Shown here: positions 1-64,000 of the stretch, piece by piece
How positions within the stretch are numbered: position 1 is the first letter of the stretch
How the letters are laid out: each line of letters opens with the position of its first letter
Assembly: GCA_947044405.1 (NCBI GenBank)
Contig: CAMRHE010000166.1
Span: 3,349,501-3,413,500, forward strand
Direction: 5' to 3'
Length of the DNA stretch: 64,000 bases
Origin: Leptodactylus fallax
Taxonomy: Eukaryota > Chordata > Amphibia > Anura > Leptodactylidae
Notes under the pieces: generated by a model
What the model saw: only the letters and a program-made list of their open reading frames with translations
Databases searched by the model: none
What the model was told of the DNA's origin: nothing
Translations under genes and position numbers: made by a program

Positions 1-466
1 AAAACTGTCAGCAGTGAATGCAATGATAAGTGCTATGTGGTTTTGTCTATAGAGCAGTTAACTTCTATTGTATCCTATAAATACAGTGGCTTGTAAAAGT
101 ATTTATATCCCTTGAACTTTTTCACATTTTGTCACCTTACAACCACAAACTTAAATGTATTTTATTGAGAATTTTAAGTGATAGACCAACACAAAGTAAG
201 AACATAGTGCTGAAGTGGAATGAAAATGATACATGGTTTTCAAAATTTTAATCAAATAAAATCTGAAAAGTGACGTGAAAAAGTATTCAGCCCCCTGTAC
301 TCTTATACCCCTAAATAAAATCCAGTGCAACCAATTTCCTTTAGAAGTCACTTAATTAGTTAATACAGTCCAACTGTGTGTAATTTAGTCTTGGTATAAA
401 TACTGTACAACTGTTCTGTGAAGGCCTCAGTGGCTTATTCAAGAACACTAGTGAACAAACAGCATC

Positions 467-2091
467 ATGAAGACCAAGGAACTCACGGGTCAGAGATAAA
501 GTTGTGGAGAAGTTTAAAGCAGGGTTAAGTTATAAAAACATATCCCAAGCATTGAGCATCCCAAGGAGCACTGTTCAATCCATCATCCAAAAATGAAAAA
601 AGTATTCTACAACTACAAACCTACCAAGACATGGCCATCTACCTAAACTGACAGATCGAGCAAGGAGAGCACTGGCCAGAGAAGCAGCCAAGAAGCCCAT
701 GGTCACTCTGGAGGATGTGCAGAAATCCACAGCTCAGGTGAGAGAATCTGTCTACAGGACAACTATAAGTTGTGCACTCCACAAATCTGGCCTTTATGGA
801 AGAATGGCAAGAAGAAAACCATTGTGTAACGTCCTTGCCTGTTCGGGCTTTGGCGCCGTCCTCCAGGCGCACGCTGCGGCACAGGAGGCGTGCCCGGTTG
901 TGATTCTTTCCTTTGGGTTTTTCTTGTATTGTCTATTCCCTCACCTCCTTAATTGATTTTGCACCACGCCCTTCTCCTTCACTTTGCTCTCCCCCTGCTC
1001 CACTAAGAGTTAACTTTAGTCCTGCCTTTGTGATTGACAGCTTATCCTCCTATCAAGTCTGGGGTGGGTTCTTTCTCCCTATTTATTGTTTGCTCACTTT
1101 CCCATTGGCGCCTGCTATTTCATTTCGCTTACTGGCTATACTCCTTGTTCCTTGTTACCTGCTCTTCTGATTTTCTGACCACTGGCTTACCTTTGACTAT
1201 TCTCTTGGATTTTGATTCTGTACTGCATTGCTCAATTGTTACCGACCCCTTGGCTAGCTGACTTCCCTTTGTTGTTGTGCGTCTTGTCTGCGTTCTGTGT
1301 TATCACTTATTATAAGGAGGGATTGTCGACCAGTTGCTGGCTGTCACCTAGGACAGATCGGGCAAGTTAGCCAGGGACAGTGGGGGGATTCAGCTTAGGG
1401 TCCACTGTCTTGTTGTGCCCCTCCCCCCCTAAGTTCTCCAGCAGCTACTGGGGAATCGCTCCTCTAGTGATTCCCTTACACATTGTTGAAAGAAAGACAT
1501 AAGAAGTGCCACAAGCCATATAGAGGACACAGCAAACATGTGGAAGAAGGTGCTCTGGTCAGATGAGACATCTATGTTTGACGGAAAATTAACACTGCTC
1601 ATCACCTTGAACACATTCCCACTGTGTAACATGGTGGTGGCAGCATCATGCTGTGTGACTTTTCTTCAGCAGGAACAGGGAAGCTGGTCAGAGTTGAAAG
1701 GAAAATGGATGGAGCTAAATACAGGGCAATCCTGGAAGAAAACCTGTTGGAGGCTGGAAAAGACTTGAGACAGGGAAGGAGATTTTCCTTCCAGCAAGAC
1801 AATGACCTTAAACATACAGCCAGAGCTACAGTTTAATGGTTTAGATCAAAGACTATTTATGTGTTAGAATGGCCCAGTCATAGTCCAGACCTAAATCTCA
1901 TTGAGCATCTGTGGCAAGACATGAAAATTGCTGTTCACAGACGCTCTCCATCCAATCTGGCTGAGATTGAGCTATTTAGCAAAGAAGAATGGGCAAAAAT
2001 CTCAGTCTCTAGAATCGCAAAGCTGGTAGAGACATATCCGAAAAGACTTGCAGCTGTAATTGCAGAGAAAGGTGGCTCTACAAAGTATTGA
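467..2091 (+). pseudogene. Tc1-like transposase, decayed and interrupted
   Basis: The remnant starts at the ATG at 467 (MKTKEL...) and ends with the family-typical C-terminus GGSTKY followed by a stop at 2091. Visible pieces are a degraded N-terminal helix-turn-helix region, GRMARRKP just before the nested LTR, WKKVLWSDET (first catalytic Asp), RFSFQQDNDLKHTA (second Asp) and HSPDLNLIEHLW (catalytic Glu). Stops and frameshifts occur early (a stop soon after the start) and at the TAA near 1834. The solo LTR at 825-1480 splits the gene between the DNA-binding and catalytic halves. By family knowledge an intact protein would be about 340 aa and cut and paste at TA sites. This copy cannot encode one. 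Confidence 0.88.
825..1480. mobile_element. Solo LTR (656 bp) inserted in Tc1 copy 1
   Basis: The segment begins TGTAACG and ends CTTACA (TG...CA termini). It is flanked on both sides by the identical 5-bp sequence CATTG (820-824 and 1481-1485). Excising it with one CATTG rejoins the Tc1 transposase sequence. TG/CA ends, a short terminal inverted repeat and a 5-bp target duplication define an LTR, and the lack of internal coding sequence makes it a solo LTR. A Ty3/Gypsy-type origin is an inference from the TGTAA...TTACA ends. Orientation was not determined. Confidence 0.85.
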
Positions 2092-2338
2092 TATGGGGGG
2101 GGGGGCTAAATACTTTTGCATGTCACACTTTACAGATTTTTATTTGATTAAAATTTTGAAAACCATGTATCATTTTCCTTTCACTTCACAATTATCTGTT
2201 ACTTTGTGTTGGTTATCACTTAAAATCTCAATAAAATACATTTTTGTGGTTGTAAGGTGACAAAATGTGAAAAAGTTCAAGAGGTATGAATACTTTTGAA
2301 CGGCACTGTGTATATATATATTTTTTTTTTTTTTTTTC

Positions 2339-3805
2339 AACGGAATTACACTATGCACTGCTCGGTGCTCTTTCTGCTTATCTCTTTCGTTTTAAGTACT
2401 CTTGATACATTCCGGACTCCAGTGCACCAGAGACAGTGAACAGAGACAACACTACACCTGACCCAAAGACGTGCAGGCACCTAGTAGCAGTAAAAAGACT
2501 TATTCATCCTGAGACTTTGGATTTGACTTTCTGTAATTTTACATAGCTCTCCAGTTTCAATAACCAATATGGACTTTTTAAAGAGGAGATGCATCAAAAA
2601 AGGCTGAACATTATACCAGACCACCTCCTTTTGATCCCAGAGGGGACAGGATCCCTGATGAACCTGATCAGGCCATGGAAAGCCATGAGATCAGCCATGA
2701 TGACTTGAGCAAACTATTTTGGGAATTAGAGAATACTCTGTCTGACGAAACCAACCAGAGACTGTCTCGATCATAAGTTTTTGTTGATCTAAGAGAAAAT
2801 ATCACACCTAGGGGCCTTAGATTTCGGATCACTTCACCCTTTCCCAATGATACCATCTTCACTGAGGAATTGGGATCTTTACTTACAAAGTTGCACAATC
2901 GCTCTAATTAAAAGACTTTCACACGAATGCCAGAAATTAGCCACTGATTTTTGTGAGAAATTCACTATTCTAACCGAACTTATAGAAAAATTTAGAAATC
3001 CCCCAGACTTCACTAGGATGAGTAGAGTCCTTTGGACATGCACCATTGAAATACAGAGGAATATGCTCAAAACAAAAAGTAATAAACTTAATAGAGACTG
3101 GAAGGATTATGCTGAAAACAACAAACATTAAATTTTGGCTAAAACCCAAATCTAAAAGCATTCTCTCAACCAGCAAACCTAATAAATTAACTCAAAGACA
3201 GGAACACCCAGTCCCAATATTCCCAGCACCGGAATCATTGAGAAATATTTCTCAAAAAAATCCTTTCAAAAACCTTCCATTCTTTTCTCTCTACACCAGG
3301 AACAACCCTCCCAAGTTGCTCTATTCCGCATACCTAAAAATACCACAGGACCCAGGCTCAACACCTCTAATCAAAATTTCCCCAATAATGTTGATAGCAT
3401 GGTATCTTCCCAAATCGTAACACCACATAGGAAAAATACCAACACCGATATTCCTGGACCCTGCACTCTTTGCATGCCCCCCAATAGATTCAGAGCAAAA
3501 TGTAACCCCTTATCAGATCTAACCAAGTTTGATACCAAAAAAGAAAACTGTGTTGTTCACGGAATCTAGCCACAGCATGGTTCAAAGTAGAATCAAATTG
3601 AGTAGTAGTGATCTTTAAAGTTTAGACTTCCATTCCTGGATTTGAGTTTAGTCCAACAAAATGCAACTATACTGACATCCTTTCCTAAGGTGATGTGGTT
3701 CCTGCTACCGCTCTACACCCAGTGTTAAGGATTATCTACGCTATTAAGGTTGTTGTGGCCAAGTATACAACCTTCTAATGTGAGAGGCCACTTTTTAAAG
3801 CTGCT

Positions 3806-3851
<46 letters not shown>

Positions 3852-3895
3852 TCAACCGGATTACACTATGAACTGCTCGTTGCTCTTTCTGCTTT
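2339..3895 (+). repeat. Unrecognised retroelement-like remnant flanked by about 42-bp direct repeats
   Basis: Two near-identical stretches of about 42 bp, starting CAACGGAATTACACTATG at 2339 and CAACCGGATTACACTATG at 3852, bracket about 1.5 kb. Both are preceded by T-rich or (TA)n sequence. Between them, broken + strand reading frames give short protein-like pieces (around 2690-2880: LRFRITSPFPND, ELGSLLTKLHN; near 3095: NRDWKDYAEN). From memory this resembles hypothetical proteins next to frog retroelements, possibly Penelope-like, whose copies can carry terminal direct repeats. That assignment is weak. Many stops and no reverse transcriptase motif were seen. Confidence 0.35.
3809..3848. repeat. 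(TA)n microsatellite
   Basis: About 20 uninterrupted TA units, immediately before the second copy of the 42-bp direct repeat. Confidence 0.95.
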
Positions 3896-4139
3896 TGTTG
3901 CTCTTTCTGCATTTGTTTAAGTTCGTGTAATCCTGTCTGTTATGTAAATGAGGTGACTGATGCAAAGAAAACCCCTGCAGAATTTGAAACTATTATTAGG
4001 CAATTAGGTATAGTTGCCAGAGTAAAAATTGGAGGATTTAATGCCAACATAGATAGTGACATGGTAAATAAAAAAAACCATCAAAAATTCTAAAAAATAT
4101 GTTAAACATAAAAACATGGCTTCGAAAAGTAGGTTATTT
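3896..4139. other. Unassigned intergenic sequence
   Basis: AT-rich sequence with no gene or repeat recognised. A GTGTAATCC near 3924 is the inverse of GGATTACAC at 3857, so the boundary of the preceding repeat may include a short inverted repeat. Confidence 0.4.
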
Positions 4140-4640
4140 TCTGGTGACACATTCCATTTAACTTCTTAATGACAGACCTTTTTTGCAGGATAGGTTGTAT
4201 TTGCAGTGGTACTATTTATAGGGCACATATAATACACATAAATACATTTTATTAACTCTTAGGTGAATAGAATAAAAACAAGAATTGATTTTGCCTTACA
4301 AATTATGTGCCATTCACCATGCAGTATAAATAACATGTTAACTTTATTCTGTGGGTCAGTACAATTACAGTGATACTAAATATGTATAGATATTCTTATG
4401 TTATACTTCTTTCGCACTTTCAAAAACAACATTTGTCTTCATTTTGACAAAATTTGGAGAGCCATAACGCTTTTACCTTCAATGGAACTGTATAAGGTCT
4501 TGTTTTTTGCAGGATGAGAAAAAATTTAAATGTTATCATTTTGAGATGTTCAACATACAACTGTCGGTTCTCTTGTTGTTTTGTTTTTTTGGGGAGGTGG
4601 AATGAACAAAAATAACAACTTTGTAATTATGTGATTTTAC
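4140..4640 (+). repeat. Dispersed repeat 'family B', decayed copy
   Basis: This stretch has landmarks shared with the copies near 21.9, 36.3, 42.3 and 60.1 kb: TTTTTTGCAGGATAGGTTGTA, then ATTCTGTGGGTCAGTACAATTACAG, then GAGAGCCATAACGCTTTTA followed again by CTTGTTTTTTGCAGGATGAG. I recognise this pattern as a common, old, non-coding frog repeat. It has no coding capacity. Confidence 0.55.
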
Positions 4641-5024
4641 TGTAAGGTCTTAAAATTCTAATATTCTGCCTGGGTATGAGCATAGCATGTTACAAGTTCT
4701 ATAAACCTCAAACAACCTCTGCAGAAAAAATATATTTTTCTGCAAGAATATGACCATGATCTATTATTATCCTGTTTATTCTCACAAAGTTTTTGTAGCC
4801 AGCTAATAATATTCTTGTTCTAGGAAATTGTTCTCACTTCTTGAAAAATGCTTCTAGTTAAAAAGTATTTACTAAATGTCATGCATGCAGAATATAAATA
4901 AGATGTACCTACAGGCACAGGTAAATCCTGAATATTCCTAATAGTTTAAGACATAATAGAGTTTTATTTGGCTACAAATCCATTGAATCTCATAAAGCCA
5001 ATCAAGTTTTTCTACTTGGATATT
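4641..5024. other. Unassigned intergenic sequence
   Basis: AT-rich sequence with no gene, structural RNA or repeat recognised. Confidence 0.4.
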
Positions 5025-5525
5025 TGTGTTGGCGGCTGGTCCAGGCTGGCAAGGGTTAACCTGTGTATGTCTGGAGTCTGTGGTTTGGGAGGGGTTTTTC
5101 CCTGTGGTTCTGCCCCACCCTCTGGTGTGCTATTTAAGCTGGAGGCTTGCTCCAGTCCTTTGCTGGTTATACTCTTGTGCTCAGCTATACCTGTGACCTG
5201 TAGTTCTTCTGTCTATTTGGTCCTGAAACTTTGCTTAGTCTCTTCTGTCTCTGGCCTACTGTGAGGGTGTCTGTGGTGGTGTTTATCTGTGTGTGGGAAG
5301 TGTCTCACTGAGTCTCTGCTAGAGTATATTTCTAGGGTCTCTATTTAAGTTCCTGTGAGGAGTCCTCTTATTAGAGGATAGCTCCCCTGCTATTGTCCAG
5401 CTGCCTAATTTGCTTTGCTTTTCATTTATTTTGTCAGCTTATGTTTATTTCTAAATTTCTTAATGAATCAGTTTATCTCACACATTCGCTTGTTACTATT
5501 CTGTACGGAGACAAACATAACAGTT
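5025..5525 (+). repeat. Possible degraded LTR (Gypsy-like)
   Basis: A GC-richer block begins TGTGTTGGCGGCTGG and contains CTGGTGTGCTATTTAAGCTGG, with a TATTTAAG TATA-like box at 5131-5138, followed by CT-rich sequence. The order (TG start, TATA-like box, pyrimidine-rich downstream part) resembles frog Gypsy LTRs I remember. No matching target duplication or clear CA end was found, so the right boundary is approximate. Confidence 0.35.
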
Positions 5526-6394
5526 TGCTTTCTTCTGTGCCTCCTACAGCGGCTTGCTACATGCTTTTAGTTTGTTATGTTTGAGGCACCAACATTTAAA
5601 TCCACGCTTGTTTTCTACAGTCACATAACCAGTGATTGTATGCACAAAGGCACGATACCATTAATACATTTACTTGCATACAATGGCAATAATGTATTTG
5701 GCCTTTCACAGGTTAGAAGGTTTCTTTGGTTCTTTGCTACTAAAAATTATTTCAGAAAAGCATATCCTACTAGCTTTGAAGCCTACCTTAATGTTTGCTC
5801 TTCCCTCCACTTTGTCAGAAACTACCCAATATTGACTACCATTTTTTTTTTTTTTTACAAACTGAGAAAAACAGGAAAATGCAAAAAGCCGGGGGGATGA
5901 CAAAATACAATGGGGAAAAACAAGGACTACATTTCATTTTATTGGATTAACTAATCCCTGTTTTGTTCACTATATTCCGATTCTGTCTTGGAGTAATTGC
6001 TTCAAAATAGTGACATAAAAAGGTTTCTGAAAATATGTAATTTTAAAGACGTACAGTCAAGCTCCTCCCACAGGAATTGAGAATGGATGTCTGGAATGGA
6101 GATGACTCTGATTCTGACAGTTTAATCCTGAGATGCCATAGTCAGTAGCGACCACGGCTTATACTGTATGGTGTTTCACAAATGAAGGAGGCTCCCTTTA
6201 TCAGCTCATCATGACAAATGTGATGGGTTATCATGGCAGCTAGGTTAATAGGTTGTCATGAGACGTAGCCTAATTAATAGTTGTCTGCTGTGCAACACTC
6301 ACAGACAAAAATTATTTGGAATGAATATTTTGTGTTTTAGCTTACTTTTTCTCTTCGTTCAACATATCCTGAAATATGTGCCTCAAGATGACCA
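5526..6394. other. Unassigned intergenic sequence
   Basis: No coding or RNA gene recognised. AAACATAACA at 5512-5521 and TGTTATGTTT at 5573-5582 form a short inverted pair. A T run occurs near 5844. Confidence 0.4.
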
Positions 6395-6704
6395 GCCTTA
6401 AAAAAATAAAATAATTATTTCACAATATTCCGTCACAAGATTTCCATAGCATTTTTCATTTTTTGCTGTATTTTTCTCAGTTTTTTTTTTCTTCCCCTAT
6501 TCAATATATAGGGAAACTGTTTGCGATTTTGCTGCTAAAATTAATATGCTGCATTTTTCTAAAATGCACGCATTTTTGACAATACGACTTTTCCGCAGGT
6601 CTTTTTTTCCATAATGATAATAATTAATTTAATTCACTTTGCTAGTATTTCTGCTGTAGGCAAAAACGCTGCATTTCCGCAATGTGAGGCCTTAGCTTTA
6701 GGCC
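6395..6704. repeat. Hairpin MITE family A, copy 1 (degraded)
   Basis: It contains the family's internal landmarks (CCTATTCAATATATAGGGAAA, AAAATTAATATGCTGCATTTT, AATTCACTTTGCTAGTA, AAAAACGCTGCATTTCCGC) and ends GTGAGGCCTTAG. Its left end is indistinct. Confidence 0.5.
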
Positions 6705-6985
6705 CCATGTAGCGAAACACAGCGAAAAAACACTGAAGCGTTTTTTCTTGCATTTTTCCAAGCAGTTTTTCTTCCCTTGTTAAATCTATAGGGAAAATGC
6801 TTGTGTTTCCGCAGCTAAAATTTACATGAGTTTTTCATAACGCAGCTTTTCCGTATATTATTTTCCGCAGTGTGTGGATGGGAGTAGACAGAACTTCATT
6901 CACTTTGCTGGTACTGTAAAACACAGTGTTAGCAAGTGGGCAAAAATGCTGCAAAACACAACGTGGGGCCTTAGACTTAAGCTGA
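6697..6985. repeat. Hairpin MITE family A, copy 2
   Basis: It starts TTAGGCCCCATGTAGCGAAACACAGC and ends AACGTGGGGCCTTAGACTTAAG. The two ends are inverted repeats of each other, and the internal TTCATTCACTTTGCTGGTACTGT segment is shared with other copies. Its left tip overlaps the right tip of copy 1. Confidence 0.65.
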
Positions 6986-7150
6986 GGCCCCATGTTTGTG
7001 GAAAAGTAGCGTTTTTGGCTGCCACGCAAACGCATTGGGAAAAAAAAAATGTGTTTTACAGTACCAGCAAAGTGAATGAGATTTCGGTTAATCTAATCCA
7101 CACATTTTTCAGCTGCAGTTTGCTATTTGGGGCCATATCCTTAGGCTAAG
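6979..7150. repeat. Hairpin MITE family A, copy 3 (short)
   Basis: It starts TTAAGCTGAGGCCCCATGT and ends near TTTGGGGCCATATCCTTAGGC. It contains the family segment ACAGTACCAGCAAAGTGAATGAG in the opposite sense to copy 2. It is joined directly to copies 2 and 4 with no unique spacer. Confidence 0.6.
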
Positions 7151-7254
7151 GCCCCATGTAGCAAAGCACAGCAACAAAATGCTGTGGAAAAAAACGCAGC
7201 GGCAATGCATCACTTTTTTTTCCACAGAGTTTTCCTCTGCAGACTTTGTGTCCC

Positions 7255-7294
<40 letters not shown>

Positions 7295-7628
7295 GGAAAA
7301 CGCCAGCATTTCTGTAGGTATAATTGCCAATGCTGTGATTTTCAAAAACAGTGGAAACGTAATGCATTTTTTTTCCACAACAGTTTTTCATTTTTTGCTG
7401 TATTTTTCCCTGTAGTTTTTCTTCTCTTATTAAATCTATAGGAAAAACAGGTAAAATTGACATGATGCGATCAAAAACCCATCCCGTTTTGAAAATGCAA
7501 CGGGGAATGGGATTAGCCAAAATCTCAATCACTGTGCTGGTACTGTGAAATGCAGCATTTTTTTTTTTTGCTGTGTTTCCATAGCAATCAAAAACGCTGT
7601 GTTTCTGCAACATGGGGCCTTAGCCTAA
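7141..7628. repeat. Hairpin MITE family A, copy 4 (complete)
   Basis: The ends are TTAGGCTAAGGCCCCATGT and ACATGGGGCCTTAGCCTAA, a 19-bp inverted repeat. The interior is a long imperfect palindrome of ACGC/GCGT-rich and poly-T motifs, with a (TA)n run in the centre. It has no coding capacity, so it is read as a non-autonomous DNA element. The parent transposase family is not evident. Confidence 0.75.
7258..7294. repeat. (TA)n microsatellite inside family A copy 4
   Basis: About 18 uninterrupted TA units within the hairpin element. Confidence 0.95.
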
Positions 7629-7874
7629 ATGGGGTTTCCCACCTCAGAAACGTATCCCTTATTCACAGGAAATATGATTGGTGGGACCCCTACCGATCAT
7701 GAGAAAAGTTCTGTTTCTCAGCTCAGTCTGAATGGAGAGGTAGCTGGAAAGGAGCAAATCCACTCCATTCAATTCAGTGGGACCATTCCCACTACAATGT
7801 ACAGAACAGGAGCACACCTTTCCAACCATAACCACCAAAAACAAGCCTCTAGATATATCAATGAAAAAATAAGA

Positions 7875-8216
7875 CTGTTAGGCCATGGGTGTTTCATAAA
7901 AACAGTGGCATTTTACATAACTTGCAAAGTGGATGGGATTTTGGCTAATCCCATCCACACATTGCAGCATTTCTGCTGCGTATATTTATTTGCTATGTCA
8001 AAAACGCTCACTTTTTTTTAAATCTCAGCATTTCATTTATACCTACGGAAACGCTGGTGTTTTCCGTATAGGTATAATAGAAGCAGAAAGTCAGCAGAGG
8101 AAAACTCTGCGGAATTTCTGTGAAAAGCGCTGCAGCAAAAACCATGATGTGACTCCACCACATTTTTTCCGCAGCGCTTTTTGGCTGCGGGGTTCACTAC
8201 ATGGGGCCTTAGCCTT
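7875..8216. repeat. Hairpin MITE family A, copy 5
   Basis: It starts AGACTGTTAGGCCATGGGTG (decayed left tip) and ends ACATGGGGCCTTAGCCTTAG. It contains TTTATACCTACGGAAACGC mirrored by TTTCCGTATAGGTATAAT, and the GAAAGTCAGCAGAGGAAAACTCTGCGGAA hairpin found in the copies at 18 and 21.6 kb. Confidence 0.7.
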
Positions 8217-8889
8217 AGAACTCTTCATAAACAAGGATGAGAAAATGAAACAGATTGCCCTTGTCACTAAGGGGTTAAATTTACTTTTATTGTTCAGTTT
8301 TATAGTAAAACTACTTAGTAGGTTGTTCTAAACACTTTGGAGAATTTGCAACACTGTATACACTGTACGCTAAATCACATCTGTCTCTGCAGGTACTTTA
8401 ATCCCAGGCAGCCTTGATGATGTTGAGATTAGGTTTAGTAAAGACCATGCCATCTGTTGTAGTACTTGGTGTTCTTCTTTTCTATGGAGATAATTCTTTA
8501 TGTCCTTGGCCATATGTCTGTGGTCATTTTCCTGCTAAATAATGAAGTTGGGACCAGACCCATGTCTTGAACATATTGGATGACTTCCTGTTTTGCTAAT
8601 TTTGACCACTGATATTATTTGAGACCAAATAACCAACTAACTGAAATGCAGCCCAAAAAAGCAGCAATTACACTGTGATTCTTTATTAGCAGAGGATATA
8701 TCATGTAATGATATGCAGCTTTTCTATGAGCAAATGGCCTTTTTATTAAGATGGATATACACCTTCAGTAGCTGAAAAGATTAGGCATGTCAAATTCAAC
8801 ATGCCCGATATTCTCTATAAATTGTTGTTAGGCTGAAGTCTGAACAATGGTAGACACTTACATTTGTTTCTTGCCCACCAGAGTTTTGT
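8217..8889. other. Unassigned intergenic sequence
   Basis: No gene or recognised repeat. Short runs of protein-like frame occur but no credible start, length or motif. Confidence 0.4.
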
Positions 8890-9322
8890 TGTCAACCATG
8901 GGCCTTATCTTTGTAAATTTACTGCTAAAACACTAATGCAGAATACATGCAATAAAATGTAAAACATAATGACCCAGATTTACAATTCTGGTTAAAACTA
9001 GACACTGGCCTAAATGTGGAGCATCTTTCGTGCAATATGGCATATATTTGGCCCAGTCTGAAACATCTTTGACGTATTTATTTAGGGCTACAAAAAAGGG
9101 GGTGTGACTTAAATGTGTCATGATGCAACAAAAAATCACCAAAATTGTAAAGTTCTGGCTGAAAGTAAGTCAACTAAAAGGTGACATAAATTTAGACTAC
9201 AGAGTGTAGAGATGCGCCAGATTTATCATCCAGCATCAGCCACTGTGATAAATCTGGCAAATTTTCAGCCTGCCTGTCTAAGTTTCCACTATCTAACTAT
9301 TAAACTAATAAATTTGGGCCAA
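8890..9322. repeat. Probable dispersed frog repeat ('agatttat...aaatctgg' type)
   Basis: It contains several short inverted motifs around CCAGATTTA and TAAATCTGG (for example ATGCGCCAGATTTATC with GTGATAAATCTGGCAA) and ends AATAAATTTGGGCC. Similar wording recurs near 51.5 kb. Boundaries and family are uncertain. Confidence 0.35.
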
Positions 9323-9324
9323 TA

Positions 9325-10873
9325 CAGTGGGGGAAAAAAGTATTTAGTCAGCCACCAATTGTGCAAGTTCTCCCACTTAAAAAGATGAGAGAGGCCTGTA
9401 ATTGACATCACACTGTCTGAGTTTTTAAGAATTTATTTGCAAATTATGGTGGAAAATAAGTATTTGGTCACCTACAAACAAGCAAGATTTCTGGCTCTCA
9501 CAGACCTGTAACTTCTTCTTTAAGAGGCTCCTCTGTCCTCCACTCATTACCTGTAGTAATGGCACCTGTTTGACATTGTTATCAGTATAAAAGACACCTG
9601 TCCACAACCTCAAACAGTCACACTCCAAACTCCACTATGGTGAAGACCAAAGAGCTGTGGAAGGACACCAGAAACAAAATTGTAGACCTGTACCAGGCTG
9701 GGAAGACTAAATCTGCAATAGGCAAGCAGCTTGGTGTGAAGAAATCAACCGTGAGAGTAATAATTAGAAAATGGAAGACATATAAGACCACTGATAATCT
9801 CCCTCGATCAGGGGCTCCACGCAAGATCTCACCCCGTGGGGTCAAAATGATCACATGAACGGTGAGCAAAAATCCCAGAACCACACGGGGGGACCTAGTG
9901 AATGACCTGCAGAAAGCTGGGACTAACGTAACAAAGGCTACTGTCAGTAACACGCTACGCCGCCAGGGACTCAGATCCTGCAGTGCCAGACGTGTCCCCC
10001 TACTTAAGCCAGTGCATATCCGGGCCCATCTGAAGTTTGCTAGAGAGCATTTGGATGTTCCAGAAGAGTAATGGGAGAATGTCATATGGTCAGATGAAAC
10101 CAAAGTAGAACTGTTTTGTAGAAACACAACTCATCGTGTTTAGAGTGAATGCTTAGTTGCATCCAAAGAACACCATACCTACTGCGAAGCATGGGGGTGG
10201 CAACATCATGCTTTGAGGCTATTTCTCTGCAAAGGGACCAGAACGACTGATCCGTGTACATGAAATAATAAATGGGGCCATGTATCGTGAGATTTTGATT
10301 GCAAACCTCCTTGCATCAGCAAGGGCATTGAAGATGAAATGTGGCTGGGTCTTTCAGCATGACAATGATCCCAAGCACACCGCCAGGACAACTAAGGAGT
10401 GGTTTCGTAAGAAGCATTCCAAGGTCCTGGAGTGGCCTAGCCAGTCTCCAGATCTTAACCCCGTAGAAAACCTTTGGAGGGAGTTGAAAGTCCGTGTTGC
10501 CCAGCGACAGCCAAAAAACATCACTGCTCTAGAGGAGATCTACATGGAGGAATGGGCCAACATACCAGCAACAGTGTGTGCCAACCTTGTGAAGACTTAC
10601 AGAAAACGTTTGACCTCTGTCATTGCCAACAAAGGATATATAACAAAGTATTGAGATGAACTTTTGTTATTGACCAAATACTTATTTTCCACCATAATTT
10701 GCAAATAAATTCTTTAAAAATCAGACAATGTGATTTTCTGGATTTGTTTTCTCATTTTTTCTGTCATAGTTGAGGTTTACCTATGATGACAATTACAGGC
10801 CTCTCTCTCTCTATCTTTTTAAGTGGGAGAACTTGCACAATTGGTGGCTGACTAAATACTTTTTCCCCCACTG
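9325..10873 (+). mobile_element. Tc1-like DNA transposon, copy 2 (1549 bp)
   Basis: Clean ends: TA at 9323-9324, then CAGTGGGGGAAAAAAGTATT; at the right TTTTTCCCCCACTG to 10873, then TA at 10874-10875. The inverted repeats are about 150 bp or more and include AGTCAGCCACCAATTGTGC and AAATTATGGTGGAAAATAAG near the inner end. This is a complete-length element with intact tips but a broken transposase gene. Confidence 0.93.
9637..10654 (+). pseudogene. Tc1-like transposase, inactivated (copy 2)
   Basis: It starts [20 protein letters not shown] at the ATG at 9637. The helix-turn-helix region ([19 protein letters not shown]), a basic linker, VIWSDETKVELF (first catalytic Asp), [13 protein letters not shown] (second Asp) and [12 protein letters not shown] (catalytic Glu) are all visible, ending GYITKY stop at 10654. 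Breaks: TGA at 9856-9858, TAA at 10069-10071, TAG at 10141-10143, and a frameshift between there and about 10,200 after which the last third (from 10280) is open. By family knowledge the intact enzyme would be about 340 aa. The gene is dead, but the tips could still be moved by a related transposase. Confidence 0.9.
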
Positions 10874-10875
10874 TA

Positions 10876-11087
10876 TATTTGAAAATAACTTGCTATAGAG
10901 TTTCTAAGATTTTGCACAGTAGTGTATATTGGAGTACATACATATTAAATTGAACAATCCTTTTTCATTAATAAGGTCCAAAAAAATATTACAAGAACAG
11001 ATGTCAAATTAAATCAAATCACCACAGTGTAATGTAAATCGCATAGGGCTTTGTGAATAATCAAATTCATGTAAGTCACCATTTGGC
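10876..11087. other. Unassigned intergenic sequence
   Basis: Short AT-rich spacer with nothing recognised. Confidence 0.4.
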
Positions 11088-11392
11088 TAAGGAAATGCAG
11101 CAGGAAAAAAAAACGCTGCGTTTCATAGTACCAGCAAAGTGAATGAGATTCTGAGTAATCTTATCCACACATTGCAGGAAAAATACGCTGTGGAAAATCA
11201 GCATTTTTTGAAAAACGCAGCATGTCAATCTTACCTGTGGAAACGCAAATGTTTTCCCTATAAATTTAATAAGGGAAGAAAAAAATGCCTAGAAAGATGC
11301 AGCAAAAACAAAATAAAAATTCAGTGAATTCCTTGCGTTTTGTTTTTCTACGTTTTTTTTTTTTCGGTTTGCTACGTGGAGCCTTACCCTTT
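11088..11392. repeat. Hairpin MITE family A, copy 6
   Basis: It contains AAAAACGCTGCGTTTCATAGTACCAGCAAAGTGAATGAG, AACGCAGCATGTCAATCTTACC and GTTTGCTACGTGGAGCCTTA near its right end. Its left tip is decayed. Conserved order and spacing match the other family A copies. Confidence 0.65.
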
Positions 11393-11536
11393 TAGTGAAG
11401 CACAATTATGATTTTCATCAGAAGCTTGAATGAAATTTAGCTCCAGTCCCAATGGCAACAGTTTGTCATTATTATAGACTTCACTTACTATTGATTTTCC
11501 AACTACTGGACAACTGCATGAAGTTTATTCCATGCC

Positions 11537-11916
11537 TTAAAGGGTTTGTTCTTGAATTTTAGAACTCGGCAAAGAGGCCAGGAAAGGTGAAACCTAAAAA
11601 AAAAAAAATCACACTCAACTGTCCCCGGTACTCCGGTGTCTGCCACCATTGTCTGGTCCAGCGTGCGCCATGCCTTTACCAGCGGAAGTCCTGCACTGCA
11701 CGTGAACGGGTGACGTCACTCATATACATCACCAGTTCCTTTCCTGTGGTCACGTGCGGCACAAGACTTCTGATGGCAAAGTCATGGTGCCCACTGAACC
11801 GAACAGCAGCGGCAGACACAGGAGCACCAGTGACAGGTGAATGTGAATTTTTTTTTCATGTTTCACCTTCCCCAACCTCCTCCCTGAGTTCTGAAATTCC
11901 TGGACAACCCCTTTAA
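11537..11916. repeat. TTAA-flanked MITE (about 380 bp)
   Basis: It begins TTAAAGGGTTTGTTC at 11537 and ends GGACAACCCCTTTAA at 11916. The ends are inverted repeats (AAAGGGTTTGT.C / GGACAACCCCTTT) carrying TTAA at both sides. TTAA target duplications are typical of piggyBac- and Kolobok-type elements. The GC-rich interior has no transposase. Confidence 0.6.
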
Positions 11917-12056
11917 CTACTTTCAATAAAATAGTATTTTATGGTATAGCTCTTTTGCTCTCCTTCTGGTCTTCTCCTTCCGGCCTAATTTCAGATTGTG
12001 CCCTCTTTATCTTGTGCTTAGTTTTTATTTATCAAAAAGCCTTCCACGCCTAGGGG

Positions 12057-12679
12057 GCATTCACACTACCGTTGGTTTACGTCAGTAGTGTCCGTTGCTA
12101 TTGTTACAAGATTTTAGCATCGGACACTAGCTGAACCGTCAGAAATCCGTTAAAATTTCCATTCATTTCAATGGGGTTTTATATTGTGTCCGTTAGTGTC
12201 CGTTTGTGTCCGTTTACACCCAATCCGTCAGATGTCGGGGTTTTTTTCGCGGACAAAAAATCCTACATGCAGGACTTTTTTTGTCCATTTGAAATAACGG
12301 ATTCTTGACGGACAGCAAGTGTCCGTTATTTTTTTAACATCGATGTCTATGGGTAATGGACTTATAACGGACAGTAACTGATAGCCATCAGTTACTATCC
12401 GTTATTTTATGTCCGTTTTTTTCCTACGCATGGTCAGAAAGCAGAAAAAAAAACAAAAAAACAAAAAAACGGACAGTGTTAAAAAACTGACACTAACTGA
12501 TGCTAATGTGTCCGTTTTTTTTAACTAATCCATTAATTGGATCAGTTAAAAAAACGGACACATTAACATCAGTTAGTGTCCGTTATTGTCTGATATGATA
12601 GGTGTCCGTTTTTTTTTTTTTTTTTTTTTTTTTAACGGACACTTTCAGAACGGACATCAACGGTAGTGTGAACCCTGCC
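12057..12679. repeat. Long inverted-repeat MITE rich in GTCCGTT/AACGGAC
   Basis: The ends GGGGCATTCACACTACCGTTG and CAACGGTAGTGTGAACCCTGCC are inverted repeats. The inside repeats the heptamer GTCCGTT or its complement many times and contains nested palindromes (GATAGCCATCAGTTACTATCC; ACTAATCCATTAATTGGATCAGT). It has poly-T runs and no coding capacity. The tips resemble hAT-type non-autonomous elements, but no 8-bp target duplication was confirmed. Confidence 0.65.
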
Positions 12680-13347
12680 TTAAAGTGTAACTAAACTTTT
12701 GTCCAACTTTTGATTTTCTGGCAGCACTAATACATTTTGTAATATACTTTATTAACAAATGTTGGATCCTTTCTGTGAAATCCTGCGTCTCTTTAGTCTT
12801 CCCCTGTATATATGGCTAAAGTTATTGGGTAAAGATGTTTTTGTATTTAAACTTTTTATATTTGTTTGGTATGTGTGTTGGGTGCAGCTTTTTTGATGCC
12901 ATGTTCCAGGTAAACGTCAAGGTCACGGAATCAATAAATGGTATGAGGTTCCTTTTCTGAAAATTAAGATCCTCATATGTGACATTCAGACAGCAAGCAT
13001 GCTCTCTTACTGATGGCAGAAAGGTGGTTGATATTGATGACATGAATAAAAGTTATAGCTATAGTTAAAAAGCAGGTCTGTTCCTCTTGCCCCCTATCAA
13101 TGCAACCTGTCAGCAATCCGTGCTGCCTTCTCCCCCGTCCTGCTCTACGCCACCTGAGAAAAAAGTTGTTAAAAAGTATAAATAATAAAAAGTTCCGAAA
13201 ACCCTTTCCCATTTCAAAATAAACAATGTCAACAATAAATTAAATAAATAAATTAAAAAAGTTATTGAAAGCTGTAGGCACTCCTGAAGAGGTGAGTCTT
13301 CAGGATCCTCTTTAACCCCTTCACACAAAATCACATACATGTACATG
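12680..13347. other. Unassigned intergenic sequence, probably old repeat
   Basis: It begins TTAAAGTGTAACTAAACTTTTG, a string I associate with dispersed frog repeats, and ends in ATGTACATGTACATG-like sequence at the Tc1 insertion. No gene recognised. Confidence 0.35.
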
Positions 13348-13349
13348 TA

Positions 13350-13863
13350 CAGTACAAACCAAAAGTTTGGACACACTTTCTCATTCCAAGAGTTTTCTGT
13401 ATTTTCATGACTATAAAAATTGTAGATTCACACTGAAGGCATCAAAACTATGAATTAACACACGTGGAATTATATACTTAACAAAAAAGTGTGAAACAAC
13501 TGAAAATATGTCTTATATTCTAGGTTCTTCAAAGTAGCCACCTTTTGCTTTGATTACTGCTTTGCACACTCTTGGCATTCTCTTGATGAGCTTCGAGAGA
13601 TAGTCACCTGAAATGGTCTTCCAACAGTCTTGAAGGAGTTCTCAGAGATGCTTAGCACTTGTTGGCCCTTTTGCCTTCACTCTGCGGTCCAGCTCACCCC
13701 AAACCATCTTGATTGGGTTGAGGTCTGGAGACTGTGGAGGCCAGGTCATCTGGCGTAGCACCCCATCACTCTCCTTCTTGGTCAAATAGTCCTTACACAG
13801 TCTGGAGGTGTGTTTGGGGTCATTGTCCTGTTGAAAAATAAATGATGGTCCAACTAAACGCAA
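13350..13863 (-). mobile_element. Tc1-like element, truncated copy 3 (same family as copy 4)
   Basis: It begins CAGTACAAACCAAAAGTTTGG after TA at 13348-13349 and stays nearly identical to 15896-16408 until it stops abruptly after CTAAACGCAA at 13863. Only the 3' third of the element (transposase on the - strand) is present. The remainder, including the other inverted repeat, is missing, so it is immobile. Confidence 0.9.
13513..13863 (-). pseudogene. Tc1-like transposase C-terminal fragment with Glu-to-Lys at the catalytic site
   Basis: The fragment encodes IFQQDNDPKHTSRL, then QSPDLNPIKMVWGEL. In copy 4 the same segment reads NPIEMVWGEL. The Glu of this motif is the third residue of the DDE triad, so the catalytic Glu is replaced by Lys (GAG to AAG, consistent with a CpG-type C-to-T change on the + strand). 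A TGA at 13642-13644 replaces the Trp codon of copy 4, before the natural stop at 13513-13515. The fragment lacks the DNA-binding domain and first Asp. Confidence 0.85.
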
Positions 13864-15334
13864 TGGGTAGCCAGTGAAGGAATTGGCAAAGGGGAGAGAG
13901 AGAATGTTGAAAGATGAGGGTAGACCTAGATTAAGCTATTATATATGCCATTTTCGCTCATGTTAACACTTGTACTATTTTTTTTTTTTTTTACACTGAT
14001 CAAAACTGCCAAACACCTATGTGTTTTCAAGAAACCCATGTATCAACTCAAGTAAAAATTCCAATGTGTAACAGCACCATAAGGGTGTTGTTACACATCT
14101 GCGATTTTACTCACTGTAAAGCTTCCCTTTTTCTAACCACTCTTGTGTTTTGCATTAATGTTAGGCTAGGTTCCCATTGCTGATATTTAGTCTGATCTGA
14201 TTTAGTCAGATCTATGCTTTAGAAATAGAGGATTACACCTTCTGAAACGTGTAGCATATTTCTCCTCATATTTTATGATCTTTTTGTCCTAATTAAAGCT
14301 CACATATCAATTCCGTGCTCTGCTTTAGACTCTTACAGTCTGATTTCTATCCACTGTTGGCCAGCCCACAGACGGCTCTTCCAGGCGGGAGCTGCTATCT
14401 TTGGATCATGTGATGACTTACCACCATCTGGGAAGCATGACAGCAGCACATTTGATTGCTGTGCATTTCTTCTTGTGATATTGCGCTAGGGTAGCGCTTT
14501 TGTGTTTTTACCTTTTACAGATACAAAAAGTAAGAGTGACAACCTCACACTTCAATTTAAATATAAGTTGTTAACCTAATATTTATTTAGCTAAAACATA
14601 CTATAGAATGTACTGCATTGCTTTCACAGAAACCTCTATACAGTTGTTACTACTGTTATATTATTATATATCACCTTTTACCCTTTTATAAAACATATTT
14701 AGTTCACAATAATTAGACTTGCATTATGACCTTCAGTGGGAATAAGGCTGTAATTATTATTTTTCTGTCCTGATTTTAAGAGGTTTGTAGCAATTGAGAG
14801 ACTCTGGTAATTTCAAAGTCTCATTCTGCAAGGACTAGACTTATATTTTTTTGTTATCTGTATACTATTACTGAAAATTAGCTGCTAACATATATAATAA
14901 TATATTAACTTTAAGTATAAACTTCATAAATCAACAGTGCACATGATAGTAGTAAACTATATAAAATATTTTATTAAAAGAAAAATATTTCTTTCTCCTG
15001 TTATTGCACACCTCCTTCTCCCTGCACTTTCTGAAAACACTGTTCAAATTCATACTCTGGAGACAGGTTTCAGCTGTCTATGGAGAGGGAAGGGAGAGGA
15101 TGTGCAGATAGAGGAAAGAGACATAGCAAAGCAGCGGCTGCACCATCCAAGAAGTGTTTCAGCATCTCACCCTTGTATAATATTTCACCAGATAACCCAG
15201 TACTGTGGTGAGATCAAATTGTCACTTGAAGCCACAACTGGACTCCAGACTTCATATTTGAACAATGTATTCAATGTCAGTGTTCAGTGTATGGAAAAGG
15301 ACAGCGCAATAATGAATGAAAGAAGCATTTTTAT
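13864..15334. other. Unassigned intergenic sequence
   Basis: No gene recognised. GGCTAGGTTCCCATTGC near 14165 resembles MITE tips seen elsewhere, but no partner was found. A 133-codon frame at 14937-15338 has no motif and runs into the next MITE, so it is not called a gene. Confidence 0.4.
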
Positions 15335-15816
15335 TTAAAGGGAGTCTGTCAGCAGGAAAATCGGTATCAAACTAATGACAGTACCTTGTAGAGCGACTTC
15401 TACACTTTCCAAAGATGTTTTTCCTATTCTGCATTGCAGTACCATTTGCATGAAAGTCAGCCTTTTATTTTTATGCTACTTAGCTGAAAAGGACTGCGTG
15501 ACAGGGGTGTGTATTCTCCTGCAAGGGCTTTGCTCTCCACTCTAGATTACCAATCCTAACTGCAGCCAAAGTGTGATAATGTGGAAGATGTCACTCAAAA
15601 AAATGGGGGAAAGAGCTGGGCTGCATTTATAGGTGGTTATCTAGAACAGGGAATGATGCCCTTTTCAACTAATTTCAATACGAATAGAACAATGATTTTC
15701 ATGAAATTGGGGCTGCAATGCAGAAAAAGAAGTCCTCTTTGGAAAGTGCAGAAGCAGCCCTATAAGGTACTGTCATCAGTTTGATACCGATTTTCCTGCT
15801 GACAGACTCCCTTTAA
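15335..15816. repeat. TTAA-flanked MITE 'family D' (complete)
   Basis: It starts TTAAAGGGAGTCTGTCAGCAGG and ends CCTGCTGACAGACTCCCTTTAA. The inverted repeats extend about 38 bp (through ATCGGTATCAAACT). TTAA is present at both ends. A second, right-truncated copy lies at 20911. The interior is non-coding. Confidence 0.8.
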
Positions 15817-15895
15817 GAAGAGTCTATTACAAGATTTGCCCATAGGCAACTGTTAACACTGCTATGTAAGATAATGTAAAAACTTTTAAAACATA

Positions 15896-17482
15896 CAGTA
15901 CAGACCAAAAGTTTGGACACACCTTCTCATTCCAAGAGTTTTCTGTATTTTCATGACTATAAAAATTGTAGATTCACACTGAAGGCATCAAAACTATGAA
16001 TTAACACATGTGGAATTATATACTTAACAAAAAAGTGTGAAACAATTGAAAATATGTCTTATATTCTAGGTTCTTCAAAGTAGCCACCTTTTGCTTTGAT
16101 TACTGCTTTGCACACTCTTGGCATTCTCTTGATGAGCTTCAAGAGGTAGTCACTTGAAATGGTCTTCCAACAGTCTTGAAGGAGTTCCCAGAGATGCTTA
16201 GCACTTGTTGGCCCTTATGCCTTCACTCTGGGGTCCAGCTCACCCCAAACCATCTCGATTGGGTTCAGGTCTGGTGACTGTGGAGGCCAGGTCATCTGGT
16301 GTAGCACCCCATCACTCTCCTTCTTGGTCAAATAGCCCTTCCACAGTCTGGAGGTGTGTTTTGGGTCATTGTCCTGTTGAAAAATAAATGATGGTCCAAC
16401 TAAACGCAAACCGGATGGAATAGCATGCCGCTGCAAGATGCTGTGGTAACCATGCTGGTTCAGTATTCCTTCAATTTTGAATAAATCCCCAACAGTGTCG
16501 CCAGCAAAGCACCCCCACACCATCACACCTCCTCCTCCATGCTTCACGGTGGGAACCAGGCATGTAGAGTCCATTCGTTCACCTTTTCTGCGTCGCACAA
16601 AGACACGGTGGTTGGAACCAAAGATCTCAAATTTGGACTCATCAGACCAAAGCACAGATTTCCACAGGTCTAATGTCCATTCCTTGTGTTCTTTAGCCCA
16701 AACAAGTCTCTTCTGCTTGTTGCCTGTCCTTAGCAGTGGTTTCCTAGCAGCTATTTTACCATGAAAGCCTGCTGCACACAGTCTCCTCTTAACAGTTGTT
16801 GTAGAGATGTGTCTGCTGCTAGAACTCTGTGTGGCATTGACCTGGTCTCTAATCTGAGCTGCTGTTAACCTGCGATTTCTGAGGCTGGTGACTCGGATGA
16901 ACTTATCCTCTGCAGCAGAGGTGACTCTTGGTCTTCCTTTCCTGGGGCGGTCCTCATGTGAGCCAGTTTCTTTGTAGCGCTTGATGGTTTTGGCCACTGC
17001 ACTTGGGGACACTTTCAAAGTTTTCCCAATTTTTCGGACTGACTGACCTGCATTTCTTAAAGTAATGATGGCCATTCGTTTTTCTTTACTTAGCTGCTTT
17101 TTTCTTGCCATAATACAAATTCTAACACTCCATTCAGTAGGACTATCAGCTGTGTATCCACCTGACTTCTGAACAACACAACTGATGGTCCCAACCCCAT
17201 TTATAAGGCACTTATTAAACCTGACAGGGCACACCTGTGAAGTGAAAACCATTTCAGGTGACTACCTCTTGAAGCTCATCAAGAGAATGCCAAGAGTGTG
17301 CAAAGCAGTAATCAAAGCAAAAGGTGGCTACTTTGAAGAACCTAGTATATATAAGTATATAATTCTACATGTGTTAATTCATAGTTTTGATGCCTTCAGT
17401 GTGAATCTACAATTTTTATAGTCATGAAAATACAGAAAACTCTTGGAATGAGAAGGTGTGTCTAAACTTTTGGTCTGTACTG
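15896..17482 (-). mobile_element. Tc1-like DNA transposon, copy 4 (1587 bp, nearly intact)
   Basis: TA at 15894-15895 and 17483-17484 flank ends CAGTACAGACCAAAAG and CTTTTGGTCTGTACTG. The inverted repeats are unusually long (left 15896-16162, right 17249-17482), nearly identical apart from a roughly 30-base deletion in the right arm. The left arm reaches into the 3' end of the transposase gene, so both arms carry the coding sequence for the transposase C-terminus on opposite strands. Confidence 0.93.
16059..17111 (-). pseudogene. Tc1-like transposase, 350 codons with one internal stop
   Basis: The start is the ATG at 17111 (MARKKQLSKEKRMAIITL) and the natural stop is at 16059-16061 (...GYFEEPRI). 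An in-frame TAA at 16215-16217 replaces codon 299, which is Lys in the related copy 3. Visible: paired-like helix-turn-helix (residues about 10-50), GRPR at 59-62, WSDE with catalytic Asp157, QQDND with Asp247, and SPDLNPIE with catalytic Glu286. The DDE triad is therefore complete and only the last 51 residues are cut off. Tc1 transposases bind the inverted repeats and cut and paste into TA. Whether the 298-aa product works is unknown. The frame upstream of 17111 is open but lies in the inverted repeat, so the ATG before MARKKQ is preferred. Confidence 0.9.
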
Positions 17483-17484
17483 TA

Positions 17485-18072
17485 TCTATCCTGGTTATGC
17501 TTTAATATCTACAAATTGAGATTGTTGAAGCCCAGGAAATGTATGCTTTAAAAGCTTATGCACTGCCCTACACACCACTGCTAATAACTACATCTGGATA
17601 AATCTGGTAGCAGGTTCTCTTACAAAGTTTACTATTATCACCTGTTCTATTGATTTACAGTTTAGGTATGCTTTAAGAACTGTCATATAGCAAAGCAAGG
17701 TGTACACACCTGCTTCCTATAGATAGACTACAGTACTTCCTGCTAAATTAACTGATTCTTAACGTACGGACAAACTGCCGTTATACTTCCTGCTATTTAT
17801 TGTTGTGCTGTCAAAAAGGAAACAGATTGAGATATTGAGTTCTTTTTTAAAATGTGGACTAAAGTGGTGTCAAATAAAAGTTTTCCTTGCTTTTCTGCAT
17901 CTCTGATTTGTTTTCTCCTGTGTGTTGGTCATGACCCAAACACCTTTGGGATGAACTGGAAGACTAATCGCAAGCCAGCACTTTTCGTTCAACCTCAGTG
18001 TCTGTCCTCGCAAGTGCTCTTTTGTCTGAGTGGGAGATAATTCCAAAAGGCACACTAAAAAAAATCTTATTA
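17485..18072. other. Unassigned intergenic sequence
   Basis: No gene or repeat recognised. Confidence 0.4.
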
Positions 18073-18414
18073 AGGCCTGGGCTCCATGTGGTGTAAACGC
18101 CGTGGAAAAAATCGCGGCGTTTTACAGTTAGAGCAAAGAGGAATTGCGGTAAAAGCACTTTGCAGTAAAAACCGCGCAGCGGACACGCTGCGATTTACAA
18201 AACCGACGTGGTTTTGGAAATCACAGCATGTCAATTATACCTACGGAAACGCGGGTGGTTTCCCCATAGCTATAATTGAAACAGAAAGTCTGCAGAGGAA
18301 ACCTCTGCGAACTTTCCGTCTAAAGCGCTGCAGGAAGAACCGCGATGTGTTCCCACTGCAGGTTTTCCCGCAGCGCTTTTTTGCTGCGGGACGCCATGTG
18401 GGGCCTTAGCCTAA
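18073..18414. repeat. Hairpin MITE family A, copy 7 (GC-rich, well preserved)
   Basis: It starts TTAAGGCCTGGGCTCCATGTGG and ends GCCATGTGGGGCCTTAGCC. Internal inverted pairs include TCAATTATACCTACGG / CCCATAGCTATAATTGA and GTCTGCAGAGG / CCTCTGCGAAC, with AGCGCTGCAG and CGCAGCGCTTT near the right end. Many CpG sites survive, suggesting a fairly recent copy. Confidence 0.75.
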
Positions 18415-18553
18415 AAATCCTTTCCATGTGTTAATTTATCTTCATTTAATGGATCTCTACAATTGCAGCCATAACATATGTGTGTATTTATTTTAACACT
18501 TTTGCACTTTTTCATTGCAAATTTTTTTTTTTTCTAACTTTATTAACCAAAAT

Positions 18554-18916
18554 TTAAAGAGAACCGTTCACCAACTTTTTGCATCCTTCAATAGGCAACA
18601 CCACAGCATAGTTGGAAATTTTCCTCTAGCCCTCAATGTTTCAGAGCAATCAGTGAGGTTAGTTTCAGGACCCAATATACTGTACTATTAAAGCTATCTA
18701 TTGTCAGGTGGCCAGTCCTCAGTTGAAGCAGACAGTTTGGGACCATCCATCTGACAATAGAAATTTGCTAATTCAGTGCTGAAAAAACCCAGAAATAAAT
18801 GCTCAGAAAGGGTAGGGACTAGAGAAATAATTCCACCTGCACCAGAATAAGTGGAGCGGAGCATATTAAAGAATGCAAAAGAGCTGCAGTTGGTGAAACG
18901 ATGAAAGGTCAGTTAA
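18554..18916. repeat. Probable TTAA-flanked MITE
   Basis: TTAAAGAGAACCGTTCACCAAC at 18554 and GTTGGTGAAACGATGAAAGGTCAGTTAA ending 18916 are imperfect inverted repeats with TTAA outside. Non-coding. Confidence 0.5.
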
Positions 18917-20469
18917 AATTATTTTTTAGTCCAATATAGTCTAATATAGCCATGGCATGCCTGTAAGCCTTTCTTAGCCTCTGACTGCTATTGCAACCCA
19001 TAATCACAAATATACCATAATGACTAATGAATGCAGTATATAGGGGGTTAATGAAGTAGCATTGTTTTGCTAGATCTTCCCTGTGACAGACACTATATCA
19101 TATATCAAGAACTACAGAGCTTTATAGTGTTACTGGGTATAGCATTCACATAATGGATTTTATTGCACAATTGCTGTGGACATTTTCTTCAGCTGGCACT
19201 GCTGTGTAGTCTGTGATGGGACATTGTGTGGGGCCCAGAAGTTTTTTTTTCTCTGCATGTTACTGAGCCAAAAAAGTTGGTATAATGGCAAAATGGATGC
19301 TGAAGCTAAACTTGTTTTTCCTGGATTGTTACATAAGGAATGAGGACAATTGTACAATTGACAACTTAGCATCAACGACATTATGTTGGTCAGTGCCAGA
19401 GATCAGCAAACAAGTTCAGAATGAACCAAAACCTAACACTTTGCAATTCAAACCTGTAAAATGGCTGCCGGCACATGTAACATGAGGTAGCAGAGGTGAC
19501 CTAGGTGGGCTTCTGGCATCACCACTTGATAGCCTCCCAGTCAATCACGAATGGTGGGTGGAGAGGTCATAGTGATGATGTCATATCAGCATATACGGTA
19601 TTGCACAGAGAGAAGAGGCATTTTACAAGGCAGCAGGCTAGTGGAAGATCACAGACACTGCAGCTAGCAGAGTCAGCACAGTGACAGTGAATAAAAAAAA
19701 TATCAGCATCACTGTAGTATTACACAATTATAGGAGAGGACGACTCTGGAGCATAGTTTAGTTAGATTTAATTAATTTTAGACAGCTAGGAAGGCTGAGA
19801 GCTCATAGGAGAGGGGAGAAGCTCTGCTGCACTTCACCGTGACTGTTCACTGACATGTGTTACACATGCACTGTTCAGGTCACCCTTTGAGTGGTTTTGT
19901 AGTGTCCACTGGACATATGCCTTTAACTATAGGTATCCATGCTAAAAACATATATATACTATGTGGTATATGTGTCTTCTACTGGACACCTCTGTATGGA
20001 ATGGCACAATCTGCTGCACAAGTCCATGCAGTTGAAAAAAAATGGAAACCACGGTGTATCATGCTGGATGTGTAATCAGGAACTGAGAACTACTCACCAG
20101 CACCAGGATGGTAGCATCATGGCGGCACTGCTGTGGCTGCCACTGCACTCCTCTGCAGTCTTAACACCGCTGTACCTGCCCTGTCTCTTCTCAAGCTGCT
20201 GCCAATATACCAACCCCTGCAGGTCCCCTGAAGTCACTCACCAGTCATGAAGGATAGAGACACTTTATTCTTCCCTGAAGTCCGCTTTACTGAGGTAGAT
20301 GATGGCAAAACAGAATGTGCAATCCTTTAATGGTACAACAGATCATAGATGATGGGTTAAATTACGGTTGTAGTTAGGCCTAGTGTGTAAGATCGTAGGC
20401 AAAGACGGTGAACAGCTCCGCTGTCGCACAGGATGCACTGCCCATCATTGGAGAGTCTATCATCTTAAG
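18917..20469. other. Unassigned intergenic sequence
   Basis: No gene recognised. Several frames of 60-100 codons lack motifs and start context. GC rises slightly at 19480-19850 without any identifiable element. Confidence 0.4.
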
Positions 20470-20910
20470 CACAAATGTCCTAGGTTACGCATTTTTCCAC
20501 AGAGTGTTTCAGTGCGTTTTTTTTCTTTCCTTATTAACCCATTCTCGACATGCAATAGCATGGAATATGTTGGATGTTTAAATATGGCAGAGCTGTGCGC
20601 CTGCCATAGCTGCTGCTGATTGCAGAACTAACACCCCACATTTTGGTAGCATATTGAACACCGTAAAAACATAGCCTGTAAGAAACCAGTTTTTCGCCAT
20701 TCTGATTTTTTTTTCCAGCTTCCTAGTACAACGTTTGGAAGGAGGACACTCAAAATGCAAAAATCGAATAATGCCCTTGACAGGAAGGGAAAAATGTATA
20801 GGGAAAATGTTTGCATTTTCACAGCTAAAATTGACATGCTGCATTTTTCAAAACACGTGTTTTTGAAAACGTGGTTTTTCTGTGTTTTTCCCATAATGTG
20901 TGGATGAGAT
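20470..20910. repeat. Hairpin MITE family A, copy 8 (decayed, probably interrupted)
   Basis: GCATTTTTCCACAGAGTG... at 20490 and ATAGGGAAAATGTTTGCATTTTC... to TTTCCCATAATGTGTGGATGAG at 20905 are family A internal segments. Between them (about 20540-20780) is unrelated sequence, so the copy seems split by an insertion. Confidence 0.45.
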
Positions 20911-21200
20911 TAAAGGGTGTCTGTCAGCAGGAAAATCAGTATCAAAGTAATGACAACACCTTGTAGAGCTGCTTCTACACTTACCAAAGATTACATTAAT
21001 TATTTATTCTGCATTGCAGCTTAACTTTCATAAAAATCAGCATTTTATTTTTATGAAAATTAGCTGAAAAGGGATTTAGGGGTGTGTCTTCTCCTGCATG
21101 GACTTCACTCTCTGCTCTAGATAACCACCCCTAACTTCTGCTCAGCTCCACCCCCCACTGCTTGAGTGATATCTTCCAATTTATCACACTATGTCTGCAC
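20911..21200. repeat. Family D MITE, right-truncated copy
   Basis: It starts TTAAAGGGTGTCTGTCAGCAGG and follows the 15335 copy through the ACCTTGTAGAGCTGCTTCTACAC, TTCTGCATTGCAG and GGTGTGTCTTCTCCTGCA landmarks, then loses similarity. No right end was found. Confidence 0.65.
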
Positions 21201-21554
21201 TTAGGGGCCATTATCTGGCTACAGTCTGAGCTTGGGCTGTGCAACTCCAAAGCTGGTCTTATTTAAAAGTCAAGAATCTTGTTTCAAAATAAGACCAAAA
21301 ACATGCTTGTAGCCCCATTCTTATCACTGGTTGAAATGGCAGCTGCATATACTTACAACTCTCATTTCAGCCAGTCAATGTTCAGGCTGCTGGCTGTGTG
21401 CAGAGAGAGGAGAATGATTTCTTATTCTCTTACTGCTGTGACAGCAGGGGAGGGATACCATAAACTTTTGTTCATGAGATCACCCCCTTTATCAATCAGA
21501 TATCATACTTGCTCTCTCATTGTGAAATATGGGGGTCTTATTTTTAGAGTGCAA
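21201..21554. other. Unassigned intergenic sequence
   Basis: No recognised gene or repeat. An open frame over 21279-21731 runs into a family A hairpin and is not credible. Confidence 0.4.
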
Positions 21555-21735
21555 TATGTGCAGCGGAAATGTTGCGGTTTACAAAACCGTCGCGTTTTTG
21601 GAAATCGCAGAATGTCAATTATACCTACTATAGGTATAATTGAAGCTGAAAGTCCGCAGAGGAAACCTCTGCGGACTTTCTGTGAAAAGTGCTACGTTTT
21701 TTCCGACAGCACTTTTTTGCTGCAGCCTTAGCCTT
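21555..21735. repeat. Hairpin MITE family A, copy 9 (left-truncated, with perfect hairpins)
   Basis: It carries two perfect internal hairpins: 11-bp arms AATTATACCTA / TAGGTATAATT, and 15-bp arms GAAAGTCCGCAGAGG / CCTCTGCGGACTTTC (21648-21662 and 21666-21680) with a 3-base loop. The right end TGCAGCCTTAGCCTTA is a shortened family tip. Confidence 0.7.
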
Positions 21736-21839
21736 AATCACTGTTTTGTGCCTAAATAAGCTGTTTGTCAGCTCCACAGTAGCGTTGCCATTTAACCCCT
21801 TAGATCAACGTTACTACAACACCTAAGTGGTTTCACTGA

Positions 21840-22440
21840 AAAAGTAAAAAATAAACATTTACATTGTAAATAAAAAAAAAAACAAAATTGGTATCACCAC
21901 ATCTGTAACGACCTATAAAATAAAATTAGTATGCTATTTATTAAACATGATAAACGCCATACATTAAACGCCAGTAAGATGTTCATCTCACCTCTCAAAA
22001 CAAAATATAATGAAAACTGATCAAAAAGTGATATGTTCCCAGCCATGGTACCAATAAAAATTAAAACACATCTTGATGGAAAAATAAAAAATATTGTGGG
22101 TCTTGAAATATAGCAACACACAAATTAAAATTGTTTTCCAGAAAAAATTGTGAGTATATAGTATAAAAAAGTAGTACAAAATAAAGTAGTATAAAATAAC
22201 AAAATCTTTATGAATTGTAGCAGCCATGAAATAATGTTAACATATTATTTATACAATGCTGTGCATGCCATAAAAAATCTTATAAAAACAATGACAAAAT
22301 TGCTATTTTCCCCTTTATCCTCCCCCCTAAAATAAATTAATTCAGTATATGTACCCACAAAATACAAAGTCTCAAATTTACATTGAAGTAAAATCTAAAA
22401 AGTTATGTATGCTGGAACACAGAGGGGGGTAAAATGTTAC
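21840..22440 (+). repeat. Dispersed repeat 'family B', decayed copy
   Basis: It contains TTGGTATCACCACATCTGTAACGACCTATAAA, AAACGCCATACATTAAACGCC, CATGGTACCAATAAAAATTAAAAC, and GATGGAAAAATAAAAAATATTG in the order I know for this common frog repeat. Non-coding. Confidence 0.55.
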
Positions 22441-23134
22441 TGGTTTAACACTAAAATGAGTTAAGATTGCTAAAGTGTTAAAATGCACATATTGCATAAT
22501 GCATAACCAGAGTTACGTGCCAGCAATATTTAGTTGAGCCATAAATTCAAAATCTGCAATAAAAAAAGGACATTTTGGGGAGTTTTTTTTTTTTACAATT
22601 TTAATGTGAATCATAGGGGGTTAATTTGCCTTTTAAAGAATTGTGATTCTGATTTTCATCAGAATCGTGAAACCGCTGTCAGCCCTCCCCGGTGTCTGAT
22701 ATATTTCATCCAGGCTCCCTGCTATGATCAACAGTTTCTTCTTCACTGTAGTCAGTAGCTGGGTGGTAGGACGAGGAAGGCCTACATCAAATATATTCCT
22801 TCTCCTCATGCCAGCTCACTGAAATTTTTAACTTTATTTCAACAAAAATATTAAAATTGAGAATCGACCTTAAATGGGTTTTTACACAAACATAACCATA
22901 TTAAAATCTGTAGATAATTAAAATTGAAACATTTTTTCACATATAAATAAATATTTTGCAGCATTTTTAATGATTTTCTTTAATCATGTTAGGGATGACA
23001 GTCTGTTGTTTTGAACGGTTGCCAATGGATATGATAATATATGAAGGAACTTTCTATGGTTTGGTAATTGTTAGAAACCCAGCCATGACTTCCTTATTGT
23101 GGCCAGGTTGTCAGGCATGCAGAAAAAGATTAAG
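22441..23134. other. Unassigned intergenic sequence
   Basis: No gene recognised. It may include further family B-like decayed sequence near 22600. Confidence 0.35.
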
Positions 23135-23306
23135 GCTAAAGACCCACATTGTAAAAACAGTGTTTTTGTTGAAACGCCGTGGAAAAAAAAATGCTGCATT
23201 TTACAGTACCTGCAAAGTGAATAAGATTCTGGCTAATCCCATCCACACTTTGCAGAAAACAATCAGATGCTGAAAAGCTGCGTGTTGCTAAGTGGGGCCT
23301 TAGTTT
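23135..23306. repeat. Hairpin MITE family A, copy 10 (short)
   Basis: It starts TTAAGGCTAAAGACCCACATTG and ends GTTGCTAAGTGGGGCCTTAG, with internal TTTACAGTACCTGCAAAGTGAATAAG shared with other copies. Confidence 0.65.
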
Positions 23307-23899
23307 TAATCCTGGACCACAGAAGGTTCCTTGCATTCATGGCAATAACCATTGGCAACTGATCAAGACTACAGACTGTCACCACTGAGATGGTAAGAGA
23401 AAATCTTTAAAACTATTCAAAATTTTTAATAATTTGCAAAAATGTTTATCCCTAAATTCTCTACAAATTTAAATATGGCTATATTCAAGGGAATTTACCT
23501 TTAAGCTTGAAAAAAAAAAGAATATTAGGCTAAAAATCACCCAGCTTTACTGCAAGCTATCCTCCACTTCAACAAGTTGACCTCCTTCCAGGCTGTTCAC
23601 CAAGCTGGCCCACTTCCTGGAAGGCGGGAATGGGCCCTTAGATAGGGAGCCATTCCCACCCTGAATTACCTGGTTAATGTCCATCAGTCACTCCACAGGG
23701 GAGCAACAAACAACTTCTCTGCAGTGCAACTATATTCCGCCTCTAGGGAGTCACCGTGTGATACAGCTTCCATAAAGAACTAGAACATTGTCCGAGATGA
23801 CTTGCACCAATTAAAATTGATGCAAGTACTCGATATAGTGCAAATATATCATAACACTGTGCCAAGATATGGCACACTAACTTTACTATTGTTATGTAT
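23307..23899. other. Unassigned intergenic sequence
   Basis: No gene or repeat recognised. Confidence 0.4.
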
Positions 23900-24111
23900 T
23901 TCTCTTACTTGTATAGCACCAACATATTCCACAGTGCTTTACAGACATTGTTATCAGTAACTAAGTGCCCCACCAGTAAGTCTGTGCAATGTATAGGAAT
24001 TGGAGTAGCTGGAGGAAACCCATGCAAACTCCAAGAAGTTGTCCTTTGTCAGATTCACACCCGTGACTCCAGTGCCACAGTGCTAACCACTGAGCCACCA
24101 GGGCATACTAA
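23900..24111 (-). mobile_element. tRNA-derived SINE with L2/CR1-like tail
   Basis: Read on the - strand, the head has an A-box-like TGGCTCAGTGG (24087-24097) and a decayed B-box-like GGTGTGAATCT (24051-24061) spaced as in a tRNA-type RNA polymerase III promoter. The body has CATGGGTTTCCTCCAGC, and the tail ends GGAATATGTTGGTGCTATAC. The tail matches the LINE-like 3' end at 45639-45790, the usual sign that a SINE borrows the partner LINE's reverse transcriptase. Subfamily not assigned. Confidence 0.7.
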
Positions 24112-24559
24112 CACTGTGCTGCTCATCACAGGTACAGACACGTGGAACAGGGTTTAAGCCTTCCCACACAACAGGGTACAATGTATAACATGCACTTCCA
24201 CACCACCTTACAAGAGGAGGCTAAAAGAACAATCTTTTGGCTTCCCCTATTATAATAGGAGATTATGGATCCATTTAATGTTTGCAGCAGAATCTTTCCC
24301 AGCAGGTGCTGTACACTGAAAACGCAGGGTGTAGAAAGACCCCACTATTGGAAGCGGTTCTGCTAGAAATGTCTCCTTATTATGACCACAGCTGGTCTCT
24401 CTCCGTGGCACGTACAGCGGCTGGGCATTATTTAGTGCCAAGTGTCATTCCTTGGTGTCACTGCCAGTGTCTGCTCTACCCGAGCACAGATGGGACACCT
24501 CCAGGAACATAAGCAGCTGCTGCAGAACCTCCTGACGAGTATCTGCATTACAGTAGCCA
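24112..24559. other. AR upstream flank
   Basis: GC content rises towards the AR island. No TATA box or start site could be placed. By analogy with human AR, which has a leader of about 1.1 kb, the transcription start could fall in or near this stretch, but nothing in the sequence fixes it. Confidence 0.35.
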
Positions 24560-25480
24560 GGTCTGTGCGCCCCGCACTTCAGCCTCCTCCTCATTGCCGG
24601 GTATCGCGCTGCCGTTTCTTAGCGGCTCACATCACACTCCTCACTCTCCAGTTTAGGCTCCCCCGCCCTGAAGAGTTTCTTGGCCAGTGTCCGGGGACAT
24701 GAGGGGACGGTCCCCTGTAGGACCCGCCCGGGCTCTGGGGCCTCGCTGTAGTTAGAAGCCGGCTCAGCACGGGCAATGCACGTAGCGCTGTGTGCCCGCT
24801 ACCTGGACGGCAGAGCCAGCGCAGAGGGGCAAAGATAGCCGCGCTCCGGTGAGGGGGAGCCGGCCAGACGCTGAGAAAGCAGGCGGGGCAGCACCGTGTA
24901 AACACGGCAGACGACTGGAGGCGACTTTGGGGAGCAGGTAGAGGAGCCGCGTCTGACACCCGGGGAGCTGAGGGCAGGGAGGAGCCGGGGGTGTAGAGGA
25001 GCTCCGGCTGACTTAGTTGGGGGCGGTGTATACTCTACATAGAGTACAGTGACAACTTCTATACAGCACAGCTGTGTGCCGGAGAACTTACCACACTGAC
25101 ACTAGTGTGTATAGACAGCCAGCCAGCCGCGGGTACTGCACGATAGGGGTGGGCGGGCACTAACCTTGGCACTAGCCCTGACCTGGGAAGGGAGATGGAG
25201 GTGCACATTGGACTCGGGGGGGGTGTACAAGCAGCCGCCCGGCAAGATGATACGAGGAGCCTTTGAGAATCTCTTTCTGAGCGTCCGGGAGGCGCTGCAA
25301 GGTGACAGGAAGACCGCAGGTCCACCTGAGCCGTGCCACCCGCTGTCCGCCTGGAGGGAGCCCGCTGCCCCTCATACACACACTGCCTGGAGTGAACACC
25401 CGGGGGAGTGGAGTGAAGCCCGGGGCACCCAGGCAGCACCGTGGAGAGAAGCTGCCCAGTCAGACGCAGCGCCCTGCAGC
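24560..25480 (+). promoter_or_regulatory. CpG-rich island covering the probable AR promoter, leader and start of exon 1
   Basis: The stretch is visibly much richer in GC and CpG than the AT-rich surroundings. GC-box-like motifs are CCCGCCCGGG (about 24723), GGGGGCGG (25019-25026) and GGGCGGG (25151-25157). No canonical TATA box is in a convincing place. AR promoters are known to be TATA-less and Sp1-driven, which fits. A short palindrome TACTCTA/TAGAGTA lies near 25030-25046. The transcription start site is not determined. Confidence 0.6.
24776..24838 (+). other. Possible upstream ORF in the AR leader (20 codons)
   Basis: ATG at 24776 opens 20 codons (MHVALCARYLDG...) and stops at TAG 24836-24838, ending about 356 bases before the AR start. 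It would matter only if transcription starts upstream of it. There is no evidence for translation. Confidence 0.25.
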
Positions 25481-26412
25481 CCACCTAGCGAGGCGTCTCA
25501 GTTCCCTGCCCTAAGCAGCTGCTCCACGGAGCTGAAGGAGATCCTGGGAGAGCAAGGAGGGATGCTTGAGACCGAGGAAAACAACTCCGAGCAAGCTTCC
25601 AAGGACAGGTACCCACTGACGCCAGAGGGCATCTCAGATAGTGCCAAGGAGATCTGTAAAGCGGTGTCTGTGTCACTAGGGCTGAGCATGGAGGCGCTGG
25701 AGCACCTGAACGCAGGGGCAGAGTCCCAGAGAGGAGACTGTATGTTTGCTGGCCCCCCCACTCACACCATGGACACCCACAAGTGTCAGGTGGGTGAGGA
25801 AGACAAGTCTGAAACCTCATCCCCCCAGTACCGTGAAGGTGCCTTCAGGAGGAGCAGCCAGACCAACTTTTCTGCTGGCAAAGCCCCAGAGGATGGCACT
25901 TCTCTAGGCACAGATGAGAAGGAGCAGCCCTGTACAGAGTTGGCACTACCTGAATCAGGGGGCTACAGAAGCCGTGCCATGGAGTTGGCACCCAGCCTTA
26001 CCTTGTATAAGCCCTCTACGTTCATGGAAGATAACCCTGCCTACCCAGCCTACAGCTTTCAGATGGCACTTACACCACATGGCCGAATAAAAGTAGAAAG
26101 CCCCATGGAGTTTGGTGGCAGTGCTTGGGGGGCACCAAGCAGGTACAGTGAAATATCCGGCTATGCTCATTGTGGTCCAGCTGGTAATTGGCATTCTCTC
26201 TTTGAGGAAGGGCAGTCCTCTGGTTCTTATACTGATGCCAGCCTCTATAGCTACCCACGAAGCCATGTTCCACCTGGTCCGGACAGTGAATTCCCATCGG
26301 ACACTTGGTATCCAGCGACAGCCATGTTGGGTAGAGTGCCCTATGGTAGTCCCATGAAGTCTGAGATGAGTCCATGGATGGAGGGATACCCCGGCGCATT
26401 TGGAGAGATGAG
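25195..26412 (+). CDS. ar: Androgen receptor, coding exon 1 (N-terminal domain), with a one-base frame break
   Basis: AR is a steroid-activated nuclear transcription factor; this exon encodes its N-terminal transactivation domain. The start chosen is the ATG at 25195 (good context, G at -3 and +4), reading MEVHIGLG, the family start. Eight Gs at 25216-25223 put it out of frame with the rest; seven would restore the frame. In restored numbering: FENLF (FxxLF, residues 23-27), SSCSTELKEIL (107-117), AKEICKAVSVSLGL (150-163), SUMO-type IKVE (Lys299), WHSLF (WxxLF, 332-336), MKSEMSPW (Lys388), ending GEM plus two bases of the next codon at a GTGGGT donor (26413). This phase matches human exon 1. 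Length is about 405 codons against about 538 in human; the poly-Q, poly-P and poly-G tracts are absent. Without the G correction the first in-frame ATG is 25247, which would lose 17 residues. The zinc-finger and ligand-binding exons are not in the window. Confidence 0.95.
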
Positions 26413-27523
26413 GTGGGTGGTTTGGAATTTTAATGTGTCATCAGTGTCATTTAAGGTGACAGATATCACCTATTTTTGTATACACAGTAAAGGATAGCTG
26501 GGCTGTTATTATTTGAGTACATGCAGGGTGTTGTAGTGCCTCAACTGCTAGAGAGCCACATGTAAACCACTGTTCTGTATTTGAGGGAATTAATTCCTGT
26601 TGTCTCACTGTCCACATGACTGCCCACATGATGACAGCTACACTGTGCTGTACACAACTACGTGCTGTCACCTCTGTGTAGTGAAGTAATAGCCGCACTA
26701 GGCAGCATCTCCACCTGCTCTCCAATACTCAGCCCAAAAACCATGTCATGGTACTAATGGAGGAAGTCACCTGTACATTATTTAATGTTGCACATAGCAC
26801 ATTGCCACTATTTTAGCACATATAAATTAAGTAGGACAGGATTAAAAACTGATGTATTTTTTCATCAGTTATACATTCACCTGTTGTATATAAAGTTAAA
26901 ACAAAGTAACAGGACATACAATAAAGTCTAAGGCAGCGCAATAAAAATATAATAACACAGTGGCACTAAAGCTGGCAAACCCCCCTCCTGGAAGAAGTGA
27001 GCTCCCACTTAACTTTCATCAGTACATTATTGCATTGAGACATTTTTTGTCTTATTTTTAAAGACATCTTTGCAGTCCTACAAAGTTACACATGATGTTA
27101 GTTAATGGTCAAATTTCACAATTTATAACTGGTTCTCAATCTTTGAATGTGAATTATTGTTGATCTTTATCAAATGCTAACCCATTACACAGCAGTTTCA
27201 CTGGAAGCAGTAGTGCACTGTAACAAAGTATATTAACAAAAACACCTAGAGGAGAAAGGACCCTGCACTTTCCCAAGGAAATGAGGTGAGTAAGCCAGGA
27301 GCTAAGATTGTGTAGCGTGGAGCAGCTCCATGTGCCAGAGGACCAGTGTTTCCTACTCCAGTATGCAATATTTAATATTTCTCAGTCTGCACACTGTTGA
27401 TTTTGTTCTGTTCACTTATTTATTTATTTTACTTTTCCAACATAAAATATATATATAAAAATGTTTTATTATTATGGTTTTTAAGGGAGTGTAAGTGTAA
27501 CCGCATTTATTGTTTAACACTAT
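26413..27523. other. Intron start, repeat-poor stretch
   Basis: The coding frame runs on into the intron and stops at 26497. No repeat family or gene was recognised in this kilobase. Confidence 0.4.
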
Positions 27524-27607
27524 GGCTATAAAGGCACAGTCGTACATTTCTGATCTACCAATCTAGGCTATAAAGGCAAAGTCGTACATTTCTGCTCTAC
27601 CAATCTA
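27524..27607. repeat. 42-bp tandem duplication
   Basis: Two adjacent 42-bp units beginning GGCTATAAAGGCA (27524-27565 and 27566-27607) differ at two positions. Confidence 0.9.
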
Positions 27608-27880
27608 TTTATCTGTCTATCTAGCTGTCCTATCTATCTATCATCTACATATTTATTTCCCTGTTTATTTCCACATTTTTGTGTATCTAACGTCTACCTA
27701 CATACATCTGTCTGTTTAGCTAGCTATCTATATCTAATCTATCTCTCTATCCATCTATTACTTATATATACATCTTAAATATGCATTCTACACATCTGTC
27801 TATTATGTATCTAACTATTCATCTCTCTATCTATCTATCTATCTATCAATTATCTATCTCTTTATCTGTCTTTCTGTCTA
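27597..27880. repeat. Degenerate (TATC)n microsatellite tract
   Basis: Repeated TATC/TCTA tetranucleotides with interruptions; the longest clean part is about 27825-27847. Confidence 0.9.
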
Positions 27881-30800
27881 TGTGTTCTGTCAAACTCTTC
27901 TCAGAAGACTTTGGTTGCCCGCAGTATGGACAATTTGTCACATACAATGAACGTGGCACAAGGTCAGTGTATTTTTTTTTTCTCAGGTCAAAACATCCTA
28001 CTTCATCCCATAACTGATAAGGAGTATTTGTATGTGAGTCTTCAGTGAAATGTGAAGGGGGTTACATATTTAGACTGTAAAAAAACTTTACAGGAACTTT
28101 AGACATAGTTTCTACCTTTAGTTTCAACTTATGTTTTAATTTTGTATTTAAGGAAATGTCCCAAATATTCAACCTTTTATCAAACTGATAAAAGATCATT
28201 ACAGGTTGAGCCCTTGTAAAGATGACCGTATATCTGTAACCTTCAAGCCATAAACAACTTTATAAGGATGGTCTGCTCGTCTGCTGCTATTCTTCTAGGA
28301 ATCATTAAATTACTTTCAAGAAATCTAGAGCTATCCTGCAGGCATAGTAATAAAACCCAACATAATGGAATCGTTAAAACCTTTTGTAAGAATTACAGGT
28401 CATCTAATAATCACTTCGCTTAAGCCTGTTTCATTATTGTTAACATACAAAATTAACCAGAAACGATAAAAAGGTGTGAAAAGATATAAAAACGTTACGT
28501 CGTCATAAAGGCTGTATTCATACATACAGTCCGGTCTGATATTCTTCTGTATAGATATGGGATCCCGGGGAGGAAATATGCTTAGTGCAGTAGTGCAGGT
28601 GTCTACAGAGAGAAGAAGCCATATATGTATATATGTGTATAGTATTGTGATATGAAAAAAATGATGACTGATTCTGCTATCACAACCTATTCCCTAATTC
28701 TTCTTTGCTCCTTTAACTGGCAGAGCACGAGGGCCATGTGAATGTGGATCCAGTGGAATTTGTCCTTGTGTTGTTTGTATTTTTCATTGCTTTCTGATAT
28801 TGAGGACGAGCATAGTACATTTTACATTCACGCACACAACTTCTCATATATGACGCCAGCTTTTAAATGCTTTCCGGGCCAGATTCTAAGGAGAGTCATC
28901 TGAAACATACAGCAAATATTAATAGGTAGAAAGTGAAAATATCATTCAAAGAAATATTGTGGGCAAGTGAAATCCAGAGTTCAGATGTTAGGTCAGATCA
29001 CTGCAGGGCTTCTCGTCTGTAAACATAGCTTAATCTTTACAATTATTAATTAAGAATATTGTGCAAGTGGTCACGGTGCGTAGAAAAAGTTTGTGCGACT
29101 GCTAGTTTATAGGGCTTATCCGTGAATGATTGGACAGGATTATGTTGTCTGCTCAGCAGTCTACATTGATAAATATAGTTTTCTAACTTATGATTTGTTG
29201 AATCACAATCCTTAACTTTTTGTGGTTGTATGTTTTATTTTTTGACCTAAAAGTTTCTTCTACAGTACTTTTTTATGTAGGCTTTTTCAATAAATCACCA
29301 CATAAAAACATATGATGTGCATAGTAATAAAAGCTCCATGATGGTAATAATTTGGCATCTTTTACTTGCCTGATGTATATTGTTTTCATTTCAGCTGTTG
29401 TTTGTGACATTTAGGCAATATGCTTTTTTATTGATTTTTGTGTGTTGTGTAGCCGATTACTTGAAGGAGATCTCAAGCCGCTTTGAATTCAGAATTTTCC
29501 TGTAATTCCGTATTTTGTGTTTTCTTGGTCATGGTCAGAACGTCTCTTTAGTAATTTCTTATTTTACTATTGTTTGTACTTACTTTGCAACTGATTTTGA
29601 CATTTATACTAAATTGTATGCTTTGTAATGCCTTTACATTTAATGGTTTTCACTGCAGCTCGACTGAACTATGCTGTAGTAAAATGCGCTTTGTGTAAAT
29701 TGGCTAAGGGATCATATCTGTTGAAAGGGGGTGGCTGGTGTGAACTGCTAAGGAAAACATTTTTATATAAATGACTGTTATTGATAAAATAATTGATTTA
29801 TTGTTGTGTTATATTGCTTTATCGTGCTTTAAATGGATCTATTATTTTGCTTGTCCCGTTCTAATAAAATATTGGTATGTGTGAGGTGAGTGTTCAGTTT
29901 AGGCTTTCATCTTAATAATGCATTTGGGAACTTTAGTCTGATTTTGGGCAAGCAAAGTGTATACGTCCTCCCTAGACTTTTCACATGTGTCCTGTTATAT
30001 GTGTCTAAATTATACTAAAGAAGGTGTCTTTTTCCTTTAACCCGACCTTTGCTAATAAATTCACCATTAAAAATACTGGAAGGAAAAGTTGTTTTCCCAA
30101 GGATACAGTAAATTCAGAACTTTTATATTTAGATAATGGAATGTTCAGCTGTACTTTTCATTTTGAGGATAACAACAAATTTGTTTCTATATATAATAGT
30201 AAGGCCAAGTCATCTGCTAGAGTAAATGTAAAATATAATTTTATTTTAAGACACCATGCTTACTTTTAACTTTGTATAGTGTTTCTATCTGTCTGGTTAT
30301 TTTAGCTAGTGAGAATGATGGATAAGCACTGAGGTAATTTATTGAGTCATTCTTTGGTTATAAACTAATCTTAATATATATTTTTGTTTCCTAAATGCAT
30401 AGCATGCCAGTGGACTAATGGATAAAATGTATATACAAGTGAGAACTTGTTGAGTGTATAATGGTAATATGTAGTGCCTTATCGCAGTGAAACAAAGGGG
30501 CAAAAATGAAGAGCAGATGTAGTGATTACTTTGTGCTAAATTATTTCCACTCTTTATTGTTTTTGTGTAGAATGCTCAATTTTTGGGACTATTATTTATA
30601 ACTACTTTAAACCTACATAAATATGCGTGACATCATTACAATTGACATCAAATTATGTTATGTCAGACTGAAGGAGTAGCCGCACTAAACCGGGAATCAT
30701 AGAAAGTTAAACTATTTTTATTGTAGTCTTATATCCTTTAATTTTATAGAATAAATCATAAATATTCGCTCACGTACAATACAACATGGAACATGTGGCA

Positions 30801-31479
30801 CAGTGAGCCGGTCCCCAGTCTAATGATTTTCTTATGAGGCAAAGCAACTTAACATAGGACATGGCAGGATTAAAATTGTTTAAGCTCTTATACATGTTCT
30901 CCAGTCAGAGACTTTATAATCTCACTGACTCACTTTTGGTTGCGGTAATATTGGTCATAATATATTGGTCACTTTCTATGGTAAGCATTTTAGAAGTTAA
31001 CTCATTACTTACTACATTTCTGTACTACTGTATATGGGAATTCTAGGTTTGACGTGTACTATAGCTAAAATATTGCGTTATTACAATTCAGATTTATTAT
31101 TATAAATTGTAAAATTCTCTGGTGTCTGCTTTGTATCACTCCTGCCAATAAAAATATTATTTACTTATTATGAGTTTATCTTTAAGGGGTTCTCTGTTTT
31201 GGACAATCTGTACTTGTCAAAGGGTTCCTTGACAATAAGCAGATCACCAAGTGCAATCAAGCTGTTATCTCTGGGGAAATAAGGTAGTAAGTGATCAGTT
31301 TCCTTGTAGAACCACCATAAAGAAAATGAAGTATTACAATGTGCCCAATTACATCAATTGATCATCTATGTAATGCAGGACAGGTCCTACAGAGCAAGGG
31401 ACACTCTTCATACCCACTCTCCACTCTGATCAAGTGAGAAAGGTTCCAAAAAGAAGACCCCCCCTATATTAACATAGTT
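27881..31479. other. Intronic, repeat-poor, AT-rich stretch
   Basis: Over 3.5 kb with no recognised mobile element or gene. Short alternating TATATG occurs near 28620. An 81-codon frame at 30024 begins at GTG and has no motif. Low repeat density beside a developmental regulator makes it a reasonable place to look for conserved non-coding elements, but conservation cannot be judged from one sequence. Confidence 0.4.
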
Positions 31480-31840
31480 TCCTAGGCCTATGATACAATA
31501 TGCCGGACTACTGGAACTGTGACTGCTGGGACCCCCAGCAATCATAAGTACAGGGAACAGAAAGTCCCCCTGAATCCTATATGTGAATGAAGCGCCAGTG
31601 TGTACTTTAATGAGGATGTGAGAAATTGTAACCCTGGCAGCCCCATAGAAGTAAATGTAGAGCTGACCACACATGCGCACTGGCGCTTCATTTAAAGAAA
31701 GGTTTCATGGGGATTTTATGTTACTTGTTCTCATGTTCGATTGGCGTCCCAGCGGATGGACCATCAGTGATCTGACACTGATCCCCAATCCTGTGGATAG
31801 AGGATAAGTGTCAGTATTGGCGCAACCAATTTAACTAGGA
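31480..31840. repeat. Dispersed repeat 'family C' copy
   Basis: Landmarks GGACCCCCAGCAATCATAAG-like sequence, ATGAAGCGCCAGTGTG mirrored by GCACTGGCGCTTCAT, and CCAATCCTGTGGATAGAGGATAAGT are shared with 46030-46480. I recognise the 'ccaccgatc ... cctgtggataggggataagt' pattern as a common frog repeat. Non-coding. Confidence 0.5.
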
Positions 31841-32439
31841 AAACCTTTGATGGTTGGGTAGTTATTATACTATGCTACTTAGGAAAAAACGTGCAAAGTC
31901 ATAAATTAGATGCTATATTGTAGAACATAATATAATATTGTATTATCCATTGATAATAATAGTATTAGTGCTGCTATAAGTCTAAACAGACTTAAAATAG
32001 TGCAAAAATAGCCTAGCGTAGTTTCCCACAGTTTTTATTTCACATCTGTCAGCTCTCTATAGAATGTTATATGATAATCTATGGTCTGCAGAGGGATTTG
32101 CGGGGCAACCACGAGCAAATAAAAATTCATAAGCTACCTTAAATATTTTGGATCACTCCTGCTGCTAAAAATGATTTCATTAAATACACACCATAGCCGT
32201 GATGACTGAAATGTGTTTAGAGAGTCACATGCAGCTCACAGGTCTCTTTTATGCTGCTCTTGGCTATTTTACCCCGTGCCAATAACTGCATTCAGGGAGA
32301 CAGTCCTGGGTGTTGGCAACACTTCTATGGTACTTTCTGATTGACAGTTCTTCTTCAGTGTTGATCTATGAATGCACAGATTGGTACAAGAAGATTGATA
32401 TGGGAAGAGTTCAGGTAGCTGCTGATCCTCTGCTCACAT
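31841..32439. other. Unassigned intronic sequence
   Basis: Nothing recognised. Confidence 0.4.
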
Positions 32440-32797
32440 TTACAAGGGTTGTACAGCTGGAAAAAAAATAGTTGGAAACAGGATTAGAGCGGGTCAGAAA
32501 ACAAAAGTGACAACTGTTACCTCACCAATCCTTCACCACTCCTGTTATTATGCTGTTGAGGTCTCTACTTCCTGGTCCCATCTCGACACAGAGGAAATGC
32601 CCCCTTGGCCACTCATTGACTGCATTGATTGACTGAGCAGACATATTGTGTGTGTTGAGATGGGAACAGGAAGTAGAGATAAGAAGGGACCTAAGATGCA
32701 TCACAACAGCTATGGCAAAGGATTGGTGAGATGGGTATCATTTCTTTATTTAATCACCCCAATGGCATTAATTTTTCCTGCTGGAAAACCCCTTTAA
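32440..32797. repeat. Probable TTAA-type MITE with inner hairpin
   Basis: Left ACAAGGGTTGTACAGCTGGAAAA and right TTTTTCCTGCTGGAAAACCCCTTTAA are imperfect inverted repeats. CTCACCAATCCTT (32521-32533) and AAGGATTGGTGAG (32718-32730) form an exact inner inverted pair, and CTCTACTTCCTG / CAGGAAGTAGAG another. TTAA is clear only on the right. Confidence 0.55.
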
Positions 32798-34949
32798 GTT
32801 CCTGTTAAGAGGAGTGGGAAGCAGTAAATAATCTTGAAAGACATATAGTGTTTTATAGTGGCAATGTGGCTGGCATGTTTGTACGGGGGCATTCTCTAGC
32901 TGGCACGTTTGTATGAGCAGTGTTGCAGCAGTACAGTACCTATTCTATGTGAAGATGAGTAAGTCATTATAGGTATTTCAACCTTTCCAGTTTAACTGTC
33001 AACAAGTTTTTTTTGCAACATTTATCCTAAAATCCTACGATTTTGTTTTAGTTGTCTGATTCTCTGATTGGATCTTAGAAATTTTTTCTTCACTTCCTCA
33101 ATGTTTATATAATTTACTTTATCCAATTATCTGTGCTTCTTCAGTACTTGGGCTGTAACAATATTTATTTTGTGTGTTGAATTATTAAGTTAAACTGCAA
33201 AAAGCTGAACCTGCAAAGCCATTTTCACACGTAATACAACATGCAGAAAAACTGCAATTTCTTATTAATGTTGCAGACATTTTGTAAAGCTTGTGATCTA
33301 AGATGGCCGAACACTGACAAACTATGAACAGTGAGAAATATGTTGTGCAGCTTTACATGTTTTTGTGTCACCTGTTACAGCTGCCATTCGATGTACACTA
33401 CAGAAATGAAGAAAAAAATGTTAGTTGCACATTAAATGGGGAGAGTATCAGAGATGGTTAATTAGCTGAAATTGTATCGCTTTCACCAGCATTTCTTTAC
33501 CATTTGTTCCCAGATCCCTTAGCTAAAGCAGCTAGAGTTACATATTGAAGTAACTCTTCATCATCAATTTGTAACACATTGCGTGTAATATACATAATAC
33601 CAGAGAAAAAGATTAGGAAAAGAATAAAAACACCACAACATAATAAAAATTAACCACGCATAACGAATTGGCAGAAAATCATTATGTTAATAGTTCTAAG
33701 TATTAATACATTTGTGGATCCATATACTCCCTTCACCTTATAATTTCTTCCTAGTATTTTACAGCCATTAGTTTCTAATTGTTGCACTTTCATGTCTCAA
33801 CCTGATAACCTATTAACTTTCAACCGCCTTTGAAATAAATATTGCTGGAATGTTTTGGGATGAAAGTTTTCTTCACTTCTACAGAGAAGCCAGCTCTTCC
33901 ATTTAGCCCAATATACATCATGGGCGTTTTTCCTGTATTGGATAACACTGTGGTTGTGATAATTATTTGGGTACAACTAATGAATTATTAACCTATTTTA
34001 CTAACCAAGCAAATTAGATTTGTCTTCATTAAGGTACAGTGTCTTTTTGTTTGTTGTTTTAAGATCAAGAAGCCAAAAGGCTCTACTGAGTCATTAGGAA
34101 TCTGAATACTAACAAAACACCCAGCAGGACTACCAGTCCTATTAGAGGGATACATTTTTCAGCAGATTATTTAAACGTGTCTAGGGAACGGTTTTCCTCA
34201 ACAAAACTCTTCTGCAAGTTTGCCAGTGAGAACGACACGTGTCTCTCGCTAAATGCTGTTTGACTTAGAAGTGAATAAAAATGAATTGACCATGAATGGT
34301 CAAGCATTTACTAAATGCCCTAATATGATAAATTTGAAAATATAATATGTTAATAGTTAAGCTAAAAAAGAACATTTTGCGTTTTGTGAAGTTTGGAATA
34401 ACAGTATGATTTATACACACACAGAACAATGTAAAGTAAAAAGTAATTAAAAATGTCATATTATGTAAAAGTTTTGCAAAGGAAAAATCATTCAATTGGG
34501 GAGGGTTATGTGGGAAATGCGGCAATATAAAACCTGTTGTGACCCCGTACTCATGAGGAACATGGTTTGTGCTTTTGATAGTGATTGCATTAGTGGTATA
34601 ATAGAACAAACATTCTGAAAAGCTAGACAAATAGGAACTTAAATTTGCAGTCACGTATCAATGTTTCTTAATTTCTACAGATTATTTGGCAAGACCTAAT
34701 GTCTCAATTGTATTATTTTTTTCAATGCAAAGAATTCTCAATACTGGAGACTGATATTACATACTTTGGTCATATAATCTGTGTGTTAGAACATTGGTGG
34801 TGGTCTGTAATATTCAATGGAAATTGATTTTGGTCCCATTAACATTTTATTACAATTTATATTTTGTATATGTCTATTAAACCAAACAAATTCATTAGTT
34901 TGCAGTATGTTAAATAGCTTTTCCATTCTTCCACAGTTTGTTCTTGAGT
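32798..34949. other. Unassigned intronic sequence
   Basis: AT-rich, repeat-poor. A 129-codon - strand frame at 34265-34654 has no motif or supporting context and is not called. Confidence 0.4.
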
Positions 34950-35059
34950 ATGTGAGTATATAAATATGTGTGTATATGTGTGTGTGTGTATATATATATT
35001 TAAATATTATTTATATATTCATATATATTATAATTATATTTATATTGTGTATGTGTGTG

Positions 35060-35152
<93 letters not shown>

Positions 35153-35155
35153 CGC

Positions 35156-35193
<38 letters not shown>

Positions 35194-35195
35194 AT
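34950..35195. repeat. Compound (TA)n/(TG)n microsatellite
   Basis: Blocks of TATG, (TA)n at about 35068-35103, (TG)n at about 35107-35150, GTGCGCGTATA, then (TA)n to about 35191. Frames across it on both strands are low-complexity artefacts. Confidence 0.95.
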
Positions 35196-35389
35196 ATTTA
35201 AACATACACCAAAAGTGGTGTGACTGGAACCTAAGAAGAAGAAGAAAAAAATTAGGCAGTTCTTAATGCACGATAACCATTTTGTGTGTACAGCATGCAT
35301 GTGTCTTCATGGTAATTTGATAATCTTGTGTGCACTTATTCCATGTCAAAGGCAACATAGACAAATTGGTCCTGCATATGGACACATAG

Positions 35390-35785
35390 CAGAAGTTAAT
35401 CTTAGATTTAGCGAAACACAGCTAAAATACGCTGTGGTAAAAAAAAAAAAACAGCAGAAATGCCTCAGAGAAACCGCAGCAAAATCACTTACATTTTTCA
35501 CAGCTTTTCTACTGCGTTTGTCATTTTTGTTTCCTTTATATAAATATAGGGAAAATGCAGCATTTCTGCAGGTAAAATTACTATGCTGTGTTTTTCAAAA
35601 AGTATGCATTATTGAAAATGCTGCGTTTCTGTCACAGCGTTTTTTCCGTAATATGTGGATACTATTCAAATGAAATCTCATTTACTTTGCCGAGACTGTA
35701 AAACACTCCATATTTTTCCGCTGTACTTCTACGTTTACAGCCAAAAACACAGTGTTTCCTCAACAAGTGACCTCCGCCATATTTT
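35390..35785. repeat. Hairpin MITE family A, copy 11 (decayed tips)
   Basis: TTAGCGAAACACAGCTAAAATACGCTGTGG at the left and CCAAAAACACAGTGTTTCCTCAACAAGTG at the right bracket the family interior (AAATATAGGGAAAATGCAGCATTTCTGC, TTTACTTTGCCGAGACTGTAAAACAC). Confidence 0.6.
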
Positions 35786-36109
35786 CATTTATCTTGCACA
35801 ATATAAAAATGTGTGAGGGTTTCATTCTTAATCGTCCTCAGTTTGATTTCTGTTCAGTTTATTAGTGATTAATTGTCTGAGTGAAAAGTTGAGCCAAAAA
35901 TCATCAGTTTATTTCTATAAGGGCAAAATTTTGAAACAACACGATTTTAAATAGTACAGAATGATAGCCATTGCATAAAGGGCAAATAGTACCTTTTTAG
36001 AATTTATAGTAGCATATATATCTATTAAAACACTGCTCTGCTGCAGTGAATATTTTTAATGACTTTAAGTAGGAGTAAATATACCTGAGAATTGTGTTAC
36101 TTTTGCTAT

Positions 36110-37000
36110 TAGTCTTTTGATTAATATACTGCAGAATTTGCAGGCATTATTTAACCCCTCATAGACTCAGCAGTTTTAGAATCCAGGACGAGGCATAATT
36201 TTTTAGCATTTTTCATACCTGTCTTCTGAGAACCATAAATTCTTTATTTTTCCATTGATGTAGCCATATGACAGATTTTGCCAAGGCAAGTTGTATTTTT
36301 AAATGGAACCATTTAGAAGTAAATGTGATGAAAAGTTTAATTATTTTTTGAGGTTGTTGAGGGGGGGTAGAAAAAAATATCATTTTTGGGTTATTTTTTA
36401 ACTCTCACTTTGTTCTGTAGCAGTAGAGTTACAGAGATACACAATTTGTACACACAATGGTTTCATATACACAATGGTTTCATACTTTGGTACAATAAAA
36501 ACACTTTGTTTTTGCATTGCTATATTTTAAGAGCCATAGCACTTTAATTTTTCAATTGATCAAGCTGTGTAAGGGCATATTTTTTGTGGGAGGAGCTGTA
36601 GGTTTCATCTGTATTTTAATGGGGTGCATTCAACTTTTTGATCACTTTTTATTCCATTTTTTGGAGGTGACAACCATTTTTTTTGTACTTATTTTTCATA
36701 TGGCATTCATTGTGCTGTTTAAACTTGTTTTTTAACATTTTAGCAAGGGTTGTTTTGGATGCAGCAATACCAATTATATATAGGATTGTTTTTTATTCTA
36801 TTGTGTTAGGGAAAAATTATGATTTTGTTTTTTTTTTCAATTTTTACAAATATTTTTTACCATTTTATTAAACTTTTTAAAAAAAAATTTTTTATTAGCT
36901 CCACTAGACCCACAATAACTTGATCGCTTCTGTATTACAGGGTATTGTACACATCACTGTTACACTAACAACTAGTTTATTTGACCCAGCCTCTAGCTGG
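36110..37000 (+). repeat. Dispersed repeat 'family B', long copy
   Basis: It contains TTTAACCCCTCATAGACTC, GAACCATAAATTCTTTATTTTTCCATTGATGTAGC, ATTTTGCCAAGGCAAGTTGTATTTTTAAATGG, TTTCATACTTTGGTACAATAAAAACA, a second GAGCCATAGCACTTTAATTTTTC block, and a (T)n-rich tail with GATCGCTTC. Two similar halves suggest the repeat is internally duplicated. Confidence 0.6.
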
Positions 37001-37379
37001 ACCTAATAGACTTCTATATCTAGCAGAGTCAGAGGCCACAGTCAGTCCTCCGGCTGCCATGACAAAGGCTCAACCAACAACCCCCCCTTCCCTCCTGGCA
37101 CCCTGCATCAGCGCTCTGGTGGCTGATGGGATGTCTAAACATTTTTTTTGTCGCAGTTGCTATTGATCCTTGAAATTTATGCCATCTACAAGCAGAAATA
37201 TATTTCAGTGTTCAGGCGCTAGGCCCGGTGAGTATGCACCTGATTTATGAAGAAGTATGTGCCTTCTCATAAGTGAGGCACACCCGCCATTGGTGCAGGG
37301 GATATGAAGATGAATATGTCAGTCTTCATAAGTCTCCCCCATTATTGCTGAATAGTTTACATCTACAAGAGCATTACAT
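37001..37379. other. Unassigned intronic sequence
   Basis: Nothing recognised with confidence. Confidence 0.35.
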
Positions 37380-38850
37380 TTTTCTGCCTAATCTTGTGTA
37401 GTACCATGTAATGCCTTCCAAACAACTTTGACCCATTGGGTTATGAACTTCACAGGACCTCTGAAGTCATTCTGTGGTGTCTGATACTAAAATGTTAGCA
37501 GCCGATCCTTCAAGTCCTTGCAAGTTGCAAAGTGGATCCTTCATGAATTGGGCTTCTTTTATGGCAAATCCTGTAGATGCTTGATTGGATTGAGATCTGA
37601 GGAATTTGTTATGTCAGTGTTTTGTTCCTGAAGTCATTTCTGAACAATTTTAGCAATATAGCAAAGTGCATTACCCTACTTAAAGAGGCCACAGCTATTA
37701 GTGTTGCCATGAAAGGGTGTCCTTGGTCTTCAGCAATGTTTACATATTTGGTACATATCAAAGTACATCCACATAAATGCCAAGACCTAAGATTTGCCTA
37801 GAGATGGGGTCTGAAACTAAGCTGGGCAAATAAGCCACACATAGTAAAAAATTGAACTTGATGGGCATTCCTTACAGTTTAATGTCCCGTAGCAGTGGCC
37901 CCACACAGTTTCATGTCCCTCAGCAGTGGCCCCTCACAGTTTAGTGGTTAAAGTTTAATAATAAGCTTTAATGATTAAACGTTAATCATTAAACTTTATG
38001 TAAAAAAGCATTTAATAAATTTAATGGCCCCTACCTCAGTTCCACTCTCATCCTCTGCTCTGTTCTTACTGCTGTCATGTGTGTGCGCCCAGAGCTGGAA
38101 GAGCAGCATAGGAATGGAGAGATATTTACTAACTGCAAGTTACAGTCAGCTTGACTGTAGTTACTGCAGTCAAGCTGACTGGACCTTTTAGGCTGTAGAC
38201 CTATGGGCTACAGAGTTGTAAAGGTTTAGAACCAGGTCAGGTGTTCTTTTTTCTCTAGTTCTTCCGATCCAGATAGATCAGCAGAATTATGGAGAGGTTC
38301 GTGGGCCACATACTTGAGACCCCTGGCCTAGAGCATCATAACACTGACTCCACTGGCATGTTTTCTTCATATAGTACCTTTTGGTGCCATCTGTTTTCCA
38401 GGTGAGTGGTCATTTTGTAGTCTCTTTGCTTGGTCGACAGGAATCAGAATGGACAAACTGACTGGTTTGCAGCTATACAGCTCCTTCACAGCAAGTTGCA
38501 ATGCAACATTTTTAGTAATGTGTGCTCTAGTAACTCCTATGTGGGATCTTACTTACCAGTAATGCTTTGCTCCCCGTGTGCATCTGGGAGCCTTAAGTAC
38601 CCGGTGTGCCATCGCTAGGTCACTGATTTTCCTACTTTGGTCCAGTTTTGGTAAGAACTAATTACTATGTACTGGAATCTCTCCACAAGACCTGCCATTC
38701 TGGAGATGCTTTGAGGCATCTAGTAATCACAATTTGTCAATCCTCAGATCCTTACGCTTGCCCATTTTGTCCACTTCCAGCATATCAACTTCACAATCTG
38801 ATTGCTCACTTGCTGACTATCATATCCCACCCCTTGACAGATGGGGCTCT
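37380..38850 (-). mobile_element. Tc1-like element, copy 5 (old, interrupted)
   Basis: Read on the - strand it corresponds to a Tc1-type transposase gene of a lineage I remember from fish and frogs. Landmarks on the + strand are GATGCTTGATTGGATTGAGATCTGAGG (C-terminal SPDLNPIE region), AAAGAGGCCACAGCTATTAGTG, GCCATGAAAGGGTGTCCTTGG, GACTGGTTTGCAGCTATACAG, CCACAAGACCTGCCATTCTGGAGATGC, and GATCCTTACGCTTGCCCATTTTGTCC (complement of the N-terminal start). The gene is full of substitutions and indels and the terminal repeats are not preserved. An unrelated block interrupts it at about 37805-38325. Confidence 0.65.
37805..38325. repeat. Insertion inside Tc1 copy 5
   Basis: The Tc1-like text stops after AAGACCTAAGATTTGCC and resumes at CCTAGAGCATCATAACACTG. 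The intervening sequence has a short tandem motif (AGCAGTGGCCCC twice, with CACAGTTT) and an inverted pair GTTTAATAATAAGCTTTAATGATTAAAC / GTTAATCATTAAAC. It also has CAGTCAGCTTGACTG..CAGTCAAGCTGACTG and ends GGGCCACATACTTGAGACCCCTGG. The source family is unknown. Confidence 0.5.
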
Positions 38851-39129
38851 AATACTTGTTGCTTTATTGTGTATATTAATGCACAGAAATAGCAGCTTGC
38901 AATATTTCTTCAGCTACCTTCCATGTATTCAGATAATAAAACAGATTGTATTCGGTTATTGTGTGGATGCCATTGGCACAACACTGCTATACAGAAGGGT
39001 TATGGCTAGAAGAGGAGGCATTGTTTTGGTTTCCGTGCGTTTAACAACCTCTTTTAATGTCAGCTTTCTTGGTTGTTTGTGCTGTTTGATAATAGATAAG
39101 CGCAGGTTAACCAATAGTGAATAAATGTT
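38851..39129. other. Unassigned intronic sequence
   Basis: Nothing recognised; the frame that crosses from 38648 is a by-product of the Tc1 remnant. Confidence 0.35.
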
Positions 39130-39218
39130 TTAACCCTCGTCAGGCTGCATAATTTTACAACATTACAGGCTGCATAGGAATAGGTACAATTGTACCTACT
39201 CAGCCGGACGAGGGTTAA
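39130..39218. repeat. Miniature TTAA-flanked palindromic element (89 bp)
   Basis: TTAACCCTCGTCAGGCTG and CAGCCGGACGAGGGTTAA are inverted end repeats (one mismatch) including TTAA on both sides. Inside are a direct repeat AGGCTGCATA (twice) and a perfect 18-bp palindrome at 39181-39198 (TAGGTACAATTGTACCTA). It looks like a very small MITE. Confidence 0.65.
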
Positions 39219-40312
39219 ATAAAGCGTTTATAAATGTGCCAAAACTAAATAAATGTTTCAGGTCCTGCCTGTGATCTATTTACATGACATGACTCTATGG
39301 ATGAAAGGGTCAGACAGCCCCGAGTTGGATTATCTGGACCTGAACTGCCATATAATTTCTATTAGAAAGTACATGTCCGATTTATTTTTTTTTTTCTGTA
39401 TTGCTTATGATTACAGCCTTGGCATTGGTAGCACGAATTTCATAATTGCGCATATTTACTTGGCTACAAAATGATTCTGTTGTTTGTGATGGAAACTTTT
39501 AGCAGAATTTCTTAAACTCATGAAATTTCGTGTATAACCACTAAAAGCACACAGGAAATAGAAACATTGCACTTGCATTTTTGCTACTCACAATTCTTAT
39601 TTCCACTAAGTTGTTCCCAGTCCTGAACTCATTCCTTATTTACGCTAATCAGAACTATACCAGTACAGTATAGTTGAACATCTACAGTAATCTTGCTATG
39701 TCTCCACAATGACAATTCCCTCATTATAGCTGTGTTCTTTAGTTATGTAAGTGCATTAAAAAGCTAAAAATAATGTAATGTTTTCGGGGCTTTCATGTAT
39801 TTAGCAAAATTGACCTGTATAATAAAACGTTACCTAAAGCGTAACTCTGAAAATGAATATGTGACTACACTAAACTCCAGTATTTTACCCTACCACACTT
39901 TCTCTCAGGATTTCAGAGAAATTAGACAATGATATGCTGTATGAGGGTTTGTTTGACTGGGTCCCCACAAAAAGATCTAATAGAGATGATATTTTTTTCT
40001 GATTAAGACTTAATTCACATGGCCATATAACTGTATCTTGTGAGAAGCATATACTTAGAGCCAAAAAGAGAGAGCATAGAAGACTTTCCCAAAGGAAGCA
40101 CTTCCGAAGTTTAAGTTACTCTCCCTTGAACTGGAAACATAATTTAAATTAGTAACTTAATCACATAAATCACTTACTTCTGCTCCAACATGAGATTCTC
40201 AGTAACTGAGATGTTTATTGCAGTGACCCTCAAAATTGCCATCTACAGTGCACCCCAGAGAGTGCCAGCCCCAGTGCTTGCTATATTGCCTTGTTTTACA
40301 GTGTTAATATTC
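39219..40312. other. Unassigned intronic sequence
   Basis: No gene or repeat recognised. Confidence 0.4.
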
Positions 40313-40647
40313 TTAAAGCAAGCCTGTTGCCAGAACCCAGAATATCAACCCAGGCCTCCAGATAGATATTTTAGGATCACCTGAATCAGTGTTTTCCCCT
40401 TGTGAAATATGCCTCCATACGCCATGATATTTCCATTTTTGTCAATATGCAAACGAGCTCCATGGAACAATAAGGACAACAACAATGCTCTCATTGCTCC
40501 AAAGAGCTAATTTACATATTGACAACATATTCAAAATATCTCAGCAATGGTCGCATCAGTTAACAGGCAGAAGTAATTCAGGACCCTAGTCTATATATCT
40601 GTGGGATTGGGTTGATATGCTGAGGTCTGTTTAAAGGCTCCCTTTAA
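40313..40647. repeat. TTAA-flanked MITE (335 bp)
   Basis: Left TTAAAGCAAGCCTG...AGAATATCAACCCA and right TGGGTTGATATGCTGAGG...AGGCTCCCTTTAA are inverted repeats with TTAA at both ends. The interior has TCAATATGCAAACGAGCTC mirrored by GAGCTAATTTACATATTGA. Non-coding. Confidence 0.6.
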
Positions 40648-41929
40648 ACTATAATAGCTACAATGTTCCTGGTGTTGTCCAGAGCAGTTTCAACAACAAA
40701 CTATGTCATCCAGTGCTCAAACAGTGCATGCTATAGTGAACCTAAGTCACCCATAGTGGCCTCATGATGTGCTGTCTGGAATGACACCTAAGAGTGCCAG
40801 TCAGTGCCCAGTGGAAATACCCTAATAGTGTAAGGTAAAGCTCAAACATTACGGGTCATGTATAATTTGTTCAGTTTTTTGCATCATGCATTTTTTATGC
40901 CACGGCATTCCACGTAACCCGATTTACTAAGAAGGCAGATTGGCGACTTAAATTTACACAAAATTTGCCTTATGGAAATTGTGACTCCTGTTGTGAGACA
41001 CTACTAATATAGTGAAATGAAATTGCACCTTTTTTAAAAAAAAAGGAGCATTTCAGAAATGCATTGTAAATTGTTACTCCCGATAAACCATGCCCACTTT
41101 CCAAAAAAGCAAAAACTAAACAAAACCAGGTGACAAGTCTTGTGTAAAAGCCTTCAAATTGAGTGCATACACATAATAAAACATGAGTACATACCATAAA
41201 ACTTAAAAAAAGGTGCAGAATTAGAAGAAAGTAAGCACTATAATCTTGATAAATGCCCCAACAATGTTTTACACAAATACCAAAAAATGGTGCCACGCAC
41301 AACATGGCCCTAGCAACTGCAGATTTATTCCGTGAAATTTTCGCCTGTTACTTCTTCTTTTTTTGCGTGTCAGCAGCTGTTCACGTGTAATTTCTTTTTG
41401 TACAAGTGGTCAGCAGATGAACCTTTGTATCTGAGTGATTTTTATGCATTATTCTGGTTATCTCTAACATTTGCAATGATGTTGAAGTCTGGACTTTGGG
41501 GTGGCTAGTCCATTGTCCTGAAAACACCAGCAGGTGTCTTATTATTAAGTATCTATTGATCTTCAAAACTATGAGGTCATCAACTTGCTAAAGAATGTTT
41601 TTACAACATATAGCAAATAGTCAACTCCAGATATGGTTACTTGCTTTTACACTTGAAGATACGAAACTTTGTAATCTATCCTATTAAGGAAATCTGTTTC
41701 CTTCTCCATTTATTAAGCTGCTCTCCTCCTCCTTAACGTAACTCAGACTGTTTAACATGGAGTCTGTATCCATACCCTGCTCACACTCTGGACTCTATGG
41801 AGAGGGTAGGGGGAGGAGGAAGCTGTTAATTGATTCATTGCCTCATTCTGTGCAGTGGTAGACTTCAAACATAGCAGTATTAAAAGAGCCTCCCTGAGTG
41901 AGGCTTTTTCTCTAAGAACTGCATTCAGT
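40648..41929. other. Unassigned intronic sequence, partly old repeat
   Basis: AACCCGATTTACTAAGAAGGCAGATTGGCG near 40917 resembles the 8.9-9.3 kb repeat type. No gene recognised. Confidence 0.35.
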
Positions 41930-42830
41930 TTTTAACCCTTTCCCATTTGTCATTTTTCAATTTTCGTTTTTTTACTCCTCACCTTCCAGAAGCCATAACT
42001 TTTTTATTATCTTCCATTCACAGAGCAGTATTAGGGCTTAGGCTGGGTTCACATCTGCACTTGCATTACGTTCGGGATTCCGTTCCCCTCTCCGCATGAA
42101 AAATGCGGAGAGAAAAGTGCTGCAAGCAGCACTTTTCTCTCTGCTTTTTTCCACCCTTTTCGGGCGGAAACCAAGCAGAAACCACACGGACCCCATTATA
42201 GTCTATGGGGTCTGCGGCTTTCCTAAGGTAACCGCTTTTTTATGCAGATTAGGAAACCCGAACGCAGATGCTAACCTAGCCTTATATTTGCAAGACAAAT
42301 TGTACTTCACAATGGTGCCATTCATTATTCCATACAATGTGCTGGGAAACTAGAAAAAATTCTGTTCTTATTCAGAATGGTGTGTCACCTTATTCTAACT
42401 TTTTTTTATACTTTTGTATTTGGGGTTGTGTAAGGCATCCTTTTTGCAGGGCTAGATATACTTTTAATTTTGTACCATTTTGTGGAATTTATCACAATTT
42501 TTTAAGGAGGTGAAAAGGCAAAAAATAGTGGTTCAGCATTTTTATTTTTTTCCCGCTATGGCGTTTAATAGGATAAATATTTTTATATGTTTGTAGTTTT
42601 ACCATTTTTGGATGTGGGGTATCTAATGTGTATCGTTGTTTGTTTTGTTTACTTTTATTTCTCATCTTGGGAAAGGTGGGTGATTTTGTTTTGTTTTTTT
42701 ATTTTTTTTTTTTTAAACTTTTGTTTTTACTTTTCTTTTTAAACTTGAACCACAGGGGGTTTGATCACTAGTACAATATACTGTAATGCTTTGCAGTATA
42801 TTGTAAAATCCTACAGCAGCCTGTAATAGT
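41930..42830 (+). repeat. Dispersed repeat 'family B', copy interrupted by a Harbinger-like MITE
   Basis: AACCCTTTCCCATTTG, CAGAAGCCATAACTTTTTTATTATC and TATTAGGGCTTA precede the MITE; TATTTGCAAGACAAATTGTACTTCACAATGG and a T-rich tail ending TGCAGTATATTG follow it. The order matches the other family B copies once the insertion is removed. Confidence 0.6.
42041..42281. mobile_element. PIF/Harbinger-like MITE (241 bp) with TTA duplication
   Basis: It begins GGCTGGGTTCACATCTGC and ends GCAGATGCTAACCTAGCC, an 18-bp inverted repeat with few mismatches. TTA flanks both sides (42038-42040 and 42282-42284), matching the 3-bp TWA target of PIF/Harbinger elements. Inside is a perfect hairpin with 15-bp arms (42109-42123, 42126-42140). 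It sits inside a family B repeat. Confidence 0.72.
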
Positions 42831-43270
42831 ACTATATAACTAGGGCTGGGCAATTAATTGAAAACTAACTGAAACTGAACATCAACCAGGATAACTAATG
42901 TGATTTTGTTCACATAGGTTATTTCTATTTGGTTATTACAATATTTGTGAGGTTCTACCTGCAGTTTTATTCGGATCAAACACGTCTGAATTGGAACTGC
43001 TATTATACTCTGGGGTCTCTTCAGAGATGCTGCTTGTCTCATGTGATTGGGCATCAGCGGGCTCTGATGAAGCTCGAAGACAGCAGGGAGCCGCTGGAGC
43101 CCAGGAGACGTGAGTAACACTCTGGGGTCGAAGAGAAAAGCTGTTTCGGTTTGGCTATGTTTGGTCCAAACGAAACCCCCAAATGAACCTCACATACTCG
43201 TACTGTGAAAGGTCGTGGTTTAAAAGGTGCATGACCTAATTCACCATTAATTGTAATCTAGGTGAAATGC
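42831..43270. other. Unassigned intronic sequence
   Basis: Nothing recognised. Confidence 0.35.
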
Positions 43271-43812
43271 CTGATTAAGGCTGAGGCCCCACGTTGCGGA
43301 AACACAGCTTTCTTTGTTGCAGATTTTGCTGCAGTTTTTTGAGCCAAAGCCAAGAATGGCTACATAAGGAATTGTAGGTATAGCTGGAACAACTGTTCCC
43401 AATAGAGTCCCAGGATATTGGGAACAGTTGTTCCAGCTATACCTATCTTTCACCAACGGCTTCAATCCCTCGGATAGCCGGTAACCCCAGTTTGAATGCG
43501 ATCCTGATTTACTAGATTCCCTAATACGATCTATGTCATCTAACCGTAATTGGGTTGGTTCAAATCCTCAACTACTAAGAAATAACTGAGGATTTACCTA
43601 TATATATTATAGATAGTGGTCTCCTCCACGGAGCGCATACTTTCCAACCATTTATTCCTTATATGTGTAAAATACATAAGGAATGCGAGATATATAGGAA
43701 GTACTTATACTTCTCCTTTCTCATCAATCCACTCCTGGTGTTGGCTCAAAAAACTGCAGCAAATCTGCAACAAAAAAACACTCCGTGTATGCAATGTGGC
43801 GCCTTAGCCACA
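43271..43812. repeat. Hairpin MITE family A, copy 12, with an internal insertion
   Basis: The ends TTAAGGCTGAGGCCCCACGTTGCGG and GCAATGTGGCGCCTTAGCC match family A. Next inward are GCTGCAGTTTTTTGAGCCAAAGCC and TTGGCTCAAAAAACTGCAGC, which pair, as in the short copy at 48599. About 350 bases between them (about 43350-43720) are not in the 48599 copy and include a perfect 29-bp hairpin. Confidence 0.65.
43376..43444. repeat. Perfect 29-bp inverted repeat (hairpin)
   Basis: The left arm 43376-43404 starts AGGTATAGCTGGAACAAC. The right arm 43416-43444 is its exact complement, ending GTTGTTCCAGCTATACCT. The loop is 11 bases. Exact pairing over 29 bp in otherwise decayed surroundings suggests a recent origin or maintained symmetry. 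Confidence 0.92.
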
Positions 43813-45638
43813 ATTTTGATTTAGGTCATAATCATGCAGCTCTACATATAACTATATACTTCAATAGGCTCCCGATTGTCATGGGAACAGATCGCCACAT
43901 CCAGATCTCGGCAGTCTTTACAAACACAGTGGTGTGCATGCATCGCCAGTAAGTAGATGCCTCATTCATGTTTCACTGTGGCATCTAAATGTAGCGGGTG
44001 GCATATTTATCGTGCTGACATCTGCCATAATACTACAGCGGATTTTGGCACGATGTTAATTGCAGTGATGCCAATAACATGTTTCTATACACTTCACCTG
44101 TATGCTGAAAGCCATTATATTGAAAACCTCTGGAATATTGGTCATTAGCATACTGGTTAAATGCTTAGTAACTTGCGTTATTCATTATTGCAATTAAAAA
44201 CTGCATAGTAAATATGTGAACATTATGTAATATATGACTTTGCTGTATTTATTAATTTTTACTATGGGGGCATAGGTAATCTGGGAACATTTATTATTCA
44301 TATGTCCCACACAGACAAGCAGAGTAGACACAAATTCCCTGCATGTCACCAAGCCACCTATGCACAGGGAATTTCTCTGACATTGCTGATGCCCCAAGTA
44401 TCTGCCCCAATGCGGAAGCAGATCTTTTAGATTAAGGAACACAGCAGTTGTCAGTAGGAATGCAGTGATTAGCTTTTTTGTGACAGGGAACGGGATATTG
44501 TAGGATTATTCTGTCAATGTGAAAGCCCTATCCTGCTTGTGGCTCTGCGTGCAGGAGCAAGAAGTACCGCCATACTAGTCATGTAAATGAATGGGCCGCA
44601 GACATGTACTGCTTCCTTTTCTTGGTAATTTATGTGTTGTGGTTGTGAATGGGTTATATGTAAAATTCAGAAATTTTCTGAAGCTCCTTTTTGCATGAAA
44701 CATTTTAGTACCAGGCATGTGAATCCAGCCAGGGCAGCATGTGCATAGAATCTGTATGAGTTTTATTCTCACACTATAAAACTGACAGTAAGTTAATACA
44801 CTTCTTAGGAAAATTGTCATATATATATTTTCTGTGTTTGTGTCTCTCTCTCTCTCTGAGATTAGATTCTGAGCACTACCCTTTTACGTTTGGCTCTGTT
44901 ACATATATTTTTGCTAAATCCAGTAAATGACTTTGTGTGGTCCATTGCCTGTGGATTACATCTATCACTGAATGCATGTAGTGTAATTTACAAAATATTT
45001 ACCTGGCTACCACTGAAAGTATTAGTTCGTTGTATGGTTATTAGTACAAATTGCGCAATGTACAATCTGAATTATGCATGGATTCTTTGGAAATGCTTGT
45101 ACCTACCTATCCTGCTTTAGTTAGTATAGTGATATCATATGTAGCATAGCCGTAAGATGTATGTGTGAAGTTGAAATGAAGATATGGTAATATTTTCAGC
45201 GTGGTAAAGGGGTTGGACCACTCCCTGCATTGCAAAGCTATATTTAGTTCTGTTGGCACACACTTAAGTTAGCTTCCAAGTAAAACAGGGCAGCACATGA
45301 CTGAATGTCAACCAATCATGTAGTGGGTTTTCCTTCTCATATTCTATCATGTGTTGGTATTTTTCTGTTTTTTTTTATCTATGTAAAGCCTCTTGAGCTA
45401 GCAGTCGGAGTATTGTATAACACCAGTATGACACAGAAAGAAGAAGTCTAGTTATAGAATGTAAATCTCGATCTAATAGAAATATTACACTTGTTATATC
45501 CAAGCACTGGATCTGTACATACAAAGACACTATCTAGTGACCAGCTCATACGGCTTTATTTCTTCATGCTACCTTCTCATAAAAATGGCTGGACCACTGT
45601 GTATGCACTTTAACCTCTTGTGTTACCCTTCTATACCA
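43813..45638. other. Unassigned intronic sequence
   Basis: No gene or repeat family recognised; a short (TC)n tract lies at about 44841-44858. Confidence 0.4.
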
Positions 45639-45790
45639 TAGATTGTAAGCTCTTATGAGCAGGGCCCTCACTCCTATTGTGTGAATTGATGATTCATTTA
45701 TTGCTCTGTAATGTCTCTTCTTGTCTCTTCATGAAGCCTATGATTTGTAAAGTGCCACGGAATATGTTGGTGCTATATAAGTAAAAAATG
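45639..45790 (+). mobile_element. 3' end of an L2/CR1-type LINE or related SINE
   Basis: TAGATTGTAAGCTCTTATGAGCAGGGCCCTCA followed by TGTAAAGTGCCACGGAATATGTTGGTGCTATATAAG is the conserved L2-type 3' end, known to me from many vertebrates. Only the last roughly 150 bases are present (5' truncated). Confidence 0.6.
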
Positions 45791-46029
45791 TATTATGATT
45801 TTACTGTAATTATATCATAGTTTTATGCCATTTTGTCGTGAGTCATACCGGATTACATTAAATAAGACTTAGTTATTCAACTCAACCAGAAATTTCTATT
45901 ATCACCAAAATTTTCAGATTCAGCAAACGTGTTTTTTCCATAAATTTCAAATATTTCTTTTCAATCAAATCTAGATTGTCATTCATTGGAAAAAAAAAAC
46001 AATTTGTGCCATAACTTGATATGAACAGA
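45791..46029. other. Unassigned intronic sequence
   Basis: Nothing recognised. Confidence 0.35.
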
Positions 46030-46480
46030 ATTTATACCCTATCCACAAGATGAGGATAAGTGTTAGATTGCTGGGAGTTTGACTGCCAGGTCTCTCAGCA
46101 AGCAGCAGAACAGGAGTCCGAAAGTCCCCCATGCCTTCTCTTTGTGAATGGCGCGCCAGTGTGCTTGTGTGACTGGCACTCCTTACACTGTTATGGGGCT
46201 GCCAGGACTGCAATCTCTAACCACATTGGCAGCCTCATAGCCTGGCACTGGTGCTCCATTCACAGGGAGGAGACATGGGGTACTTTTGGTCCTCTGTTCT
46301 GCTCATTCCCTGGGGACCCCAAGCGATCTAACACTTATCCCCATCCTGTAGATAGGAATAAGAGACTTTGGGTCCCCTGATCACTGGGAAATCTGGGGCA
46401 GTCGAACCCCCAACGATTTAACACTTATCTCCTATCCTGTAGATTGGGGATTAGTGTTCTTAATGGGACAACCCCTTCAA
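46030..46480. repeat. Dispersed repeat 'family C' copy with a duplicated right end
   Basis: ACCCTATCCACAAGATGAGGATAAGTG at the left; GATCTAACACTTATCCCCATCCTGTAGATAGG and again GATTTAACACTTATCTCCTATCCTGTAGATTGG at the right; the inner GAATGGCGCGCCAGTGTG pairs loosely with CACTGGTGCTCCATTC. It ends GGGACAACCCCTTCAA. Confidence 0.55.
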
Positions 46481-46837
46481 CTCCACGCAGGTCGTGCCTG
46501 CTATAAGCAGGCATAGATTTGCACCATAATTTGTGCCAATTTCTGGCCTTAGTTATGGTAAATCTTTCAGTCACTGGTGGTCTCACCCTTCCACTAAACT
46601 GCATCCATTTATATTGCCACTTTTGAAAAATGGAAAGAGAATCGTAAATTCTTGTACAAATATGGCATGTACCATAATCTGTGAGTTCTTGATGCCACAT
46701 AACTTCCTCCTTAGTGTTTGATGGATTAATAAATCTGTCCTCTACTTCTGGTATATCAATGTTTATTTCTCAGATCTCTGTCGGGATTCATATTTGTCTC
46801 TGGTGATTAGTGCGCCGTTATTTTCTTTCAGTCTATG
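46481..46837. other. Unassigned intronic sequence
   Basis: Nothing recognised. Confidence 0.35.
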
Positions 46838-47105
46838 TCCCCAAGTAGTGAGCCACAGCAAAAAAGCATTGTGGAAAACTGTGTCGGCATCGCGGTTTTT
46901 CCTGCAGCAGTTTTTGCCTCCTTTTCACCTATAGGGAAACCGCCGGCGTTTCCATAGGTGTAACTGCAACAGTTTTGGAAATCGCAGCATGTCTGCTGCG
47001 CATTTTTTTTCTGCAAGGTGTGGTTGAGATTCGCTAGAATATCATCCACCTTGCAGTGACTGTAACCACGACTTTTACGCCATACCGCAGGCCCTGGCCC
47101 TAAAC
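46838..47105. repeat. Hairpin MITE family A, copy 13
   Basis: It contains AGTGAGCCACAGCAAAAAAGCATTGTGGAAAAC, CTATAGGGAAACCGCCGGCGTTTCCATAGG (palindromic), GGAAATCGCAGCATGTC and TTTACGCCATACCGCAGGCCCTGGCCC at the right. Both tips are altered. Confidence 0.6.
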
Positions 47106-47324
47106 AGTGTGTTTATTGCCATTTTTTTAATATTTAGCAAAAATAAACAGCTTTAACAATCTTATCAGGGATTACAGAGCATATAAAAGCAGAAATGAGA
47201 AGAGGTTCACAAGGTTGTGAGAGCTCATCTCGGTGGTCACTGACTCAGCACCTGGTCTGCTCCGGGAGAGCTTTTCAACAATCCCTTGGTGTCAGTAAGC
47301 CATTATTAATATACACTCTTTAGA

Positions 47325-47665
47325 CTATGTTCACACCACGTTTTTACCATCTGCTTTATGGATTTGTTTTAAAGGATACATTGCGAAAGGATGTCAATGG
47401 CTGGACATCCGTTTTACATAAACGTCAGTGTTTAAAAAAATAAAAAATTGTAACCATTGATGTCCATGTTTTTTGCTAGATACAAAAACCTGGTAGGATA
47501 CACTGTTCTGTCTGAGAAAAAACAGATGTCAACAGATACATTTGTTCTTGAATTCTATGTAAAATGGATGGTTATCCATTGGCATCTGTTAGCATCCACT
47601 TTTAGCATAGTTGTTAAAATGGATCTGCTATGTATATGATAGAAACATGATGTGGCTCTAGCCTC
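47325..47665. repeat. Possible MITE
   Basis: GACTATGTTCACACCACGTTT at the left and AAACATGATGTGGCTCTAGCC at the right are weak inverted repeats. The interior repeats GGATGTCAA/TGTCCAT-like words (for example GGACATCCG, TGATGTCCATG, AACAGATGTCAACAG). Boundaries are approximate. Confidence 0.4.
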
Positions 47666-48061
47666 ACAGTGATGTTAATGTTATCCCATGGTGTCTTTTA
47701 ATATGATAGTTATTTAAGAGTTGCACAGATCTCTTTTATTAGGATGAGTGTTATATCTATGCAGTATTTTATGGTCTCACATAATTTGTGACCTCGGAAT
47801 ATCAGGTTTGACCCTCTTTGAGCCAGGGCCAAAATAACCACCAACAGCTTGTAAGTGACCGGTTATCTATACAGTGCTTGTTAAACGTTACCAGTTAATA
47901 TTTCAGTGATGAATTATTGAAGATGAGCTTTGTGGCTAGTTTCCTGCAGATACAGATGTTTTTCAGTTAAATGACAGCAGATCGTCATGGTGAGAAAAAG
48001 GAAAAATGAAAAATTACATGATACATAGAGTGGAAATATTTCAAACAAAGTGAAAAACTTT
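47666..48061. other. Unassigned intronic sequence
   Basis: Nothing recognised. Confidence 0.35.
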
Positions 48062-48350
48062 AAGGCTAAGGCCCCACATAGCGAAATGCAGCAAAAAAAC
48101 GCTGTGGAAAAAACTGTGGTGGAAATGTATCACTTTTTTTTCCACAATTTTCATTGCATTTTCAGTTTTCCTCTGTGGATTTTCTGCCCCTATTGAACCT
48201 ATATGGAAAATGGCAGTGTTTCTGCAAGTATAATCGACATGCTGCGTAATATTTTCAATGTTTTTTTCTGCAATGTGTGGATGGGATTAGCCAGAATCCC
48301 ATCCACTTTGCAGATACTGTAAAAAACAGCGTTGTTTGCTGCATCATTAC
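48062..48350. repeat. Hairpin MITE family A, copy 14 (right tip lost)
   Basis: It starts AAGGCTAAGGCCCCACATAGCGAAATGCAGC and follows the family through CCTATATGGAAAATGGCAG, ATCGACATGCTGCG and CATCCACTTTGCAGATACTGTAAAAAACAGCG, but the right inverted end is missing. Confidence 0.7.
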
Positions 48351-48375
48351 ATCATTACGGTTCTCCATCCCCCCC

Positions 48376-48598
48376 CCCAAGCGGTTTTCATACTGATGAC
48401 CTCTACACAAGATAGGTCCTCAGTATCTGATCAGTGGGGGTTTGACAACTAGTCCTTGCACCGATCAGCTGATCTAGATGTTGGAAACTACAGGAAAGGA
48501 CAGAGCAGAGCTGCAGTACCACAGCTGATAGATGTGGGTCCCACAGTGGAGTTTCCAGTACAGTTGAATAAGTGTGTTTGGCTGTTTTTGGAACTCTT
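48376..48598. repeat. Dispersed frog repeat ('gatgacctatcctcaggataggtcatcagtatctgatc' type)
   Basis: ATACTGATGACCTCTACACAAGATAGGTCCTCAGTATCTGATCAGTGGGGG and GCACCGATCAGCTG are the landmark words of a widespread frog repeat that I recognise from memory. It has no coding capacity. Confidence 0.55.
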
Positions 48599-48808
48599 AG
48601 GCTGAGGCCCCACATTGCGGGAAAGCTGCTTTTTTTTGTTGCAGATTTTGCTGCGGTTTCAGCTAAAGCCAGGAGTGGATTGAGCAGATGGGAGAAGCAT
48701 AAGAGCTTCCTAAATATTTCCCATTTCTTCTGTAGCCACTACTAGGTTTGGCTAAAAAAAAACCACAGCAAATTCTGCAACAAATAAAGCAACATGGGGT
48801 TTTAGCCA
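48599..48808. repeat. Hairpin MITE family A, copy 15 (short, complete)
   Basis: It starts TTAGGCTGAGGCCCCACATTGCGGG and ends GCAACATGGGGTTTTAGCC. The arms TTTGTTGCAGATTTTGCTG and CAGCAAATTCTGCAACAAA pair. The Tc1 element at 48811 is inserted right at its right tip. Confidence 0.72.
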
Positions 48809-48810
48809 TA

Positions 48811-50459
48811 CAGTCATATGAAAAAGTTTGGGCACCCCTATTAATCTTAATCATTTTTAGTTCTAAATATTTGGGTGTTTGCAACAGCCATTTCAATTTG
48901 ATATATCTAATAACTGATGGACACAGTAATATTTCAGGATTGAAATGAGGTTTATTGTACTAACAGAAAATGTGCAATATGCATTAAACCAAAATTTGAC
49001 CGGTGCAAAAATTTGGGTACCCTTATCATTTTATTGATTTGAATACTCCTAACTACTTTTTACTGACTTACTGAAGCACAAAATTGGTTTTGTAACCTCA
49101 CTGAGCTTTGAACTTCATAGCCAGGTGTATCCAATCATGAGAAAAGGTATTTAAAGTGGCCAATTGCAAGTTGTTCTCCTATTTGGATCTCCTCTGAAGA
49201 GTGGCATCATGGGCTCCTCAAAACAACTCTCAAATGATCTGAAAACAAAGATTGTTCAACATAGTTGTTCAGGGGAAGGATACAAAAAGTTGTCTCAGAG
49301 ATTTAACCTGTCAGTTTCCACTGTGAGGAACACAGTAAGGAAATGGAAGACCACAGGGACAATTCTTGTTAAGCCCAGAAGTGGCAGGCCAAGAAAAATA
49401 TCAGAAAGGCAGAGAAGAAGAATGGTGAGAACAGTCAAGGACAATCCACAGACCACCTCCAAAGAGCTGCAGCATCATCTTGCTGCAGATGGTGTCACTG
49501 TGCATCAGTCAACAATACAGCACACTTTGCACAAGGAGAAGCTGTATGGGAGAGTGATGCGAAAGAAGCCGTTTCTGAAAGCACGCCACAAACAGAGTCG
49601 CCTGAGGTATGCAAAAGCACATTTGGACAAGCCAGCTTAATTTTGGAAGAAGGTCCTGTGGACTGATGAAACAAAGATTGAGTTGTTTGGTCATACAAAA
49701 AGGCGTTATGCATGGCGTCAAAAAAACACAGTATTCCAGGAAAAACACTTGCTACCCACTGTAAAATTTGGTGGAGGTTCCATCACGCTTTGGGGCTGTG
49801 TGGCCAATGCCGGCACCGGGAATCTTGTTAAAGTTGAGGGTCGCATGGATTCAACTCAGTATCAACAGATTCTTGAGAATAATGTACAAGAATCAGTGAC
49901 GAATTTGAAGTTACGCCGGGGATGGATATTTCAGCAAGACAATGATCCAAAACACAGCTCCAAATCTACTCAGGCATTCATGCAGAGGAACAATTACAAT
50001 GTTCTGGAATGGCCATCCCAGTCCCCAGACCTGAATATCATTGAACATCTGTGGGATAATTTGAAGCGGGCTGTCCATGCTCGGCGACCATCAAACTTAA
50101 CTGAACTGGAATTGTTTTGTAAAGAGGAATGGTCAAAAATACCTTCATCCAGGATCCAGGAACTGATTAAAAGCTACAGGAAGCGACTAGAGGCTGTTAT
50201 TTTTGCAAAAGGAGGATCTACTAAATATTAATATCACTTTTCTGTTGAGGCGCCCATACTTTTGCACCGGTCAAATTTTGGTTTAATGCATATTGCACAT
50301 TTTCTGTTAGTACAATAAACCTCATTTCAATCCTGAAATATTACTGTGTCCATCAGTTATTAGATATATCAAATTGAAATGGCTGTTGCAAACACCCAAA
50401 TATTTAGAACTAAAAATGATTAAGATTAATAGGGGTGCCCAAACTTTTTCATATGACTG
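48811..50459 (+). mobile_element. Tc1-like DNA transposon, copy 6 (1649 bp, nearly intact)
   Basis: TA at 48809-48810 and 50460-50461 flank ends CAGTCATATGAAAAAGTTTGG and CCAAACTTTTTCATATGACTG. The inverted repeats are about 210 bp and nearly identical (48811-49021, 50250-50459). It contains a transposase gene of the usual length with one stop codon. It looks like the youngest Tc1 copy in the window. Confidence 0.95.
49209..50231 (+). pseudogene. Tc1-like transposase, 340 codons with a single internal stop
   Basis: The start is ATG 49209 (MGSSKQLSNDLKTKIVQ) and the stop is at 50231 after GGSTKY. The only break is TAA at codon 144 (49638-49640), between the DNA-binding and catalytic halves; the frame is otherwise continuous. 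Residues about 10-50 form the first helix-turn-helix (KLSQRFNLSVSTVRN), and GRPR is at 59-62 with a basic stretch after it. WTDE gives Asp153, QQDND Asp244 and SPDLNIIE Glu279. Those numbers and the 340-codon length equal what I recall for Sleeping Beauty, so the alignment is gap-free at the catalytic sites. As read, it gives a 143-aa DNA-binding fragment, which could act as a competitor of related transposases (inference). Confidence 0.92.
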
Positions 50460-50461
50460 TA

Positions 50462-53400
50462 TACTGTCAAAGAGAATGGGGAGAGTTATAATGCGTGACC
50501 ATGGAACCAGGCTGGACAGGAAACCCTTTTCTGAAGATTTGTTAATATGCCAACAAAACGTGTATTGATTCATGTTCTGAAAATGATTTGATATTTTTAC
50601 AACTGTCTTTTCACTTCACTGATTCTTTGTTTTGTTTCCTGTAATTTATTCAGTATGTAGAACCATGCTTTATTTGTCCCTGTAAAGTACACACATATAA
50701 CACCCGACTATGGCTACCTGTCTCTAAACTTTGAAGCTGCTCTCCCGAACAGCACTTCTGCTACTGTTGTACTTTAGTTAATTTCTTCATTCTTCCAAAT
50801 TTTTTTATCACAATTCTAATTGCTTGTAATGTTAATAAAATGTGAGATACATTTCATGTTAGATTCATCAATTAGGAGGCTGTAAAAAAGAAGCAAACAT
50901 TTTTTTTAAATGTTTTTTTTTCCCCTTATTTTCCTTAAGTCTTTGGGGGTGGCCATATTGGTGGAACACACTTCCTTCCTGTATTGTCTGTATAAACAAA
51001 AGGAAGACAGACAACTTTAGAATGGTGAAGACTTACTGTTGTACCTTGAGAGAACTTTGAGCTCTATGTAGCATAGTCTATAACAGGACTATGAGGGATG
51101 GTGTATAAGATATTGGTTTGTTGCTAGACAAAGGAGCAAATTTACTTAAGGAAATGCTCATAAAATGACAGTGAAGGAATAGCTGTATTGTATTTTGTTG
51201 AAAATATCCACCTGTGGTAGTATACTTGTATTGCCTGCAATGCTGGCTGCAATGACAATGTTCTGGTGCAATTTAAAAAAAAAATGGAATTCATGCTTTG
51301 CACCACATTTATTAATAGTTGAAGGCGCTTTTTGCATCTTGTCCAACAAGTGGGCTTGGCTTAATGGAAATATAGAGACGTACGGGGTAAGGGGCATAAG
51401 ATGCTACTTTGTACGCAAATCCACAATTATGCCATAGTTACTGTATAGGCATAAACTTAGTCAACAAATAGGTTGTGTAAAGTCTAAAAATCTGCCAGAT
51501 TTATAATGCAGCATGAGTTGTCATAGTAGATCCGGTACATTTTTAGACTAGTGTAAGCACTTATTTTATTAGTAAATCTTCCCCTCTGTCCCTAGATCTA
51601 TATTACTTTTCAGCTGAATGTAAGCTTCATAGAATTTACAGAAGAGTACAACAGTGATAAGGAAACCCGAGCACAGGTGTCAACCTAGTGTAAGACAAAA
51701 TATACAATTAAATGCAATGAGTCATGGGTGACATTCTATGTGATTGTGGACATTCTCTTTACTTAGTTTCTTAATTGAACCCAGTTTGCCATAAGTGCTT
51801 CTTCCAGACATGCAGATTTTTCTGTCCAGAGATCATATTGTGGGTTCCTTACTTTTCCATTATCCTCCCCACCTCTCAAAAAAACTGCCCAGGTGCCCTA
51901 ACAGTGTAATCCTGCTGCTAGCTCTAATACTGTTCCAACTGAACAAATGCAGTATTGTAGTGAAAATGTTGACTTATCTCTGGTCACCCAAAAAATAATA
52001 TTGTCACAAAGCCTAGAAGCCTGTCTTCAACAGTAAGCGCCCACATAGTTTCCTCTAAAATAATTGTGCCAAGCAGAGCGCCACCAACAGTAATAGTGCC
52101 AAAAAAAAGCTGTCAAGCAATATTAATAGTATTAATAGTACCCATATTGTAACTTCAGAATTATTGTGCAAAAACAGAGATATCCATAGTGCTGCCAATA
52201 TTATTGTTAGCCCACATGTTACCAAAAGTGCCCCAAAATGAATAATGTCTAAAGCATTGTAACAAAAAACACCAGCTTAACTATTCCTTTGTTGCCCACA
52301 GCAGTGTAGCCTATAGGGCATTTCCAATCTGTAGAACTAGTAGTCTGAAGAACTGAAAATTACTGTCCTCAGGACTATATACACTGGAGACCTGCCCTTT
52401 CATAGACCACAGGCCTAAAGTGGTCTGTGGTCAATGAGGATGAACTCTGGGCAAGAAGCCAATTGATGCTTGGCTGCCATCTACTCAGGACCCATCAAAT
52501 TTGACATCTTTCCAAACCCTGTTCTGTTTTTTTTACCATTTCATTGAGCTGATTCTATTTTCTTTCACACTTTGACTGCAGAATTAATGCTTAAATATAA
52601 CTAATTTGTTTAAGGCTTTGGCAAACCTAATTTTTACCTTGTTTTTTTTACTTTTTTAAAAAAAGAACACCTTAAAAAAACACTAGTATTGATTGTGTTT
52701 TTTTTTTATTTGTTTTGCTATTTTGTGAGCTTTTTTTTATTGAATTGTTTTGTTTTTTTTTTCATTTTTCTTTCCCATAAATAAGTTTATAGAAAAATGT
52801 TTGGAAAAAAAAATCTCCAACCCAGAGTACACTGTATTTAAAAAAAAAATTGCAGGAAACTTGGGGTGAAAAAAACAAAACAAAAAAACAATGTAGAGTT
52901 GTTCATAAATTACTATTGGCTATCTTATAGCATCCAATTAAAAAACACCACTACAAATGCCCAACAAAAGCAAAACACGGCATATGAGATATATGTACAG
53001 AATTAAAAAAAAATGTCAAAACTATTTGCAGCAATCACGTGATTAGTGTAAATCACCTTAAAACTCTACAGCTTGGCCCATCTTTTTATAAATATTTCAC
53101 CTGAATTATATGCATATAAAATCTCCTCTAAAACAGGTCTATAACTCTGGTTAAAGAATATGGGAGTAGCAAGAGATGTTCCAAAAATCTATTTTTCTTT
53201 TACACCTACAACTGCTTATACAAAAGGAGGCCCTAAAAAGTGAGTCAGGGGAGAAACATGAGCTACAACTAGGTCACTTAGACCTGTCCTCTTTCTACAA
53301 GATTTCCTTTTTGGAAATGTTCGCAGCTTTCCCATCATTTTAATGATAAAGTGGTCGATTTATATTTAAGCACAGCTGGAACTTTTGCATTTGCTTTCCA

Positions 53401-53779
53401 TTGATTTTAAATTGCTGTGCCATACGTTGTATATTAACTTGCTCAGTATAAACATCCAACATTTTCCAATTTACATATGCCTTAAAAATGATAAATTAAA
53501 TTATTTTCTTTTACAGTATCCTTAGAAGACCTTAGTGCAATGTAGACCTGTAGTAAAATGCTGTTATATATTGTGTTTCTGATCTGAGTCACTGAGATTT
53601 TGTACTGTTAACTGGCTGTTATTGATATGCTATAAAGATCATAATCTAGATGTGTCACCACTAAATCATATAAGACGACAGGCAAATGACTGTAGACTTT
53701 AGCAGGTTAGACCACTCCGGGGGGCGATTTAAGCAGATTCGATATGGTGTCCATATTTGGCATTGGTATTTTAAGCAGT
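50462..53779. other. Unassigned intronic sequence with some old repeat
   Basis: No gene recognised. 51080-51590 resembles the 8.9-9.3 kb repeat type (CTGCCAGATTTATAATGCAGCATGAG). 51960-52330 repeats short 'aatagtgcc' and 'gtgccaa' words in a degenerate way. T- and A-rich low complexity lies at 52,620-52,880. Confidence 0.4.
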
Positions 53780-54100
53780 AAGTGGTTACACCAACTACTT
53801 TGGAATATATAGTGATTTAATGAGTATAACTGGTACACCAGTCATATCACATTATGCTAACCAAATATTTATACTAGATACATTAGTGTATAAAGTGATG
53901 TACCAACCACTTTTATTACCATTTTACATTATTTTAACCTTACTAGAGTATCAAGTGATATATTATCCACTTTACTTTACCATTACAACTAGCTATAGTA
54001 GAATATACTAACTATAATAGAGAATGCCATGATGTACAAACCACATTATTATACCTTTTGACAAACATTTTAGAGCAAGAAGTGATATATATGATGGTTA
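53780..54100. repeat. Degenerate tandem-like array, period about 60-75 bp
   Basis: The words AAGTGATGTACCAACCACTTTTATTACC (from 53893), CAAGTGATATATTATCCACTTTACTTTACC (60 bases later) and CATGATGTACAAACCACATTATTATACC (about 75 bases after that) recur in order, and GAAGTGATATAT again near 54079. Divergence is high and unit boundaries are unclear. Confidence 0.4.
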
Positions 54101-54887
54101 GTATGTCCCTTACTGCCTAAAGAATAAAAAAAAATAATTAAAAATTAAATGGTGACTTTGTGATATTATGGGTGTATATTGCATTATTTAAAAAATATAA
54201 AGTAATCTCGCACAAACAAGTTAAAATGTAAATGTGGCGAAAAATATATTACTTGCTACCAGTACTGTAATTTTTTCATCCCTTGAAGTGTGTTATTATA
54301 GTTCAGTTAATGGTTTTTTTTGTGCCCCTAAGCTTCCTTTTGTAACTTTTTAGCAACAGCCAAGTGATGCATAAAGTGATAACATAAAACAGTCTTAGGA
54401 AACATACAGTAAAAAAAAAAAGTCATCTGCTTCTTTAAATAATGTTAATATGAAAAAACTATTACAAAAGGGAAGCCCCCTGTCAAGTTCTTTGTTCTCT
54501 TTTACGATGCAGTGGCAACACAAAGCTCCTGTATGCTGTTCAAAGACAGTGGCATGCATGTCTGAAGAATGAGAGCGACATTCTAATTATAATAATAACC
54601 TCCAGAGTTCAACTGGGCTCAGATCTGACATTAAAGGTTACTGCTATTCTAACCTTTCAGATAACCCATAAGAGCTCTAAACTTGACAATTAACCAATGA
54701 GTAGCATAGAACGCAAATTAACCTTTACTAGTGCCCCCAGTGGTTCCTGCAGCGTCTTCCCCTTTAGAACTTTTTTACTTAATTTCCTAACTTGTGCTGT
54801 TTGTTTCAAGCATAAACAAGTGGAAATTTTGAGAAGCTCATGCTATTTATTAAGTTTGGAATTTTTTTATAGGATTTTTTGTATGTG

Positions 54888-54918
<31 letters not shown>

Positions 54919-57900
54919 ACAAAGTAAAATAAAATCTGTTGCTCAGAAGTAATATTTTTTTACGTAGTGTGAGTCGAAGCTAAGTTCATATTTTTAATAT
55001 TTTTAGTCCCCCCTCCCCAAAAAACAAAATGTCATGACCTACGTGTTAAATGTAAATATACTTCAAAGGCAAATACAAGAGGTTCCATCATAACAGCATT
55101 TTGTAGAATATTAATTGTATTTTCTTGAAAATTCCTGTCTACGGTTTTATCTTTTATGAGAATTACATCACAGGCCTTATGTTTGTGTTTTGCAGTCATT
55201 ATTTTTATATTTTAGAAAATATGCATTTGTATGGTTTGTAGACAGGCACAATGTATATTAGATATGTTTTTGTACTTGCATGCAATTTTAATTTTATTTG
55301 ATAAATGGTAGAAATCTTTCCTATTGTGTACCAGAATTGTTTTACCGGAGATGTTCATTAATATTTCCAAAATAATGCATTAGAATAAAATTTTGTGTAT
55401 AATGTGGTCAAATTTCAAATACAAAATAATCAATTTAGTTGATTAAAATACCACTGGTATTAGCAGATAAATTCTTCCTTTTTTATTTAGTACAAATAAC
55501 ATTGACAGATCTGTAAATCTTCCTAGTTTTCTGCTTTGTTACTTACCCTAAAAAAAAAAAAAAAAGTTAATGGACTAAAATATGTATAGATGATGTTTGG
55601 CTTAAAGCGGAATAACCACATTAGTATTTATACAGTATTTTCAGATTTTTCAGGATTCAGCGTTCAGGATACAGTTGTTTTGGGGTGTAGAAATACTCTA
55701 AATTAATAAGTGTCATGCTAATAATGCATGGGAAGATTTAGGTTGGCTCCCACGCAGGGCTTCAATAGCTGTAGAGCTCAAAAAGGGAAACTGCAAAGTT
55801 CCCATATGCATGCAGCATCCTTTTTAAAAAGTCTGTCATGTTGATCAAGAAAAATGACACTAATACATTGTTCATAGTTGCATAAAAAAATAATATAATT
55901 TCAATTATTTCATACTGAAATAGCAGCGGGGTCATGAGAAGCTCAAAAGATCAAGCCCATGACTGTGTGTAAAAATCCTATCTCTCCAGATTATTGTTGC
56001 AGCTGAAATGTTTTAGCGCTTGTGAGAGAATTAATGTAAAAAAAACCTTTCATTTTAAATACATAGATCTTCAGGTTGTTTCTGACATGTCCACCAGTTT
56101 ATGTTTCATGTTGTACTTTGCCGGTTTTACTTGATTTTATTGGTTAAACCTTTTTTTCATGGTTTACGTTCTCTTTAATGTATAGCTTGACTCAATCCTG
56201 AAAGCGGAGATACACTCAACTACACTCTGCTATTTGAAGTTGGATTTTTTCTTATAATAGCGTATCCAGTTGTGCCAAATTCGGCATACCTTTGTATATA
56301 GATTACAACACTTTATAGTATTTGGGAACGCTGTCAATCTAACGGTGCATTTTACATGCACATACACTCACCTTAGTCTTTTTTTTTTGTTTTGTATGGT
56401 GTGTTAATACCGATAAAAGGCAATACTGAATATCGAAAAACTCAATTTTTTATTGATTATTCTTGTCAGTTATATTGTTCTTTATTGTGTCATGTTTTCA
56501 CTTATATGTTCAATTCTTCTGTATTACAGGTAATAATTAGTGCTTGTTTATGCATTAGTATTCTTAGTTATAGAGCTATGTATAAGTAGTGATAGACTAG
56601 TTGTTTATTTATGGGTTTATTTGTAACACATACCACTAGGGTTAAGCTTGGATTACTGGTTTCATTTTTTATATTGCTGTAAGATATTGTTTAAGCAGAA
56701 AAAAAATCAGACCACCAAAAATGCTTTGAATGTTTAGTATGTATTTTTTTAAATATGTAATATATGTACCCTCTAGGATCAGAGGGGAGAAAATGATCTG
56801 GATTTCTCTGTACGGAAAGAGGAAGACATATAATGTCTATAACTGTTATAGTTCTTTTAGTTTGCGTACATGAAAAATACTATTGTTTAATTCATGGCTT
56901 TGCTTATTAAACTAATATATCCCTCATCATATGAACTCTTTAACTAAAGATATTTAGGACAACTATGTAATGTATGACTGCCATCGACTCTTTAAGATAG
57001 GGAGTTGTTTATAGTAATTGTTTCCTTCTGACTTAGCTTGACTCTAAATGTCTTGGGATTCTGATTTATGATTTGCACAGACAAGTACGCTTATACTTTC
57101 CTAATTTTACTTATATAAAAATATATAGTTGCCTTTTTTTTTCAAATAGTGTTTCTTATTTATTTCATGAGCAGCATAGGGTTTGATGACCTAATATTTG
57201 TTTGGCATAAAGGATCTATCAATAGTCTTCTCTAAAAAAAAAAAAAAAAAAAAAAAGCAATGCAGGCATAGGGAACAAGAAAAAGCTTACTTGTAGCATA
57301 TCTAATCTTGGCTGTCTACTGGTTAGAAATAAGCAAGTGTAAAACTAATGTTTTAAAGACATTCATGACTCCCATTCTTGTTTCTTAGCTCAGGCCCTCA
57401 CACACACTTTATAGTGAGAGAGTGAAACTAGATGTAATCAGAGCTAGTCTATTTTTATTGCATATAAAACATTAGATTTCACTCAATATGAGTCCATCTA
57501 CAGTAAGCAGCCCAAATAGATTCATGATTTTATTGGCCTGGTAGTGAATCTTTTAGATATAAGCTGTTGTGTACAGTAAAAAAATACCAGTTCATTTTTG
57601 TATAGCTTTGACTGTAAACTTTTTTCTTTTGATCGTTGGAAGTGGCAGCTGTAAGAGTAGTTATTTCTTTTTCTTTTATTAGAAACATTTATTTTAATTT
57701 TGAATAAAGCGGGAATTTGATCAAAGTGTTTGAAGTGTGGGCATGACTCCAATACGAAAGTATTTAGAAAGGTAAAAAATGTGGCATTCAGCCATTTTTC
57801 TTTAACTGCTCCACACCCAGGAACTCAAAACTTAAGTCAAATCCATATGCATCTAGTATCAAGCCGTCTGTGCACATCAAAGCACTGCCTTGTACTTAAT

Positions 57901-59939
57901 AGTTTCCCAGTTTTGCTAAATTGCTTTTATTTCAGAAACCCAAAGACATGCAATTGCATTTTTTCCTTGAAAAGCCGGGACAGGGCAGCATCTGTTTGTT
58001 TGTTTGTTTGTATTTCTCTCATCATTAATTCATGGACTATTTGCTCCGAAATTTCTAAGATCTCTCAATTCTGTCTTTAATTTGGGTCTTAAATACATTG
58101 TAACAATACAAGCCGCATCCCTACCTGCACCACTTAGCTTACTCACTGAGTTAATTCTCTCCAATTGCTTTTTTTGTGTGCATTATTGCAGTACTTTTCC
58201 TATATGGAACTAATTTACTTTAGCCATATATTATAATAGCACAAATGGTCTAAACATGAGAATTATGCAACTAAATTTACATTTTCAAGACTATATTTGA
58301 GCAGAAATCCCCACAAATTTTCTTAAGAGGAGATTAATTATTTTGAAAAGATCACTTTTTTTCTGGAGACTATAGAGAGTGCTTTATAAGTGAAATATAT
58401 AATTTGGTGTTTTTATTGCTGTAAAGTGTTTCTGAGGTTGAGTAGAATAACCTACATGTTATATGTAAGTAAATTAGAATGAGATAGTTATCATTACAAT
58501 GACCTGGAGCTGGCCGTAACACAGTTTACTGTAGAATTTGGTATATAGTTACTGCACTTTTAGAAGGCACTAAAACAATAGCACATAGTAATAATTCCAG
58601 GTAAACTTACAAGAGTAATCAAGTGGAAAAGATTTAGACAATTGGCCCTGTGCTTGATGTTTAATCCACCCTGTCCTCCCCATTATCACCTGCCAATTAG
58701 GTCTGTCACAGAAGGCCTAGCCAAATTAAAATGGAAGCCCTTTGTTATTTGAGCCAGTGGCATTAAACTTGATGCTGTCTGTGTATAGTGGCTTGGATCT
58801 GTGAACATTATTTTGATTTACCCCTCTCCAGCTAGAAGTATTGTATGCCAGGTAAAGCACAATATAGCAGTCAGATCATGATTTAGCATTATGATTTGTT
58901 AGCCAGCAGATAAATGGGCTTGATAGCTCAACTTCTGTTTGAGAGAATTCAACTGCTTCAGCTCCTGTAACGTTCTTGTAATGGCTGGATTTATTTAACT
59001 CCTTCCTGAGAACACACTTACTATTACTGTATGTTCTAATTTGTAGTTTTTTTAATGCAGTAGGATGTAATGGTATGTCCCATAGATATATCAGTGCCAT
59101 TAGGAGTGCTTGTTGGTTGTAATATAGAGCCAGTATCTTACTGCAACTGCATCTGTGGCATCTAAGGAGTTTACAGAGGGAACTCTCTGTAAGCCCATCA
59201 GCATCCTGCTACAGGGTGCCAGTGGGTTTCCAATTCAGACAAAGAGCCAAACAAAGGTCCTTAACTCTGCTACGGGCATTTGCCTGTCAGGCCGTACTAG
59301 AGACATAACTTAATTGCTTCGCTCTCAGTTTTACACTTAAAGACAATAATACTTTGGAATACTAGTGTATATATTCCAATGCATTATGAAAGGGATCAAA
59401 GAATTGCAGATTTTAGTCCCCTAATTGGAAAATTAAAAGTTAAATTAAGTTCACTAAAATTTTATAAAATACAAAAAAATGGCCCATTTAAATTGGTACC
59501 ACCTCAATCGCAGCAACCTGTAGAAAAAGATAAAACATTGCTTTAAAAGAATGTATCACCATTTTTTTTTATGTGATGATAGTGATAGGGAATGATGGCT
59601 ATATCATAGTGAATGAAAGATGTACCACTTTTTTTAAATTTGTTTTTCTTTTTTGATTGTTGTTTTTAAAATTCTATTACATGATTATTGGGGCTGCCAT
59701 CTTGCTTGAACTTCTCCTCTGCTCTATTAATTTATAATTTGCTTTACAGCTGTCTTGTGGCCATAGGCAGACTGGAGTCAACTCATTGAAAATTTAAAAA
59801 AAAAAATCTAAATTTCTCGAAAAATATGTTCAGCATAAAACCTGGTTGAAAAATTTTAATAATAAATAATAATAAATAATTTTCTGTTGCCCCTTTCACT
59901 TTAATCTTGCAAAAAAAAGAGAAAGAACACACAAAAACA
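54101..59939. other. Repeat-poor, AT-rich intronic block
   Basis: Almost 6 kb with no recognised mobile element or gene. Simple sequence only: (TA)n at about 54889-54916, A runs near 55551 and 57234-57257, and (GTTT)n at about 57992-58011. A 116-codon frame at 57730-58080 has no motif. No structural RNA was recognised. Confidence 0.4.
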
Positions 59940-60420
59940 ATTGTTAAATTGCCGGAATTTCCATTTCTTTTATAAAAAAAGCCAAACAATAAATTATTTG
60001 TATCCCTAAACAATACCCAATATAAATATCCTCTAAAAGAAGCAATTGTATGGCTGTGTCAGCAGATAATAAAATAGTTATGGCTCTGAGAATGTGGTGA
60101 CATAAAAATGTTTTGTTTTCTTTATTTCTGGTAAGACATGTTTTCATTTAACAAAAGTAATAAAGCATAAAACAACTATATCAATTTAGTATAGTCATAT
60201 TAACACTGATCCATATGTTTATAATTATACCAAAAGATCAGTGGTATAAAAAAAGTGCAGAAACCAAAATGGCAGAATTATATTTTTTTTCATTTCCCCC
60301 ATCCTCAGTAAAAGCTATTTAATAAATGATATGGTGCAAGTAAAAACTACATTTTGCCCCAGAAAAAAAAATTAAAAAGGCATGGTCCTAAAAGGCTCTA
60401 AATAGTCTAGTTCTTGATGG
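59940..60420 (+). repeat. Dispersed repeat 'family B', decayed copy
   Basis: AATAGTTATGGCTCTGAGAATGTGGTGACATAAAA, ATTATACCAAAAGATCAGTGG, AAATGATATGGTGCAAGTAAAAACTAC and TTGCCCCAGAAAAAA follow the order of this frog repeat. Confidence 0.55.
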
Positions 60421-61138
60421 GTTAAGGAACAAAAGGGGTCAATTTGTAATTGCTTTTGCACCAGAATTCTGGCATGTTTTTCCCTATTTTGCTCCTTTTT
60501 TATTGTGTGCTCCTAATTTATTAATTGCATTCTCCATTTTTTGAATGTCTTGCACCCAAAAAGTGACTTGTAACGTGGGTGGGGTTTACATGATGCCTAT
60601 GTGTACACCTGATTTACTGTACGACAACATTGTGCACAACATTTTTGCCCAAGCACATTCCACTTCTAACTTGGCTTTAAAAATGCACCAAAAACTCTTC
60701 ATGAATTCTGGTGCCTTTCCCTTAGAGAATTACAACACATTTATGAGCCACTGTGAACCATTTTGGTAAATTTTCACAAAAAAAATAAGCCAAGTTAGAA
60801 AATGGCATAAAAAGTTGTAAAATATGCAATATTCACATGTGACCCCCCTCACAAAATAAAAAAAATAAACTAGTTGTTTTTATTATTGTGTGAATAATTC
60901 AAATCATCTAGTTCTATATTTCATATAATTGTTGAACCTAGACCTCACTTCATATTAAAACTAACCATGAGACTGAAGTAGTGACCACAAAGTTTATACT
61001 AGATTGCTGTATTATAATCAAAGGAAATACCACAAGAGATGAGGAGGGAAAAGATGTCTAAAAGGGTTACCAAGGTACAGTATTTGTAAAACTCTTGAAT
61101 TTTATCAAACCAGAGTGAGAGACACTGAGGCACTTGTG
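60421..61138. repeat. Probable old dispersed repeat, then unassigned sequence
   Basis: 60430-60780 contains GCACCAGAATTCTGGCATG and its loose inverse CATGAATTCTGGTGCC, with GTGGGTGGGGTTTACATGATGCC between, a pattern I associate with a long frog repeat. From 60780 to the LINE end nothing is recognised. Confidence 0.4.
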
Positions 61139-64000
61139 TTTTTTTTTATAAACTGTAATTTTTATTGAAACATTTTTTGAAAAAGATACAATTCAAATGC
61201 AAAGCAAATAATCCGTTAAATCCAAAAAAGAAAAACAACAACACAAAGACTTAATTTAGGGAATACAAAAGACACAACAAAGGGAAGGAACAATAAGGAG
61301 AAAGACAGTTGGGGGTCAGATTTCAGAGACCCTGTGTGGCACAGTAGGAATCCCAATGGGACCAAATTGCTTCAAATGCCTCTACCGTGTGGTTGAGGGA
61401 GGCAGTCAAGTACTCCAGACTGCAGACGTCCTTCATACGGACTATCAATTCTGAAATTGCTGGGGGAAGAGCTTCCCTCCAATGGCGGGCTATAAGTGTT
61501 TTGGCCACGGTACACAAGTAAAAAAATAACTTAGATGTATTTTTACCGAGATCTTTTGGAGGGAGATTCAGCAGATAAACCATGGGATCCAGGGGTATAC
61601 CCTGGATAAAAAGAATGTTAGTCAACTTCCCAACCTCAAACCAGAAAGGGCGGACTAGGGGGCATTCCCAAAAAACATGAAACAATGTTCCAAGTGTCGC
61701 TTGGCATCGCCAACAACTAGAAGAAATAGTAGGGTTGAGAGTATGCAGTAGAGCCGGAGTATGATACCAGTGCATGAGTATTTTGTATTGTGTTTCCCTA
61801 AACGTTATACAGGAAGAGGATTTAGCTGCTCGGGACCAGATAACCTGCCACTGGTTGTATGAAATGTGCATGCCCAAGGCTTCAGACCACCGGGTCATAT
61901 ATTTGTGGACCACCGGGCCCGCCCCCCTTGAGGGATCAAAAACCTATATATATTTGATATCAGGCCTCTAGTGGAGGTGCCTGCTCGACATAATCGTTCA
62001 AATACTGTGGGGAGGGAGACCCGGGTGGACCCAAACTGGGAAACAACAAAATGAACTATCTGCTGGTAGTGGAACCACTCTGAGGTAGGCAAGTGCTGTA
62101 TGGAAGTGAGGTAATCGAAGGACCTGAGCTCCAAAGTCGACGGGTCCACCAAGTCAGCTATATGGAACAAGCCCAACCCACTCCAGGGCCTGACCATAGC
62201 GGCAGTGAGTCCGCTCGGAAGAAGTGGATTATATAAAAAGGAAATCATAGATGAGTGCGGGGAGGCCAATCGAAAGAGTCTACAACATGTGTTCCAGATA
62301 GTCCGGGTGAAGCCGATAGGGCCCAGCAGCGGGGTAGAGGATAGGGGGGGGGGGAAGAGGACCACAGATATGCATTGGGATGTACAGGAGCCAGCCAAAG
62401 CTTCTCTATCTCCACCCATTTCGTGTGCGCCTGGGGTGCCCCCAAAACGGTATACTCCGCAGATGAGCAGCCCTGTAATAGTGCAACATGTGTGGAACCC
62501 CCATTCCCCCCTCCGTCTTACCCGCCAGCATCACTGATCGGGGAATGCGATGGCGCTTGCCATTCCATATAAATTGAAATATTGCTTTTTGTAGGGATTT
62601 CAATTCGGACCTAGGGACTGCAACTGGGAGGGTTTCAAAGAAATAAAGAAGCTTCGGGAGGAGGGTCATCTTAACCGCAGTTATATGGCCTATGAGAGAA
62701 ATATGAAGTGGGCGCCACTTATCTAGGAGAGAGCGGAGCTCATGAAACAGGTGAGGATAATTGGCTGAATAAAGCGTATGATACGAAGAAGATAATTGGA
62801 CACCCAAATAGCGCAGTGAGCGGTCCCTCCACTGGAAAGCAAAATTAGATTTAAGCAACTGCAAAACCTCACTTGGGACATTTAGAGGCAGGGCTTCCGT
62901 TTTACTAGGGTTAACCTTATAGCCTGATAGGTCTCCATAATCCTTTAAAACACGGAGAAGATTTGGAAGGGAGGTATGGGGTTTAGTGAGGGTCAACAGG
63001 ACATCATCTGCAAATAAACTAATCTTAAATTCCCTATCTCTCACAAATACCCCAGTGACATCCGGGGCAGATCTAATTTGGGCCGCCAGGGGTTCAATAC
63101 ACAATGCAAATATTAGAGGTGACAAAGGGCATCCCTGACGGGTTCCATTACGGATGGACAAGGGTTGGGAGGAAGCATTAGGGAGCTTAACAACTGCTGA
63201 GGGGTGAGAATAGAGAGCCCTTATGGCCGTGAGGAAGGCCCCCCGAGAACCCGTAGCTCTCAAGGGTGGCTATCATAAATGACCAATCAAGGCGATCGAA
63301 GGCCTTCTCAGCGTCCAGGCTCAAAAGCAAAGTGGGGGTGGAAGAACGGTTGGCCACGTCAATCAAGTCCACTGCCCTTCTAGTGTTGTCTCCTCCTTGA
63401 CGACAAGGGACAAATCCCACCTGGTCTTTATGGATGAGAGTCGGAAGCCAAAGGCCAAGCCTGTTTGCCAAGATTTTTGTAAATAGTTTGAGATCTGTAT
63501 TCAGGAGGGCGATGGGACGATAATTAGAACATTCCTGATGGTCCTTATGTGGCTTTGGGACTAGGGAAATATGGGAGTGTAGCATTGTATGCGGGATCGG
63601 GGCTCCGTCCAAAAAAGAATTGAAGAGTTTACACATATGAGGAAGGAGATCAGAATGGAAAGTTTTATAATAGGCATAGGTGAACCCATCCGGGCCCGGA
63701 GCTTTACCATTAGGGAGACCCTCCAAGACGGCAGTCAACTCCTCGCCCAATATTGGAGCATTAAGCGAAGAGAGAGCTGAAGCTGGGAGGACCGGGAGTC
63801 GACAGGAGGTCAGGTAGGAATGCAAATTTGTCTCTGTAATGGAGGGGCCTCTCCTAGCAGGCGAGGGAAGGTTATATAATGTAGTGTAGTAATCCCTAAA
63901 TAGGGTCGCTATGGTATCGGGGTGGTGTTGTAGGGTGCCCTGGGAATCTCGGACAGCATGAGGTGTAGAAGAAACCCGGCGGTCTTTCAGGGCTCTGGCC
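61139..64000 (-). mobile_element. L1/Tx1-type LINE, antisense to AR, runs off the window
   Basis: The 3' end is at 61139 with a short A tail (T run 61139-61147 on the + strand), preceded on the element strand by CAATAAA and a roughly 170-base 3' UTR. ORF2 fills the rest to 64000; the endonuclease part, ORF1 and the 5' end lie outside. The antisense orientation in the intron is the commoner tolerated one, since its poly-A signal then does not read in the gene's direction. Confidence 0.93.
61323..64000 (-). pseudogene. LINE ORF2: reverse transcriptase and C-terminal domain, four frame breaks
   Basis: The 5' part is beyond the window and the stop is TGA at 61323-61325. From the 5' side: NGKAPGPDGF, then PKPHKDHQECSNYRPIALLN (RT fingers), LLLSLDAEKAFDRLDW with the first catalytic Asp near 63313, NGTRQGCPLSPLIFALCIEPLA, FADD at 63003-63014 (catalytic pair), then the thumb and a C-terminal part with a CWRC...H...C cluster. 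Frame changes fall at C6 63239-63244, C5 62439-62443, G11 62344-62354 and near C6 61922-61927. No in-frame nonsense codon was seen between breaks over about 890 codons. Either the copy is young, or the breaks are assembly indels and the ORF is intact. ORF2 proteins nick DNA and reverse-transcribe the element RNA. Confidence 0.92.

What the first reader, a model, noticed from the sequence alone, without database searches (positions are those of the whole stretch)
25195..25247. AR start codon is out of frame because of one extra G in a G8 run
ATG 25195 reads the conserved AR N-terminus (MEVHIGLG) but the frame is lost at eight Gs (25216-25223). Seven Gs give GVYKQPPGK and place FENLF at residues 23-27, exactly where human AR has FQNLF. 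An automatic caller would either start inside the domain at 25247 or invent a non-ATG start upstream. A real frameshift would remove the normal N-terminus, which is hard to reconcile with the otherwise clean 400-codon frame.
Basis: partly seen in the sequence, partly recalled or inferred. Interest (0 to 1): 0.85.

Follow-up and report, generated by a model that had tools for sequence, protein, structure and literature searches.

The report
Miscounted G run in frog gene
A frog androgen receptor gene looks broken near its start, most likely only because one run of Gs is written one base too long, a counting error that also seems to affect other genes in this genome assembly.

Summary
ATG 25195 opens MEVHIGLG, eight Gs lie at 25216-25223, and the rest of androgen receptor (AR) exon 1 is open for 399 codons in another frame, 25217-26413. 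Of 23 frog AR proteins found (22 named, 1 unnamed), 21 begin MEVH[ILV]GLGG[VA]YK in one frame, with FENLF at residues 23-27; the other two records lack the N-terminus. Eight AR exons lie in order on one contig, with no stops in the aligned parts, and exon 1 shows no relaxed selection. I calibrated the assembly with 125 protocadherin exons of the same genome. Of the 13 lowest-scoring, 7 are open, 5 carry one frame switch each at a homopolymer of 5-8 bases, and 1 ends early. Of the other 112, 16 are short, and 6 of those switch frame at a homopolymer (my reading). Homopolymer miscounts thus seem common here, and AR G8 is most likely one of them. Reads were not available, so a real allele is not excluded; a start at Met 25247 would still keep FENLF. 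An ordinary artefact, of low interest.

The parts
25195..25266 (+). Frame opened by the canonical AR start codon as the sequence is written: 23 codons, then TGA 25264-25266
   Evidence: Same N-terminus as in 21 of 23 frog AR proteins. The forward primer for Rana rugosa Z-AR cDNA, after a cloning tail, reads ATGGAGGTGCACATTGGACT (PMC4020753, passage), identical to 25195-25214.
25216..25223 (+). Run of eight Gs; place of the frame switch
   Evidence: coordinates; tblastn of frog ARs enters the second frame at 25217
25217..26413 (+). AR exon 1 coding frame (N-terminal domain), 399 open codons; splice donor GT at about 26413 (my reading)
   Evidence: Pfam PF02166 Androgen_recep E 4.8e-31
25247..25249 (+). 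First in-frame ATG of the exon 1 frame, A at -3; corresponds to Met18 of other frog ARs and precedes FENLF
   Evidence: the Pelobates cultripes record P0003 starts at this Met
25166..25168 (+). TTG that a mechanical caller uses as a start of the exon 1 frame
25753..25759 (+). C7 run in the same exon, in frame with relatives (internal control)
   Evidence: also C6 25821-25826 and G6 26127-26132

Best explanation
This is exon 1 of an ordinary frog androgen receptor gene, present at one locus in this assembly as far as the searches show. The G run after codon 7 is probably one base too long in the assembly, so the true start codon appears out of frame. The receptor would be made from ATG 25195 as in other frogs, with the N-terminal FENLF motif whose human counterpart binds the ligand-binding domain. 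Shown here: the frame switch inside the G run, the conserved N-terminus in relatives, the otherwise open gene, and homopolymer frame switches in other genes of the same assembly. Inferred: that the reads carry a different run length.
For: N-terminus MEVH[ILV]GLGG[VA]YK with GAF at residue 21 in 21 of 23 frog ARs. Nearest relative Leptodactylus fuscus: 376 of 393 residues identical from residue 8 on. 0 of 108 sites invariant in 21 other rows are changed in the window, and relative-rate tests against 8 outgroups show no acceleration. Eight exons in order on contig C166; exons 2-8 at 91-100% identity to L. fuscus with no stops in the aligned parts. Calibration: of the 13 lowest-scoring protocadherin exons, 5 have one frame switch each, at T8, C6, C6, C5 and C6. 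Of the other 112, 16 are short; 6 of these switch at a run of 5-9 bases, all towards one extra base (my reading). Homopolymer length is described as the primary HiFi error mode (PMC7545148, passages), and false insertions in a GC-rich 5' exon are reported for zebra finch PCDH17 in an older assembly (PMC9516821, passages).
Against: No reads, cDNA or second haplotype of this species were available, and the sequencing platform is unknown. The other G/C runs of six or more in the exon (C7, C6, G6) keep the frame. The calibration is uneven: 5 of 13 exons in one set but 6 of 112 in the other. Of the five switches at G or C runs, two go towards an extra base, as in AR, and three towards a missing one. 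10 of the 16 short exons of the larger set have lesions outside homopolymers, so natural pseudogenes are probably present. A second calibration (forkhead genes) could not be run. G runs also slip in nature.
Confidence: 0.92

Rival explanations
1. A real, recent frameshift allele carried by the sequenced animal (heterozygous or homozygous), with normal alleles in the population. It would give a short 23-codon peptide and little receptor.
For: G runs mutate by slippage (general knowledge). The rest of the gene shows no decay, which also fits a young allele.
Against: The same lesion type is found in other genes of this assembly, so an error needs no special event.
Confidence: 0.05
2. The eight Gs are fixed in this species, and AR is made from Met 25247 by leaky scanning: a receptor without the first 17 residues but with FENLF.
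For: Met 25247 is in frame, has A at -3, and the equivalent Met is the first residue of the Pelobates record P0003.
Against: ATG 25195 has G at -3 and G at +4, a strong context by general knowledge, and its short frame ends at 25266, past ATG 25247, so few ribosomes should reach it. Residues 1-17 vary little among the 21 frog records that hold them.
Confidence: 0.02
3. The true run has eight Gs and a frame change during transcription or translation at the G run restores AR.
For: A run of Gs is a slippery template (general knowledge); no call supports it.
Against: Nothing in the sequence or relatives calls for it. 21 of 23 frog records read through in one frame.
Confidence: 0.005
4. The window holds a decaying sex-linked or duplicate AR copy, as with the weakly expressed W-linked AR of Rana rugosa.
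For: W-AR of R. rugosa is barely expressed (PMC4020753, abstract and passages).
Against: One AR locus among the scored candidates, exons open in the aligned parts, no accelerated change.
Confidence: 0.005

Closest known systems
Androgen receptor (NR3C4) of frogs, e.g. Leptodactylus fuscus P0007
   Same: Exon 1 sequence, eight exons, FENLF and WHSLF motifs, DNA- and ligand-binding exons
   Different: Only the frame at the G run as written
Homopolymer-length errors in long-read assemblies
   Same: One base, inside a homopolymer, in an otherwise open frame; other genes of the assembly hit alike
   Different: Reads not available to prove it; sequencing platform of this assembly unknown
Pelobates cultripes AR record P0003
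   Same: Gene model starts at the Met that corresponds to 25247; [quoted passage not shown]
   Different: Cause of that start unknown; its DNA was not seen

Membership tests
Androgen receptor (NR3C4) | AR N-terminal domain profile | tested here: met
   PF02166 E 4.8e-31, 108.5 bits against a cut-off of 25.3
Androgen receptor (NR3C4) | N-terminal MEV..GLG and F..LF motif at residues 23-27 | tested here: inconclusive
   Both present, but in two frames as written
Androgen receptor (NR3C4) | DNA-binding and ligand-binding exons downstream in order | tested here: met
   Exons 2-8 at C166 3522490-3673041, 91-100% identity to L. fuscus AR
Homopolymer assembly error | Frame switch lies inside a homopolymer | tested here: met
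   25216-25223
Homopolymer assembly error | Unrelated genes in the same assembly show the same lesion | tested here: met
   5 of 13 and 6 of 112 protocadherin exons, by my reading of the printed frames
Homopolymer assembly error | Reads disagree with the assembled run length | not testable with these tools
   No reads held
Pseudogene | Further stops, frameshifts or relaxed constraint | tested here: not met
   No other stop in 399 codons; 0 of 108 invariant sites changed

The most novel reading that the evidence does not exclude
Eight Gs are real and fixed in this frog, and its androgen receptor starts at the second methionine, keeping FENLF but losing the 17 residues that 21 of 23 frog records share with little change.
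Probability: 0.02. Interest if true: 0.55.

Novelty: not a real feature. Interest (0 to 1): 0.07.

Why it matters
Practically: gene models of AR and of some other genes in this assembly may be truncated or given false starts, and gene-loss claims from it need reads. The protocadherin calibration gives a rough size: 5 homopolymer frame switches in 32,123 bases of 12 exons in one set, but only 6 in 112 exons of the other set.

Tried and rejected
PDB search with the exon 1 product gave two weak matches (E 0.00082), both isatin hydrolase, which I judged to be chance. A 38-residue lizard AR N-terminus gave no PDB match, so residues 23-27 for human FQNLF are recalled; lizard P0029 has FQNLF at 23-27. 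No structure prediction was made, because the domain is largely disordered and a fold would not bear on the question. A second, independent calibration with forkhead genes (PF00250) was asked for eight times and never answered. A search of the own genome with the exon 1 DNA was unanswered and not repeated; the exact 22-base start of the gene occurs once, and the protein search, which scored 58 of 110 candidates, shows one AR locus. The third protein search added no new frog. Protocadherin exons not explained by homopolymers, by my reading: L057, L058, L059, L063, L065 and L066 switch frame elsewhere, L055 and L062 have a stop codon in the open frame, L053 and L067 lack part of the exon. These may be natural pseudogenes, so that set alone would be weak evidence. 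Sex-linked decay and a programmed frame change were considered and rejected as stated under rivals.

Full report
What is there. The window lies on contig C166 of a 2.50-Gb, 2,215-contig genome. ATG 25195 begins MEVHIGLG. A run of eight Gs occupies 25216-25223. As written, the frame ends at TGA 25264-25266, after 23 codons. A second frame, from 25217, reads GGVYKQPPGKMIRGAFENLF and is open for 399 codons to 26413, where a splice donor follows by my reading of the sequence. The frame matches the Pfam AR N-terminal domain (E 4.8e-31). Its nearest upstream stop is TAG 25112, and there is no ATG between that and the first in-frame ATG, 25247.

Relatives. Three protein searches gave 23 frog ARs, P0001-P0023; 22 bear a frog's name and P0001 is unnamed (one search added none). 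21 of 23 begin MEVH[ILV]GLGG[VA]YK and have GAF at residue 21, so FENLF lies at 23-27. The two exceptions are Pyxicephalus P0004, whose record begins far inside the domain, and Pelobates P0003, whose record begins at MIRGAFENLF, the equivalent of Met 25247. [quoted passage not shown] I did not see its DNA, so the cause of that start is unknown. The forward primer used to clone Rana rugosa Z-AR cDNA contains ATGGAGGTGCACATTGGACT after a cloning tail (PMC4020753, passages), the same 20 bases as 25195-25214. The tblastn matches of the 21 frog proteins with a full N-terminus enter the window at 25217, inside the G run, except for Ascaphus P0019, whose match begins at 25208.

State of the gene. With L. 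fuscus AR as the query, eight exons were found in order on C166, 3374711-3673041. The other matches among the scored candidates are weaker, at 28-85% identity, and are other nuclear receptors by my reading. Aligned parts of exons 2-8 are 91-100% identical to L. fuscus with no stop. In exon 1, 376 of 393 aligned residues equal L. fuscus. None of 108 sites that are invariant in the 21 other rows is changed in the window (0-6 when each other row is tested in the same way), and Tajima tests with 8 outgroups give chi-square 0.06-2.25. So there is no sign of decay beyond the single frame switch. The other G/C runs of six or more in the exon, C7 25753-25759, C6 25821-25826 and G6 26127-26132, keep the frame.

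Calibration of the assembly. A single homopolymer lesion could be an error or a real allele, so I asked how common such lesions are in other genes of the same genome. Protocadherins have one long exon that holds this domain (recalled). PF08266 gave 125 matches; by my count of the table 103 have an open frame of at least 700 residues and 22 are shorter. Set one is the 13 lowest-scoring matches (E 6.7e-15 to 3.3e-4), which lie outside the dense clusters on C315, C176 and C1255, though two of them (L072, L078) are neighbours about 9 kb apart. All 13 were fetched. Seven are open for 796-1042 residues. Five have one frame switch and are open on both sides. One, L075, has no further match and may end at an intron. 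The five switches lie at T8 (L072), C6 (L073), C6 (L074), C5 (L076) and C6 (L077), two towards one extra base and three towards one missing base (my reading of the printed frames). That is 5 in 32,123 bases of 12 exons. Set two is the other 112 matches, mostly from the clusters. 96 are open for at least 700 residues by the table; all 16 shorter ones were fetched. Six of the 16 switch at a run of 5-9 bases, all towards one extra base: L052 A7, L054 A9, L056 G5, L060 T7, L061 A7 and L064 A9. The other 10 have other lesions and may be pseudogenes. Set one is richer in G/C runs: 52 of five or more in 32,123 bases, against 30 in 49,818 bases of 26 open loci of set two. Five scattered genes each broken by one base in a homopolymer, and otherwise open, is hard to explain biologically but expected from miscounted homopolymers. 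That these genes are conserved and needed is general knowledge of protocadherins, not tested here.

Literature. [quoted passage not shown] The AR FQNLF motif binds AF-2 in the ligand-binding domain and is also bound by Hsp70 and Hsp40 (PMC6687723, abstract and passages; PMC7949100, passages).

What it would mean if real. With eight Gs, ribosomes starting at 25195 (G at -3, G at +4) would stop at 25266. Met 25247 (A at -3) lies inside that short frame, so it would be reached mainly by leaky scanning (scanning rules from general knowledge). Such a product would keep FENLF. A real allele would therefore probably be a strong reduction, not a certain null. I put all real-variant readings together at about 0.08.

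Verdict. The feature is most likely an artefact in an ordinary gene, of low interest, but it warns about gene models in this assembly.

Noticed in passing
L072, L073, L074, L076, L077 (own genome, C3, C275, C454, C234): Five protocadherin exons each with one frame switch at a homopolymer, which points to an assembly-wide problem.
   Followed up: yes
16215-17252, 49164-50231, 10280-10654: Tc1/mariner-type transposase pieces (PF01498, PF13358). The 49164-50231 copy is split into an HTH part and a DDE part.
   Followed up: partly
61323-63825 (- strand): LINE-like reverse transcriptase (PF00078) split between two overlapping frames near 63190-63263; a G11 run lies at 62344-62354.
   Followed up: no
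P0003: The Pelobates cultripes AR record starts at the Met equivalent to 25247; worth checking for the same G-run problem.
   Followed up: no
26413 to contig C166 position 3522490: AR intron 1 is about 147 kb by the places of exons 1 and 2, so the window holds exon 1 only.
   Followed up: yes
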